Source: Mya arenaria
Taxonomy: Eukaryota; Mollusca; Bivalvia; Myida; Myidae
Reading direction: 5' to 3'
Length of the DNA: 64,000 bases
Assembly: GCF_026914265.1 (NCBI RefSeq)
Contig: NC_069129.1
Location: 16,794,945 to 16,858,944 of the forward strand
How positions within the stretch are numbered: position 1 is the first letter of the stretch; every line of letters begins with the position of its first letter. This document shows positions 1 to 64,000 of the stretch, in pieces. The position numbers were made by a program, and so were the translations under genes. Below the pieces are notes generated by a model, which did no database searches, was not told where the DNA came from, and worked only from the letters and a program-made list of their open reading frames with translations.

Positions 1-880
1 CGATTGACATTGATCATGTTATATCATAAATAACAACAAAATTGATGGTTTGTTTTTTGAAAAACGAAAAAGACTTAACAGATTCATTGACTAGAACACT
101 AACAGTTAGTTATATAAACTCTAACAAGAAAAGAATAAAACAACCTGAAGTATTTCTGAAGTGTCTTACAAAAACAAGTATAGATATAATACAGTGTAAT
201 TTGAGATAAATGACCTAAAACAGAAAAGAGCCACACCGAAATGACTCTTATGACTTGGCAATGTCAAATGTAAATGACAATAAACATAATGAGAAACACA
301 CGCATCAATGTCTCCTATATGGCAATTCTAGTATTTGATCAAATAATTAATGCAATCGCGCAAAAAAGGATAAAAGTTTCAGTTAAGGTTTGGTGGCAAG
401 TTGGCATTTTCAATTTTAACTAAAATAAAATATTCTTGTCTGTATTGGTAAGGCCCAGACCATTGATATTTAGTTTGTTAAAGTAGTGGGCCTTTACACG
501 CACGCACACAAGTCAGAGATGGCGGGTCCCAAATATCAGACTCAGCAGATGGTATTCTAGTTGAGTTGGGCATAATTGTCATAGATGAAGATTTCAGTAC
601 CGTCAAGATGCATTTTCCGAGGACTGGTTGGCTGGTCGTTTTGGGGGAATGGTAGCAGGATGGACATATACATCAAAACCACAGTGTCCTTGGCTATGGG
701 TCTACAATAAGGTTGGCCAAACGACTAGGTCAAGGCTTAACATGACCTGCAGCAAGATTCCCAACAACATCAGTATGTTGGCCTTTTTTACCATACCGAA
801 ATGAAAGGCACAAAAACAACAAGCATAGTTAAATGGAAATAGATAATGCCAAAATTAGTGTTATTATGTTCGTTAAGGCC
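1..880. other. Intergenic, no gene seen
   Basis: AT-rich sequence with short open frames only. I see no exon-like stretch with flanking splice sites, no tRNA promoter boxes and no inverted-repeat element. A short (CGCACA)-like run near 497-508 is too small to count as a repeat array. Confidence 0.5.
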
Positions 881-883
881 AGG

Positions 884-884
<1 letters not shown>

Positions 885-918
<34 letters not shown>

Positions 919-960
919 CGTGTGTGCGTGCGTGCGCGTGTGCGTGCGTGCGTGCGTGTG
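885..960. repeat. GT/GC microsatellite
   Basis: A run of alternating purine and pyrimidine, first (GT)n and then mixed GTGC/GTGT units. The open frames across it (Cys-Val or Thr-His repeats) are artefacts of the repeat. Confidence 0.95.
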
Positions 961-1029
961 TGAACATCGCCAACACTGCAATACTGTCATATCCACGTAC
1001 ATTGGAGTGCAGTGTGCCACACGCAGGGC

Positions 1030-1555
1030 GATGTCTTAGTCCCTGGATCTATCTTAACGTTTTCAGCCAAGTTATGTTACATGCACAACTGAACAAAAAG
1101 TGTTGAAAGAACTTTAATAATGTGCAGGGACAATAAGCAGTTGGAAGAATGAAAACAAACTAAATATGAACACCTCATAAACTGAATCTATTATGTTTGG
1201 CAGTACCACACAGTTAAACAAATGTTGTATAATTAACGAAATAGACATAACTGGTGACAAAGATCGCCCTGTCAGTGAGTCAGTTTTTTATGGTACATAG
1301 GTGCTTATTTGGACAAGACTTTAAATCTAAAGGAGCATGTCGAGGGATGAAAGCGAAAAGTGTCTATCTTCTTCTTTATTCTCATTCACCCCTCTATGTA
1401 GAAACCACATGAACCATATGACCGCAATATTAAACTATATCAGAAGTAATGGTATTCGTAAATTCGTACTGTAGATAATACAAGAATCTTCATACTTTCA
1501 TAAGTCATTTTGCACTTTAATTGATTACAGCAAATTTAAACTGATGGCATAGCAA
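1030..1555. other. Intergenic, no gene seen
   Basis: AT-rich spacer between the microsatellite and the LINE remnant. I see no recognisable feature in it. Confidence 0.5.
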
Positions 1556-1559
1556 CATG

Positions 1560-1920
1560 TTATCTATACCACATGCAACGAATTTATATATGTGTGCAAA
1601 ACTAGTCTTAAACCGTAGCAATTTTATAAGGTCTAAACAACCTCTATATAAACTGCATTGGTTACCTACCAAAGCCAAAACTAGTTTCAACTTTTTATGT
1701 TGCATGTACCAGTGTTTTGTTAATACCTGCATACCTCACGGAACTGTTGTCTAAATTCAATTAAATTATATCAAGGTTAATGTTTTCCGATTCAAAAGAG
1801 TGGCAGTTTGAGATACATTCGAACAAACGTAAATCGTTTAATGACAGAATGAGATGTTTTTGTACAATTGGCCCGAGACTCTGGTACAAACAAAAACGCA
1901 TCTTATGACTGCTATGCATT
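1560..1920 (+). mobile_element. Decayed non-LTR retrotransposon, reverse-transcriptase C-terminus
   Basis: A plus-strand frame at 1557-1754 reads through a segment of the type 'AKLVLNRS...LYKLHWLP'. This matches the region after the palm domain in jockey/CR1-type LINE reverse transcriptases, where 'LHWLPxxxRIxFK' is strongly conserved. The frame is broken near 1754. A second piece, 'CTIGPRLWYK', at about 1865-1895 resembles the family's 'FxxxGPxLWNxLP' motif. Order and spacing agree with one element truncated at the 5' end and mutated by small indels. No endonuclease, upstream palm motifs or 3' tail are visible, so it is not active. The assignment rests on motif memory only. Confidence 0.6.
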
Positions 1921-2022
1921 GTTTTAGATATAGTAGTCAAGTAACATCATTTACAAGACTTTTCTGACATTGTCTTGTATACAGTACTGAGATATATAAT
2001 GTTTTTTTGTCGTTACATTCAT

Positions 2023-2240
2023 CACTAGCGGATCCAGGGGGGAGGGGGCGCACCCGGACCCGCCCACCTAAAATCGTCAATGCTTAGTTTATTTAATATT
2101 TAGTTTTATATAAAGGAGAATAAACGTAGTAAAATACGCCAAAATACATCAGTTCTGACTAGCAATGGTTAAATTATCTTGGGGAGTATCCCCAAACCGG
2201 CCTACAATAATTTTAAACCAAATAAATTTTCAAATATATA
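2023..2240. mobile_element. MITE, CACTAGCGGATC family, copy 1 (right end eroded)
   Basis: It begins CACTAGCGGATCC followed by a G-rich run, as in the copies at 18478 and 19936. Like the 18478 copy it has an internal 'AACCAAATAAATTT' segment. The right terminal repeat is not recognisable, so the end coordinate is approximate. Confidence 0.6.
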
Positions 2241-2690
2241 TACGTCAGCATAATGTCCGGCGTGCCTTACATATTGCATTTCACAGAGAGAAATTTAACA
2301 CAGTCGAAAACGAGCTGAAATAATCCTTAGGAGTCTGAGAAAATCAGAAAGTTCCATCTAGATACGTCTGCAAGGAATTGCGTCGCAAAAACATGAATGT
2401 CACATATAAATGATGGAAGCTTACTTGACTGTTTTGATTTGTTTAACAACTTGATGGTATAATTGTATAAGAGGTTATCAGGGTAGTTTAAATCATTGAT
2501 TCCATAGTAGTTATATACATGTAGTTGCTTTTTCTTATTTGTAATTGATTATATTTGGAATGTATTGCTTGCTAAACTCATACGTTTAGCAATTTGTGTA
2601 CCTTCTGTTCGTTCAATATGTTATCTGAATGTTACCCGTATTTTTAAATATCAATTCGTACAATGTTTTATACATGAACTGACTCTCTGA
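2241..2690. other. Intergenic, no gene seen
   Basis: AT-rich spacer before the CT-rich minisatellite. No exon, RNA gene or repeat recognised. Confidence 0.5.
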
Positions 2691-2696
2691 AGTTTG

Positions 2697-4490
2697 AGAA
2701 AATCTCTCTCCCTCTCTCTTCCTTTCTCTCTCTCTTCCTACCTCACCCCCTCTCTGCCTACCTGTTCCCTCTCTCTTGTTCTACCTGACCCCATTTTACC
2801 CCCTCTCTGCCTACCTGGTCACACTTTCTCGTTCTAACTCACCCCTTTTAACCCCTCTCTGCCAACCCGTTCCATCTCTCTCGTTCAACCTCACCCCCTT
2901 TTACCCCCTCTCTGCCTACCTGTTCCCACTCTCTCGTTCTACCTCACCCCCTTTTCACCCCTCTCTGCCTACCTATCCCCTCTCTCTCATTCTATCTCAA
3001 CCCCTTTTACCCCCTCTATGCATACCTGTTCCCACTCTCTCCTTCTACCTCACTCCATTTTACCCCCTCTCTACCTGTTCCCACTCTCTCTTTCTACCTC
3101 ACCCCCTTTTATCCCCTCTCTGCCTACCTGTTCCCACTCTCTCTTTCTACCTCACCCCTCTCTGCCTACCTGTTCACATTCTCTCTTTCCACCTCGCCCT
3201 CTTTTACCCCCTCTCTGCCTACCTGTTCCCACTATTCTATCTTCCTCACCCCCTCTCTGCCTACCTGTTCCAACTCTCTTTTTCTACCTCAACCCCTCTC
3301 TGTCTACCTGTTCCATCTCTCTCGTTCTGCCTCACCCCTCTCTGCCTACCTGTTCACATTCTCTCTTTCCACCTCGCCCCCTTTTACCCCCTCTCTGCCT
3401 ACCTGTTCCCACTATCTCTATCTTCCTCACCCCCTCTCCGCCTACCTGTTCCAACTCTCTTTTTCTACCTCAACCCCACTCTGTCTACCTGTTCACACTC
3501 TCTCTTTCTACCTCACCCCCTTTTACCCCCTCTCTACCTACCTGTTCACAACACTCTCTCTTTCTACCTCACCCCCTTTTACCCCCTCTCTGCCTAACTG
3601 TTCACACTCTCTCTTTCTACCTCGCCCCCTTTTACCCCCTCTCTGCCTAACTGTTCACACTCTCTCTTTCTACCTCACCTCCTTTAACCCCCTCTCTGCC
3701 TACCTGTTCACACTCTCTCTCTTTCTACCACAGCCTCCTTTTGCCCACTCTCTGCCTACCTGTTCACACTCTCTCTTTCTACCTCACCCCCTTTTACCCC
3801 CTCTTTGCCTTCCTGTTCACACTCTCTCTTTCTACCTCATCCCTTTTACCCCCTCTCTGCCTTCCTGTTCACACTCTTTCTACCTCACACCCTTTAACCC
3901 CTTCTCTGCCTACCTGTTCACACTCTCTCTTTGTACTTCACCCCCTCTCTGCCTACCTGTTCACACTCTTTCTACCTCACCCCTCTCTGCCTACCTGTTC
4001 ACACTCTCTCTTTCTACCTCACCCCCTTTTACCCCCTCTCTGCCTACCTGTTCACACTCTCTCTTTCTACCTCAACCCCTTTAACTCCCTCTCTGCCTAC
4101 CTGTTCACTCTCTCTCTCTCTCTTTCTACCTCACCCACTCTCTGCCTACCTGTTCACACTCTCTCTCTCTCTTTCTTCCTCACCCCCTTTTAACCACTCT
4201 CTGCCTACCTGTTCACACTCTATCTACCTCACCTTTTACCCCGTCTCTGCCTACCTGTTCACACTCTCTCTTTCTACCTCACCCCCTTTTACCCCCTCTC
4301 TGCCTACCTGTTCACTCTCTTTCTACCTCACCTACCTCATCATCTCTCTCTCTTCTTACGTCACTCGCTCTCTTTCTTCCTACCTCCCTTTCTCTCTAAC
4401 TACTTCAATCGCCCCCCCTCTCACTCTCTTTCTCCCTCCCCCTCTCTCCTCTCTCAAATCTTTCCCTCCCCCTCTCTCTCATAATATTAC
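2697..4490. repeat. CT-rich minisatellite, about 50-bp units
   Basis: About 1.8 kb of variable tandem units, each combining CTCTCTGCCTACCTGTTC, a CT-rich run, CTACCTCACC and CCTTTTACCCC. Unit length varies because the CT run and the CCCCTTTTACC block come and go. The plus strand is almost free of G, so long open frames rich in Leu, Pro and Ser appear in all frames. They have no codon preference or splice context and are not genes. Confidence 0.95.
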
Positions 4491-4499
4491 GACTCTGTA

Positions 4500-4910
4500 A
4501 ACGAAGTAAAATAATACCGGGAAGTTGTTTTTCTCTGAAAGCCGAAAATAAGGGTTCAACTACATATAGTTGATTATCGCACGATTAACAGCAGCAGTAG
4601 TTGTGATAGTTGAAATAGTAGTTGTTGTTTTAGGAGTGGCAACCCAAATCAGTAGCAGCAGCAGCGACAGTAATAGTAGGGGTTGCAGCATCATCACCAC
4701 CACCACCTACATAAGTGATTATGATGGTAATGATGATGTTGCTAGAATGAAATGCTCCAGACTTCAAATATTTTTTCTGTAGTTTTAAACTTATAATAAG
4801 ATTATAAATACATACACACTTCACATAAATTGCAGTTGAAGCCTAATATTACTTCAATAATAAGCAAATTCTGACTTTCTGCAAAATTTGTTATGTTCCA
4901 AGTTCTTTAC
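4500..4910. other. Spacer with short trinucleotide runs
   Basis: Between the two minisatellites. It holds imperfect trinucleotide runs (GTA/GTT/CAG and CAC) at about 4585-4735 and no supported gene. Confidence 0.55.
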
Positions 4911-4916
4911 AGCCTG

Positions 4917-6318
4917 ATTCAATGTGCCCTTTTCTCCCTTAGCACCCTGTCCCTTTTCTGCAGCACCCTGTCCCTTTTCTGCAGCACCCTGTCCCTTTTT
5001 TTCTTAGCACCCGGTCCCTTTTCTGCAGCGAACTGCCCCTTTTCTCCCTTAGCACCCTGTCCCTTTTCTTTCTTAGCACCCTGTCCCTTTTCTTCCGTAG
5101 CACCCTGTCCCTTTTCTACAGCACCGTCTCTTTTCTGCAGCACCCTGTCCCTTTTCTGCAGCACCCACTGTTTGTTCTGCAGCACTCTGTCTTTTTTCCG
5201 CAGCACCCTGTCCCTTTTCTGCAGCACCCTGTCCCTTTTTTTCTTAGCACCCTGTCCCTATTTTTTCTTAGCACCCTGTCCCTTTTCTGCAGCACCCTGT
5301 CCCTTTTCTTTCTTAGCACCCTGTCCCTTTTCTGCAGCACACTGTCCCTTTTCTGCAGCACCCTGTCCTTTTTCTGCAGCACCCTGTCCCTTTTCTGCAG
5401 CACCCTGTCCTTTTTCTGCAGCACACTGTTCCTTTTCTTAGCCCCCTGTCCCTTTTCTGCAGCACCCTATCCCTTTTCTGCAGCACCCTGTCCCTTTTCT
5501 GCAGCACCCTGTCCTTTTTCTGCAGCACCCTATCCCTTTTCTGCAGCACCCTGTCCTTTTTCTGCAGCACCCTATCCCTTTTCTGCAGCACCCTGTCCTT
5601 TTTCTGCAGCACACTGTCCCTTTTCTGCAGCACCCTATCCCTTTTCTGCAGCACCCTGTCCCTTTTCTGCAGCACACTGTCCCTTTTCTGCAGCGCACTG
5701 TCCCTTTTCTGCAGCACCCTGTCCTTTTTCTGCAGCACACTGTCCCTTTTCTGCAGCACCCTATCCCTTTTCTGCAGCACCCTGTCTTTTTTCTGCAGCA
5801 CACTGTCCCTTTTCTGCAGCGCACTGTCCCTTTTCTGCAGCACCCTGTCCTTTTTCTGCAGCACCATATCCCTTTTCTGCAGCACCCTGTCCCTTTTCTG
5901 CAGCACACTGTCCTTTTCCTGCAGCACCATGTCCCTTTTCTGCAGCACCCTATCCTGTCCTATTTCTGCAGCACACTGTCCCTTTTCTGCAGCACACTGT
6001 CCCTTTTCTGCAGCACCCGGTCCTTTTTCTGCAGCACCCTATCCCTTTTCTGCAGCACCCTGTCATTTTTCTGCAGCACACTGTCCCTTTTCTGCAGCAC
6101 ACTGTCCCTTTTCTGCACCACCCTGTCCTTTTTCTGCAGCTTCCTGTCCCTTTTCTACAGCACCCTTTCCCTTTTCTGCAGCACCCTGTCCCTTTTCTGC
6201 AGCACACTGTCCCTTTTCTGCAGCACCCTGTCCTTTTTCTGCAGCTTCCTGTCCCTTTTCTGCAGCACCCTGGCCCTTTTCTGCAGCACCCTTTCCCTTT
6301 TCTGCAGCACCATGTCCC
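4917..6318. repeat. 21-bp minisatellite with a PstI site in nearly every unit
   Basis: About 65 tandem copies of a 21-bp unit, CTGCAGCACCCTGTCCCTTT with one further T. Since 21 is a multiple of 3, every frame without a stop in one unit stays open, giving the long repetitive frames on both strands (for example CCRKGTG on the minus strand). The left part (4917-5450) has more variants, such as CTTAGC in place of CTGCAGC. The right part alternates a few variants (ACCCTG, ACACTG, ACCCTA), which suggests higher-order duplication. There is no evidence that it is translated. Confidence 0.95.
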
Positions 6319-6419
6319 CTTTAAATCATGGCTAAAGCCCTAGAAAAACAATGACCTGATCATTCTGTCCATGATCTACATGCCTTATTCTATTAATGTT
6401 AAGGGCCATAACTATACAT

Positions 6420-6880
6420 GTACTTGAGGAAGCTACACAACTTTACTCAGGTGCATAACATGCTGGTCAACAGTCTAGTTATTAACACGCCTCTGACTCT
6501 CAACCATTTGGAGATATGTAGGACACAAGATTGCATACACTATACGTCATATTCTCACACAGCCAAGGGCCATAACTCTGAAATAATTGGACAAAGCAAC
6601 ACAAAACCGCATGTGCACAAGTTCACGTGTTAGTTACTTTTATTGTTAAGTTTTGGGGCTCATATTCTTTGGATAAACACATGACACAAGATTGCATACT
6701 CTGACTTTATTTGTTACTAGGTCAAGGGCCACACCATTGCACTTACTGGATGCAGCCACACACAAAACCCTAGGTACTTCCCATCCTGCTTAACATTCAA
6801 GTTCCATGACTCATGCTTATATATTTTTGGGGATATTCACAACACAAGATTAAGTGTCTGACAAATCTATATGCCACCCT
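6420..6880. repeat. Degenerate tandem repeat, about 155 bp, three copies
   Basis: The phrase ACACAAGATTGCATAC recurs at about 6524 and 6687, with a decayed third copy near 6842. Each is accompanied by 'caagggcca'. It reads as an old tandem duplication of an interspersed element. Confidence 0.5.
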
Positions 6881-7111
6881 TTTTCAATTGGGGCATTAAA
6901 AAACACATTTTCTAGTTTATAAACTTATCAATAAAATAGCCTTTATTCAGTATATATATGTTTTACAGATAAATAATATGTCATATACTGTCCCAGTGTA
7001 CAAGAACAAGAGTCCTGGGGAGCTTACACTTACACCAGTCTGTTGTTTTTCAGTTGAAAAAGGGACATAACTCAACAATTATTTAAGCCATATAACTCAA
7101 CAATTATTTAA

Positions 7112-7456
7112 AGTGACACTGTTATTCAAAATCAATACATACACATGTTAAACATACATAAATTTGGAGTGATACACCCTCAACTACTTACTAAATAATG
7201 CATTTATGGAAAATATTAATTACTAATAACAGTATTATAACTGTATTTAAAAGCTGAAAACGCAAAAATATTAAATAATTGGTGAATGCCCAAAGATTTA
7301 CTATGGTCTCATTAGGTAGCAAAACCATGTTTTCTGCACATTTCTTATAAATTAAACTTGGTACCCTTCATAAGAATCATTGTTTTCGACATGTTTTCAT
7401 CCTTTTTGATATATTAAAGCAATTGTTAAATCTCATTTTGGAGTAAGAGTGCATCT
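7112..7456. mobile_element. TTAA-flanked MITE, family A, copy 1
   Basis: Element of about 345 bp between two TTAA tetranucleotides (7108-7111 and 7457-7460). It starts AGTGACACT and ends GAGTGCATCT, so the termini are imperfect inverted repeats. Its inside matches the copies at 14920, 27518, 40966 and 60713. TTAA target sites are typical of piggyBac-type transposases, but no transposase is present and that assignment is an inference. Confidence 0.8.
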
Positions 7457-7612
7457 TTAAGCCAGAGTGATAAGCCTTGCTTTACACATATGGAAATTGT
7501 CTCTTTGTAACAGGTGTACCAAGTTTCATTTGAAGATCTTGGAACAGTTTTTGAGTTATAACCAAGTTTCAAGTTTTTGCACTTTGTTGACACCAATGTT
7601 ATGGCAATACCT

Positions 7613-8022
7613 CAGGGCTTCCATTGAATTTGAAACTGGAAGTGAACTTCCTTGACACCAATATTGGAAGCTTTCCTCTGAAATATTGAAGTTTATACCA
7701 CTGGAACTCTCCAGAACTCTTGTAAGAATGTTCCGCTATTGTCTAATGAGATACTTTAAGTGATAAATAATTTATAACTATAACTTGCATACTTCATTAA
7801 ATTGTATTTAAAGAATTCATTTCACTTCAAGACTTATTGAAAATGTGGCCATAAAGTAACAAGGACACCAAGTTTTGATATTCTTAACTTCCATGCCTAT
7901 ACTTTGGGAAGTTTTCTCCAAAATAGAGGAAGTTTTTGTACTTCCAAGGACCCAATTTGTTAAGTTTTTGGCACCGTTTTAGGAAGTGAAATACTTCCAA
8001 ACTTCCTTTAATGGAAGCCCTG
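7613..8022. mobile_element. MITE with CAGGGCTTCCATT termini and a 6-bp target duplication
   Basis: It begins CAGGGCTTCCATT and ends with the near-complement AATGGAAGCCCTG. It is flanked on both sides by ATACCT (7607-7612 and 8023-8028), which marks an insertion. Several internal GGAAGT/ACTTCC pairs give it a fold-back structure. The CAGGG start resembles hAT elements, but the duplication reads as 6 bp rather than 8. It lies about 70 bp beyond the GINS3 stop codon. Confidence 0.75.
8007..8012 (-). promoter_or_regulatory. Candidate GINS3 poly(A) signal (ATTAAA)
   Basis: ATTAAA on the minus strand, 84 bp beyond the stop codon. It is inside the terminal repeat of the MITE at 7613-8022, so the insertion may have supplied the signal. 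This is positional inference only. Confidence 0.35.
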
Positions 8023-8095
8023 ATACCTTATTTTCTTCTAAAAGCACACGGCCTATAAATCATATTACAAAAGTTGATTACATGTACAACAAAGA

Positions 8096-8332
8096 TCAAA
8101 CAGGTTCCTCCATGATAGCGCGTTTTCTTTTCCTGTGTTTTTTAACCATTTCTGATGTGACCAGTTTTTCTGTCTGCCGAGTCTCCCACCTCATAAAGTC
8201 ATTGAGTCCCAACTGACCGGCACGAAACAAAAGTCTCTCCGACTCGTCCAGTTTCTCTGTGAGTTTTGATGTGTCCTCATTATAACTGTTCTGGGAAGAG
8301 TCCATCACTTTCCGGAATCTATGTTGGAAGGA
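8096..8332 (-). CDS. GINS3: GINS3 exon 4 with stop codon
   Basis: Acceptor TTTTTCCAG|TCC, phase 0. It codes for 'RFRKVMDSSQNSYNEDTS', 'GLNDF' and the basic C-terminus, and ends in a stop at 8096-8098. Confidence 0.95.
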   Translation of the reverse strand, partial: SFQHRFRKVMDSSQNSYNEDTSKLTEKLDESERLLFRAGQLGLNDFMRWETRQTEKLVTSEMVKKHRKRKRAIMEEPV

Positions 8333-11300
8333 CTGGAAAAAAAGGATCTTACTAAATGTAAATTTTACGCCTAAAAAAAGGATTTGTTTCAGGAAATTGG
8401 ACCAACAGTGTTCTATTTAAAATACAGACAAGTTAAAACCTTTGACAGACTTCCTTTTTAAATCTATTGATATTTACAAAGTCTTTAACAAAGCAGTTAT
8501 GCATGGATTACGGCTATTTCAGAGAGACAGATAAGGTGGATTTTGAACCTCAGCAGAGTAAGGCATTAATCGATTTAATATTGTAGGGTTGAGGGTAGCA
8601 GGCTCAAGGCATCTTGGCTTAACAAACCTAAATCATATTCAATTTTAAGGGTAGGTCACTACATAATATTTGTCATCATTTTTGAAACCAGTTTAGCATC
8701 TACTTTAAAATTATTCAATAATCATGAATCTATTTGTTTGGAAACAACTGTTGAAATGTTTTAATTGTTAAATACTCTTGTATATGGATGAATACTCTCT
8801 GAATAATTTTAAGGGTGGGTAAATTACCCTTTGGCCCAAAAGCTTAACTGGAGCTCTGCTATTTTGAATGATTGCAAGCTTAATAAAAATCTTGCTTTCA
8901 TCATACATGCAAGCTGAAAGCTGACGTTGACAAGCATTTTGGCCACATCAGGCAACTCTGGCAGGCATTTGAATGAATACTTCTAAATAATTTTAAGGGT
9001 GGGTAAAATACCCTATGGCACAGAACCTTATTTGGAGCTGTGCTATTTTGAATTACTGCAAGCCTAAGAAAAACCTTGCTATCAACAAACTGAAAAGCTC
9101 ACCTTGACAAGCATTTTTGCCACATCCTGTGACTCTGGCAGGTCGAACTTGAGAAGATGGGTTCCAAAGCTGAAGTAGTAGGGCCCCAATTTGTGCAGAT
9201 CTACTACTGATGCATCAGCCGTTAATATCTCCCGATATGACTCTCTGAAAGTAACAAACAACTCATATATCCATACTAGAAAAAAACAAAAACAATGCTT
9301 TATGGTTGTATTCTGCAAAAATAGAAAAATTATGTTTGTCACAGTACCGATACCTATACAGGTGGTGAGGAGGTGTGTAAGTGGACTGGTAGCTCAGTTG
9401 GTAGAGCACTCGCCCTAAAAGCGAGGGGTCCCGGGTTCGAGCCCCGGTCTGACTGCATATTTTTCTCACCCTGTTACATTTGGCGCACAACAAGGGACCA
9501 TGGCAGCACTGTTTGACAGGATTATGCACTCTCAGTGCTAATTATGTGTATTCCTTAGCACTGGTGTTCCTCAAATTAGAGGACGAATTTCCAGTTTGTG
9601 GGGAAGTATGTCACGGTACCAATACCTATACAGGTGTTGAGGAAGAGTGTAAGTGGTTTTGCCAGGTAGGGTCAGGTTGCCCTAGACACAGGTATTTTGA
9701 ATTAGAGCCAATTTAAGGAACAATTTAGTCCACTTGTTTAACTTTTTTGACTTTCGAGCTTATTTCAAGACACAATTAATAACCGGTTTGGGAAAATAAC
9801 ATTTTTAATAAGATACATGTTATAAATCTTCTTTGACAACAACACTACATTACATAAGTTTACATGAAAATGTACATGTTATGCAGGGTTCTCCTATAGA
9901 CACAGTTGGCACTGGACTCACAATTATTGCTACCACTTTAAAAAAAAAAATACTACAAAAATTGAAAGAGAACTAAAATGGCAGTCGACCCTGCAACTCT
10001 TAAAATGTTTCAATTTCCAACGTGCTCATTTTTTTTATATTTTATATATTAGCAGGGTTTGTTAAATATTTTGATACCAGGCACAAAAATTCTAATTTTC
10101 AGTGACTAACAATAAAATTGATTTTGGGACTCCCATATTTCAGATTCAAACGATAACACTGTATCAAGCAAATTCTATCATTACCTATACTGTTTTGGTG
10201 TCTCAACACTGACCATGTGTCTTTTGCGACTACACAAGGAACGAGCCATCCAGTGTGGGAACTCTATCTTGGTGCCAGGCATAAGATCTTCATTGATAGA
10301 ACTTGAGTCCAGGAAACCTATAGTGCAAAAAAATAAATAGTTTTCACAGTAATCAAACTGTTTGTTTGTGCAGAATGTACAAGCCCGAAGACCAGAGTGG
10401 AAAAAATCTATAAAAAAAAATCAAAACCAGCCTCCTACACACGAGTCCGCCCATTATTATTAACCTTTGCAGCTTGCCTGGCAAACATTTTTTACTCCTG
10501 ACACTAGTAAAGTGAACCTGGAAAAAAGTGTGCCCATTGTCGGGCTCAAACACGACCGCCCGAATACTGGAAGGGCGCTTATTAGCCACAATAATGCGCA
10601 TTTAGGGAACTTTTTTAACATTTGGATAATCATTTTGTTCCCTAAACGCCACTAGTCGACTGATCCATATCAATGTAAACTATATTCTTCAACTGGTACT
10701 CCACAATACTAAACACTTCACTGTTATGCACCAGTCAATTGTAACCACGGCCCCCCCAGGTTCGGGGGTATACCGGGGATAGCCGGGGAAATGGGCCGTG
10801 TTTTTACCTTCCAGGTGGCCCCGCAGTGCCGGGTGAATGCGTTGGTTTTGTCTTCACGCCAAATATAGCAGGAAATTGGCCTTATCTAGGGTCCCATGGG
10901 TGCGGGGGCATTTGGCGAGGGTTTTACCAGCAGATCTTCCCAGCAGGGCAGAGATTTTGCCCGGGTTTGGCTGGACCGAAAGTCAAAGTCACCGCTATTC
11001 CCCGGACCTTGGGGGCCATGGTTACAAATGACTGGTGCATTAAAAAAAAAAAAAGTTACACTTTAATTATTTTAGCCAATATCTTTTAATTAATACACTT
11101 AAGTGTTTAATGAAACACAAATAATAAGTTTAATTTAGATCGACTTTAGTCAATAAAGCAACGCCATTTTGAAACCATCTAGCAGGTGCCCGTTATCTTT
11201 CCGTCAATATACTTAGCACTGGGACCTGTCATTCTTGGCTAGGAAAAAACAAGTGGGATATGGACGCGTAGAGTCGCCAAATAAAAAATTGTCAAAGACT

Positions 11301-11993
11301 CTGAAGCGTCTGTTTATATGGACTAGGCGCTCAATGTTTTCAATAAGAACTGGCTGCCGGCCAAAATGGATGGTTCAAATGGCAATTGGGCCGGTTCAAA
11401 TTTGGAAAACTAAATGAATTTTAAGTAGAATAAGTAAAAGCTGGTCGGTTACTTTACTTTTTGAGACGGTTCAACCGAAATTTATTGAGAACCCTGGGTG
11501 CTTATCAACTGAGCTACCCGGGCAGCTGTTTCCTTCTTATGTTTTTACTAAATTTGAATTGCAGTGAAAAACTGTACAGGGCCTTAAAATCTTTCTTCAG
11601 TCCAATGAATTGATAATTTGAAACGCCAAAATTATATAAATCACAATATAATGAGTACTACTTTGAAAGTAATTTGATTTGTAATCTATTTTCGCGACAC
11701 TTTGACAGGAAAGTTTTTTGTGAAAATATCAATAAATATAGCATAATAGTGTTATATTATACCTTTTTTAGCAATTATAGACAAACATATTCATTGAAAA
11801 TTAATTAAATGAAAAAAATGTTTTGATATCACTGTTGATTCAATTATTGTCTTTTTCCAAAGGATTGGTGCTTTGCACATTTATCTAACTCACCTAGTCG
11901 ATATATTGGCATTTCTATCTTGCATGGTATTTTTTCATTTGTTGCCAATATGTCATCAATGTTATAGTAATCGTCGAGGGCTTCAAGGGCCAT
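8096..11993 (-). CDS. GINS3: GINS complex subunit 3 (PSF3), four exons
   Basis: Component of the GINS heterotetramer, which joins MCM2-7 and CDC45 to form the replicative helicase in the nucleus. Joining 11993-11894, 10317-10185, 9244-9103 and 8332-8096 gives an uninterrupted 203-residue frame; human PSF3 has 216. All junctions are GT-AG and the phases agree (1, 2, 0). The N-terminus has the family's 'DDILAT' acidic segment, followed by 'KIEFPHWMA'. The centre has 'VVDLHKLGPYYFSFG', and the C-terminus has 'MDSSQNSYNEDTS', 'GLNDF' and a basic tail; all are PSF3 hallmarks in the right order. The start ATG has A at -3 and G at +4. Intron 2 holds a tRNA-derived SINE, intron 1 a MITE, and intron 3 a partial copy of exon 3. 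No break or missing region is seen. Confidence 0.96.
8776..9145. repeat. Tandem duplication (about 180 bp) that includes the 3' end of GINS3 exon 3
   Basis: The segment at about 8776-8962 matches about 8970-9142. Shared phrases include 'aataattttaagggtggg', 'ctattttgaat', 'ttgacaagcatttt' and 'ctctggcagg'. The right copy contains the real end of exon 3 and its GTGAGC donor. In the left copy the matching site reads CGTCAG, so the donor is destroyed and the exon piece is a fossil in intron 3. Confidence 0.8.
9103..9244 (-). CDS. GINS3: GINS3 exon 3
   Basis: Acceptor TTACTTTCAG|A and donor GTCAAG|GTGAGC. It codes for the most conserved PSF3 block ('VVDLHKLGPYYFSFG'). The 3' end of this exon is duplicated downstream, within intron 3. 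Confidence 0.95.
9345..9655 (+). mobile_element. tRNA-derived SINE-like element in GINS3 intron 2
   Basis: A tRNA-like head at about 9382-9455 has a match to the Pol III A box at 9390-9400 (TAGCTCAGTTG) and the B box at 9434-9444 (GGTTCGAGCCC). The D arm folds (GCTC...GAGC) and the anticodon stem pairs CTCGC with GCGAG. The residue before the apparent anticodon is C instead of the near-universal U, so it is probably not a working tRNA gene. A non-tRNA body follows. A direct repeat of about 45 bp around 'cctatacaggtg' lies on both sides (about 9345-9383 and 9610-9655), so the unit may be a tandem or composite insertion. Confidence 0.7.
10185..10317 (-). CDS. GINS3: GINS3 exon 2
   Basis: Acceptor CACTATAG|GT and donor TATAG|GTAATG. 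It enters in phase 1 and leaves in phase 2. The coded peptide contains 'GTKIEFPHWMARSL', which aligns with the PSF3 segment 'GSKLELPLWLAKGL'. Confidence 0.92.
10727..11039. mobile_element. GC-rich MITE with TTA target duplication, copy 1
   Basis: Element of 313 bp in GINS3 intron 1. It begins TGCACCAGTCAATTGTAACC and ends with the near-perfect complement GGTTACAAATGACTGGTGCA. It is flanked by TTA on both sides (10724-10726 and 11040-11042). The 3-bp TTA duplication fits PIF/Harbinger-type transposition. The inside is much richer in GC than the surrounding DNA. A second full copy lies at 25370-25708. Confidence 0.88.
11490..11526 (-). mobile_element. Truncated tRNA-derived SINE head
   Basis: On the minus strand this reads CTGCCCGGGTAGCTCAGTTG, which includes a match to the Pol III A box. 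No B box follows at the expected distance, so only a fragment is left, within GINS3 intron 1. Confidence 0.4.
11894..11993 (-). CDS. GINS3: GINS3 exon 1
   Basis: Codes for residues 1-33 plus one base of the next codon. The donor reads CTAG|GTGAGT. It carries the 'NIDDILATNEK' start of the PSF3 N-terminal domain. Confidence 0.92.
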
Positions 11994-11999
11994 ATTTGT

Positions 12000-13180
12000 G
12001 TGGGGCGTAGCGCTTTTGTTTACAATCTAACTATTTGCAGCGACCGCCAATCGAAATCGAGGCTTGATCTAGTAGGGATAGGTTTCTAATAAATATTCGG
12101 AAAAAAGAAACGCCCCATTCGTTAATGAAGACATCAAAGTTTGTATCAGTTTAATGTCATATTATTTTTATAATTATTATTTGCAGAAACACTTGAAATT
12201 GGAATGTCTTAAGGGATAATAAAAATCATCTATAACAGCTGCTCCCTAAAAATGGAAATTCCACCGGAAGCTGCACGTGGTTGAAGTAAACAAAGTATTG
12301 AGAGGTAAACATGTTTTACATTCTGGTAGTAACTGACAATAAACAATCAGTCTAGATACAAAGGCATGTCAAGGAAATAGATATATATGATTTAGTTGCT
12401 TAATAATGCATGTTGTCGTTGCCATCAACATTAAATTATCATCTGATTAATTATAAATCACAGTATTTTATACATGTACACATTTGTAAAGCACGGTACA
12501 AAACTATGTGAACTTTTATTGGACATGATTACAAAAATATTAGCAAATTATTACGTACTTTTTATAAGCATTAATATTCGATCGATGCTAACTACACCAG
12601 CAGCAACGATTTATTTCTTTTATTTTTATGAAGTAAACAATCGAAATGAAAGGTAACTCATGAGCCATCTTTTTAAAAACTGGTGTGTACTGACCTCCCT
12701 TATACTTTAACATGTATACTATTATGATAGGTCATACGTCTAGCCTTGAGTGCAGTCTTTTTGTTATTTTTGTTGTTTATTTTGGCTTAATAATATTCTA
12801 CGAAGTTGTTTCATTGTACATTTTTTTTCATATTATCACAGATACTGTGTACATAATATGATTTGTTTAAAATTTGAAACGTGGTTTTATAATTATATCC
12901 AGCAATGATTGACAAAAAAAAGAAAAGTAGTTATAAGAAAATGACTGAACCTTTACTTTTTATAAACGTATAATAACCATTTTATTACATTTTTTTTCGT
13001 CGTCGACATCATGAAAACACGTCTATGTAATATTAAACATTCTTGACAAGACTCTGTGGCCAAGGTTGACCTACACACGAGGCTTGTCCTGATATCGCCG
13101 GCCAGTTGTTGAGCCAGCAAACTCTAACAATGGGTATTGAGGTGGAATGTAAGTTTATTTATATTCGCACTTGGGCTTTG
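12000..13180. other. GINS3 upstream region, no further gene seen
   Basis: This holds the presumed GINS3 promoter, just upstream of 11993 on the minus strand. No TATA box at a convincing position and no divergent coding exon were found. The sequence is AT-rich with short frames only. Confidence 0.5.
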
Positions 13181-13189
13181 CCTATTCGG

Positions 13190-13440
13190 CGAGTGCTCCG
13201 TTAAGATTGTTAGTCATTTTAGGTTTTAGGAGCATAGTGCAGAGACAGAATGTAACCCTGGTTAGAGCTACCCTGGTTCTATAACGTGCACCAGTGTATA
13301 GCACTGTCACACGGGACCCCCATTTATCGTCACTCCCGGAAGATGATTAGTATTTTTTTAGTGGTGCGACGGGGAATCGAACCTGCGACCCCTGGATTGA
13401 TATTAAAGTGTGTTACCACTAGAGCACGGATCCGCCGGGT
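13190..13440 (-). mobile_element. tRNA-derived SINE, minus orientation
   Basis: On the minus strand a tRNA-like head runs from about 13435 to 13362, with a B box GGTTCGATTCC at 13383-13373. Downstream is a body with 'GGGTCCCGTGTGACAGTG' and 'TGGTGCACGTTATAGAACCAG'. Bodies of this sort recur in invertebrate SINEs; I infer the class but cannot name the family. Confidence 0.65.
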
Positions 13441-13679
13441 ATTGATTGTCAGGCGCCCGGTATATAGGATAGGAAACTCGAGTAACACAATCTCGAAAGT
13501 AGAGTGATTCATTAACTGAACTTGTTCACAATACAGTTTATGGAAGGTTCTTTCCAAAATTATTGTCAGAAGTAAGCATAAGACATTTACACAGGTTAAC
13601 CTCACAGACTACTAAGCCGATTTCAAACTTTCCTGAAGAAGTTCCGTCAGGAAACATTACCGATGACAGGTTCTATAAT

Positions 13680-13875
13680 ATGCTTATGCCATTATCTCAT
13701 GTCACAATGAATTATAGTTTGTTAAACATGCATTTTTGAAAAAAAAACCCAGATGCCCTTTAAAAATAAACACTTACCGAATAGGATTTCCAGAAATTCT
13801 CAATATAGATAATATTATGACATTATATCATGTCACCATGAATTATGATTTCTTTAAGATGCGTTGTTTAATAAT
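13680..13875. repeat. Tandem duplication of about 133 bp
   Basis: 'cattatctcatgtcacaatg' near 13690 recurs as 'cattatatcatgtcaccatg' near 13822, each followed by 'aattat' and a T-rich run. The copies are diverged. Confidence 0.5.
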
Positions 13876-14079
13876 AGATGACGTTTAAAAAGTGATTTCC
13901 TTCCTTACTCAACTCGGCGTGAACACCTTGGAACAGCTCTTGAATTCTACTTATCGTTTCAGTATTCTGCAGTGTTTTATACATTGTATTAAATGATAAT
14001 TCTCTCAGCAGTTTGATTCTTTTAATTTTCTATCATTTCGCAATGCATGCGAACAAAGAATGGAAATAATTATCTGTCG

Positions 14080-14570
14080 GGCTGTCTGTCTGTCTGTCTG
14101 TCGGTCGGTCGGTCGGTCGGTCGGGCTGTCTGTCGGTCGATGGACAAGGTGTCCGCACAATAACTCGAGAAGGCTTTGACCTGAGACATTGTTGATAGTA
14201 TAGAGACCAGGATTCTCGGCACCCCAGTGTATTCATAGCCTATATCGTATATGGGTTATAAAAACACTGGGGTGCCAAGGGTGAGAGACCAGTAGAATAT
14301 TTCCTAAAGATTTTGGGTTAGTAGGTCAAAGCTCCAGGTCACGGCTAACAGTTTTTTTGAAACTTTCACCCGCACTCTTCCGTGAGAACGCTTTGACTTG
14401 GGACAATGGCACTTTAATGGGAGGGTGTACTTTACGAGTAGTTGACCCCTATCGTTTTTGTAGTCACTAGATCAAAGTTCAAGGTCACAAAAGTATACTT
14501 TGTCCACACTTTTATCATGTTGTTACAGTTTGGGTGGTAAGTAGGTCAAAGGTCAACGTCCAGTAGAGGG
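14080..14570. repeat. CTGT/CGGT microsatellite joined to an interspersed element
   Basis: (CTGT)n changes to (CGGT)n at 14085-14135. It runs into a body with 'tgtccgcacaataactcgag', 'ggtcaaagctccaggtcac' and 'aggtcaaaggtcaacgtcc'. Related bodies at 15230-15290, 42860-43030 and 52975-53285 show that this is a dispersed family. Confidence 0.6.
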
Positions 14571-14919
14571 ACTCAGAAAACAATAATTGTTTTGGTTATT
14601 GCTTTATACTTTTGCAAGCCCTGCTCTTTATCACTCCGTTATTAATCAATTTAAATGCTCACAATTGTTTTAATGTGTTCATTACTCTGGTTTTACCGAA
14701 CCAAAGGTCAACAACACGACGGAAATGTAAAACTTCATTCCGAACATACACTGGGTATAGGTAGACATTGGGCCATGAACTTCGCTGCTTTGTTGTACTT
14801 GACTAGTATATGTCCTTATTTGTTTTTATATTCATTAGTGACAGACAGTGGTGTTCTGAGACTCTGTCCAAGTAATTTCAGTAGGTTAAGTACGATATGA
14901 ATAAGACCATGACACTTAA

Positions 14920-15150
14920 AGATGCACTCTAACTCCCCGAAAAGATTAACCACAATTAATACTATTATTTCAATATTCCAAAAAGGATGAATAAATGTCG
15001 AAAACAAGGGTTCTTATGAAGGATACTGCGTTTAATTTGAACGAAAGGTGTAGAAAACTCGGTATTTCTACCTTATGAGACGATAATAGATCACAGTTAA
15101 TCTCTTAGCATTCACCAATCATTTAATTTTTTTGTGTTTTCAAGGTAACG
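14920..15150. mobile_element. TTAA-flanked MITE, family A, copy 2 (right end lost)
   Basis: Starts AGATGCACTC right after TTAA (14916-14919) and follows the family as far as 'tttgtgttttc'. The other terminus is missing. Confidence 0.7.
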
Positions 15151-15329
15151 GCCAAATGTTTTTTAAACGTTTTGCCCAGGGACCATGCAACTTCTGCGGT
15201 AGGTTGTACTTGAACAAGATCTTAACACTATTATTTTTTATAGTCAATAGGTCAAAGGTCAAGGTCAAGTTACTGGTATGTTGCACTTGACCAGTAAATG
15301 ATGATCATAAAAAAGTTTGTTTTTAATTA

Positions 15330-15494
15330 CAGTCGAACCCCATTGGCTCGAACTCGCTTGGCTCGATTTCCTGGTTGGCTCGACCTTGACCGATTTCATT
15401 CTACTGAATGTAAGCATTCCCGCTTGGCTCGAATAACCCGATGCTCGAGGTATTTTCCTCGGTACTAGGGATTCGAGCCAATGAAGTTCGAATG
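15330..15494. mobile_element. MITE with TA target, CAGTCGAACCCC termini, copy 1
   Basis: Element of 165 bp between two TA dinucleotides. Its termini are CAGTCGAACCCCATTGGCTC and the near complement of 'GAGCCAATGAAGTTCGAATG'. A TA target and a CAGT-GAACC start fit Tc1/mariner elements of the pogo/Tigger type. A related copy lies at 30366-30473. There is no transposase frame. Confidence 0.75.
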
Positions 15495-15499
15495 TAGTT

Positions 15500-16320
15500 T
15501 AATTTAGTTTAGTTTAATTAATTTCGGAAGTCAGTGATCATTATACACCAAAACAAAACGTACTGGAATTTTGAACTATTTATTGAAATAATATTCCATT
15601 GAATAATAATGTCACCAAATGTTTATCTAAAACATTTGCGATGTAATGAAAACAATAATAAACTTTAAAAGTTCATATAAATGTAGACATTTCACAAAAC
15701 TGTATACATCGTATACCCGATCGCGACTATATAAACACATTAGTACAACTATTCTATAGATTTAAATATGATATCTACGTATGAACCATTTACAATGAGC
15801 ATTAGTGATGGAGAGAACCGTTCAGAACATTTTGTTAAGCCAATCTTCACCTTGATAATAAGGTATATGCAAATTAAAGGGTTTGCTGAAAAAATAAGTG
15901 CAATTGATATATAAAACTAAAATAAATTTTTAATTGGAAAAAAAATCCCTGTTCATCAAGGTTTTTTAAATGTTTTGACAAGATTTATTCACCCGAAGTG
16001 GCTCACAAAACACAAGGACTGTACTATTTGTTGGTAATAACATGTTTACCTTAAGAAATAATTGAAACTTGTACAGAGATGAACCTGGTTTCGTCTGCGC
16101 ATGAATAGGCAGCTTAAACAGTGTATGAAATTGAAAATTTATTACATTGTTAGTTGCTGTTTCTATATCCAGCAACTAATAACTCAGCACTCGCGCGTTT
16201 CTAAATGAATCTGTTTCTTTTCGCAATTTAATGATTTGCATTTGGCAAATATTTAGGTGCGTAATTGCGCCTGTTTTAAACAGACATAATGTTTATCACA
16301 ACAACATAAAAATCCACTTA
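15500..16320. other. 3' flank of the beta-lactamase-like gene
   Basis: Minus-strand AATAAA signals lie near 16136-16141 and 15979-15984, roughly 190 and 345 bp beyond the stop codon; either could end the transcript. Nothing else is recognised here. Confidence 0.4.
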
Positions 16321-16324
16321 AGCT

Positions 16325-18378
16325 TTAAAGAAAACGCTTTGATTCCGTAGGTTTCTCTAGGTAGATGGCAAACTTGGGACCAGTGCTCTTCTTTGAGGTG
16401 CTGTACCCTACAATAACCGAGGGTAGATATCCCTCCTTCTGTTTCTCGGTCACTGTGTCCAAAATTTGTTCTGGCGTCTGACCAAGGCTGAACAGCCACG
16501 TCGTTTTTCGGGACTTTTTAAACAGTGCTGAAAACTTCGGCCTACCTCGATGATTTGAGGCGTCTAGGTATATTAACCTGCTTTGCTGCTTCGCGTATTT
16601 CTGGACAGCCCGCTCTAATCTAGCTTCGTTAAGGTCCATTTCCGATGAATATATTTCTTTTTGATCTTTTTCATTGCCCGAATCGGCCTCTAGAATGAAC
16701 GTGAGCAGAGCATCGTCGCGATTGTACTCCAGTGATTGTACGAGCGGTTTAAATCCCTTTTCTTCGTACAGGCTTAGGAGCGTCTTGTACGGTCGGTCAA
16801 AATGTTGAATCCCGTACAAAATGTGACTGTCATTTCTAAACGCGCCCTTATGGAAGACGCCGATGAAAACAAACGAGTCGCGGTGAGAGAAGCTCTTGTA
16901 GTTCTGAATGAAGGTGATATTGTAACCCTCCTCTTCCAACTCCAATTTCCGCTCCACGAGTTTCCTCAGCGGAAGTCCAGCCAGAGCCACACACTCACGG
17001 CTCGCCTTGGGGTCCTGCTCTGCGATCACTGTGATGAATGTACCATCGTCATGCGTGTAGGCATTCACCCAGACGACATTAAACTCGACCCGTTTCAATG
17101 CAATCAGGAACTGGTTTGCCCTGTGCTCTTCTATTTTCAGCTTAATGACCTTCGTCGAGGACCCCATGCTAAGAAGGCGGTCATACAGATCATCTACGAA
17201 CGAGTTGATCGTAGGCCAGTGTGTCTCTGACTCGATCATGACCCGAGAGAGCTGCTTCAGGGGCGCGTCTATGGACGGCTTCCCTTCAAACAAGAGCGTC
17301 CAGGCTACCGGGTCGTTCTCATCTCCCGTGTATTCACGTTTGAGGTGGAAGCGCTGGAGGTTTTTGTGGAGAAAGACCACATCCGGCGCATGCGTCTCGT
17401 CGTTCACCCACACCGCGCCGTTCTCGTGCACCATGAAGCCCGCGCCGAACCACGATGTGGCGTCAGGTGCATATTTCGGCTTCTGTAGCATGAGATCGAT
17501 GGTAGTGGCATTTAGAAGCATGTAGTCTGCGGTGCCGTCAATGCATTGCGCGAGACGCATGACGTCATAGGCGTTTGTGAACCAACCGAGACCAGAATCT
17601 ACAAGATGGGGCTGAATGTATGCGTAGTATTCGCCAATGACTTGATGTTTTTCGCGTAACTGTGCGTTGATTTCCCTTGTCTTTTTGCCTTTGAACGGCA
17701 GGTTTCCCTCCGTCTGATGGGGTCCAAGCCGCGTGTGCCACATACCACAATTTACAAGAACGTCTTCCTTAACGGCGACGGCGTACGTTTCATTTGTAAC
17801 TTGTTCAATCACTCTTCCAAGAAGCAAATATCCATAATTTGACACAGAAGATTTCGTCCCAGGGGTAAAGTCCAGATCTTGTGTAAGCATAAACTTTATG
17901 ATGTCTTCTTGACTCAGTGCTTTTTTCAGCTTTAATTCTTTAGAAATGTTCACAATGTGCTGGTTCCCGTCTACTAAGAACTCATTGAAAACGGGGTCGG
18001 CGATTTTCGAAATGTCCGCGTCCCACCCACCGGAGTGACGCAACAGATCGTCCACCGTAATGTCAAAGATTCTGTTATCTTTCACAACATTTTTTTCTAC
18101 CAAATGTGACAGGGCGCCATCAGCCCCGAACACTTTGTCACTAGGGTACATTTTCCCCTCCTGAATCAGTTTCAACGCTGTCAGGGCGGTGAGGATCTTG
18201 GAAATGCCGGACGCCGGAAGTACGGTGGTCGCCTCCATCATGTGGTCCGTCAGCGTGGTGCCGTACCCTTCCACGTAAGCAAGCCGGTTCCCGACCAGAA
18301 CGCCCGTGGCCCCGCCCTTGTAGCCATTTTCGTCCATGAGGCTGCGGAATGCGACGCCATACTTGGTACCCCGCGCTT
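16325..18378 (-). CDS. Beta-lactamase-like gene, main exon
   Basis: An open frame runs from the acceptor CTACTTTCAG|AA to a TAA stop. Two bases complete a codon begun in the previous exon, and the frame then reads 'ARGTKYGVAFRSLMDENGYK'. Reading starts well before the first internal ATG at 18337, because the residues before that ATG are typical of the domain's first strand. GC content is higher than in the neighbourhood, as expected of coding sequence. Confidence 0.92.
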
Positions 18379-21300
18379 CTGAAAGTAGAAAATCGAATCA
18401 ATAGTTTGATACATTGTTATGACGTATGTTTAAATATGTCTACTGGCAAACAGATTAAATTCATCAGGTGTTGTACCCACTAGCGGATCTAGGGGGGCGC
18501 ACCCCCCCCCCCCTAAATCGTCCAAGTTTATTTTTTATTTCAATATAGGATAAAAACACTAGAAAGTGTTAAAATTTCCTTGGGTGAGTACCCCAAACAC
18601 CCCTGCCAACACTTGAAACCAAATAAATTTCGGTTCTGAGGGAGGGGCGCAAGTCAAAAGGTTACGCCCGCGAAGTTACGCCTTCTCCAACGTCGAATCC
18701 TAGATCCGCCCCTGGTACCCCTCAATACACTTGATTGAAGGACATTACTAATGCATGCGTTGTTCATCGACCTTATCACACATGAAACATGACAGATTAG
18801 TAAGAACATTACATGAAACGAATAGTCAAAATCGTGTCCGTATTTCTCCCCTTAATGGTATTATAATTTTGTCAAGATCTTGGATTCTTCTATCAAAAAC
18901 TATGTAGCGTTTTGACATTATATCGAGTTCATGCTGAGGTATAATAAATTCAATATTGTTCTATTACATATTTTGATTATTTAATAAGCAGTCTTTTGTC
19001 ACAATTTATTGTCATCCATCAAACTTAATGTCATATTTCAAACTTGAAACATGTACAGTATTTTATGTATTAGATTATTAATTGTTTAGCGACATGAAAC
19101 CGGTGATGATGTTCACTTATTTCATGTACGAAATTCATTTGATGTTACGGCGTATGGCTTTGAGTTTCTCAACTTTATTTGCATGTTTGCTGAAATCAGA
19201 AAATACAACAGCTTTTCAAGCAGGGGGTTGGAACATTGGCATTAATTGCATACACAGTTCTTTGTTACACTCAATATCTATCCGTCTTTTCATCTCAAAA
19301 TGTTTGAATTGCTTTTGGCAAATGAACCTAAAAGCGTATTTACATTTCTTACATTAAACTTTCATAATATTTTCAACTTAATGTGAAGTCACTGAAAAGC
19401 CGCAGTGTAATGAGTTTCAAATGTCAGGGTACTCTTGGTGTTTGTACAATCTTATATTTCAGTTTGTCGGGCCATCTTTGAATCTCGGTATCGTAATAGT
19501 GTTTTTGTTCCGTTCTCCCATGGCTTATTTACCTATCATTTATCATATAGATTACACAACCTGACTGCCGAAGAATAAAAGGCCCCATTGTCGGGTGTTC
19601 ACCTACCTGGGTAGAGTTACGGGTAGCCTGGTACTTTCAACGCTACCCGGCTACGCTATACGGGGAAAAAAAGTGTGCTATCAAGATTTAAGTTTTGAAT
19701 TTTTAATTAATGTTTGGTTTGATAGCAGAGACAGCTTCTTCAGAAAAAGGTATACTTTGGCGACAACACATAGTTATTTGCCAGATTAAGTAACATGAAA
19801 TGCATATAGTTTTTTGTGTGCAGTTTTTTGTGCGATAAGTTACAGCCAAGGACTGGTTTAATTTTGAATAGCAAGCCCAGTTAAAGCCGCGAGTGCTGTG
19901 GTTAGCAAAATGGATCTATTGAAGGCACAGGCTCACACTAGCGGATCCAGAGGGAGGGGGCGCAATGTTGAGGGTGGGACGGAAGTCATTAGGGAACGCC
20001 CCCAAACGTCGAAACCTCGATCAGCCCCTGGATCACACATAAATACTCATCACTATCAGACAGCAACTTACATTGGCTTTATATCGACAATATATCGGGG
20101 GGGGGGGGGGGTACTGTCAGAAGGTAGCATAACTTATATATTAGTTGTATCATCTACCACTATACACACGTTTCCAGTTATTGCAGTCTAATACCTTATA
20201 CGACCAATGACCCCATGATAATGCCTTCAATAGTTTTGAATCAAAGCTCATGTCATTTTGACTTCCGAAAAGACTCTTAGGCGATGCTCTTAACAGCCCT
20301 TGAGTAGCCTGTCCACACGATTGACACATTTCAAGATGGGGACCCTGGGGTGTGACTAGAGTTGTACGGGACTATTACGCAGGATTACTTCGGGCTTAAA
20401 GCATTTAAAACACACTTGTCTCATATATCATTTTCACTTTAATGATTTTTGTACATTCCATCGCACAATCTCATTATATGGTTTTTAAGGAGGAAGATGT
20501 AGTTTTGAATAAACGATGTTCACCGAAGCGTCGTTTATTATACGAGATATTGTCAGCTTTTGTAGCTCACCTTTCTATGAATTGCTCCGTCGCTACGAGT
20601 TTAGAGTGAAATTTAACACTGTTTGTAAGAGCCCCTGTCGAGAGGCAAAATATTTTTACACACCTGATGGGGTCCTTAGCGGATAGGTTACATAATATAG
20701 ACACAAATTGTAGATGGTACAGAAATTGACCCATTTGATTGTTCTGGTGTGAACGTTTATGTCGAAACATTGGTTCACATCTATTCAAAATTTTTAAAGG
20801 TTGAAAGATGTGATCCATTAAAATACAACACTATCTTATTTCATGAGTTTTTCTTTTTTTGTCTATCACTCAAACAATTAATCACTTTAGGTACACTCAA
20901 TTATATTTGGCGTGGGATGGGGTGGGGGGCTTGGAATGGGGGGGGGGGGGTACAGGTTTTAAAATCATTTTTTCTTGAAAGTTATTTATGTCACAGATGT
21001 CTTTTCACATGAAGTAGAATCCAATTTTAATTCATAGTACTGGTATTTTGACCCCCGTCATTGAAGCATTGATGACGCGCTGCAAGTTTATTTAGTCAAA
21101 TTCTTATCAATGTGATATGTTTAACCTGCTTTTTTAGAAAATCGATCTTCTTTCAAATCAAAATTTACATTCATGAATTCAGTTTGTTTAGTAATTATTT
21201 GCGGATTTACTCCGTCGGGTAGTCCTTTATGCTTGCCATGTTAATGTCTAGCGATATCTTCTACAAGGGTTGAACACCCCAATGAAATGATAAAGGTATT

Positions 21301-23390
21301 AGAAAGGATTTCCCGGGCCTTATTGACTCAGGTCGTGTTATTCCAAACTTTTACGAGGTCATAACAGTTTAGTTTCTTCTGAAGGTATATGATCTGCAGA
21401 TACTTTATATCTATTATGTCTGCGTTTTAGCGAGAAAACTGAGTTTATATTTTACCGATTTAAAAGGTCAAGTTTGGTCTATATGGTATGCAGATACCTT
21501 TTATCTATTATGTCTGCGTTTAAGCGAGAGGAATGACTTCAGATTTTAGCGATTTATTAGGTCACGTTTGATCTATATCGTATGTAGATACTTTTTATTT
21601 TTTATTTCTGCGTTTTAGCGAGAACACTGATTTTGGATTTTACCGATTTATAAGGTCATGTTTGTTCCATATGGCGTGCAAGATATATACTAACAAAATG
21701 TATTAAAGTTCGTATGTTGATTTCCAGCCATGTTATTCCAAGCCTTTAACGACTGACATAAAAACATAACGTACTACAGCTATTATTACGTACTAGAGGT
21801 AGAAGGGTGCAAATATTTGTTCAACTCTATGTTCAGAGTTATTGGAAAGCAATCATCTTTATAATATTAACTCCCAATATGTATACCTATTTTGACCATA
21901 AGTATTTTGACGTGTTATATAGGAAACGAAATCGGGAACAAAATCGACTTTGAAATAACGTTGTGTTAGGGTATAAAGGGTTTGTTAGGGTTGGGGTTAG
22001 TTTTGAATCCGCTACATCATTTAAATAATGCGAACATATACCCATTTAACACCACCTTCAGCGTCGATGCTGTTTTCAATTACAGCCTCCTTTGATGTCG
22101 AAGTTGGATATTGAAAAGCAATGTCTTGTTGTACACAATCAAAGATCGTTGTAAGATTTCCAACTAGTATTGCCAACAAACTTACGGGTGGAAAGATTTT
22201 TGTTAATCGAATTTGAATTTAATAATTGATCAGAATATAGATCGAATGCAAAGGTATATCATAACATTTTACTACTCTCAAAAATATTGCATATTCTCTT
22301 ATTGAAGAACCGCTCTTGAATGATAACGATCATTCATCATAAAATGGTTTTTGCAGCTGCTCGGTGAGTTCAAAGTCAATTTCCGTCAGGGTTTTAAGAC
22401 ATTATATGCCCGGCTACTTCTTAAGAACTTTCTGATAATCAGAGGATCAGGAGAGGTATAACATTCAAAAACCTGGTTTTACAATTTTCCACCAAGATGC
22501 TTTTGCCAGCCCAAGATAAATCGTATAATGAACAATACTTATGGTTAAGAGATAAGCCTTTGAGTGTGATAACGAACAGTCCTATATCCCAGTCTAGACT
22601 GAGACTCAGAAAAGCCCTTCTACTAAATTTCAAAGAATCATCTTTATTCCATTTGTTTTTAAAAAAGTATATGTAATTAAAGGTACAATTTCAAGTATAA
22701 ATAACATTCAGAAAATTTTACCATCAAATCTCAACTAGAATGAGAGTTGCAAAGCAATACAGATTTTCAGTTTCGCCTCTTGAGTCTGAACTCAGACTTG
22801 AGGTAAATATATGATATTGATATTGCAGTTTCGCCACTTGAGTCTGAACTCAGACTTGAGGTAAATATATGATATTGATATTGCAGTTTCGCCACTTGAG
22901 TCTGAACTCAGACTTGATGTAAATATATAATATTGATATTGCAGTTTCGCCACTTGAGTCTGAACTCAGACTTGATGTAAATATATAATATTGATATTGC
23001 AGTTTCGCCACTTGAGTCTGAACTCAGACTTGAGGTTATTTGTAATGGCCTCAGTATCAAAATATATAATATTGACCGGCATTTATTTCATTTCTACAAC
23101 TGAGGCTTTACATCTGTACCAGATCTTTGTACCAAACGTGCGCAAACGCTATGAACATTATTCATTTAGAGTGGTTCACCGTTATCCTTTCTTGTGTTGG
23201 TCATGAGTTAAGTGAATATTATTAAAATGACATAATAATGCAAGTATGATTTATGGGTAAAGTACCAACTGTTTCTGTCAATAAAACCAATGGAAATGAA
23301 TATTTCATGCGGGCAGAACCCATTTCAAAGTTAATGGGAACCGATGCATCATACATTTTGTTTCTTAATGTACCGTCGTTTCTAAACAGA

Positions 23391-23471
<81 letters not shown>

Positions 23472-26400
23472 GACTTAAGTATTGGTTTCGTTATAATTTC
23501 ATAATAATTAGCATAATTAGCTGTAATGTCTGGTTTGCACTCTGTAGAAAATATGTTGAACGCATATGAACCATTGTTTTCAAAGATATATTTATATACA
23601 ATAAGATGATGAGTCGAGAATTACAAGCTGTTCGTTGACATTCATTCAGCTTTTTGTTTGATTGTATTTAGGTAACGTTCTGCTGGTTGATGGATTGATA
23701 ATTAGTTAAACATTTTTGTGTCCTTGCTTGATCAAGACATATGTTACGTTTGTTTGAAAAATTGATGTTAAAGTTTATGTTCATGTTGGTTTCAAATATT
23801 GTTTTAACCCCCTGGTTGCTCAAAGTTACCTCCATTGAGACCATGAACCGTATTGATTTTACTTTTTATTTGTGAACATGAATACAGTGTAAGAACTCTA
23901 GCTTTATTGCAAAGTGGTTACACAGTAAAAAATTGCCGTATGTGAATAATTTGGTATAATATTTGCCTATGGACCTACAACATGCTGATAGAAAATGTTC
24001 TGTTCTGTTGTATGACACCATTTGCTGTTAGTATTTACATGGATATGGTTTTTCCTAGGGATGAACCCGAAGGCTTAGTTTTTAACTTATTTATCTTACA
24101 ACTGTAACGTGCGAGCCAATGAAACACCAGCAGATCCCTTTAGGGAAAAGCCTGAATGGGTCCACTTGTCTTTATATACACTAACTTTGCTAATTTGCAT
24201 ATTACCAACCAAGTTTATCCGGTTCCTTCAGGGAAAAGCATGCTCGACCCTGAAGGGGTCCACTGGTCTTTATATACACTAACTTCTCTATTCTCACATA
24301 GCCCGGGCTTTGCTAATTTGCATATTACCAACCAAGTTTACATCCGGTATGAACGTACTTCCGTTTTATACGGAATATTATTATGAACGTACCTCCGCCG
24401 CCTACAGCGGACCGTTACACAACGATTGTGAAACAAGTTATTGCACCATCATCTAACTCACTCACGTTTGCATGTTTTGCTTTTTGTTATTGGGGAAACC
24501 GGAGAACCCGGAGGAAAGCGACTTGTCTGCCTTGGTGACCAAAACCCAAAGTCACACTTAAGGCTCTTACTTTAAAGGCAGGCCCAATTACGGTAAAGCC
24601 AATTGCGCAACAAAAATAGTACCTTTAAAATTAAGTAGATAATGAGGGGGTAATGCGTTTTCAATGAAAAAGTTAAATAAAAACCGGGTTATCAAATATT
24701 TATGCACGACAAACCGCATATATTTATTTACTTGACGTATTCTTATAAAAATAAAACACGTCTGTTATGAACGATTATCAATGGAATATTGATCCATTGA
24801 ACACAGGCGGCAGTATTGGTTAGTATCGCTACCACTTGCATAAATTGTCATTACCCATCGAAAACATTCTATGTTCTATCCCTAAACGATACTACCGCCT
24901 ATGGTATGTTCTACCTGCCTGAGCAAAACTCGTAAGTGACTGTTTTCGTTAAAGAAATATATTACTCCCGATGGCCAAGGCTTAAAAAGATACACTCATT
25001 CAATGTTAAACTGAAACGTTTCATTTGTCATTTGTTTTTTATCGTCAGGTTGTTGAGAGGTTCAGAGAGTGTATGGTAATTTATTAAATTACAAATTGCA
25101 TCGGTTGCCTTGAAACTTGAAATATCTCGGTTGCTAAATGAGTGCGAAACTTAAAACGGCGAACTTCCTTGCAAGGTGCAAACCAACTTTAGAATACAAG
25201 TGTACGGTTCACGTAACAGGTCGGGTTGAAATTTAAATCAACTTCTTGCTTCTGCTAAAAGTATTTAGCTCGTCTGTTTTGCGAAGAAAATATGTCGAAG
25301 TATTAAGTATTATCATTGCATTGGTGTCATCGTCGGCGGCGATGGCGGCTTCGGTGTGATTACATATTATGCACCAGTCAATTGTAAACACGCACCCCAC
25401 CCCCAACCCCCTCAGGTCCGGGGAATAGCGGGGACTTTGACATTCGGTCCAGCCAATCCTAGGTAAAATCACCGCCCTGTAGGGACAAACTGATGGTAAT
25501 ATCCCCGCCAAATGCCCCCCTCCCCCTCACCCCCGGGGATATCCTAGGTAAGGCCTATTACCCGCTATTATTGGGAGAATAAAATCACCACATTCACTCG
25601 GCACTGCGGGATCACCTGGAAACACGACCCATCCATTTTCCCTGCTATTCGGGTATACCACCGATCTGGGGGTGGGGAAGGGGGAAGGGGATACAATTGA
25701 CTGGTGCATTAGTTTAGTCCGCTTAAAATCATGTACTAAATATAATATACACTCAATATTTCATACAGAGGAGATCGTCATCTGGCAACCTTTCCTTCAG
25801 CCGATCAGACGAAGCTCGAGCGAGTACTAAGTCAGATTGGCATCGGCCATAACTCGAATAAAAGGTTTTAGGTTATACATATATTCGAGTGAATCTTTAT
25901 AGACACATTGCCATAGTCAATACGCACATGTATACTTCTACGCCGCTGTATCTAGCTTAAATAATTGTCGAGTTATTCATTTTGTTTCACTGAGAGAAAA
26001 ACAAACAAAACAGACCAGCGTGTGCGTTCGCCCCACAGCGCTCTTGTTATACGCATTACGTTTTAATGATTTGTTTAGGAGATACGATTAACACGGAAGG
26101 TATATATACATGACGGATTTATTAGATATTACATATTTTTTATTTTTCATTTCCCGGATTTTGCTGGTACTTAAGTTTTATGTAAACATTTTTAACCGAA
26201 GGGTATTTTCACGAAAGTACATATGTAAATGAAAACAAATGAAACGTTTTGTGACTGGAGATGAGTACGAAATCGACTACGTTATAGATATGTCGGGTCA
26301 ATTTTCGTTCTATTATTACTTTCTTTGGTTACAATGAAGCGATAGTAATTTTGTTTTATTGCTATTTCATTTCACTTCGTACTTGAACGATTTCATACAT

Positions 26401-29400
26401 GATGTAAAGAACATTCGATGCATTCAGGTATTTTATTTCAATTTTAGCACAGAAATATCCCCATAATTCGTCTTAGTTAACTTATTTCTCGGTTGAAAAG
26501 TGTATAAAATTTGGGGTTAAAGGCAGGCTTTATGAACGTTTTGTTATAAAGTTGTGGTTGAAATACAGCATGGGTGTTCTTTCGCAGGTTTACAGCTAAT
26601 GTTTGAACTTTTAGAGTATATTTATGTATAAACATGGAAATGGCGGTTGCTGTTGTTGTTTTTTTTTAAATTTCCAGTCGCTAAATTTCATGTAGATCGA
26701 ATTGGACGGTGGAGTGTACAGAAAGGTTGCCCCATATTCTGTAGATCGCCCGAATTGAGACTTACATATACATTGAGGCGACCTTTCTGTACATCGCCCG
26801 AATTGAGACTTACATATACCTAAGGTATTGGGTATGTCATGTTTGTATTCGTACATGAAAAAATGAAATATTTAGTATTCCACTTTAAACCGTTTTGTGC
26901 ATTCAAATCTGATATTTAAAGTGAAATTTTATCCTGTGGAAAAAACTTTTGTTATGATGCATCTAGTTTTACAGTGTAAATCTTTATTTGAACAAACTGG
27001 TTTTTACTGTGTAAATCTCTATTTGTTTGCCATTATATTTCCTATCACGACTGAGGTCAGAAAGCGCATAAATAGTTCGTAAAATCCATTTATAAGCCTC
27101 AAGATGAATGCAAAAAATGAAAACATATTATTCACCTATGGCGTCATGCCCTGGCTTGTTATTGCGAACAATTCTGATGTTTTTACGATCTTTCAAGACT
27201 AGAAAGATAATAGTTGCTTTCTCTCTCACACACTCATTCTGCCACAGGTATGTTTAAATATCTGGAGCTCAAGGAATGGAAATGTTGTTTGCTGTTTAAT
27301 TGGTTTGTTAATTACGGTAATAGATTAACCATGCATATTAACTGATGTGACCTATTACTCTATTAACTTCAATGAACTAATCATAACAGTTATGTTTATA
27401 TGTATCTACAAAAGAATACAAATAATAAAAACACTTATTATAATCAGTACTTAGTTGGCTGTTATTTCATTGATAATGAAGTAAATGTCGGCAATTGCAA
27501 ATTAATGTTATGTTTAAAGATGCATTCTAACTCCCAAAAAAGATTTACTATAATTACAATTGTTTTGATATACCAAAAAGGATGAATAAATGTCGAAAAC
27601 AATGGTACTGATGTTTACGGGGTTTAATTTTAAAGAAAGGTGCAGAAAACATGGTATTTCTACCTTATGGGACTATAGTATATCACCGTATAACTTTTAG
27701 CACTCACCAATCATTTGAAATTTTTGCGTTTTCAGCTATTAAATACGCGGTTCCAATCTTGTTATCAATAATTAATATATTCAATAAATGCATTATTAAG
27801 TAAGTAGTTAAAGGTGTATCATTCAAAAATGTCTTTGTTTTAAATGTGTATGTATTGCTTTTGAATAAGATTGTCACTTTAAAAGCATAACTGAGCTTTC
27901 TAATAGTCCATGATACAAAACAAAGAAATCATTCATATCGCAATAAAACCTCATATCAATCTAATTGATACGAAGCCATATGGTAATATTCAAGTCTGTA
28001 ATAAAAGTTCAAAGTAAATGCTGAATAAAAAGAAACATGGTTTGAGGTAATAACGCGGAAGTTTTTTAAAGCTTCTCACAGATTTACCGTTTTTACAACT
28101 TTTTTTATTTTTTGTCTTCGAAAGAGCAAACTTTTGCGTAAAAAATTGTAAACCAATGATATAATGTTGCTGCCTAAAAATCAGATCGTAGATTTTCATA
28201 TATCCGTTCGAAAAGTAATGTTTTGTGGCTTAAATCGTTACTAACGGTTTTAGAAAAATGTATAAAACATCAATTTTTGAACTTAAATATAAAAGTCTGC
28301 GATCTAATTTTTTGTCAGCAGTCTTATATAACTGGTTTTCTTCGATTTTCGCAAAAAAATGGCTCGTTCCAAGACAAAAAGTTGTCAAAACGTTCAATCT
28401 GTGAGAGTGCAGCTTTAAGTCTATTCTGCATGTATTTCTGTTACAACATAAAACTGCATGATGTATTGTTTTATATTCATATCAACATGTTTATCCGTCA
28501 GCCAATTTTTATTCAGCAATGCCCTTTAAGTTTTGAGTAACAGACTGGTTAATTACGATGTAAGTATTAAACGTTTTTATTGGCATACACAAGGTTATGC
28601 ATTGTGGTTCTTAGAATTGTAGTTGGTATTAAATGAAAGTTTGTTATGGGCATAATCTGGGTCAAGGTAAATAAAAATGTTATACATTTAAAATTTTAAA
28701 GCGTTACCTAACATGTTCTTACATTTTCATAGATTAGGATACAACCTAAATGTTCAGCCAATGAAATTGCAGATATGTAATCATAAAGTACTAGGCTTTA
28801 TCATTAATTATTTCAACTTTCGCGGATATTTAAAGGTCCGCATATTGCCACTCGGAAACAAACCCTCTGAGTCAGATTTTACGTTGACAATGTGTCAGCC
28901 AATGAGTTTGTTTTCTAAGATAGTTAGATTGCCTTAAAACACGTTTTCAGCAAACGAGGAACCACACGTGACGTCATGTCTGTAAGTTATAAAACTGCAA
29001 TTATAAAAGATTAAGAGTGCTGTCCGCCCGGTTAGCTCAGTCGGTAGAGCGTTGGACTGTTAATAGGACAACCCGGGTTCGATTCCCGGGCGGACCAGGT
29101 CACTTCTGTTGTGATTGGTTATGAAATCCTTTCTACGACCAATCGCATTGTACCACTGCCCCTGGCATGTATAGAAGTTGTCAGTTCCTTGCAGAAGTGA
29201 AGGCACCTAGTACTGGTTCATCGCCCAGGATAGGTGTGCGGTGGTTGAACTGTCACTCTGGGACCCTTCAATGTGCTCACGCCGGGACCCGGAGTATAAA
29301 CTACTAAACCCACCATTAAGAGTGCTTCTTGTTAAAGACCGTTAGGCGATCTGATTGGCTCTAAATTTAGGTCATATTCACAGGGAAAATATTTCTGTTA

Positions 29401-32400
29401 TGTAGGGTCAGTGTCAAGGTCACTGTTATAAATATAGGAGGACATGATAAGAAATATTAATTTCTGACTATGATGATTTTTGGTATAAAAAGGCAATAAG
29501 CTGAACAAAATTGCCTGTGTTTTTATTGACCATATCTCCTCTAAGCCTTTTTAATTAGCCTGGTTTTATCGAAACATGATTAAGTTTTGAGCCTTTCCTT
29601 AAAATAGACACATCATTTTTACATTTCCATGACGTGTGTATGATTACTTGAATATACAAAAACTACTTAGATAAATAAAGCAATTTTATATGCTTACAAA
29701 ATCCATTTGCGGATTGCAATCTGTCGTAAAACTTTCAAGAACATTATCACATTTACAAACTGATGTGTCTCGCTAGGTGCCCAAATTATGACTCATCTAG
29801 GATGTTTTGTAAGTTTCATACCGCGTTAAATTTACGAACAATTAGACTGTAACATTGTCAAAGCGGTTTTACATCAAACAGGTATCTGCAGTTTATGCAT
29901 GAACACTTAAACTGACTTTTTACAGGGCATTTGCATTTAGGCGTAAAAACAATTATGTTTGTTTCCACAAACCCGACCGACCCTATTTTTGTTCTTCCCG
30001 ACCCTACACATTTTTTTACCGTAATTAATGTGGAAATTTTTTTTCGTAATTTTCTAAAAAAATGTTTATTTGGTTTAAGTGGACATGTTAAAATTTGACC
30101 GTTTCATGTTTGAAATTTTCTACAATAGCGATATATCCTGATATTGGTCGGTTTGGAACAGAATCCCGGTTCTCAAAAGAAAAGATAGTAACAAAAGTTA
30201 TTCCTACCTACCTCCCCTATTATGTTCGAGCTGTTAGTGAAAATATTTTATTTGTTTTGGCCTTAATTTCTGATGATTAAATTTGATAACAAAAACTCAA
30301 TTTGCTGTCTAGATGGAGCGATACAGTTAGCAATATTTCACATATTAAAAGTGAAAAGTTGCATACAATCGCACCCTGTTGGCTCGAACTCGCTTGACTC
30401 GAACTCCTCGATGGCTCGAACTAGATGTAAAGTACCGATTTCTTTCGAGTTCGAGCCAGTGGGGTTCGACTGTATATAGATTGGGACATTCATTAACTAT
30501 AAATGTTTGTTTAATTAAATAAATTAAGACATAGTTTAAACACGCTGGCATTTTTAATGCAACAAATCAAAATCAACGCTGTCCCTCAAACATTGGAGCA
30601 ATTATTCGTTAATTCAGATATAAATCATTTACATTTTTGAATAAACGTTTTGATTGAATGTATCTGACTGGCAATAATCAGACAATTGTAAATTAAAAGA
30701 CCTCGGAGACGTCACTTAATACCCGAATCTTTTTTTTTACTGACAGCTTACAGACAGAATATCTTTCATAGAGTCATAAAACTTTTGATTGAGAGAAACT
30801 GATACCTCGTACCTTTGTTGAGCTAGGCACACCCGTTTTTGATAAAACAAAAAATAAATAAAAAACATACACATATTTTATGTTCATAAAATGAAATCCA
30901 AATTGCACTTAATAATCTTTTTTGTCAGTCGACGTGATAAATAAAAGGTTTCTTTATAAAAAATGGTTATAAGCTTAGTTATTCGTTATTAAAAAAAGTA
31001 AGTCTTCAGACTTTACTGTTCTGTTCGTTATATTAAGAATGTGACATGTTTCAATTTGAGTGGATTAAAATTTGGTGTTCCGAGTGCAGCTTTTCTTGTC
31101 AGTGACTTCTAATAATAAGAACAGAACAGAACAGAATTTAACGTAATTTTATTAAGTACAAGCATGCATATATACAGCTTATCACCATTCGAACAGCTAT
31201 TATGATTATAACATGCACCCACACTTATCACGAATACTTTATGTTGAATATATAAATATTTGAGCTGCAATAAGTTTACGGCTATATATTAAAAAGATTT
31301 TATTTTATTTCCAGCTGTGCACAGGTGGTTTAGAATATTAAGACATTTCAACTTCAGAGCCCACCTGTCAAACTTGTGGTTAGGTATTTCGTATTTTGGC
31401 CTGAATCTGAACGTGACTGATGATATTTGATACTATTAATTAGATGCGCCTAGCGTGCATTAAACTACAATAATGCACACTAAAATCACAGTCAGTAATC
31501 TATCTTGTTACGCGGAATAAAGGTTTGGTTCTTTTCCAAGTGTGAGAAATGCGGTAGACTGAAATAGGATAAATTGTCAGAAATTATGTGCAAGAAGGCA
31601 CATGCAGCGCGTACATCCTCCTATACATGTATGTAAATAACCAAGCACGTGCATGCATGCGCGCGCGCGTGCGTGTGTGAAAACGTGTGTTTACGTGCGT
31701 GCATGCGCGCGCGTGTGTTTTTGTTTATACGCGTGTTTGCGTGCGTGTGGGTGGGGCTGATCATTGAAGGTTACACAACGGAACTCTTTCTAGGAATTCT
31801 AGAAATATGTCCCAAACATTTATAAATTTGCATTAATGATCTTGTATTAGAAGTGATTTTCCCATCGCCTTGATTGATCTAGAGTTACGTGTTTCATTAG
31901 CAGCTTTGGAAACGTCTACCTTCGGCCTAAACCTGTAAAAGCTCTGACATAAGCGAGTAAAACACACCATGCTTTATTTTGATGCACGTAAACTACTGTT
32001 TTGTAATAAGATGAGACATTGTTTATTTATAAATTCCCGTTGAGTACCATATAATCAGGTATGCTTTTATTAGACGAGCTGGCTTTTATCTTAACAATTT
32101 TATTGATAAAAAACATATTCTTATCATCCCACACAGAGATTTGGGTAGTAATTTTATCAAATTGTGTTTAAATTTCCAAGAGGTAACAGTCGAATTTATT
32201 TCCTCTTTTATTTTACGCGTAAAATTAAATTAAAATATGATAAATAGCTTAACTGGTAAAGGTGAATTCAACTGCTACATCTATAGATGTGCAAAATTTG
32301 ATTTTCGGGCCAATTGAACCCACGAAATGAAACCAATATAACGTCTTTCATAAAAACGAATATATTGCCCTTAATGTATTCCAGAAGATGTTGCAACTAA

Positions 32401-35400
32401 AATAGCTCACACAGATATCGCTATATTGCATTTTTAATTGTTTTAGATTAGGGAAAACTATCAATGTCTGTTAATTAAATTTTAGTTTCATAAAGCATAG
32501 CTTTATTTTTGCATTTCTCAAAAGAGCGTTGAATATTTCAGCGACTAGGGAAGGTTACTGTATTTGTTTTTGGCTTTTAAGGAAGGTATGCATATTCTGG
32601 TTTTCCTGGAACGTTTAAGTTGTCGCATATCCCTTTCTTATTAAAAGGTTATGTGTATTGTGGCTTTTCTGGGAAAGTGTTGCATACTAATACGGCGTTG
32701 CTGGAAATTTTGTTGCGTTCATAAGCTTTTCTTAAATGTTTGCTGCATCTTTCTGACAAGTAGCTGCAATCTTTCGCATTCATGAACACATGAACACAGT
32801 CGTTGCATAATTTGGCTCTCAAATACCAGATAGAAGAAGATTAAATTCGACGTCAATTCTTTCTCAAAAGATGTTACATCTTTATGGCTTTTCTGAATGG
32901 CTGTATATTTTTGCGTTTCGAAACGCTGGTTTCATATTTTATCTTTTCGTAATGGTTATTGCTTTTTCAGCTTTTCTAGAAAGCTGTTGCATATTTTGGT
33001 TTCTTAACTTTATTCTTAAGAACCTTGCATAGCGTTTAACTCCCCGATGCTTTGGCTTTGCAGGACTCGCCCGGCATATTTTGGCTTTTTAGAAAGGACC
33101 GTTACACAAAAGTCTAGCTTTTCGAAAAAGTTGTTGCACTAAGGCTTGTTTGTTTTTAAAGTTCACGCACATTTTGGATTTTCGAAATGGTTTAGGGATA
33201 GTTTTGGCTTCTTTTAAAGGTAGTTTCATTCTTTGGCATTCCTGAAATGTTTTTCCTGTGGTTGTCCGGTATGCGGAGTGGTTTGGCACACTCGCTTTTC
33301 ACCAATGCGACCCGTGTTCGATTCCCTGCTTGGGTACATGTGAGTTTGGTTTGTGGTCACCTAGTCGGGCATGTTGGTTTCCTCTGGGTACTCCGGTTTC
33401 CCCCACAACACAAGACCACACTCTATCGTGACAACGGGAGTGATTAATATAATGCTGTAGTAACTTCTTTCACAACCGTTGTGGAAAAAATACGTATAAC
33501 CTAAAGGTTGTGGCATAATTCGACTCAAATTTAAATATTAGGAGACGCATGTAATTTTGAAGGATATAAGACGCCGTCCATTCATTTTAAAACGTATACA
33601 TTTTAAATCTAACATTATAATCCCACCGGTACACAGTATTCACTGATTCTACTGTTTACCCAAAATCGTCGATTGCTTTGTTTAACAATACCTGAAGTTT
33701 AATAAATAATATCATTTTCGTCCGTTATCAACTATATTCCTAACATAATATGCACGCACCAGACACTAACATTGTCTTAATGTGACACCCGCGGGGCTAT
33801 GATCTTTGTCATGGAGTTAAAGAGATAATCAAAGATTGTATGCCTACTTTGGCAGGTTTTGTGGGCTAACGACTCAGTTTACAATGCACGGCTGGGTTTG
33901 ACATAAGAACAATAACAACGTCTGCCGAACCGCCATGTAGATTGATTTACCGTAGCAGGAGGTATACTGAAGTCTTGGTTGGAATGCCGTGACAAGGGGT
34001 ATTGTTTTCTGTTGGCGTAGATCAGAACATTGTCAGATGAGTTGCCCATAAATGACTTTGCTATTATGAGTTGTGTTGATAAATGGCATATGTTCTGATT
34101 GTCAATGCTCATTAAATGTGTTCTTGTATTAAATCAAGTTTTGTAAATTTTGATTAAGCTACTTAAGTTTATTTAGAGAATTAGAGAACCTACTGCTTGC
34201 GCCCCCCCCCTTTCACAACTTTTTGTCATGTGACTTTTCTGGGGGTTTCTAGGAGCCAATTCCTCGCACCATGCTAGCGCGCTTATATTCCCGATCAAGC
34301 ACTGGCTACCCGTTCTTGCTCTTGCAACTTTCCTTCCTTCATCGTAAACATTTTCATTGATGTGAATTAGTTTTAATTCTTAGGTTGTTTCATGACGTGC
34401 TCAGAAGTCTGTTTGCATTATTATAATCTAAGCAGATGCTCTTTTTTAAGTAGTTATCAACTTCATTAGTAAAGTTTCTGCACACTTTAAGCGATTGTTT
34501 TCCTATGCGCGTCTACCCGTGCACCGCGTTCGAGCAGTCTGTGTCTATTATGAGCATTAGCCAACTGCTAAACAAATCACTCATGTTTAAACCAAATTTT
34601 CTCCACGTTTGCGAAATTCCAGTCTCGCTAGGGTATACAAACTTTGAGGAAAAAAATCAAACAACGTGATCATTACTGCAGTATGTATAGATAGCTGTTC
34701 TATGGTTGTCCATGTTCTTTCAATTTATTCTAGCAATATTTGAAAACTAATTTAAGTTCTCAAACGAAGTTTCTGGCTATCTGACTGCATATATCTCGAA
34801 AAACATGATAAATATCTGAACTGATAAATAGAGGTGTTTTATTAAGTTTTTGTATTACGGATGTGGTACATGTAAGGGTCACATTGGCAAAGAGATGACC
34901 ATCTGATTTTTCATTACCGCAGCTACAGCTGTATTAAACTGTTTAACTTTCGTTTGGCCAATGTCAGCCATAATGGTAAGTGATTGGTCAAGTAAACATC
35001 ATTAAACAAAAATAAGTTATTTGAATGTATCTACGCCCTACCCAGGCTTGGTTGAACCGAAAGTCAAAGTCCGCGCTATTCCCCGGACCTTGTGAGGGTG
35101 GTTGCGTGGTTACAATTGACTGGTGCTTTAAAACCTTAAAACCTTACGAAGGTCGATATACAGTTTGAAGGTTACGCGCACATTGGTTAAACTTTAATCC
35201 AAATATTCGCAGTATCATTTCACCATAGTATCCGTCAACAAGCGTAAAATTGACACGACATCTGATGGACGTTCCATTTAACTCAATGTCCATCGAAGAC
35301 CTGTTCTATTGTCGAATGTAATTGCTTGTTGGTTCGGTTTCAAGATTTCCATGGGTCATCAAAAGTAATGGCCAGTAAGCAACTTGTAATGTACTCGCCT

Positions 35401-35872
35401 TACACAATTAGTAAATAAAACGAGATTTGAGTTGAGTTGAGTGTACTCGCCTTGCGCAAGGTTTGAACATTCTATCAAGTTGAATCTTTTTATTGCTAGT
35501 GATTTGGTCGCTATATTTATATGGTGTTTTTTTTGCCTTTCTCTATCGTTCAACTGCTATGTCCTCTTTAAACTATGGAGATAAAATTGTACCAAATTTA
35601 AAAAAAATACATGTTTTGTTCAAAAACTGTTCTTTTCAAAAGGAGTTCACTAATTTTAGTTCTTATTCATATAAAGTGAGTTATCAAATTTTCATCTATT
35701 TTTTTTATTTCACTCTTTTTCATTTCAAAAGTTTCCTTATACATGGCTACTTACAATTCTGCACATAGTCAAACAAAAATGATTATTATTGATTGAAACC
35801 TGCGTTTGTGGTTGCGATTGTTAATCGTCTATGTTATAACATTTTTGTTGTGGTTGTTGTTGTTGTGGTTGT

Positions 35873-35945
<73 letters not shown>

Positions 35946-35985
35946 ATCATTATTATAATCATTATTATAATTATTTTTATTTATA

Positions 35986-36049
<64 letters not shown>

Positions 36050-36096
36050 CATCATCATTATAACTATTATTATTATTGGTGTTGTTGTTGTGGCTA

Positions 36097-36127
<31 letters not shown>

Positions 36128-39100
36128 TGTTATTATTATTATTATTATTTTAGTATTATTGTTTCATTATTGTTGTTGTTGTTGTTATCATCATCATTGT
36201 TGCTGTTGTTGTTTCTGCTGCTGTTGTTGTTGCTGTTGTTATCAACGTACTACATGGTGCATTTAACTACTAGTTTCTGCGTTATCTAAAGTACAAAGCA
36301 CTTCTAAGCATACGTAAATATGTTTGTTAACATGTCATTAACAACATTCTTGCTATTGTGTAGCCTTCCATCTTGTACAAAACATCAAAAACCTTGTTCC
36401 AAACTGAAAAAAGACAATTTGCCAAAAATGTGTTCCTGCCGTTGCCCATGCGTTGGTAAAACGTATACTTTTTGCATTAGTTCTGCCCAATTTACCTGGC
36501 GCTTGGAGAATTTAGGATGAAATTAGACGCCCGTGTATTGTTTGTTTCGGTGTATATCCTTGGTTTGTGAAACTTTGTACAATATGTCCACTTAAATGAC
36601 CAGGGTAATGTTATGGGTACAAATTGTTTAGATGTTGTCTGTAATTATAAACACATTTCAAACGTTACTGACCGTGTTTCTGATTATGAAGAATTTCTAT
36701 ATATTTTCTTTTCTTTAGGAGGTTTTATGGCAAACCACCTTGAAAAACAGTATAGTTTTGTATAGATGAACTTAGTTAAAGAAAATATTGATGTATTTCA
36801 ATCGAAAATAAACATTCCATATTGTACGTTGAATATCAGTTGTTGGTCTTTGCAAAGCAATTTGTTTTATTTCGAGCGAACAAACATGCTATTAAAGGTT
36901 GGATGGTTAATGTTCACCTCAAAATAAATGAAAACCAGTATCACACGATACGAACCACAAAATAGATTATTTAGAAATCAACTTCAATTTAAAACAGATT
37001 ACCCTTTTGGTGTTTGGATGAGAAAACCTCGTTTGCACTGATTTTTGATTGCAAAAGCAGACCTGAAGCAATCAGTCGGTATACTGGGAAACCTGCCTTT
37101 GATCTGGTTTATTTGTTTGGCAAAGAAAGAATTCATTGTTTGTTGTAGTTCTATATGTCTTTGCTTTTCTGTCTGTCAATTAGGTCATTTGACGATTCAT
37201 TGTTGATTTACATCTCAAGAGCACAATGTTGAACTGTACCATGTTGTAGAACGGTCTTCTTGTTTTCGTCTATGCATTAACTTCCATATCGGAACGGTAA
37301 CAAGTAGAAGGAGCTTAACTGTGCAATAATATATCAGCGTGCGAATAAAGTACAACGCTTTCACTTATACGCATGCTATTTATTGAACGTTGCCCTTAAC
37401 AACATGGTAAAAAAGTGTTACGTCATCCACAACCCTTATGTTTGAAAGTATACAACTTGCGCTACGTGCTCATGTACACGTTCAATAACTCGGGTTGTGG
37501 GCTTAGTAACTATTAAATAATTGTTATGGATATTATAGTTAAACTGATTTAAAAGAAAATACTAAAACACCTATACGTATACATGGTCGATTGTAAAACG
37601 CATTGTTGTAAACCGTTACAGGGTGAGCTCAAACCAGCACAGCTTAAACAGCGGTCTCAACTTGAATAAGAAGTACAGCAGATCATAAGTGTGTCCATGA
37701 AACTCTCAATGTAATACATATTTGACGTAACAATGACGTAATTAACAAAGTTGTTTAATTGCATCAAAGTACTGAACAATCGGCCCCATTAACTTCTATC
37801 CATTGTCTCTTAGATATTTTCATTGCTTCATTTAAAAGGTTGGTGTTCAGATAATTGAATTGCTTCATTTAAAAGGTTGGCGTTCATATAATTTCATTGC
37901 TTCATTTAAAAAGTGGGCGTTCAGAATCACCCCCTTGCCCAATTAAGTCTATTAGTCCATTAAAGCACTGGTCAAGTACAAGGTTATTTGATATTTTGTA
38001 TCATGCAAAACTGTAATGTCAATTTAAGAAATAAACTTTTTTTCAATTTCCCTGGCGTAATTTTAGTTTCGACCGTTATAAGTTATTAAGACGTTTCGTG
38101 AATAAATAATGTAAGAAAATACCCAAGATGGTTATTACAGTTATATAGGTTTGTAAGTTTTAAGTGGATGGAGATGGCCTTAATCGAAGAGGAAATTATC
38201 ACTAATTGAAAACAAAATGTATTTAATTCATGTTAATGGAATTTATGTTTCATTGCCATTTTAGAATGATATAAAATATGCTATAAACAGAATGTGTTTT
38301 AACGAAAATTTTCGTTTTAATTTGTTCCAGGGAATAAATGTAAAGTGCTTTCTAGGAAAATGAAAATAATTTAAAAAAAATAATGGTAAATAGTTACGAA
38401 ACCCTTAACATACCAAGATATAGTTTATTTTATTTTTGGTATTTTAAGCCATTATTTCAGCAGGCTTAATTGTTTAGAAGACCAAAAATAAATAGTAACA
38501 ATCCTAGTGTTTTGCACGAAATGTCTTTATACTAGGCAACGCGCGTGCCCGAACCGCTCTTAAAACAACCCACTGAATAACACCAATTAACGACAAATTG
38601 GAACTATTATGGTCCATTACGTCGGAAGCTTTCTAAAAAAATAAAGCAGAATCCGTCGTTCTAATTGGCGATGGTATAAGCGTAAACACTAAATATGTTT
38701 TGTTATTGAGAACACTCCTTTTCACCCTTCTTTTCTTCAGATGGCAAGCCTTATTTGATAAAAAGCATGTTTAAAACTATATTTAGAAGATATTTATATT
38801 TTTGAAATTACCAGTAAGTTAGAGAGTAAGTATGGTCTGATGGAATAGGTTTCCGCCTCTCATACAAGAGGTTGTTGGTTCGATCCCCAACAGGGTCATT
38901 TTCACAAGTCCTCTCAAAATCGACACCGGTACTGGTTTACCCCCAGGAAACGGATTCTGTGTGATTCTATAATCTGTCAGCTTTATCACAATTGAGCAAA
39001 ACGAAACTAGTGTAAAAAGATATTTTGTAAGTTAGTATTTTAACCAGGAATCGGGCACGATAAAAGTACATTTGTTTCTTTCTCGGAATGAATTTTCTGA

Positions 39101-41777
39101 AATGGTAATGAACTGGCGCTGTGTTTTTAAACATTTTTTCTCATCATTATCATAGATTGTTTTCGAAGATGACCGCATTCTAGCTTTATCCGAAAACATA
39201 TCTATTGTATTTCTATAATTCATTATATTTATACCTAACATATGATAAACCGAATTGTTTATGTCCAACTGTTCTTAAAAGTCTGCAAACAGTTGTGGTC
39301 AGTTTACATAGTTTTAATAGAAGCCTGGACAATAAAGGTGGTTCCTTGAAGTGTGAACAGTATAGAAACAATAGGTGTACGGTATGTACAAGAACATGTG
39401 AATTGGGACCTAACTCCTGAGCGTATTCTTTATGGTTTATGCTTACCGGTTTTTGCTCCAAACTTAGGGTATAGTGTGTTTTATGTTGAGTTGAAAATGA
39501 AATTTTGCATTTCTAACTTGAGTACTTGACACCATCGCTTTCAAACAGTCATCTACCATAGTGGTTCGAAACGATTTTTTATTTTAAATGTCTGTGATTC
39601 ATTTTGAAATTTGCTTGTATTTGTCTTAAGGACTAACATATTCGAAACAAAACTCCTGCGAGTCCAAAATCGTGGGTCCTGAGCAAGAGAATGCGAGTCC
39701 AAAATCGTGGGTCCTGAGCAAGAGAATGCGAGTCCAAAATTGTGGGTCCTGAGCAAGAGAATGCGAGTCCAAAATCGTGGGTCCTGAGCAGAAGAATGCG
39801 AGTCCCAAATCGTGGGTCCTGAGCACAAGAATGCGAGTCCCAAATCGTGGGTCCTGAGCACGAGAATGCGAGTCCCAAATCGTGGGTCCTGAGCACGAGA
39901 ATGCGAGTCCCAAATCGTGGGTCCTGAGCAAGAGAATGCGAGTCCCAAATCATGGGTGCTGAGCAAGAGAATGCGAGTCCCAAATCATGGGTCCTGAGCA
40001 AAAGAATGAGAGTCCCAAATCATGCGTCCTGAGCAAGGGAATGCGAGGCGCAAATCATGGGTGCTAAGCAAGAGAATGCGAGATCCAAAACATGGGTGCT
40101 AAGCAAGAGAATGCGAGTCCAAAATCATGGGCGCTGAACAAGAGAATGCGGGTCCCAAATTATGGGTCCTGAGCAAGAGAATGCGAGTCCAAAATCATGG
40201 GTCCTGAGCAAGAGAATGCGAGTCCCAAATCATGGGTCCCAAGCAAGAGAATGCGAGTCCCAAATCATGGGTGCTGAGGAAGAGCATGCGAGTCCAAAAT
40301 CATGGGTGCTGAGCAAGAGAATGCGAGTCCCAAATCATGGGTCCTGAGCAAGAGAACGCGAGTCCCAAATCATGGGTGCTGAGCAAGAGAATGCGAGTCG
40401 CAAATCATGGATCCTGAGCAAGAGAATGCGAGTCCCAAACCAAGTTAACATATTATTTCCTCAAAGGTAATTATAATAATGCTGATGCTCATGCGTAAGA
40501 ATAATGGGTCCTTAGGAGAAACAATTAGTAGCGGGGAACCGATGACTCGGTATGTAGGTCAAAATGCTTTTCTGAAATCTACGAACCATGCTCGAAGCAT
40601 TGCTCGAAGCATCAACGCTATCCTGTTGTAATGAATCGTTATTGTTGACAAAAAGAAAATCAAATTACTTTAAGGAAAAGAACCATTCATTTACCCCTAA
40701 TATATCTATATACCAATTAACTTTGCTTAACTTTCCTTTATAACCAAACATTTTGTGCTCCTTACTTAGACTGTAAAGTGTTTTACATTGAATTGAAACC
40801 TTTTTAAACTAGCGTTGGACTCGCCACCGTCGCTTTGAACTGTCGCTAAATCATCCTAACAAATCTATATAACATGATGGCTGCATCAAACTTGTCGTTT
40901 TGTATTTAATTGACGACGTTATTCCTTACTACGTTGATGTTTACCATTTAACTATGCTGTTTTAAAGTGACACTCTTATTCAAAATCAATACATACACAT
41001 GTATAACAAACATCAAATTTGACCCATAAACCTTGAACTACTTACTAAATAATGCATTTATGGAAAATATTAATTATAACTGATAACAAGACTGTAACCA
41101 AGTTTTAAATAGCAGAAAGCGTAAAAATATTAAATGATTGGTGAATGCTAAAAGATTAACTGTGGTCTACTATAGTCTCATAAGTAGAAATACCGTGTTT
41201 TATGCTCATTTCTTTCAAATTAAACTCGGTATCCTTCATAAAACCATTGCTTTCGATATTTATTCATCCTTTTATTAAAACAATATTATTACTTGTGGTA
41301 AATCTTATTTGGGAGTAAGAGTGCATCTTTAATACTATTTAATGAGTTCTGGGTTTTATATCACTGTTTCCTGGTTTTAATGTTCATTTAAGTTACCATT
41401 AGTTTTTAGCCATTTATTGGTTTAGTTGAATAGGAATATCTTATAAAAAAACGTACTTCAATATATTGCATACTTTACAAGAATAAATTAAATAGTAATT
41501 TTGTACATCTTTAGAAGCTAGTGTGTAAATATCATCTCCTACTTTGCAAATGACTGTTAAACGTTTCGCTACTTTAATAATGACTTCCATAAAAGTACTT
41601 AACTTAGTTCTTTATTCAGGTGATGGGATATATATTACAGGTTATTTTGCATAATTACCCTTTATTATTCAACACAGTATAAACACATGCGTTTAATAAA
41701 CTAAGAAACTCACCTGTAGATCTCACAAATACAACCAAAAATAAAATCCAAAGTTGCGAACACTTGAAAAATCCCAT
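16325..41777 (-). CDS. Secreted beta-lactamase-like (serine hydrolase fold) protein, probable pseudoenzyme
   Basis: Joining 41777-41714 to 18378-16325 gives 705 residues. Exon 1 codes for a signal peptide: a basic start, then the hydrophobic core LWILFLVVFV. Residues of about 30-340 follow the beta-lactamase/penicillin-binding-protein family (PF00144 type), with 'LLRHSGGW' and 'SNYGYLLLGRVIE'. The active-site SxxK position reads G-I-S-K (residues 79-82) and YxN reads V-S-N (200-202). Both catalytic positions are therefore lost, which points to a binding or regulatory role rather than hydrolysis. Residues of about 420-700 hold roughly five units with 'EEGY...', 'EEKGF...' or 'KEGY...' followed by a beta hairpin. 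They resemble the tandem repeats (BTRD1 type) that accompany such domains in polyglycine hydrolases. The large exon is certain. The exon 1 link across about 23.3 kb rests on phase, signal peptide and the lack of a rival gene. Confidence 0.75.
18478..18714. mobile_element. MITE, CACTAGCGGATC family, copy 2 (complete)
   Basis: Left terminus CACTAGCGGATCTAGG, right terminus the complement of CAGGGGCGGATCTAGG. GTACC lies directly on both sides (18473-18477 and 18715-18719). Termini of this kind suggest a hAT relative, although only 5 bp of duplication are visible. It lies about 100 bp into the long intron. Confidence 0.75.
18720..19935. other. Long-intron sequence, no feature seen
   Basis: AT-rich sequence with short frames only. 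I found no repeat structure or internal exon with matching splice phases. Confidence 0.5.
19936..20030. mobile_element. MITE, CACTAGCGGATC family, copy 3 (internally deleted)
   Basis: A 95-bp version with the left end CACTAGCGGATCCAGAGG and the right end GATCAGCCCCTG. The middle seen in the other copies is missing. Confidence 0.65.
20031..21395. other. Long-intron sequence with two poly-G runs
   Basis: Homopolymeric G runs lie at about 20097-20111 and 20938-20950. No gene, RNA or element was recognised. Confidence 0.55.
21396..21670. repeat. 94-bp tandem repeat, about three copies
   Basis: 'gcagatac', 'tctgcgtttaagcgag' and 'accgatttataaggtca' recur with starts at about 21396, 21490 and 21584. 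Copies differ by scattered substitutions. Confidence 0.8.
21680..22767. other. Long-intron sequence, no feature seen
   Basis: AT-rich, short frames only. No convincing repeat or exon. Confidence 0.5.
22768..23036. repeat. 58-bp tandem repeat with a hairpin in each unit
   Basis: Five copies start at 22768, 22826, 22884, 22942 and 23000 and are nearly identical. Each has CAGTTTCGCC, the inverted repeat AGTCTG-AACT-CAGACT, and an AT-rich spacer. Confidence 0.92.
23393..23471. repeat. (TA)n microsatellite
   Basis: About 80 bp of nearly pure TA, with one AAA interruption near 23447. It gives a spurious Ile-Tyr frame. Confidence 0.95.
23480..24140. other. Long-intron sequence, no feature seen
   Basis: AT-rich sequence between the TA run and the octamer-containing duplication. 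Nothing recognised. Confidence 0.5.
24150..24345. repeat. Local duplication with octamer and TATA-like motifs
   Basis: 'gtctttatatacactaactt' occurs at about 24168 and 24269. 'gctaatttgcatattaccaa' occurs at about 24189 and 24313. Both copies contain ATTTGCAT (the POU octamer) and a TATATA core. The second copy carries an insertion between the two halves. Confidence 0.7.
24405..24560 (-). mobile_element. SINE fragment, minus orientation, same family as 33255
   Basis: On the minus strand it contains 'CCTCCGGGTTCTCCGGTTTC' and then a tail ending near 'ACTTGTTTCACAATCGTTGTG'. Both elements occur in the same order at 33380-33485. The tRNA-like head is not preserved. Confidence 0.6.
24561..25369. 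other. Long-intron sequence, no feature seen
   Basis: Nothing recognised apart from ordinary AT-rich DNA. Confidence 0.5.
25370..25708. mobile_element. GC-rich MITE with TTA target duplication, copy 2
   Basis: Element of 339 bp. It begins TGCACCAGTCAATTGTAAAC and ends ATACAATTGACTGGTGCA, and is flanked by TTA on both sides (25367-25369 and 25709-25711). The middle is GC-rich like the copy at 10727, but partly in opposite arrangement, as expected of a near-palindrome. Confidence 0.88.
25712..27513. other. Long-intron sequence with a small duplication at 26740-26820
   Basis: 'atcgcccgaattgagactta' occurs at about 26746 and 26793, a 47-bp tandem duplication. The rest shows no gene or element. 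Confidence 0.5.
27518..27878. mobile_element. TTAA-flanked MITE, family A, copy 3
   Basis: 361 bp between TTAA sites (27514-27517 and 27879-27882). It starts AGATGCATTC and ends ATTGTCACT, in the opposite orientation to the 7112 copy. Confidence 0.8.
28070..28414. mobile_element. TTAA-flanked MITE, family B, copy 1
   Basis: 345 bp between TTAA sites (28066-28069 and 28415-28418), with termini AGCTTCTCACAGATT and AATCTGTGAGAGTGCAGCT. The AG-TGCACTC theme of the ends is shared with family A, so the two are probably mobilised by related transposases. Confidence 0.75.
28419..29009. other. Long-intron sequence, no feature seen
   Basis: AT-rich spacer before the SINE; no gene or RNA recognised. 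Confidence 0.5.
29022..29314 (+). mobile_element. Intact tRNA-derived SINE with 12-bp target-site duplication
   Basis: The 293-bp element is flanked by exact 12-bp repeats, ATTAAGAGTGCT (29010-29021 and 29315-29326). Its head has the Pol III A box TAGCTCAGTCG (29033-29043), the B box GGTTCGATTCC (29076-29086) and a GTT (Asn-type) anticodon loop. The anticodon stem has mismatches (TTGGA with TAGGA), so this is not a standard tRNA gene. A long conserved body follows ('GTGATTGGTTATG', 'GACCAATCGCATTGTA', 'CAGGATAGGTGTGCGG', 'GCTCACGCCGGGACC'). Metazoan SINE superfamilies share such central domains, but I cannot name this one with certainty. The exact duplication suggests recent insertion by LINE machinery. 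Confidence 0.88.
29330..30360. other. Long-intron sequence, no gene seen
   Basis: It includes 'acccgaccgaccctattttt' near 29970, a simple CCGAC-type run. Frames near 30095-30280 have no domain or splice support. Confidence 0.5.
30366..30473. mobile_element. MITE with TA target, CAGTCGAACCCC termini, copy 2
   Basis: 108 bp between two TA dinucleotides. The right terminus is the complement of CAGTCGAACCCCACTGGCTC. The left is a mutated version (CAATCGCACCCTGTTGGCTC). It is shorter than the copy at 15330. Confidence 0.75.
30480..32555. other. Long-intron sequence with an alternating CG/TG run at 31650-31750
   Basis: GCATGCATGCGCGCGCGCGT and later GCATGCGCGCGCGTGTG form a Z-DNA-prone stretch. 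'acagaacagaacagaa' sits near 31118. No gene was recognised. Confidence 0.55.
32560..33250. repeat. Degenerate tandem array, about 50-bp units
   Basis: The phrases 'ttttggcttttc', 'aaaggttgttgcatat' and variants recur irregularly about every 45-60 bp across 690 bp. Divergence is high, so this is an old array. Confidence 0.5.
33255..33485 (+). mobile_element. tRNA-derived SINE
   Basis: The tRNA-like head has a B box variant TGTTCGATTCC at about 33313-33323. A body with 'CCTCTGGGTACTCCGGTTTC' and a tail with 'CTTCTTTCACAACCGTTGTG' follow. Body and tail also occur, inverted, at 24405-24560. Confidence 0.7.
33490..35040. other. Long-intron sequence, no gene seen
   Basis: AT-rich, with a C-run at about 34203-34211. 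No exon, RNA gene or element recognised. Confidence 0.5.
35042..35132. mobile_element. GC-rich MITE with TTA target, copy 3 (right end only)
   Basis: 'accgaaagtcaaagtc', 'gctattccccggacctt' and the terminus 'ttacaattgactggtgc' match the right part of the 10727 copy. The left two thirds are absent. Confidence 0.75.
35133..35835. other. Long-intron sequence, no gene seen
   Basis: Ordinary AT-rich spacer with short frames; nothing recognised. Confidence 0.5.
35840..36245. repeat. Compound trinucleotide microsatellite (GTT/GCT/ATT)
   Basis: Blocks of GTT, GCT and ATT units, with ATC and ATA variants, alternate over about 400 bp. The frame across it (poly-Val/Ala/Ile) is an artefact. Confidence 0.95.
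36246..37815. other. Long-intron sequence, no gene seen
   Basis: Short frames only, for example 36320-36520, which has no recognisable domain. No element recognised. Confidence 0.5.
37818..37922. repeat. Short tandem repeat, three units of about 40 bp
   Basis: 'attgcttcatttaaaaggttgg' followed by 'gttcag/gttcat' occurs three times in a row with small changes. Confidence 0.75.
37923..38824. other. Long-intron sequence, no gene seen
   Basis: AT-rich spacer before the next SINE; nothing recognised. Confidence 0.5.
38826..38990 (+). mobile_element. tRNA-derived SINE
   Basis: The head ends in a perfect B box, GGTTCGATCCC, at 38878-38888. A body with 'CACCGGTACTGGTTTACCCC' and 'AGGAAACGG' follows. 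Boundaries are approximate because no target duplication was found. Confidence 0.65.
38995..39650. other. Long-intron sequence, no gene seen
   Basis: The frames at 39205-39461 on both strands have no domain or splice support. Confidence 0.45.
39652..40438. repeat. 35-bp minisatellite, about 22 copies
   Basis: The unit is GCGAGTCCAAAATCGTGGGT followed by CCTGAGCAAGAGAAT, repeated with point variants and almost no length change. The left half mostly has ATCGTGG and the right half ATCATGG. The frames across it are artefacts. Confidence 0.95.
40440..40961. other. Long-intron sequence, no gene seen
   Basis: Spacer between the 35-bp array and a MITE; nothing recognised. Confidence 0.5.
40966..41328. 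mobile_element. TTAA-flanked MITE, family A, copy 4
   Basis: 363 bp between TTAA sites (40962-40965 and 41329-41332), starting AGTGACACTC and ending GAGTGCATCT. It lies about 390 bp downstream of the candidate signal-peptide exon, inside the intron. Confidence 0.85.
41714..41777 (-). CDS. Candidate signal-peptide exon of the beta-lactamase-like gene
   Basis: An ATG at 41777 opens a 21-codon frame (MGFFKCSQLW, then LFLVVFVRST) that ends in a textbook donor, ACAG|GTGAGT. One base is left over, which completes a GAA codon with the AA at the start of the main exon. Phase, strand and the hydrophobic profile all fit a first exon of that gene. A missed intermediate exon cannot be excluded. Confidence 0.6.
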
Positions 41778-44490
41778 TCTGAATGAAATATTCTTATATT
41801 TTAAGTTTCAAAATCAACAAAATCTTTTATTTTACACATTTGTATACAGTTTAGGTAGTATCGTCTCTAAAATCCCATTAGAACGTCGAATCTATACTAC
41901 CGGCGAATGAGTTGAACGGCTGGCTAGACCTAGCGCACACTGACATTTTACTAAACCACGTGATTCGATAGATGGCTTTATGAAAATGCTATAGGTAGGT
42001 TTCGTATGTTTTTATTGCAAAAATCAAATTAACAATTAAGAATAACTTACTATTTATTTTTAATTTTGGACATTTATTGGAAGGTATTTAGAAACATGAA
42101 AATATCGTTCACTTCATAAACTTACAGGTGTAATACTAGTATTGGTTCGTAAATGATATTCATTCAGGTATAACTATGATACAAACAATCAGAATTGTTG
42201 AATACGTATGTGTTATATCACTTTATTTAAAGCATATAAAAGAAAACATTTTTTTTAATATCAATCAAGTTTGAACAAAATGTTAATTGGGAAACGTCCA
42301 TTGTGGTCAGATTGCTTTAGCTTTGGTAATTTGGAAATACACAACGTGTAATTTATACAGTGTCTAATCAAAGCATGTGTATTTGAATTTAAGCTTAAAG
42401 AAAATAACATTATGATTCACAGATAGATATACAGTTTAACTAGAAAAAAAATGCGCAATGTTATATTATGAAGGACTCTGATGTATGTATACATGTATGG
42501 TGATGTATCTCTTCAATTCTTGTTTATTGAAGTTAAATATATACCTATAAATGTAAAACTGTGAAACTGTGAAACATTGTCTGTATAAAAGTATTGTAGG
42601 CGTGATGTGTCGCCTTCCACCCTCCAGCGTACCAAATTATATTTTAACCCGTGAATTCTTCGTACCGGAAAGCATGTATTTGTTTTTAACTATCCTGAAA
42701 GTGACGAGAATCAAAACTGAACTAGTCAATCAATCGACCAATCAATAAAGTAACCAATCAATCAATTAATCGATCAATTAATTAAATGTGACTTAAATTT
42801 GGTATAGCAAGCGTAGCATAGCAGACATATAAGGATGACGATATTCGGCGCCGTCCACGTCGTTGCTGTCGGCGTCACACTTCCGTTTCGTTCCCGATCA
42901 ATAACTGTTGACCGACGGGAGCAAAGTCTTTAACCTTGGTATACATGTGCACTTTCCAAGATCAGTAGATGACCCCTCTTATTGTTTGGGTCATTAGGTC
43001 AAATGTCAAGGTCATATGACATTTTCATAAATAAAAGTCGTGGTGACCTTTATAAGAACAAATTTGAGCTCTCACGGAATTTTAGTGTATTTCTTTATAT
43101 TATTTTCGACCCTGTATTTTCCCTGTAAGACGTGTTTTACAGCTGACAGAAATATGATTCATGTTCCATTAAATGTGTCTTTGTAAGGAGATTGAGTAAA
43201 TATACAAAATAACAATATTCCGTGAGAAGAGGGCAAATATAAATACTGCCATAAGACAGGCAACCTTTGTAATGTTGGTCAATATTGTGAATTACCTTTT
43301 CAAATACCTCAGCTATGTTTTCATTTAGACGATGGAAATATGTATCCAATTACTTAGATCAATGCTTTTTTACGTAAATATTTAGGTCATTCAGATTGTA
43401 TGTGACATTTGTTGATATAAAAAGTCTTAAAGGTACTCTTTCACTGTTTTTTTACTGGCATTTTTTTTTAAATCAAAATGTTAAAATTGTTTTTTCCTCC
43501 TTTTATTAACAGAACACTTAACAGAGTCTGGCAAATACTCATCAACACAGAATGTTGTAAGTTTAAGCCTAAACTCATTTTACTTGCAATGGCGTCTATA
43601 CTTACGATTTTTGGCAAAATATATATTTTTTTGCATTGCATTTTCAAATATGGTTAACAATAGCGTTCTCACTTGAATTTTTCATGATGTTTTATCATTG
43701 TAACAACAACAAAACAACAACAACAACATGCATTGGTGAAATTAATCTGAACAGCATAAAGCATGACGTTAGAGGGGGGTGTAGCTAATGGATGGGTGCG
43801 CTAGATTCGCTTGTGTATATAAAAATATTTTATATATAGCATTTTAATGATTCAAATTAAGAATAGATATATCCGTAAAAATGTTTAATATAACAAATCA
43901 TAATGACAATTATATTCCATGGTAACTGTATTCATGTATAAACGTAGCATAATGTTTACTTTTTACACAAACTCAATGTTCCCGATGTCTTACCTTATAG
44001 AAAGTGGACGAGTCACTTTAAACTTGGGGATTGTCAAAGTTTATTTTACTTATCACAAAACAGTTTGCGGCTATCATTGAAAACTGGGTACTTGATGTGT
44101 TTTCTATCTATTTAGTATTTTAAAGCGATGAAAAATTCAATAGGAGCCGTGTATAATTTCTTCAACGGAATCTACTAAAAGATGAAAAGATTCGAAATTC
44201 AAAGTGTTTATTTTTCAAAGTGGGTGTACAAAAACATTAAAGGAAAACTCTGCCAATGAAAATAAGCTTTATTGCCTTTCGTTATTGCTTTTCGAGTGCA
44301 GTGTATATTCCTATACATGCTTTTGAATATTTGTTATCTGTTATCGTTAATTCAAACTCTTTCCGAAGAAGATAATGAAGATATTTCGCCATAGTTTATA
44401 TGGATCATTCACAATTTTAATTTTATGAACTTTAGAAAATTGGTATTTTGTTTGAAAATGTGCAACCGGTAAAGAAAGTTATTCATGCTA
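41778..44490. other. Upstream region of the beta-lactamase-like gene
   Basis: It should hold that gene's promoter, on the minus strand just above 41777; no clear TATA box was identified. A CAAT-type simple repeat lies at about 42718-42785. A member of the 'aggtcaaatgtcaaggtca' dispersed family lies at about 42860-43030. No gene was recognised. Confidence 0.5.
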
Positions 44491-44496
44491 TTGTTA

Positions 44497-44520
44497 CCCC
44501 CCCCCCCCCCCCCCCCCCCC
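44497..44520. repeat. Poly-C run (24 nt)
   Basis: Uninterrupted C homopolymer. Length in the true genome may differ, because such runs are hard to sequence. Confidence 0.9.
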
Positions 44521-44537
44521 ATTGAGTATTAGTTTAA

Positions 44538-44884
44538 AGCTGCACTCTCATAAATTTACATTTTTTACCCTTTTGTCTCAGAATCAGCTCATTTTGGCAT
44601 CATGAGTGCCTTCAATTCAGTCATATAATATAACTCGACACAATAGAACACATCTTAATCGATTGGTAAACTGCCCAAAAGTATTTTTTCTTAAAGCTTT
44701 AGTAACGCTTTTAGCCATGAAACATTTATTTTCAAACCTGAACATAAAAACTGCGTTCTACGTTCTACTCTTTTGTCGGCAGTTTTTTATCACTGGTTTC
44801 CAGACATTTACGCAAAAATTGGCTCATTACAAGTCAAAAAATATATAAACGTTTTCAAAACAATCAATTTGTGATCTTGCAGCT
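44538..44884. mobile_element. TTAA-flanked MITE, family B, copy 2
   Basis: 347 bp between TTAA sites (44534-44537 and 44885-44888), with termini AGCTGCACTCTCA and 'GATCTTGCAGCT'. The interior ('gcgttctac', 'tcactggtttcc', 'aaaattggctc') matches the 28070 copy. Confidence 0.8.
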
Positions 44885-44889
44885 TTAAC

Positions 44890-45865
44890 AGGCTTGTACT
44901 AATATGCCATTATAACAATGGGCGCTGACAGAATTGTCTAAATACGAATTTTATATTAAGTATAAGTTTGTTTAATACCCTTCTTTATGTACGTGTATAC
45001 GTTTATGACTAACCCCGATGTACATGTTGTTAAGCTGTATATGCATAAGTCTAAATAAAACGTATGCTATATTACAAAATCTAAAACAACAACAACGTTG
45101 ATGCGCTTTTTAAGGTTAAACATCAAATGAAAAAGCGAATACAGACTTCTTTCTTCTATCACGCTATGATGTATATATCTGTAAATAATTACTTTCAGGA
45201 ATTCGTTTACTGGTTCCATTTTACTTTCTTAGAACTGTGCACATGTTGAGATTGTGTGCAGGTGTTGAGGTTTTGATGTCATAGGTAAACGTAATGATTA
45301 ACAGATGTGGTTATAGGGGACTTCCTGAATACATGTATCTTAATTATTTTTCCGCGTTTACATATGCAAATGACAACTTATAATTACATAGTTTACTCAA
45401 TCATTATTAATTCACGAAATACGTCCGCTATATTTAACATTTTTATAAAACCGCTGTAAAAAATACTCTTTGGTTACCCGGCCGGGTCTCTTTCGAAACC
45501 ATTTTTGCTTTAAAAAGAGCATTTCATGTAAGTGTGAATGTTAAAAGTGAAGCTTGATTAGTTTCATTATCGTTACGTTTTCTTCTTTTTAATTTACTGT
45601 CTATAAAGAGAACGTAGACCTAATGACATAAGCTTGTTTAATAGCAATATAAGTTCAGATTATGTAACACAGATGGGACATTTCTAACTAAATTATGTTT
45701 TAGTATTCGTATATTGTTGGTTTTATTAGTGTTTGGCGCGAATATATCTTTACTAACCAGTGCGCATGGGCGGACCGCCAAATATCCCTATTAACGAAAA
45801 TCAATTTATGACTTAATGGGACTTAAGCGGTAGTATGTGTTAGATACCTTCAATATGTAAAAATA
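44890..45865. other. Intergenic, no gene seen
   Basis: AT-rich region upstream of RBIS; nothing recognised. Confidence 0.5.
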
Positions 45866-45869
45866 AGAT

Positions 45870-46150
45870 GACATGAATTAAATATTAATGTTTAAGAATG
45901 GGCGGAGTAAACGTAGTGAACAAGTCCATCTTAATCATTAAGATTTTAATTCAGGGCATCGTAATGACTTAGAATACAACCTCATTGGCGTACACAATGT
46001 TATCGCAAAATCCCACGCAATGATTGTGTATCGGATGAGTGGCAGTGGGCGGACCTTAAACACCCGGGAAACTTGAAATTTTAAATGATGTACTTAACGA
46101 ATGCCTATCTCATGCAAGTTAAATGGTTGTAATTGTAGGTTTTATTCTAA
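45870..46150. repeat. Segment upstream of RBIS, repeated in RBIS intron 2
   Basis: 'gaatacaacctcattggc', 'gcggac', 'cacccg' and 'ttgtaattgtaggtt' appear in the same order at about 48010-48245. The copies are diverged, with an insertion in this one. Confidence 0.65.
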
Positions 46151-46318
46151 ACGTAAATCAAACCCGTCCGGTGATCCCATATAACGGAGACATGCGGCCA
46201 CTAACCTATTTTGTTGAAAATAATTGGGTTTCAACAGATTAACCGGATTCACCACCGCCTGTTTATTTGACCTTATTTGGGTTGTGTTTGTGTGGAAGGT
46301 CAACCTATTCGATCAGAT

Positions 46319-46375
46319 TCTTTATAAACGGTCAGCTGTAAATGGTTTAAGCACCTTTTTGCTCTTCTATTTCCA
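46319..46375 (+). promoter_or_regulatory. Candidate RBIS core promoter
   Basis: TTTATAAACGG at about 46320-46330 is TATA-like. A pyrimidine-rich stretch, TTTTTGCTCTTCTATTTCC, begins about 30 bp later. That resembles the TCT/5'TOP initiators of ribosome-related genes. The 'TTTCCAG' at its end could instead be a splice acceptor of a non-coding exon. Transcript ends would settle this. Confidence 0.4.
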
Positions 46376-46424
46376 GATCCCTTTTAATTGAGCACCACTC
46401 CCGCCCCCGCTGCCGTCGAATAAC

Positions 46425-46538
46425 ATGGCTAAAAACAAGCCAAAATCACAGAGCCAGAAGAGCAAGAAGCAGAAGGCGTTCGTTGTTAACTCAGTGAAGA
46501 AGGCAAAAACGAAACCAATAGCAACCAACTTGAAGAAA
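46425..46538 (+). CDS. RBIS: RBIS exon 1
   Basis: 38 codons, from ATG to the donor AAGAAA|GTAAGC. Basic N-terminal region ending in 'TNLKK'. Confidence 0.93.
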
Positions 46539-48437
46539 GTAAGCCTGTTTCCCTCCCTGCTTTCATCCTTGATTTGTCTTACACGCACACGTGGATTCTA
46601 TCCAGATGAATTAGATTGTTTTACCCTTTGCTTTTGTTAGCCCTTTTATCTTGCTGTCGATTGATTGTAATATTTATTACATCATCAAGAACAAAAAACA
46701 TTCGAGGAGTGCGAGCAAAAAGGGTCTATCTGCCTTGTTATATAATGTCTCTTAGAACCATTTCGCTTACACCGTTCGAATTGTTCTTGCTACTCGCTAA
46801 TTCATATGTTGTGGGTGTTAGACTGACGTAGTATGGATGCAGTTTCGATTGGATTCTGGGCCCACTTATTTCACTTATGTCTCTTATGTCGCTTATGTCA
46901 CTGATTTCAATGATGTTGATTATGTCACTGATGTCGCTTATGTCACTTATGTCGCTTATGTCACTGATGTCGATTATGTCACTGATGTCGTTTATATAAA
47001 TGTCACTGATGTCGCTTATGTCACTGATGTCGCTTATGTCATTGGTGTCGCTTATCTCACTGATGTAGCTTATGTCAGTGATGTCGATTATGTCATTGGT
47101 GTCGCTTAAGTCAGTGATGTCGATTATGTCATTGGTGTTCGTTATGTCAATAATGTGGATTATGTCAGTGATGTCGATTATGTCATTGGTGTCCCTTATG
47201 TCAGTGATGTCGATTATGTCATTGCTGTCGCTTATGTCACTGATGTCGCTTATGTCACTCATGTCTTGGGTTTTAGAATTCAGTGTTCTTTACCATTTTT
47301 GCTCTCCTAAGAGCGATTTTACTGACCTGTCTAACAAACACTACATGGAATGCTCATAGTATTCATATTATATTTATAAAATTTACTAGTTGTAATGTAG
47401 GTGAATCCTGCACGATGTGAAATAATTAGTTTTAATCTTTGTTTATATTTTCATGAAAATGTGGTGATTTTTTTGTTTTGCGGAAATTAATGAGCATACG
47501 GCAGTAATGTTATAGAATGATAAATAATGGCGTGTTATATAGATTAAGAATGTTTCTTTGGAGGTCTACTCTATCTTACTTTGATTATACTCTCATGTGA
47601 TATCAATTAAATTGTTTTGTTTTTAGATGAACCTTCAGTCAAAGGCAAAGACGGAGAAGGCTGACGAAAGTTTCCGCTCCATCCGGAAGGAGCTGACAGA
47701 AGCGGCTAAAACTTCGTCACAAAAACCGAAACAGTCACCAAAGGTAACTGGTGTATGGCATAGTTGGTTTGGGTTGAAGGAGTTCTCTCCCATGCCGTTA
47801 GCTGGTACCTCACATTCTAGCTTGCGATGACATGTTTGCGTTCTTCCCACACTTAACGATAAGCTTTTTTTATTTATATCAATGATATTGGATCAATTCA
47901 AATAAATTAATCAATGTAAATCATGTGCTGCATGAATCGACTTACATGCTACATAATTTTCTATTTTAAGTTTCGATATTTCGAAAGTTTTGCTATGTAA
48001 AAGTTAGATGAATTGAAGTAAATTATTAATGAATAAGAATAGGCGGGATAAGCGTCATCAAACTGACTAAGAATACAACCTCATTGGCTGATGCATCGAT
48101 AACGCAAAATCTGACACAACAGTGACCGTAGGCGGACTTTTAATCACCCGCGATAGGTGAAATTCTTAATGATCTAGTTTAATACTTAATGAATGTCTAT
48201 CTGTAAATTCATTGGCTGAAAATGTAGGTTGTAATTCTAATTTGTGATATGATTTATTAACTAGGGTTGGGTTGAGTGTGGTGTGCTTAAGTGTCATATC
48301 GGCGTTCATTTTCCAGTCAACAGCAAGATATTTACGAAACATGCATTTGATGAATTTTTCAGGCACAGAAACTGCCAAAGAAGGACGTGGAAGCTGTTGA
48401 TATGGATATTGCTGCCGAAAGCTTCTCCAAGTTGTGA
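46425..48437 (+). CDS. RBIS: Ribosomal biogenesis factor RBIS (C8orf59 family), three exons
   Basis: Small basic nucleolar protein; the vertebrate orthologue takes part in making the large ribosomal subunit. Joining 46425-46538, 47627-47743 and 48363-48437 gives 101 residues; human RBIS has 100. All introns are phase 0 with GT-AG ends. The N-terminus 'MAKNK' and a Lys-rich stretch lead to 'KPIATNLKK', matching the family's 'KPVTTNLKK'. 'FRSIRKELTEAAK' matches its helix 'FVNVQKELAHFAK'. The C-terminus 'VDMDIAAESFSKL' matches 'VNVDEATRLMALL'. The start has A at -3 and G at +4. Intron 1 holds an 18-bp minisatellite. AATAAA at about 49174 is a possible poly(A) signal, though distant. Confidence 0.93.
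46866..47268. repeat. 18-bp minisatellite in RBIS intron 1
   Basis: About 22 copies of GTCACTGATGTCGCTTAT built from two related 9-bp halves. The open frames (Asp-Ile-Ser on minus, Val-Tyr-Val on plus) are artefacts. Confidence 0.92.
47627..47743 (+). CDS. RBIS: RBIS exon 2
   Basis: 39 codons, from the acceptor TTTTTAG|ATG to the donor CCAAAG|GTAACT. It codes for the predicted helix with 'FRSIRKELTEAAK'. Confidence 0.93.
48010..48245. repeat. Copy of the RBIS upstream segment inside intron 2
   Basis: Shares 'gaatacaacctcattggc', 'ggcggac', 'cacccg' and 'aatgtaggtt' with 45870-46150. It is either a local duplication or two copies of an unnamed element. Confidence 0.65.
48363..48437 (+). CDS. 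RBIS: RBIS exon 3 with stop codon
   Basis: 24 codons and a TGA stop, after the acceptor ATTTTTCAG|GCA. Acidic-hydrophobic C-terminal segment typical of the family. Confidence 0.9.
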   Translation, partial: AQKLPKKDVEAVDMDIAAESFSKL

Positions 48438-49785
48438 AGCACGCGTGAAATAACATTTATTAACTATATAATAGCCAACTTTTTAAAAAAATGAATATTT
48501 CCGTATGGATTGGAATGTTGCTGGTGAATGAAAAAAACTGGAACATCTATGCGTTTGAGAGTGGAGAAATAAGCATAAAGAACATACGTTATACTAAAAC
48601 TGTGCATAACAAAATATACCTGTTCGGAAATATCTCCTGAAATTGCATTTGTTAAAGAATACTTAATTCTGAAAATTCTCACAAGCTGTTAAGGAGGACA
48701 TCTCTGTATTACAGTTACATTTATGGCAAGTAGTTGAGGTTAATAATAAGTTATCATGGAAAGGCTTGACGTTATTTTATACTAATTTAATATAAGGCAC
48801 AGTTTCTTTTTTTCCGTATAGTTGATATTGATGGTGTTTGTTTTTATCAAAATGTTCTCTACTTGTAAAGTAAACTTTGATTGTGTACCCTTATAAAATG
48901 TGTTTGAGACGAAACTGTTTGCTTGTATTGTTTTTGATGTTTTTACTGCTTTTGATACTGTCTTAAAACGAAATTGAGTATGTAAACTACACTCTTCAAA
49001 ATTGATAAAGAGTCATTAAAACGACTGTTTTTTTTTACTTTTATACATAAACTGTCTACATGAAATCGTAGCTAGGTCCCTTTATACTGTAATGACCGAC
49101 TGTGTTTCTCAGCTTTTGTCTGCAATCAGTATGTTCTATATCAGTGAATGAACCATTGACTGTTTAGATGATCAATAAATAATTTTGCAGAGTGTATTAT
49201 CATACCAAATTCATTGGAAATAAATAAATAAAAAACAATCCATATGTTAGTTGATCTTGTCGAAAAGAGTTGGTTTGCCTGAGGCTCTTTTTGTCCCAGT
49301 GAATAGGCAAAGAAGGAACTTATGAACCTACTGTGTAACATATCTTTGATGAAGATTATTCTATTCGTGTATGTGCTTAAATAGCTATTGTTAACGAGTG
49401 TTTACCAGTGAATTATAATTCAGAAATTACAAACCCTCTCCACCCAATAAACGCATACTCCTTATTTCCAAAAAGTTCCAATTCAGGGTTTTTGTGAAAT
49501 AGTGAAGTTTAATGTTATTTCATTTATAACAGAAATCAGCTTTTTGATTTGACATTCGCAGTACATGAAGAAAATTAAGTAATAGAGGGGAGGTAAATAT
49601 GGCGGTTTTGAGCTCAACTGATCACGGGGTTGATTCCCCTTCATGCCTGTGACTAACAAACTCATTTTATTTGACCCATAAATAAATCTAATTTTTATAG
49701 CAAAAAATATACTCCAGTTATTGCTTAAAACATTGAGTTTATACATTTTTTTGCAGTTAATGTTTTCCTTGAGAATTGCTGATGT
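48438..49785. other. 3' flank of RBIS, no further gene seen
   Basis: Contains the 3' UTR of RBIS, with ATTAAA near 49014 and AATAAA near 49174. No other exon or element recognised. Confidence 0.5.
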
Positions 49786-49792
49786 TATGTTC

Positions 49793-51825
49793 CTATATGG
49801 GAAAAAACTGTTGTGAAATCCTGTTAAACGCATGAATAGATAACATCCATTCTGTATTGTCGTGAAATACTCTACTTTCTCTACCTGCAAGGTAACTATC
49901 TTTGCCTGGTACATGCTCAGCTGTTAGCCACATATTATGCTCACAGGCATATTCCCAAATTACACGTGCAATATCATTGCATTGTTTTGATCGGATACCC
50001 CCATGTGATTGATGCATGCAACTGCCGTAGAATTTTCAACTCTTACTCTGATGTGCTTATCTTTTAGGCGCAATGTATAAGCCTTTAACCCAAGTATCAC
50101 AGCGTTTAGTTCTAAATTATTGATATTGTCTTTAAAAGAAGCTTGAGCTACAGTCCACTGGCCACCTGTACTGTTATCTTTACATACTGCCCCCATCCGT
50201 TTGAAGAGGCATCGGTTGTCAGTGAGATCACTGGAATGTCCATGTAAAGAGGCGCCTCGCTGTACTTGACAGCTCATAACCACCAGTCTAGATCATTCAG
50301 AAATTCAGCACTTAAATTCATCTGGGAATCAAAATTGCCTTTATTATATTTCAAAGCACTTGTTTTATCCTGTTCTAAATATTTTGTGTAAAGTATCTCA
50401 TAAGGTATTGCAATATTATACGAAATCATTTTCAATAAAGCTGACCTCTCCATATAAATCTCAAATAATTCCTAAATTCCTCGGATACGTTCACGGTATA
50501 ATATGCATCTTTTAAATATCGACTCCAGAAACAACCAGGTGTTATAAGCCGCATAGCCGCATGTAAACTTTCCATTTCAAAATGTATGTACTCGATTGAC
50601 TCATTAAGAGATTTTAAGTTTAATATCACTCTGTATGAACCATTAGATTTTGGCCGTAAAAACACTGCCGAGATAAATTCCGCCACCATAATGCTCTGCA
50701 GTCTCTATTACGCCTTAAAGTAAAATACTCTCTGTTTCTCCATCCAGCACTAGTGTCTTTTTTTGAATTTAATTTAGTTTCACGTACACGAGACTGATTT
50801 GGCCTGTCAATAAAGTCTATGGTACAGCAGTGAAAAGTGTCTAAAATATTATTGTTAGTGGTCAGTTGTTCACATTGGGTACCGAAATGCTTTCGTCTGC
50901 CTGCTTATTTAATGGCATGTTGTTTGGGAGTCGCACTGAACTGTCCCCTGTGCGATCCTCTTCGGGGATATCCCCTCCCCCTCTGTGTTTGAGGATAACG
51001 CGGTGGATACGATCGTTATCCTAAAAAAGAACCTGATTTCCGGAAGGCACGGTGTTTCGTGTAATGTGTCTGTCTGAATTTCCCTGCACGTACTTTAAAT
51101 CCAATTTTGTTTGGTTCAGTTAACGATTCCAGCTGATCAATGATATTGTCCCCGAATAACATCTGTGTGACAGGATTCGTAATGGAACATTTGGCCTGAT
51201 ATTCCTCGTTCAAGTCGCGCTTGTTTTATTCCCGCCTGCAGTCATTAGCATCTGCATTTCCCACGGCAGTCAATACTTTGGCATCCACCGATTTTGTAAC
51301 AAGTTCATCAAAATTCACACTCTCCTGGCAATCCCGTCCTGCAACCAAACTATCAATCACCTGCATGATCGGCACCATAGCTCTGAGTGCGAACTGCTGG
51401 ATCTTTTGAAGCATTACGTCTTAAGAACGCGTTTTCGCTTCAATTATTCTCCATATTTCAGGATTTACTTGAGGGGGATTCAACTTCGTGACGTTTTCTG
51501 CCACGGGGTTCTTATCTGCCAAATCACTCCGTTTTTTGTCTTGCATTTTCTTGTCAATGATATTGTTTGTCAAACAGGCCAAATGTCCCGAAACTGGTGA
51601 GCCTTTAGCTTCACTCAATGACAAAGCCGCGCAATGCACTCAAATATAACAGCCACCGTAACTGGCTGGCTGCAGCTGGCCTGGTCAGCGACATCAGGCG
51701 TTGGCATTGAGGAAGACTCATCTTCACTCTCATCGCATGATTCATGCATTTGTTTGCGAAGTCAATCTACGTCTGGCTTCAAATGCGCGAAAAATTGCAT
51801 CATCTCTTGCATTTATGCGACGACC
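49793..51825 (-). mobile_element. Inactive DIRS-like retrotransposon
   Basis: On the minus strand, from high to low coordinate: a gag-like region (about 51820-51016) with 'PIMQVIDSLVA' and 'NFDELVTKSVDAKVL'; a reverse transcriptase start (50689-50432) with 'FLRPKSNGSYRVILNLKSLN' and 'FLRFIWRGQLY'; and an RNase H region (about 50283-49850) with 'LELNAVILGLKAY', 'DIARVIWEYACEHN' and 'HVPGKDS'. These match DIRS-type elements in order. Between 'RGQLY' and the next recognisable piece ('KYLEQDKTSALKYNKGNFD') the palm with the catalytic YxDD is deleted, and several frameshifts separate the parts. No tyrosine recombinase or terminal repeat was seen downstream, so the copy is dead. Base composition is like its surroundings. 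Confidence 0.82.
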
Positions 51826-51834
51826 TAGTTAAGT

Positions 51835-52228
51835 TATATGTTATGCGATTTACAAAAACAATAAAGAAACTATGTATTTTCTCCTATAATTAGTTAGACA
51901 TAAACGTGACTGAACTTTGAGCTTAAACATGTTAGTCGTCTTTAAGTTATAGCAGTTTGAGTTTTAATAATAAAACATTAATTGGTTGTTGGTAAAATTC
52001 CTGTAATTTGTAATTATTTCTTTAGAAATCGACAGTTAAGCAGCATATCGTTTCTACAATTGAAAGTTAACACACACATGTAAGTACGAAACCTAGTTGA
52101 TCATAAATCTATTTTGAGCTGTCTAATTACATTTTTAATCAATATAGTCTTTACAAATATTGTCATTGAAATTGATATAGCCGTAACTTGAAACGTGATA
52201 CTACAAGGGGGATCGAAACTAGTCTAAA
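51835..52228 (+). promoter_or_regulatory. 5' region of the HEPN-STAND-ankyrin gene
   Basis: AT-rich stretch between the DIRS remnant and the start codon. No clear TATA box or initiator was found. The start context 'CTAAAATGGCG' is good (A at -3, G at +4). Confidence 0.35.
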
Positions 52229-52437
52229 ATGGCGAACGTTCAGGTAAAGGACATCCGAAAAGATAAACGTAAACAGAATTATGATTCATGTAAGGCTGCT
52301 CTTGATCAAACAGGCGAGGCCTTGTTGCCTTTTACGGAGGACAAGCTCAAGGATTTACATCAGCAAATCTCACTACAAGTCGGAAATCAACCTGTTTGTC
52401 ACCAGCAATGCAGTAAGGTTATGCGAGATGTCAACAG
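52229..52437 (+). CDS. HEPN-STAND-ankyrin gene, exon 1
   Basis: 69 codons plus two bases. The donor is CAACAG|GTAAGA. AG joins A of the next exon as an Arg codon. It codes for the N-terminal helical part of the CXorf38-like domain, ending 'CSKVMRDVNR'. Confidence 0.82.
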
Positions 52438-55400
52438 GTAAGACTTTTTGCATTGCTCTATTGTGTACATCTCTACGGTTATATGATACAAATATTGACT
52501 AGGGAGCCAACGAAAATGATCTGATATTTAATGGCAGAAAACCATAAAAAATTATTTATTTAATAACACAGGGTTATTTGTATATCTTAATTCACCATGG
52601 ATTCTTACGAACACAAATAATCAGCAAAAGTCTTCTTTGACTGATATAATTTCTTGGAAAACGTCCATTTATACGTACATTGGAAGTAGTACGGAAATGA
52701 CGTAACTTGATTTGTACCAGCTTTGTTTGTAATTGCTGAGATGTATATCAATGAGGTGCTATTTATAGATTATGAATGTTAGAAGGGAAAACCCCAATCC
52801 CATGATATATGAGATATAGTGCCGATTGCTCTGAAGTTACTGAAAGTTATAAACCTTCGTAACGTCATCGTTGTTAAATTTTAAATATTTACTAGTGTGA
52901 AAGGAAACACTTGTAATTTTCGTTTTTTTTCGAACAAGGTTCCCCACGGAGATGGAAGGGGATTATAGGAATGCACTTCGTCCGTCTGTCAGTCTGTCTG
53001 TCTGTCCGTCTGTCCGTCTGGCTGTAACATTTCGTATCCGGACTATAACTTACATGGATGGATTACCATATTACTTGGTACAAATGTTGCCCTCATTGAT
53101 ACGATGTGCAGTGACCTTGACCCGGGTCCATACCTCAAAGGTCAAGGTCACACGGGACATTTAAAGGTCAGAGTACACATGCTCGTGTCCGCGCTATAAC
53201 TTACTTATGCATTGATGGATTACCATATTTCTTGGTACAAATGTTGTCCTCATTGATATGATGTGCAGTGACCTTGTATAGATAAATTCACGTTTAAAGT
53301 TAACAACGGTAGCGTTAACAACGTTGTTAACTAAACCAGTTCTGAACAATCCGCCCATTTATCACATGCTTACCCTTGTTTTCCGTGTAATATACCCATT
53401 ACGAATATTTTTATCTTACACATGTGTAAGATAACATATCAGACATTTCTATTGGCTAGACTAATCACACGCGACCTAGATATCCCTCCGCATTGTTTGT
53501 AAACAAAATGGTTTAAACGCCAACAAATACTAACCTCAATAATGAAGCGGAAGGACTTCCGGGAGACAAATGGCTTACGAATCATAGTGCCAGAAAGCAT
53601 CTTGTTCGAAAACTTTCTGATAACAATGTTCCGCCAACCAGATAATGCAGATTACTAGTCACAGAAATATCCAGTCAGTCAACAAATACAGCCACATTAG
53701 TGACAAACAACACGAGAACATTTCAAACATCTCCATCTTAACAGGCAATATGCGACCAATGCCATAAAATTTGCTTGCCAGTTTAATCAGCTGTCGGTTA
53801 CCAAAACACAAATACGAATTCCGCAGCACAGGTTTCTCATCACACGTACGTCCCAAGACGGTAAGAACAGCTTGTTCTCTGGAAACATTCTTGATGGAAC
53901 TTTTTCAACATCAACATCCATGCAGTGCAGAGTAAGGCTTCGTCGTAATCATCTGCATGTTGTTAAAATCCATGTCCACTAAGAAAACGCAGTCATCGTC
54001 ATCGTAGAAAGCGACAGCGAATAACTTTTAAATCCGTGCACACAGTAGAACTTGACAGACGATGTAGGTCACATAAACCGCGTAAAAGCATGTACTCTCA
54101 GTGTGACGTCATCAAGTTGTGTACTTATTGTGTTTTAATGGTTAAAATTGTTCGTTATTCATGTTGTTCGATATTTTACTACACATGTTTATACTTGTGA
54201 CTTGTTCAGCGCTTTATCAGAATAAAAACTTGATAACTGCTAGCTGTTTTTGTCATTTTCATTTGGAACTATTTATATGGCGCATCGTTGACATTCCACT
54301 CAGTGTACTTTGGCTGTCAAACAATGGGTTTAGAAAGTGGAATGTGGAACTAAATTGGTAATAAAAACACCGTTTTAAGCATGTGATAAAAAAGATCTGA
54401 CACTCGTTGTCATTTTATACAAGATTTTTATTAAACTCGTCCATGAAAGTTGTTAGTAAGCTCGCCAGAGGCTCGCTTACTAACAAATTTCATGAACTCG
54501 TTTAATAAAATCTTGTATTAAATGACAACTCGTGTCAGATCCTATATATCTTGCTTCACCGAATGTGTTCTTGAAAAATGAGAAACTGAATATTCATATC
54601 TTCTTTTAATTGCTTTTGCGCGGAGAAAAAGGGTAATCATAACATAAAAGTAAACAAAGCCGATACATTTTAAGCTTCCTTATTACCAGTAGTTTATGAT
54701 ATGTAATGAAAAACATTTGAATTTACAGATGGTGCATCACCTGTGGATTGTGGAGACAAGCGTTGTTACGTTTTCATACAAATCCGAGGGAACTGGTATG
54801 GCATAAGCTTCAATCATGGGAATGGCCAAAGCATCACATGAACCTAGTTGAAGTATATATGTGGCAAAATTGGGGTAAAGCTGATATGAATGCGAGTGAT
54901 TTATCAGTGGCATTGACGGTGTGGAGAAAGTGTTCAGTCTTTCCTGCCACAATATTGCCTTTGGCTGATAAACTTAAAAAGAGCAGAAACAAGATAGCTC
55001 ATGGAAAATCGCTAGATGAAAACGAAAAACAAACTGTATTTAATAACATAAAGCAGGTTATTCAACACGCAGATGTGGTTAAGTGCTTACAGAATCCCAA
55101 CGAAATACTAAAAATTATCACCGACCTTGAAAATGGTAATCTTTTTAAATCTGAAAATCGTACTATTCATTGGATTTTCATTGCAGCGTGCATCATTGTG
55201 CCAATTGCACTGTTTCAACCAGGGATTATTATTTATTGTTTATCGATGATCTTCAGTAGACCACAAATCCAATCATCAATGGAAAAAACGGGTCAGGTTA
55301 TTTTTCTTTACATCATTTCATTTACATTATCGAATTAATTCCTTAGATCATTTTAAAGTATAAACACAATCTTTTACACAAAGTTATGTATTAAAAGTAT

Positions 55401-58400
55401 ATTTTTCAACATTTAACGATAACAATAAAAATAAGTAACGTTTTACAGGCTGTCTGCAGGAGTATTCGCCTTTGCTTCCAACATCGCCGCTACTTGTAGA
55501 TTATTTCAAACAGCATGGACCTCTCGTTGGCCGGGGATGGCTGTTTCAGTTATTGGATGAACATCTGAATAATACCAAGAAAAACGGCATTCTACTCGAA
55601 GCTGGGATGGGGTACGGGAAATCTGCTATTGCTGCTCACATTACATGTGCCAAAGAGGGTGATCAAGGTATGGAAATGAGGAAACGTCTTATTGCTTTTC
55701 ATGTTTGTAAATTTGATGTCAAGAAAACACACCAGGCAGGAGTCTTCATTCAACGACTAGTTTCAATGATCTCAAACAATATTCCAGAATTTAACGATAC
55801 TATTAACGACTGTTTACATTCCTTCAATACCGAGCAATGCGATTCCGACCCATTTGGTTGCATAGATGAATGTATCATTTTCCCCTTAAAACAAACGAAT
55901 ATATCCGATGAAAGAAAAGGAAACAGGCTTATTTTAATCGATGCTTTGGATGAATGCTATGGAACATTTTTGTTTGAAAAAAGTAACAAATTGTTCAATC
56001 TCATTGAACGCCGTGCACATATGCTGCCAAGTTGGATAAAGTTACTGGTAACGAGTAAAAGGCTATCACGTAATGAGAGACTTGAATATAATTTAGACAG
56101 AATTTACTTTCATAACCTTGAACCCCGGAATTTAAATGACATTGATCTATATTTCAACCAGTCTAATGCTTCTAGAGAAAAGAGCGTCACGTTTTTCCAG
56201 CTTGCCGTTAATGCAGATCCTACACAGCCAAACCAAATGAGCGATTTGAATAGCTATTATAGAGACCAGTTTGATAGATGGTATGACCACGGGTTTGATT
56301 TGTCAAAATCCATTTTGGAAGCGTTGTTGACAACCTCTCTTCAGAAATATCCGGACAATATAAGAAAAGTGATTTCATCAAATGTCGTCCACAGTGTATC
56401 ACCTCCGATATTTGAAAAGGAGCTTTCCATTATACGACAGTTCACAGACAAAGTTAATGGCGAAATTGAGTTCAAACATTTTTCGTTAGTTATGTGGCTG
56501 CTAGAAAAGTGCCCCCGTGAGTACAGACTTTCCCTTTCTGATGGCCATCAAGCAAATGCGCATTATATTCTGTATGAACTAAACACATCTAATATAACTT
56601 TTGATGTCACAGATTTACTTTTACACATACATTATGCTAAAGCGGATTCAGGTCTACACGAAGAATTCATAAACATACCGAAACATGTCATCTTTAAAAT
56701 GGAGGAGAAATTTCATGAAGGACCTGTGGTAAGAATAATTAAAAAAGGAAAAATGAAAGAAATACCGGAGGTATTGTTCCATCACTTTCCAGGGGGCAAT
56801 CACTTTAGTGCTGAAAACATTTCAGTGGGGTTTATTGCTGCAGAAAACGGATATACTTACGCTTTAAAACAACTGGTAAATCACGATGCGGATATACACT
56901 TTCGCATGCCAACGTTTTCAAATATATTAACGATGCATGACGCTGTAGAGATAGCAACTAATTTTAAGCACTGGAATTATGGGTTGCTAGACATAGCAGC
57001 ACAAAACGGACATACAGACACAGTCAAACTAATTTTACACGATGATTTATTCTCCTTTTATAAGTTACATGAACGAAACGGATTAAACCTCTCACCATGG
57101 CATCTTGCTTGCATGTTTAATCGTAGTGAAGTGGTTGAAGTGTTTTTGCAGTTCAATCGCTCATTTGTTGACTGGAAATGTTTGTACTTTGCAGCTGAAA
57201 AGGGCAATATTGTAATCGTAAAACTCCTTTTGGATGCAGGTATTTATGACGAATGTGTGTTATGCACAAATAAATTATACTGGATTCCAGATGGCACAGC
57301 TAGAGTACAAGGAAATATGATCCCTGAAAACGATTCGATGTACGTTCTCTTTGATGACTGGAGCGAATTGGCATGTGAATCCGCCTTACATGCAGCTATT
57401 CGACAAAATCACCTAAATGTTGTAAGGGAGTTGTTGAAGGACAGCCAGCATTCAACGCTTCATTGTTTTGACCGAGGGGGTCGCCCTGCTTTGATCGCTG
57501 CACTTCAAAATAATCGTACTGAAATGGTTAGACTTTTCCTTCAAGTGAGTAACGCGCACAGAATAAAAGTACAATGCCATAAAATGGCGGTGTTAGAAGA
57601 CAATATACAAATACACAACATAGAATTGGTAAAAATGAACACTATGAAATGCAAAGCCGGACACGGTATTGAGCACGCCATTTCACCGATGCCTGTGGTA
57701 TTACAAAACATATTTGATCATACAAAGTTTGACTTTAACCGAAGAGACGAAGACGATTGTTTACCAATCCATTATGCCGCCTGTGGAAACAACGTTGAAT
57801 ATCTTCAATTTTTACTGCAACGTCATGAGATGTTGTTTGAAACACTTATTTGCTTTAATAACACAAACGCCTTCCATTCAACGATTCACTGTAGAGCATT
57901 TGGTACCTTCATTTACTTTATTAATAATGACACGTTGTCTAAGTCCAGTTTTGGACAAAATTTTAAAGAATATGTGTTGTACCTGCTCAAACTGTTAAAT
58001 AACCAAGAAGAATACGCAAATAACGCCACTGACAAAATATGGAGTGAAATGTTCAAACTTATGATTGAAAAGTTTCACGTTGATATTTCAATGATGGTAG
58101 ATGATGACGGCAACAATATGCTTCATTACATCGTAAAGAACGGACATTTTAAATTACTTAAATATCTGGTAGCAAAGAAGCGCGATGCCACTTTGGAGTT
58201 ATTGCACAGAAGTTCATTAAACGGAAAGTCACAAATTACATATTTAGCAAAATACATGGCTAAGCGCATGTATGTCCGAACTGGAATACCTTTATATACA
58301 AGTCCACATTCAAGCCCACATTCAGTTCAACAAGAACAGAAAAAGCTATCGTCGAGTGAATACTGTTTTTCACTAATATCGCGTTTTTTGAATCAATACG

Positions 58401-60388
58401 GGATGTTTAAAAGTGAAGACAAGATTACCATTATGCAACAATTACTTCGAAGAAAAAGTTATAATTTAGTTGACGTTTATCTTAAGTATATCATTCCAGT
58501 AGATGAATTATTCAAGACAACTGTGTTTGCTACTTTTCTGGACTTCGACAACACTGGGTATGTAACTACAAACTATCTGTCGTTTCTTCTTCATGACATC
58601 AAAATGCAACAGAAGATTGACTTTGAAAGATATGAATTTGTCCATTGTTCCACATGTCAAGATCTACGTTACAAATGCTTAGCACATCAGTTTACACGTA
58701 AAATTGCCCTTTTTCAAGGAAATTTGAATATCCATTTCGGTGAGGTACAGGAAATGATATATCGTAATGTATTTAAACGTATGATTGCATATACAGATAC
58801 AAGTATCTTATCATCTTGTGTGGATCAACAGGGTTTGAATATTTTAGAGTTGGCTATAAACAGGAAATCCTTAATGTTGATGACATTGTTTAGGGACAAA
58901 GGTGTTCAAACTAAATCTCCTGAAGAACTCTTACTCCGCTCCTTTAAGGCGAACGATCATATTGAAAAAATACCAGTTACTTTATTGAATTCCACATCTC
59001 TGCAGTCGGTAGATCTGGTAGATATTCATTTCCATACACATGAACAAATCGTGCAAATATTTAACACAACTACGAAAAAGGGTAAACAAGGTAACGCCGA
59101 GTTATTGTCCCTTATGATGCAAAACGATATACACCTTCTTAACATTGCATGTGTTCTCCGGGAAAGACATGACCATTTTTACGCTAGTTTTATTGGTATA
59201 TATAGCTCAAAACTATCGAAACTTTTTATTTGCATGGATCGTTCAGCGAACTTCTCTCTGATTCACGTGTTGGCTCTACATGGCTATTCGAACACTATTG
59301 AAAGATGCGTGAAGTACTTCGGAAGAAATATTCTTGACTGTTTAAATATTGATCATTTTACGCCATTATATTTGTCCAAAGTTTATGACAAGACAAATAC
59401 AACATTTAACACTATTTTAGAAAACAGTCCCAATAAACATCTCACATTTCCTAGAAAACCAGCCGAAAAGCATTTTCTATATAACCTTGTTACCCAATTC
59501 TATTTTTCGAAAGGCGAACACCGAAAGGCACTGTGCTATTTGCGATATTTAAATAGACCAAAAATGAACATTTATAAAACTATAAAACAGTATAGGTGTT
59601 TTAAATCAATTACGCAATACATTATCACACCTAAATCCTATCAGCTATTTCTAAAAGATCTTAAGCTTAAACTGATTGAGCGTTCTTTAAACGAACTTCG
59701 CCAGTCGTTTTTAGACAAAATGAATGATTTGAAGGTATCCAATGCTCTTGTCTCTGTTCCAGTTAAGCAAGAAACACCTGTAAGCTTATCAAACATGATG
59801 AAACTCAAACGTTTCATATGCATTCACTATATGCATAATTATAAACAATGTTTAATTCGAAGAAATATAAAAGTTTTGTTACAAACCAAACCGGATGGTT
59901 TTACCTCTTTTGATAAGTATATCATCAGACTGACTCTTTCAAATCGGTTTGAATACATTTGTAAATATCACATGGACGATTATGAATCTGAAATGTTTCG
60001 CACAAAACAATCATCTCAGAGTTGCGTCACCAAACATTTATTCAAACGGTTTTGTATTGATCCAACGATATATTTTCAGAAATTTCTTTTAAGAAAAGAA
60101 TACATACACTCGCCTGACTTTGAAACATCATTTTCCGGACAAAGATTTAGACAAGTATTCCGTAATACAAACGAGTTTAAGATTTTTTCCGATAATGAAG
60201 TATATAAATACAAATATATGGATGCTTTTAGATACTATCCAATTGTTAAATTTTCTTTTCAGTATAGTATAACAGATCACCATAAAAAGATATTTCCTAA
60301 TTTTGAATATATTAACTCGTCTATGAGTAGTGAATTAGTACGCAATGCCTATACTAAGTTCAAAAACGCACAGGGCGGCGAATATTGA
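52229..60388 (+). CDS. HEPN (CXorf38-like) - STAND NTPase - ankyrin-repeat protein
   Basis: Three exons (52229-52437, 54729-about 55296, about 55460-60388) code for about 1,900 residues. Residues 1-215 match the CXorf38/DUF4559 layout: an N-terminal helical part, 'CGLWRQALLRFHTN', 'SWEWP', and then a helix with RNKIAH (156-161). The last is the RX4H motif of HEPN ribonucleases. Residues 217-246 are strongly hydrophobic, possibly one or two membrane helices. Next is 'GPLVGRGWLFQLL', Walker A GMGYGKS (about 308-314), Walker B LILIDALDE (about 416-424) and 'LLVTSKR', as in ANKRD50/TANC-type STAND NTPases. Ankyrin-like units run from about 715 to 1550 ('LLDIAAQNGHTDTVKLIL', 'SALHAAIRQNHLNVVRELL'). 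The last 350 residues are unassigned and basic. The plan is that of an NLR-like receptor; the immune role is an inference. Confidence 0.85.
52975..53285. repeat. GTCTGTCC microsatellite joined to a dispersed element (intron 1)
   Basis: (GTCTGTCC)-type units at 52982-53020 run into a body in which 'gattaccatatttcttggta' and 'gatgtgcagtgaccttg' occur twice, about 165 bp apart. It includes 'caaaggtcaaggtcac'. It is related to the element at 14080. Confidence 0.65.
53411..53434. repeat. Perfect 24-bp palindrome
   Basis: TTATCTTACACA followed by its exact reverse complement. It lies between the dispersed element and the Crypton remnant. Confidence 0.85.
53515..53735 (+). mobile_element. Crypton-type tyrosine recombinase remnant
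   Basis: On the plus strand one frame reads 'LTNHSARKHLVRKLSDNNVP' (about 53571-53630). After a frameshift the next reads 'HRNIQSVNKYSHISDKQHEN' (about 53655-53715). Together these are the C-terminal catalytic block of Crypton/DUF3504-type tyrosine recombinases, with the HSxRK, (G)HKN and active-site Tyr regions in order. A stop and a frameshift interrupt it, and GH reads SH, so it is inactive. It lies in intron 1 of the HEPN-STAND-ankyrin gene. Confidence 0.7.
54394..54541. repeat. Long fold-back hairpin in intron 1
   Basis: Two arms of about 70 bp are near-perfect reverse complements, from GATCTGACAC...TAAGCTCGC to GCTCGCTTAC...GTGTCAGATC, around a centre near 54467. A related TTTATCACATGCTTA is present inverted at 53359 and near 54375-54390, so the hairpin may be one end of a larger element that encloses the Crypton remnant. 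Confidence 0.85.
54729..55296 (+). CDS. HEPN-STAND-ankyrin gene, exon 2 (HEPN core and hydrophobic segment)
   Basis: Acceptor ATTTACAG|ATGG. It opens with 'WCITCGLWRQ', the CXorf38-type continuation of exon 1. It contains RNKIAH and the hydrophobic stretch 'WIFIAACIIVPIALF'. Two donors fit the phase of exon 3: CAG|GTTATT (end 55296, with exon 3 from 55460) or ACGG|GTCAGG (end 55291, with exon 3 from 55449). The choice changes two residues only. Reading on without splicing reaches a stop at 55336-55338, so an intron-retaining transcript would encode a truncated HEPN-plus-hydrophobic protein. Confidence 0.8.
55460..60388 (+). CDS. HEPN-STAND-ankyrin gene, exon 3 (NTPase and ankyrin repeats)
   Basis: One uninterrupted exon of about 4.9 kb to a TGA stop. 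The alternative start at 55449 uses the better pyrimidine tract (GTTTTACAG|GC). It codes for the whole NTPase, the linker ('NGEIEFKHFSLVMWLLEK' is typical of the end of the STAND helical region), at least ten ankyrin-like units and the C-terminal tail. No frameshift or stop interrupts it, so it appears under selection. Confidence 0.92.
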   Translation, partial: EYSPLLPTSPLLVDYFKQHGPLVGRGWLFQLLDEHLNNTKKNGILLEAGMGYGKSAIAAHITCAKEGDQGMEMRKRLIAFHVCKFDVKKTHQAGVFIQRLVSMISNNIPEFNDTINDCLHSFNTEQCDSDPFGCIDECIIFPLKQTNISDERKGNRLILIDALDECYGTFLFEKSNKLFNLIERRAHMLPSWIKLLVTSKRLSRNERLEYNLDRIYFHNLEPRNLNDIDLYFNQSNASREKSVTFFQLAVNADPTQPNQMSDLNSYYRDQFDRWYDHGFDLSKSILEALLTTSLQKYPDNIRKVISSNVVHSVSPPIFEKELSIIRQFTDKVNGEIEFKHFSLVMWLLEKCPREYRLSLSDGHQANAHYILYELNTSNITFDVTDLLLHIHYAKADSGLHEEFINIPKHVIFKMEEKFHEGPVVRIIKKGKMKEIPEVLFHHFPGGNHFSAENISVGFIAAENGYTYALKQLVNHDADIHFRMPTFSNILTMHDAVEIATNFKHWNYGLLDIAAQNGHTDTVKLILHDDLFSFYKLHERNGLNLSPWHLACMFNRSEVVEVFLQFNRSFVDWKCLYFAAEKGNIVIVKLLLDAGIYDECVLCTNKLYWIPDGTARVQGNMIPENDSMYVLFDDWSELACESALHAAIRQNHLNVVRELLKDSQHSTLHCFDRGGRPALIAALQNNRTEMVRLFLQVSNAHRIKVQCHKMAVLEDNIQIHNIELVKMNTMKCKAGHGIEHAISPMPVVLQNIFDHTKFDFNRRDEDDCLPIHYAACGNNVEYLQFLLQRHEMLFETLICFNNTNAFHSTIHCRAFGTFIYFINNDTLSKSSFGQNFKEYVLYLLKLLNNQEEYANNATDKIWSEMFKLMIEKFHVDISMMVDDDGNNMLHYIVKNGHFKLLKYLVAKKRDATLELLHRSSLNGKSQITYLAKYMAKRMYVRTGIPLYTSPHSSPHSVQQEQKKLSSSEYCFSLISRFLNQYGMFKSEDKITIMQQLLRRKSYNLVDVYLKYIIPVDELFKTTVFATFLDFDNTGYVTTNYLSFLLHDIKMQQKIDFERYEFVHCSTCQDLRYKCLAHQFTRKIALFQGNLNIHFGEVQEMIYRNVFKRMIAYTDTSILSSCVDQQGLNILELAINRKSLMLMTLFRDKGVQTKSPEELLLRSFKANDHIEKIPVTLLNSTSLQSVDLVDIHFHTHEQIVQIFNTTTKKGKQGNAELLSLMMQNDIHLLNIACVLRERHDHFYASFIGIYSSKLSKLFICMDRSANFSLIHVLALHGYSNTIERCVKYFGRNILDCLNIDHFTPLYLSKVYDKTNTTFNTILENSPNKHLTFPRKPAEKHFLYNLVTQFYFSKGEHRKALCYLRYLNRPKMNIYKTIKQYRCFKSITQYIITPKSYQLFLKDLKLKLIERSLNELRQSFLDKMNDLKVSNALVSVPVKQETPVSLSNMMKLKRFICIHYMHNYKQCLIRRNIKVLLQTKPDGFTSFDKYIIRLTLSNRFEYICKYHMDDYESEMFRTKQSSQSCVTKHLFKRFCIDPTIYFQKFLLRKEYIHSPDFETSFSGQRFRQVFRNTNEFKIFSDNEVYKYKYMDAFRYYPIVKFSFQYSITDHHKKIFPNFEYINSSMSSELVRNAYTKFKNAQGGEY

Positions 60389-60539
60389 TATTTTACTCTT
60401 AAAGGAAGGTGTTTCTCTTTTCGGTGTGGGCAAACTATATTTTCTGTTAATGTTGAATTCGTAAAAAACTTTAAAATCAAAATAATTCCTAGCCAAATCT
60501 AGCATATCGTTGTATTTTATGTAGATATGTGTTATATGA

Positions 60540-62750
60540 TTAAACTATGTTTGCTGTCATCTGATGAGTGTCCTATCGTATGTGTTATTTATCATGATTA
60601 TGTTTGCTGTCATCTGATGAGTGTCCTATCTCTTGTGTTATTTATCATGGTTTAACTATGTTTGCTATCAACCGATAAGTGTCCTATCATATGTGTTATT
60701 AATGATGATTACAGATGCACTATTACTCCCAATAAGAATTACCATCTTAAATACAATCGTTTTAATTTACCAAAAAAGGTTTGTAAATGTCAAAACAATG
60801 GTTCTTATGAAGGACACTGCGTTTAATTTGAAAGAAAGGTGTAGAAAACACGGTATTTGTCCATATGTGCATGATTTCGTAATAACTAAAAGGTTTATCA
60901 CTCAAACTTTATGTTTGTTATACATGTGTTTGAATTGATTTTGAATAAAAGTGTCACTTTAAATTATGTCTGCTGTCATCTTAATCGTGTCCTATCTTTG
61001 CTGTCACTGATGAGTGTCCTTTATCGTATGTGTTATTCATCATGATTAACTATGTTCGCTGTCATCTGATGAGTTTTCTATCTCATGTGTTATCTATCCT
61101 GATTAAACTATGTTTTCTGTCATCTAATGAGTGTCCTATCTCATATGCTAATTATCATGATTAAACTATGTTTTTTGTCATCTAATGAGTGTCCTATATC
61201 ATGTGCTATTTATCATGATTAAATTATGTTTTCGGTCATCTAATGAGTGTCCTATCGTATGTGTTATTTATCCTGATTAAACTATGTTTTCTGTCATCTA
61301 ATGAGTGTCCTATCATATGTGTTATTTATCATGATTAAACTATGTTTACTGTCATCTAATAAATGTCCTATCTCACGATATTTCATCATGATTAGACTAT
61401 GTTTACTGTCATTCTATGAGTGTCCTACCTCATTTGTTATTGCTCATGATTAAACTATGTTTGCTGTCATCTGATGAGTGTCCTATCTCATGTGCTTTTT
61501 GTCATGATTAAACTATGCTTGCTGTCATCTGATGAGTGTCCTATCTCATGTGCTATTTATCATTATTTAACTATTTTTGCGGCCATCTGATGGATCTTAC
61601 GGTTATTCATCATGATTAAACTATGTTTACTGTCATCTTATGAGTGTCTTACCTCATTTGTTATTTATCATGATTAAACTAGGTTTGCTGTCAACTGATA
61701 AATGTCCTTTCACGTGTGCTATTTGTCATGATTAAACTATGTTTGCTATCATCTGACGAGTGCCCTATCTCATGTGTTATTTATCATGATTAAATTATGT
61801 TTGCTGTCATCTGGTGAGTGTTCTATCGAATGTGTTATTTATCATGATTAAACTATGTTTGCTGTTATCTGACGAGTGTTCTATCTCATGTGTTATTTAT
61901 CATGATTAAACTATGTTTGCTGTCATCTGATGAGTGTTCCACCTCATTTGATATTGATCATGATTAAACTATGTTTGCTGTTATCTGATGAGTGTCCTTC
62001 CTCATGTGTTGTTTATCATGATTAATCTTTGTTTCCTGTCATCAGATGTGTGTTCTTTCTTAAGATTTTTTTACCATGATTAAACATGTTTATATTGTTG
62101 TCAACTGATAAGTGTCCTATCTTACGATTTATTTATCATTAGTAAACTATGTTTGCTTTCAACTGTAAGTGTCCTATCTTACGAGTAATATATCATGATT
62201 CTACTATGTTTGCTGTCAACTTATAAGTGTCTTACCTTATTTGTTATTTACCGTGATTAAGGTATGTTATGAGGAATGTCCTATATCATGTGTTATTCAT
62301 CACGATTAAACTATGTTTGCTGTCATTTGATAAGTGTGCTATTGTATGTGTTATTTATCATGATTTATCTATGTTTGCTGTACTTATGTATTTCCTATCT
62401 TACGAGTTATTTATCATGATTAAACTATGTTTACTGTTAACTAATGAGTGTCCTATCTTACGAGTTATTTATCATGATTAAACTATGTTTACTGTTAACT
62501 AATGAGTGTCCTATCTTACGAGTTATTTATCATGATTAAACTATGTTTACTGTTAACTAATGAGTGTCCTATCTTACGAGTTATTTATCATGATTAAACT
62601 ATGTTTACTGTTAACTAATGAGTGTCCTATCTTACGAGTTATTTATCATGATTAAACTATGTTTACTGTTAACTAATGAGTGTCCTATCTTACGAGTTAT
62701 TTATCTTGATTAAGCTATGCTTGCAGACTTCAGATGAGTGTCCTTAACTG
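60540..62750. repeat. 58-bp satellite array downstream of the HEPN-STAND-ankyrin gene
   Basis: About 35-38 tandem units built on CATGATTAAACTATGTTTGC, TGTCATCTGATGAGTGTCC and TATCTCATGTGTTATTTAT. Most units differ by several bases. The units at about 62405-62700 are nearly identical to one another, a recently amplified block. A family A MITE interrupts the array at 60713-60958. Each unit has ATTAAA, so the array could supply poly(A) signals for the upstream gene. Confidence 0.95.
60713..60958. mobile_element. TTAA-flanked MITE, family A, copy 5 (internally deleted)
   Basis: 246 bp from AGATGCACTA to GTGTCACT, followed by TTAA (60959-60962). The left flank reads TTAC. The middle is shortened compared with the 360-bp copies. 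It inserted into the 58-bp array. Confidence 0.8.
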
Positions 62751-64000
62751 TAATTTTTATCCTGTCACTTGCATACAAATCGGTCACATAACAAGATACC
62801 ATGTAAATTTTAATTTATTAGGATAGTTGACCACGTCATGATTATCTACAGGCAGTTGGTCATGTGACCGCAAAAAACATACAATTTTTCCATTCTGAAA
62901 TGTCAGAGTAAAAGCAAAATAATGCTTGAACAGTATGTTATCAAACGTCCGCCAACAACCGACCTAAACAATCACTCACCCGATTAGTTCTTTCAATCTG
63001 CATAGTAATGACACTGGCAAAGAAAATCGGCCAGAAAATCTACATGCGCACTTACCTAACCCGCACATGCTGAAAATTGTGCAGCATTCAACGATAGTTA
63101 ACTCCATTTCTGTGGTGAATGACGAAATCTCACATACAACTGAAATGAATTTTCTTTCGTTGGGACGTTCTAAACATCCAACAGTTTATTCTTTAATATC
63201 AACATAAATTAAATCCAGTAAACATTTGTTTGTAAACACTCGTGATCTTGAACCAATCCACTATATTTCTTACAAACTAAGAAAAAATACAACACAGTTG
63301 CGATTTGCGATTGACGCATATATTGTGACGACACGAATTAGAGTACAAAATGACATAAACAGCTTGAAAATTGATAACGTAAGCAATAACCATTCCCGAA
63401 AAAAAACTATATAGCAATTAGAATGATATTCCGATCTTGGTCGACTCACCGAGGCAAAACTTAGATAAAAAAGGCCGTCTTTTGAGGGAAAACACAGAAA
63501 CCTCTGCCCGTTTGTCACCAGAGATACTGGAATATTAATTACCACTTGATGTCTGGCCACTTCCGTAACCTCCCTAGCAACAATGTATTGAACAATCATC
63601 GTATAATGTATTTATTTATGATATGAAACAGTATTGAGTTTGTATTATTGGGTAACATGAGTAATCAGAAATACGTTAATAAGGTAATTTTGAAATTAAA
63701 AGCCTACTTAAAGAGTCTTAAAGAGTCTTCAACATAGCCATTATTTGCTGCATCGGTCTTCCAACGACCAGACATCTTTCAGACATTTTTACTGCATTTG
63801 CATTAGAATTTGCACCGCTCGTTCGCAGTGAATGAGTGCTCAAGTTTAAATCTGGACCTACTCACTTCAATTTGTCAACAATACATTTTTCTGTTCTTGT
63901 ATAACTTAACTTTTCGTTCTTATGAATAAGAGCTGAAACATACTTGGAACGAAATGCTGGATTAACAAAAACTCATCGGATTTTACAGTCAAACTGACTG
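62751..64000. other. Terminal region, no supported gene
   Basis: Two minus-strand stretches beginning with ATG end in good donor sequences (63107-63056 with GTAAGT, and about 63599-63450 with GTGAGT). They have no recognisable product or downstream exon. They could be first exons of a gene running leftwards, but I do not call them. Confidence 0.4.

What the first reader, a model, noticed from the sequence alone, without database searches (positions are those of the whole stretch)
52229..60388. HEPN - hydrophobic segment - STAND NTPase - ankyrin protein: a candidate animal immune receptor with a ribonuclease-type effector
Seen: RNKIAH (RX4H), Walker A GMGYGKS, Walker B LILIDALDE and many ankyrin-like units in one three-exon gene. 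Known: STAND proteins such as NLRs pair an effector, a nucleotide switch and a repeat sensor. HEPN domains act as RNases in RNase L (ankyrin plus HEPN) and in many prokaryotic defence systems. Inferred: ligand sensing by the ankyrin region could trigger NTP-dependent oligomerisation and HEPN activity. The module order is the reverse of RNase L, and it joins a CXorf38-like domain, whose human function is poorly known, to a receptor chassis.
Basis: partly seen in the sequence, partly recalled or inferred. Interest (0 to 1): 0.85.

Follow-up and report, generated by a model that had tools for sequence, protein, structure and literature searches.

The report
Membrane-anchored clam receptor with ribonuclease domain
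A softshell-clam gene encodes a large, probably membrane-anchored, immune-receptor-like protein whose ATP-switch and ankyrin sensor may lie outside the cytoplasm while its predicted RNA-cutting domain lies inside, a layout it shares with relatives in mussels and stony corals.

Summary
The window is softshell clam (Mya arenaria) contig C8; an NCBI gene model (LOC128242309 isoform X2) equals the window's three-exon translation when exon 2 ends at 55135. HEPN (DUF4559/CXorf38 family, RNKIAH), STAND NTPase and ankyrins are real. The idea is not new: CXorf38-HEPN/NACHT/ankyrin fusions with a defence role were predicted in 2013 (PMC3710099), and 45 of 99 Corbicula NLRP genes carry DUF4559 (PMC8298618).

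New here is the membrane. Of 19 proteins examined, 17 have a hydrophobic peak above KD 1.6 between HEPN and STAND (the other two 1.46), in bivalves and stony corals and with two HEPN families. K/R flanks (more on the HEPN side in 16, fewer in 0) and covarying cysteines on the STAND-ankyrin side suggest HEPN in the cytosol and STAND-ankyrin outside it: an inside-out NLR with Ire1-like topology. Net charge opposes this in 4 of 19, the clam protein included; sequon enrichment failed its control; the X2 model lacks the segment. The gene belongs to a clustered family (26 loci). Topology, RNase activity and immune role are inferred. New variant of a known kind.

The parts
52229..52437 (+). exon 1: start codon, first HEPN helices and first half of the zinc ribbon
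   Evidence: NCBI protein P0001 equals the window translation; donor CAG|GTAAGA
54729..55135 (+). exon 2 as in NCBI isoform X2 (no transmembrane segment)
   Evidence: exact match to P0001; donor ATG|GTAATC
54729..55291 (+). exon 2, long form with transmembrane segment (presumed isoform X1, not seen)
   Evidence: donor CGG|GTCAGG; same MEKTG junction in protein P0002; open frame through MEKTG in 5 of 7 other loci delivered
55449..60388 (+). exon 3: STAND NTPase, expected winged-helix region, ankyrin repeats, C-terminal part, stop
   Evidence: 1,645-codon open frame, equals P0001
52268..55068 (+). HEPN domain of the DUF4559/CXorf38 family (residues 14-183, interrupted by intron 1)
   Evidence: Pfam DUF4559 4.6e-12, 46.5 bits, cut-off 27; AF2 pLDDT 89.6
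54985..55002 (+). RX4H motif RNKIAH, predicted RNase active site
   Evidence: R156, N157, H161 invariant in 13 of 13
52397..54744 (+). zinc ribbon inserted in HEPN (C57, C61, C72, C75; spans intron 1)
   Evidence: C57, C61, C75 invariant in 13 of 13; metal binding not tested
55156..55257 (+). transmembrane segment, long form only (X1 residues 213-246)
   Evidence: KD peak 2.42; peak above 1.6 at this place in 17 of 19 proteins examined, 1.46 in the other two
55562..56056 (+). STAND NTPase core (NPHP3_N)
   Evidence: Pfam 2.6e-13
55604..55624 (+). Walker A GMGYGKS
   Evidence: G, G, K invariant in 33 of 33 aligned
55928..55954 (+). Walker B LILIDALDE
   Evidence: D, E invariant in 33 of 33 aligned
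56990..58186 (+). span of the best-scoring ankyrin stretches
   Evidence: Pfam Ank_2/Ank_4/Ank_3/Ank best stretches lie in residues 514-912 of the exon-3 protein

Best explanation
A single-pass membrane receptor. Shown: one gene with CXorf38-type HEPN, a hydrophobic segment, NPHP3-type STAND NTPase and ankyrin repeats, in a clustered clam family, with the same order in Mercenaria, Mytilus and stony-coral homologues. Supported but not proven: a type II orientation, with HEPN and its zinc ribbon in the cytosol and STAND-ankyrin in the ER lumen or outside the cell, held by disulfides. Inferred: a ligand at the ankyrin/C-terminal region releases the NTP switch, the outer parts oligomerise, and the cytosolic HEPN domains are brought together as an active metal-independent endoRNase that cuts RNA and arrests or kills the cell, as Ire1 passes a luminal signal to its RNase. 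Splicing at 55135 would give a soluble version.
For: Gene model equals an NCBI protein. HEPN: DUF4559 over cut-off in the clam protein and matched in 13 of 13 relatives at E up to 1; HEPN_Swt1 in 7 of 13, best 1.5e-5; CARF-HEPN 1.7e-5 for the clam protein; R156/N157/H161 invariant in 13 of 13. Hydrophobic peak before Walker A: 17 of 19 above KD 1.6, two at 1.46; K/R more on the HEPN side in 16, equal in 3, fewer in 0. Cys is 8 of 23 invariant columns in 33 sequences, and 14 columns conserved at 85% or more against 1.9 expected. Variable Cys: 8 of 19 columns have a partner with phi of at least 0.93; the highest share for another residue is His, 8 of 69, and Leu has 10 of 308. Pairs 811/848 and 760/783 agree in 33 of 33. 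dN/dS of the exon-2 HEPN part 0.16-0.51 in 15 pairs.
Against: The NCBI X2 model lacks the segment, so at least one model puts STAND-ankyrin with HEPN in the cytosol; X1 was not seen. Net flank charge favours N-in in 15 of 19 but opposes it in 4, among them the window's own protein. X1 also has a weaker hydrophobic stretch inside the ankyrin region (845-863, KD 1.68), and Mytilus P0015 has one inside HEPN (132-150, 1.84). Sequons are enriched on the STAND side (315 against 203.9 expected), but NACHT frames downstream of other DUF4559 loci, of unknown membrane status, show it too (91 against 59.0), so this is not counted. Joint Cys changes per pair are few (0-2 on the same branch), and the pairs were picked after seeing the patterns. 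Cytosolic STAND-ankyrin references were not compared. No solved HEPN stood out. No expression, RNase or infection data.
Confidence: 0.5

Rival explanations
1. A cytosolic NLR-like receptor: the soluble X2 form is the main product, HEPN and STAND-ankyrin share the cytosol, and the hydrophobic segment is a minor or membrane-tethering variant. This is.
For: The NCBI X2 protein equals the window without the segment; of 20 hand-picked clam DUF4559 loci, 11 showed a recognisable receptor gene within 10 kb, and 10 of these are NACHT-type rather than the present type; ankyrin and STAND proteins are usually cytosolic (general knowledge).
Against: An open frame through the segment to MEKTG is kept in 5 of 7 other loci delivered and in protein P0002; 17 of 19 proteins examined exceed KD 1.6 there. 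Cys pairs covary.
Confidence: 0.28
2. Opposite topology: HEPN outside or in the lumen, STAND-ankyrin in the cytosol.
For: HEPN carries conserved cysteines too; net flank charge is against N-in in 4 of 19, the clam protein included; Mytilus P0015 has a fairly hydrophobic start (15-residue KD 1.86).
Against: K/R flanks favour N-in in 16 of 19 and never the reverse; no hydrophobic start in the clam protein (0.33) and values of 0.21-1.35 in 10 of the other 11 checked; the HEPN cysteines of the clam fit a CX3C-X10-CX2C zinc ribbon, and a zinc ribbon is described for this family (PMC3710099).
Confidence: 0.08
3. HEPN is not a nuclease here but binds RNA or dimerises, and signalling runs through partners.
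For: Some HEPN families lack the motif and are thought to bind RNA (PMC3710099); no activity data; the fold match is weak.
Against: R, N and H of the site are invariant in 13 of 13 coral and bivalve sequences, and RNxxAH is kept in 6 of 7 clam copies with a HEPN exon (window's own included), lost only in a copy with stops.
Confidence: 0.14

Closest known systems
CXorf38-family HEPN fused to NACHT, ankyrin, CARD or DEATH (Anantharaman et al. 2013, PMC3710099; passages seen)
   Same: Same HEPN family with zinc ribbon and active motif, fused to an NTPase; defence role proposed; ankyrin listed among fused domains
   Different: Listed for vertebrates, Saccoglossus, Branchiostoma, Ciona, Nematostella; the passages shown (12 of 16 and 12 of 19 places) name no transmembrane segment in these fusions; here NPHP3_N STAND, membrane segment, bivalves and corals
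DUF4559-bearing NLRP genes of Corbicula fluminea (PMC8298618; one passage seen)
   Same: 45 of 99 NACHT genes carry DUF4559 in a clam
   Different: HEPN nature, membrane segment and ankyrin layout are not discussed in the passage
DZIP3-HEPN NACHT proteins of pearl oyster and cnidarians (PMC9646362, PMC8260672; passages seen)
   Same: N-terminal HEPN on a NACHT chassis, expanded; Rx4-6H in 194 of 202 oyster DZIP3-HEPN proteins
   Different: Different HEPN family; but one search found four proteins (P0020, P0021, P0023, P0024) with DZIP3-HEPN and the same STAND-ankyrin part
AjNLR-new of sea cucumber (PMC13133943; start of abstract and passages seen)
   Same: Membrane receptor with an extracellular NACHT, for which the paper reports experiments
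   Different: Intracellular Ig, two transmembrane segments; the words HEPN and ankyrin do not occur in its text; acts on phagocytosis
Ire1 (general knowledge, and PMC3710099 passages)
   Same: Sensor outside the cytosol, one transmembrane segment, cytosolic RNase of the HEPN superfamily (KEN)
   Different: No kinase or Ire1 luminal domain found; HEPN at the N-terminus; STAND-ankyrin sensor
RNase L (general knowledge, and PMC3710099 passages)
   Same: Ankyrin sensor and HEPN-superfamily RNase in one protein
   Different: Reverse order, kinase-like domain, soluble, no STAND

Membership tests
HEPN superfamily, CXorf38/DUF4559 family | DUF4559 profile over cut-off | tested here: met
   clam protein 46.5 bits against 27; relatives match in 13 of 13 at E up to 1, not all shown to pass the cut-off
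HEPN superfamily, CXorf38/DUF4559 family | Rx4-6H motif | tested here: met
   R156, N157, H161 invariant in 13 of 13
HEPN superfamily, CXorf38/DUF4559 family | zinc ribbon inserted in HEPN | tested here: met
   C57, C61, C75 invariant in 13 of 13; metal binding itself not testable
HEPN superfamily, CXorf38/DUF4559 family | HEPN helical fold | tested here: inconclusive
HEPN superfamily, CXorf38/DUF4559 family | endoRNase activity | not testable with these tools
   needs protein
STAND NTPase | Walker A and B, NPHP3_N profile | tested here: met
   50.9 bits against 24.8; motif residues invariant in 33 of 33
STAND NTPase | winged helix after the NTPase | tested here: inconclusive
   HTH_TANC1 over cut-off in P0003, P0005, P0006, P0007 but no hit in the window's exon 3 or in P0002
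NLR in the strict sense (NACHT plus LRR) | NACHT profile over cut-off and LRRs | tested here: not met
   neither found in the window's protein at E up to 10; ankyrins instead
RNase L | ankyrins, then kinase-like domain, then KEN | tested here: not met
   no kinase hit; HEPN precedes ankyrins
Ire1 | luminal domain, transmembrane segment, kinase, KEN | tested here: not met
   only the transmembrane arrangement is shared; no kinase hit
AjNLR-new type | intracellular Ig domain and extracellular NACHT | tested here: not met
   no Ig hit
TANC/ANKRD50-like proteins | NPHP3_N plus ankyrins without HEPN or anchor | not tested
   no TANC or ANKRD50 reference sequence was compared; two coral homologues are named ankyrin repeat domain-containing protein 50 (or 50-like) by their source

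The most novel reading that the evidence does not exclude
An ancient class of inside-out NLRs: a disulfide-bonded, extracytosolic STAND-ankyrin sensor that signals through one transmembrane helix to a cytosolic HEPN ribonuclease, with interchangeable HEPN effectors (CXorf38 or DZIP3 type), shared by corals and bivalves, and in the clam switchable by splicing to a soluble form. It would be an immune counterpart of Ire1 built from unrelated parts.
Probability: 0.42. Interest if true: 0.84.

Novelty: new variant of a known kind. Interest (0 to 1): 0.64.

Why it matters
STAND receptors are usually thought of as cytosolic. An anchored class with the switch outside and an RNase inside would give animals a direct route from an outer or luminal signal to RNA decay. 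It also gives the poorly understood human CXorf38 family a testable setting: is its HEPN an RNase, and is it switched on by being brought together? The splice choice and the clam gene clusters make both topology and function open to direct tests.

Tried and rejected
Sequons: enrichment on the STAND side first looked like topology evidence, but control NACHT frames showed the same (91 observed, 49 reversed, 59.0 expected over 10 frames, several of them close paralogues; 59 against 41.8 without repeat-rich L026). The control is imperfect, since its membrane status is unknown and 8 of the 10 frames hold a stretch of KD 1.9 or more. Dropped as evidence.

My first exon-2 donor (55255) fitted the frame but is supported neither by the NCBI model nor by paralogues; replaced by 55135 and 55291. 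A first X2 attempt with 55138 failed.

A PDB sequence search with the HEPN profile gave 0 hits, and with the single HEPN sequence 3 hits, none better than E 0.11. Foldseek on the HEPN model gave no match at 0.001 or better. Searches on the whole coral model P0046 only showed ankyrins, RNase L's among them; that says nothing specific. A homology search with P0005 1-340 gave one further protein. Pairwise dN/dS by region gave no sign of positive selection in HEPN, NTPase or ankyrins; the short segment and linker (0.43-1.34) and the C-terminal part of two near-identical pairs (1.3, from rates near 0.03) are too noisy to read. Pfam on 5 upstream minus-strand frames gave 0 hits.
Full report
What is there. 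The window lies on contig C8 of a 1.2-Gb genome. The best database match is Mya arenaria LOC128242309 isoform X2, and the length of its contig, 75,813,843, equals that of C8. Exons 52229-52437, 54729-55135 and 55449-60388 translate to that protein letter for letter.

The membrane segment. I examined 19 proteins that carry sequence before the STAND part: the clam's long form and 18 relatives that I chose (Mya, Mercenaria, Mytilus, stony corals, one unnamed coral-like and four DZIP3-HEPN proteins of unnamed source; P0002 and P0007 start inside HEPN). The script takes the most hydrophobic 19 residues in the stretch before Walker A: 17 of 19 exceed KD 1.6, and two corals (P0046, P0065) reach 1.46. 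A charged, coiled-coil-like linker often precedes it (read by eye in P0005, P0006, P0027), and the P0046 model shows long helices there (196-277). In the clam the segment is coded by the end of exon 2; X2 removes it with the donor at 55135. One search delivered 8 loci with flanks, the window's own (L029) among them. Of the 7 others, 5 keep HEPN, the segment and the frame to MEKTG (L030, L032 with one stop in exon 2, L033, L034, L035); L036 has stops and has lost the histidine; L031 shows only the tail of exon 2. I take the long form to be isoform X1; X1 itself was not seen.

Which side. With one segment, HEPN and STAND-ankyrin must be on opposite sides. (1) Lysine plus arginine in 20 residues on each side: more on the HEPN side in 16 of 19, equal in 3, fewer in 0; net charge agrees in 15 and disagrees in 4, one of them the window's own protein. 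(2) Cysteine is the most over-conserved residue on the STAND-ankyrin side: 8 of 23 invariant columns in 33 sequences chosen from the searches, and 14 columns at 85% or more against 1.9 expected. (3) Among 19 variable cysteine columns, 8 have a partner with phi of at least 0.93; for the other 19 residues the share runs from 0 to 11.6% (His 8 of 69, Pro 7 of 61, Gln 8 of 70, Leu 10 of 308, Trp 0 of 13). Pairs 811/848 and 760/783 agree in 33 of 33 rows, 942/973 in 29 of 29, 1193/1222 in 27 of 27; 984/1020 in 28 of 32 and 1467/1503 in 24 of 30 (P0001 numbering). On a tree the joint changes are few: of nine pairs, picked after seeing the patterns, 811/848 and 984/1020 have 2 on the same branch, five have 1, and 942/973 and 1467/1503 have 0. 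Six pairs have a spacing of 23 to 37 residues, which would fit neighbouring ankyrin repeats. C808 and C878 stay invariant when 811 and 848 are both lost, which suits two disulfides better than one four-cysteine zinc site. (4) Sequons are enriched on that side (315 observed, 218 reversed, 203.9 expected; 26 against 38.3 on the HEPN side), but control NACHT frames show the same, so I give this no weight. The relatives are not independent of one another, and I had no cytosolic STAND-ankyrin reference. I put the type II topology at about two in three.

Family. The exon-3 protein finds 36 matches in the clam genome (28 of 100 candidates scored, so a lower bound), which I group into 26 loci: 5 at C8 16.85-17.03 Mb, 13 at C8 19.07-19.43 Mb and 8 at C6 58.35-59.78 Mb; 16 of the 26 have a match of over 1,000 residues without stops. 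Over seven copies (six for exon 2) HEPN, NTPase, winged-helix region and ankyrins are under purifying selection in the diverged pairs: HEPN dN/dS 0.16-0.51 in 15 pairs; the segment and linker run from 0.43 to 1.34; the C-terminal part is 0.52-0.62 in diverged pairs and 1.3 in two near-identical pairs where both rates are near 0.03. DUF4559 has at least 129 matches in this genome (443 candidates, 129 scored), DZIP3-HEPN 49 (89 of 89 scored), NPHP3_N 67 (150 of 163 scored). I fetched 20 DUF4559 loci of 10 kb, picked by hand to include different forms: 1 (L011) is of the present type; 10 have a long downstream frame with a shared NACHT-type lead (9 by the search pattern, L026 by eye), of which 5 were scanned and 4 reached the NACHT cut-off; in 9 I recognised no receptor within the 10 kb. 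This suggests that the present type is a minority among clam CXorf38-HEPN genes.

Relatives. DUF4559, hydrophobic segment, NPHP3_N and ankyrins occur in this order in proteins of Mercenaria (P0005), Mytilus edulis (P0025), Montipora, Acropora, Desmophyllum and Oculina. Four proteins carry DZIP3-HEPN instead on the same chassis, which points to effector exchange. Of 660 matches only the best 120 were listed, mostly without names, the named ones all corals; other phyla are not excluded.

Literature. Anantharaman et al. 2013 list CXorf38-HEPN fused to NACHT, ankyrin, CARD and DEATH and propose RNA-virus defence; the passages I saw name no membrane segment for these, but compare other membrane HEPN proteins with Ire1. 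Corbicula has 45 of 99 NACHT genes with DUF4559. Pearl oyster and cnidarians have expanded DZIP3-HEPN-NACHT genes, and corals many N-terminal DZIP3-like HEPN domains. Transmembrane NLRs are reported in sea anemones and a sponge, and an extracellular NACHT in a sea cucumber in 2026, described there as the first. In the listings (some cut to the best 12 or 20) I saw no paper describing an anchored HEPN with STAND-ankyrin on the other side; the library lacks most subscription papers and all bioRxiv preprints.

Mechanism and verdict. The parts suggest that NTP-bound STAND-ankyrin assemblies form outside the cytosol upon ligand binding and bring HEPN domains together inside, which then cut RNA. Key NTPase residues are invariant in 33 of 33, so NTP binding is probably needed; ATP is available in the ER lumen and outside damaged cells (general knowledge). 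Ligand, RNA target and immune role are inference. New variant of a known kind, with an unusual and testable topology.

Noticed in passing
G000 genome: At least 129 DUF4559/CXorf38-HEPN matches in the softshell clam genome, a lower bound (443 candidates, 129 scored); 10 of 20 loci fetched have a NACHT-type frame downstream.
   Followed up: partly
L026:1-6009 (-): A frame of 2,003 aa with NACHT followed by many LRR-like repeats very rich in cysteine (129 Cys), downstream of a DUF4559 match.
   Followed up: partly
L009, L010, L017, L028: Exon-like frames of repeated amphipathic units (ETGKREVAETAETGKQELKDVV and similar) between HEPN and NACHT, varying in number (read by eye).
   Followed up: no
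L031 (C8:16935980-16940905) and L030 (C8:19423166-19428091): Two copies with practically identical exon 3; L031 shows no HEPN exon, only the tail of exon 2, within 1.5 kb upstream.
   Followed up: no
window 49793-50904 (-): Broken minus-strand frames that look like reverse transcriptase of a DIRS-like element (read by eye, from recall; Pfam gave no hit).
   Followed up: partly
window 60992-62744: 58-bp tandem array, 30.5 copies, just downstream of the gene; shorter array at 60543-60711.
   Followed up: no
window 54420-54535: Inverted repeat inside intron 1 (read by eye), possibly a small transposable element.
   Followed up: no
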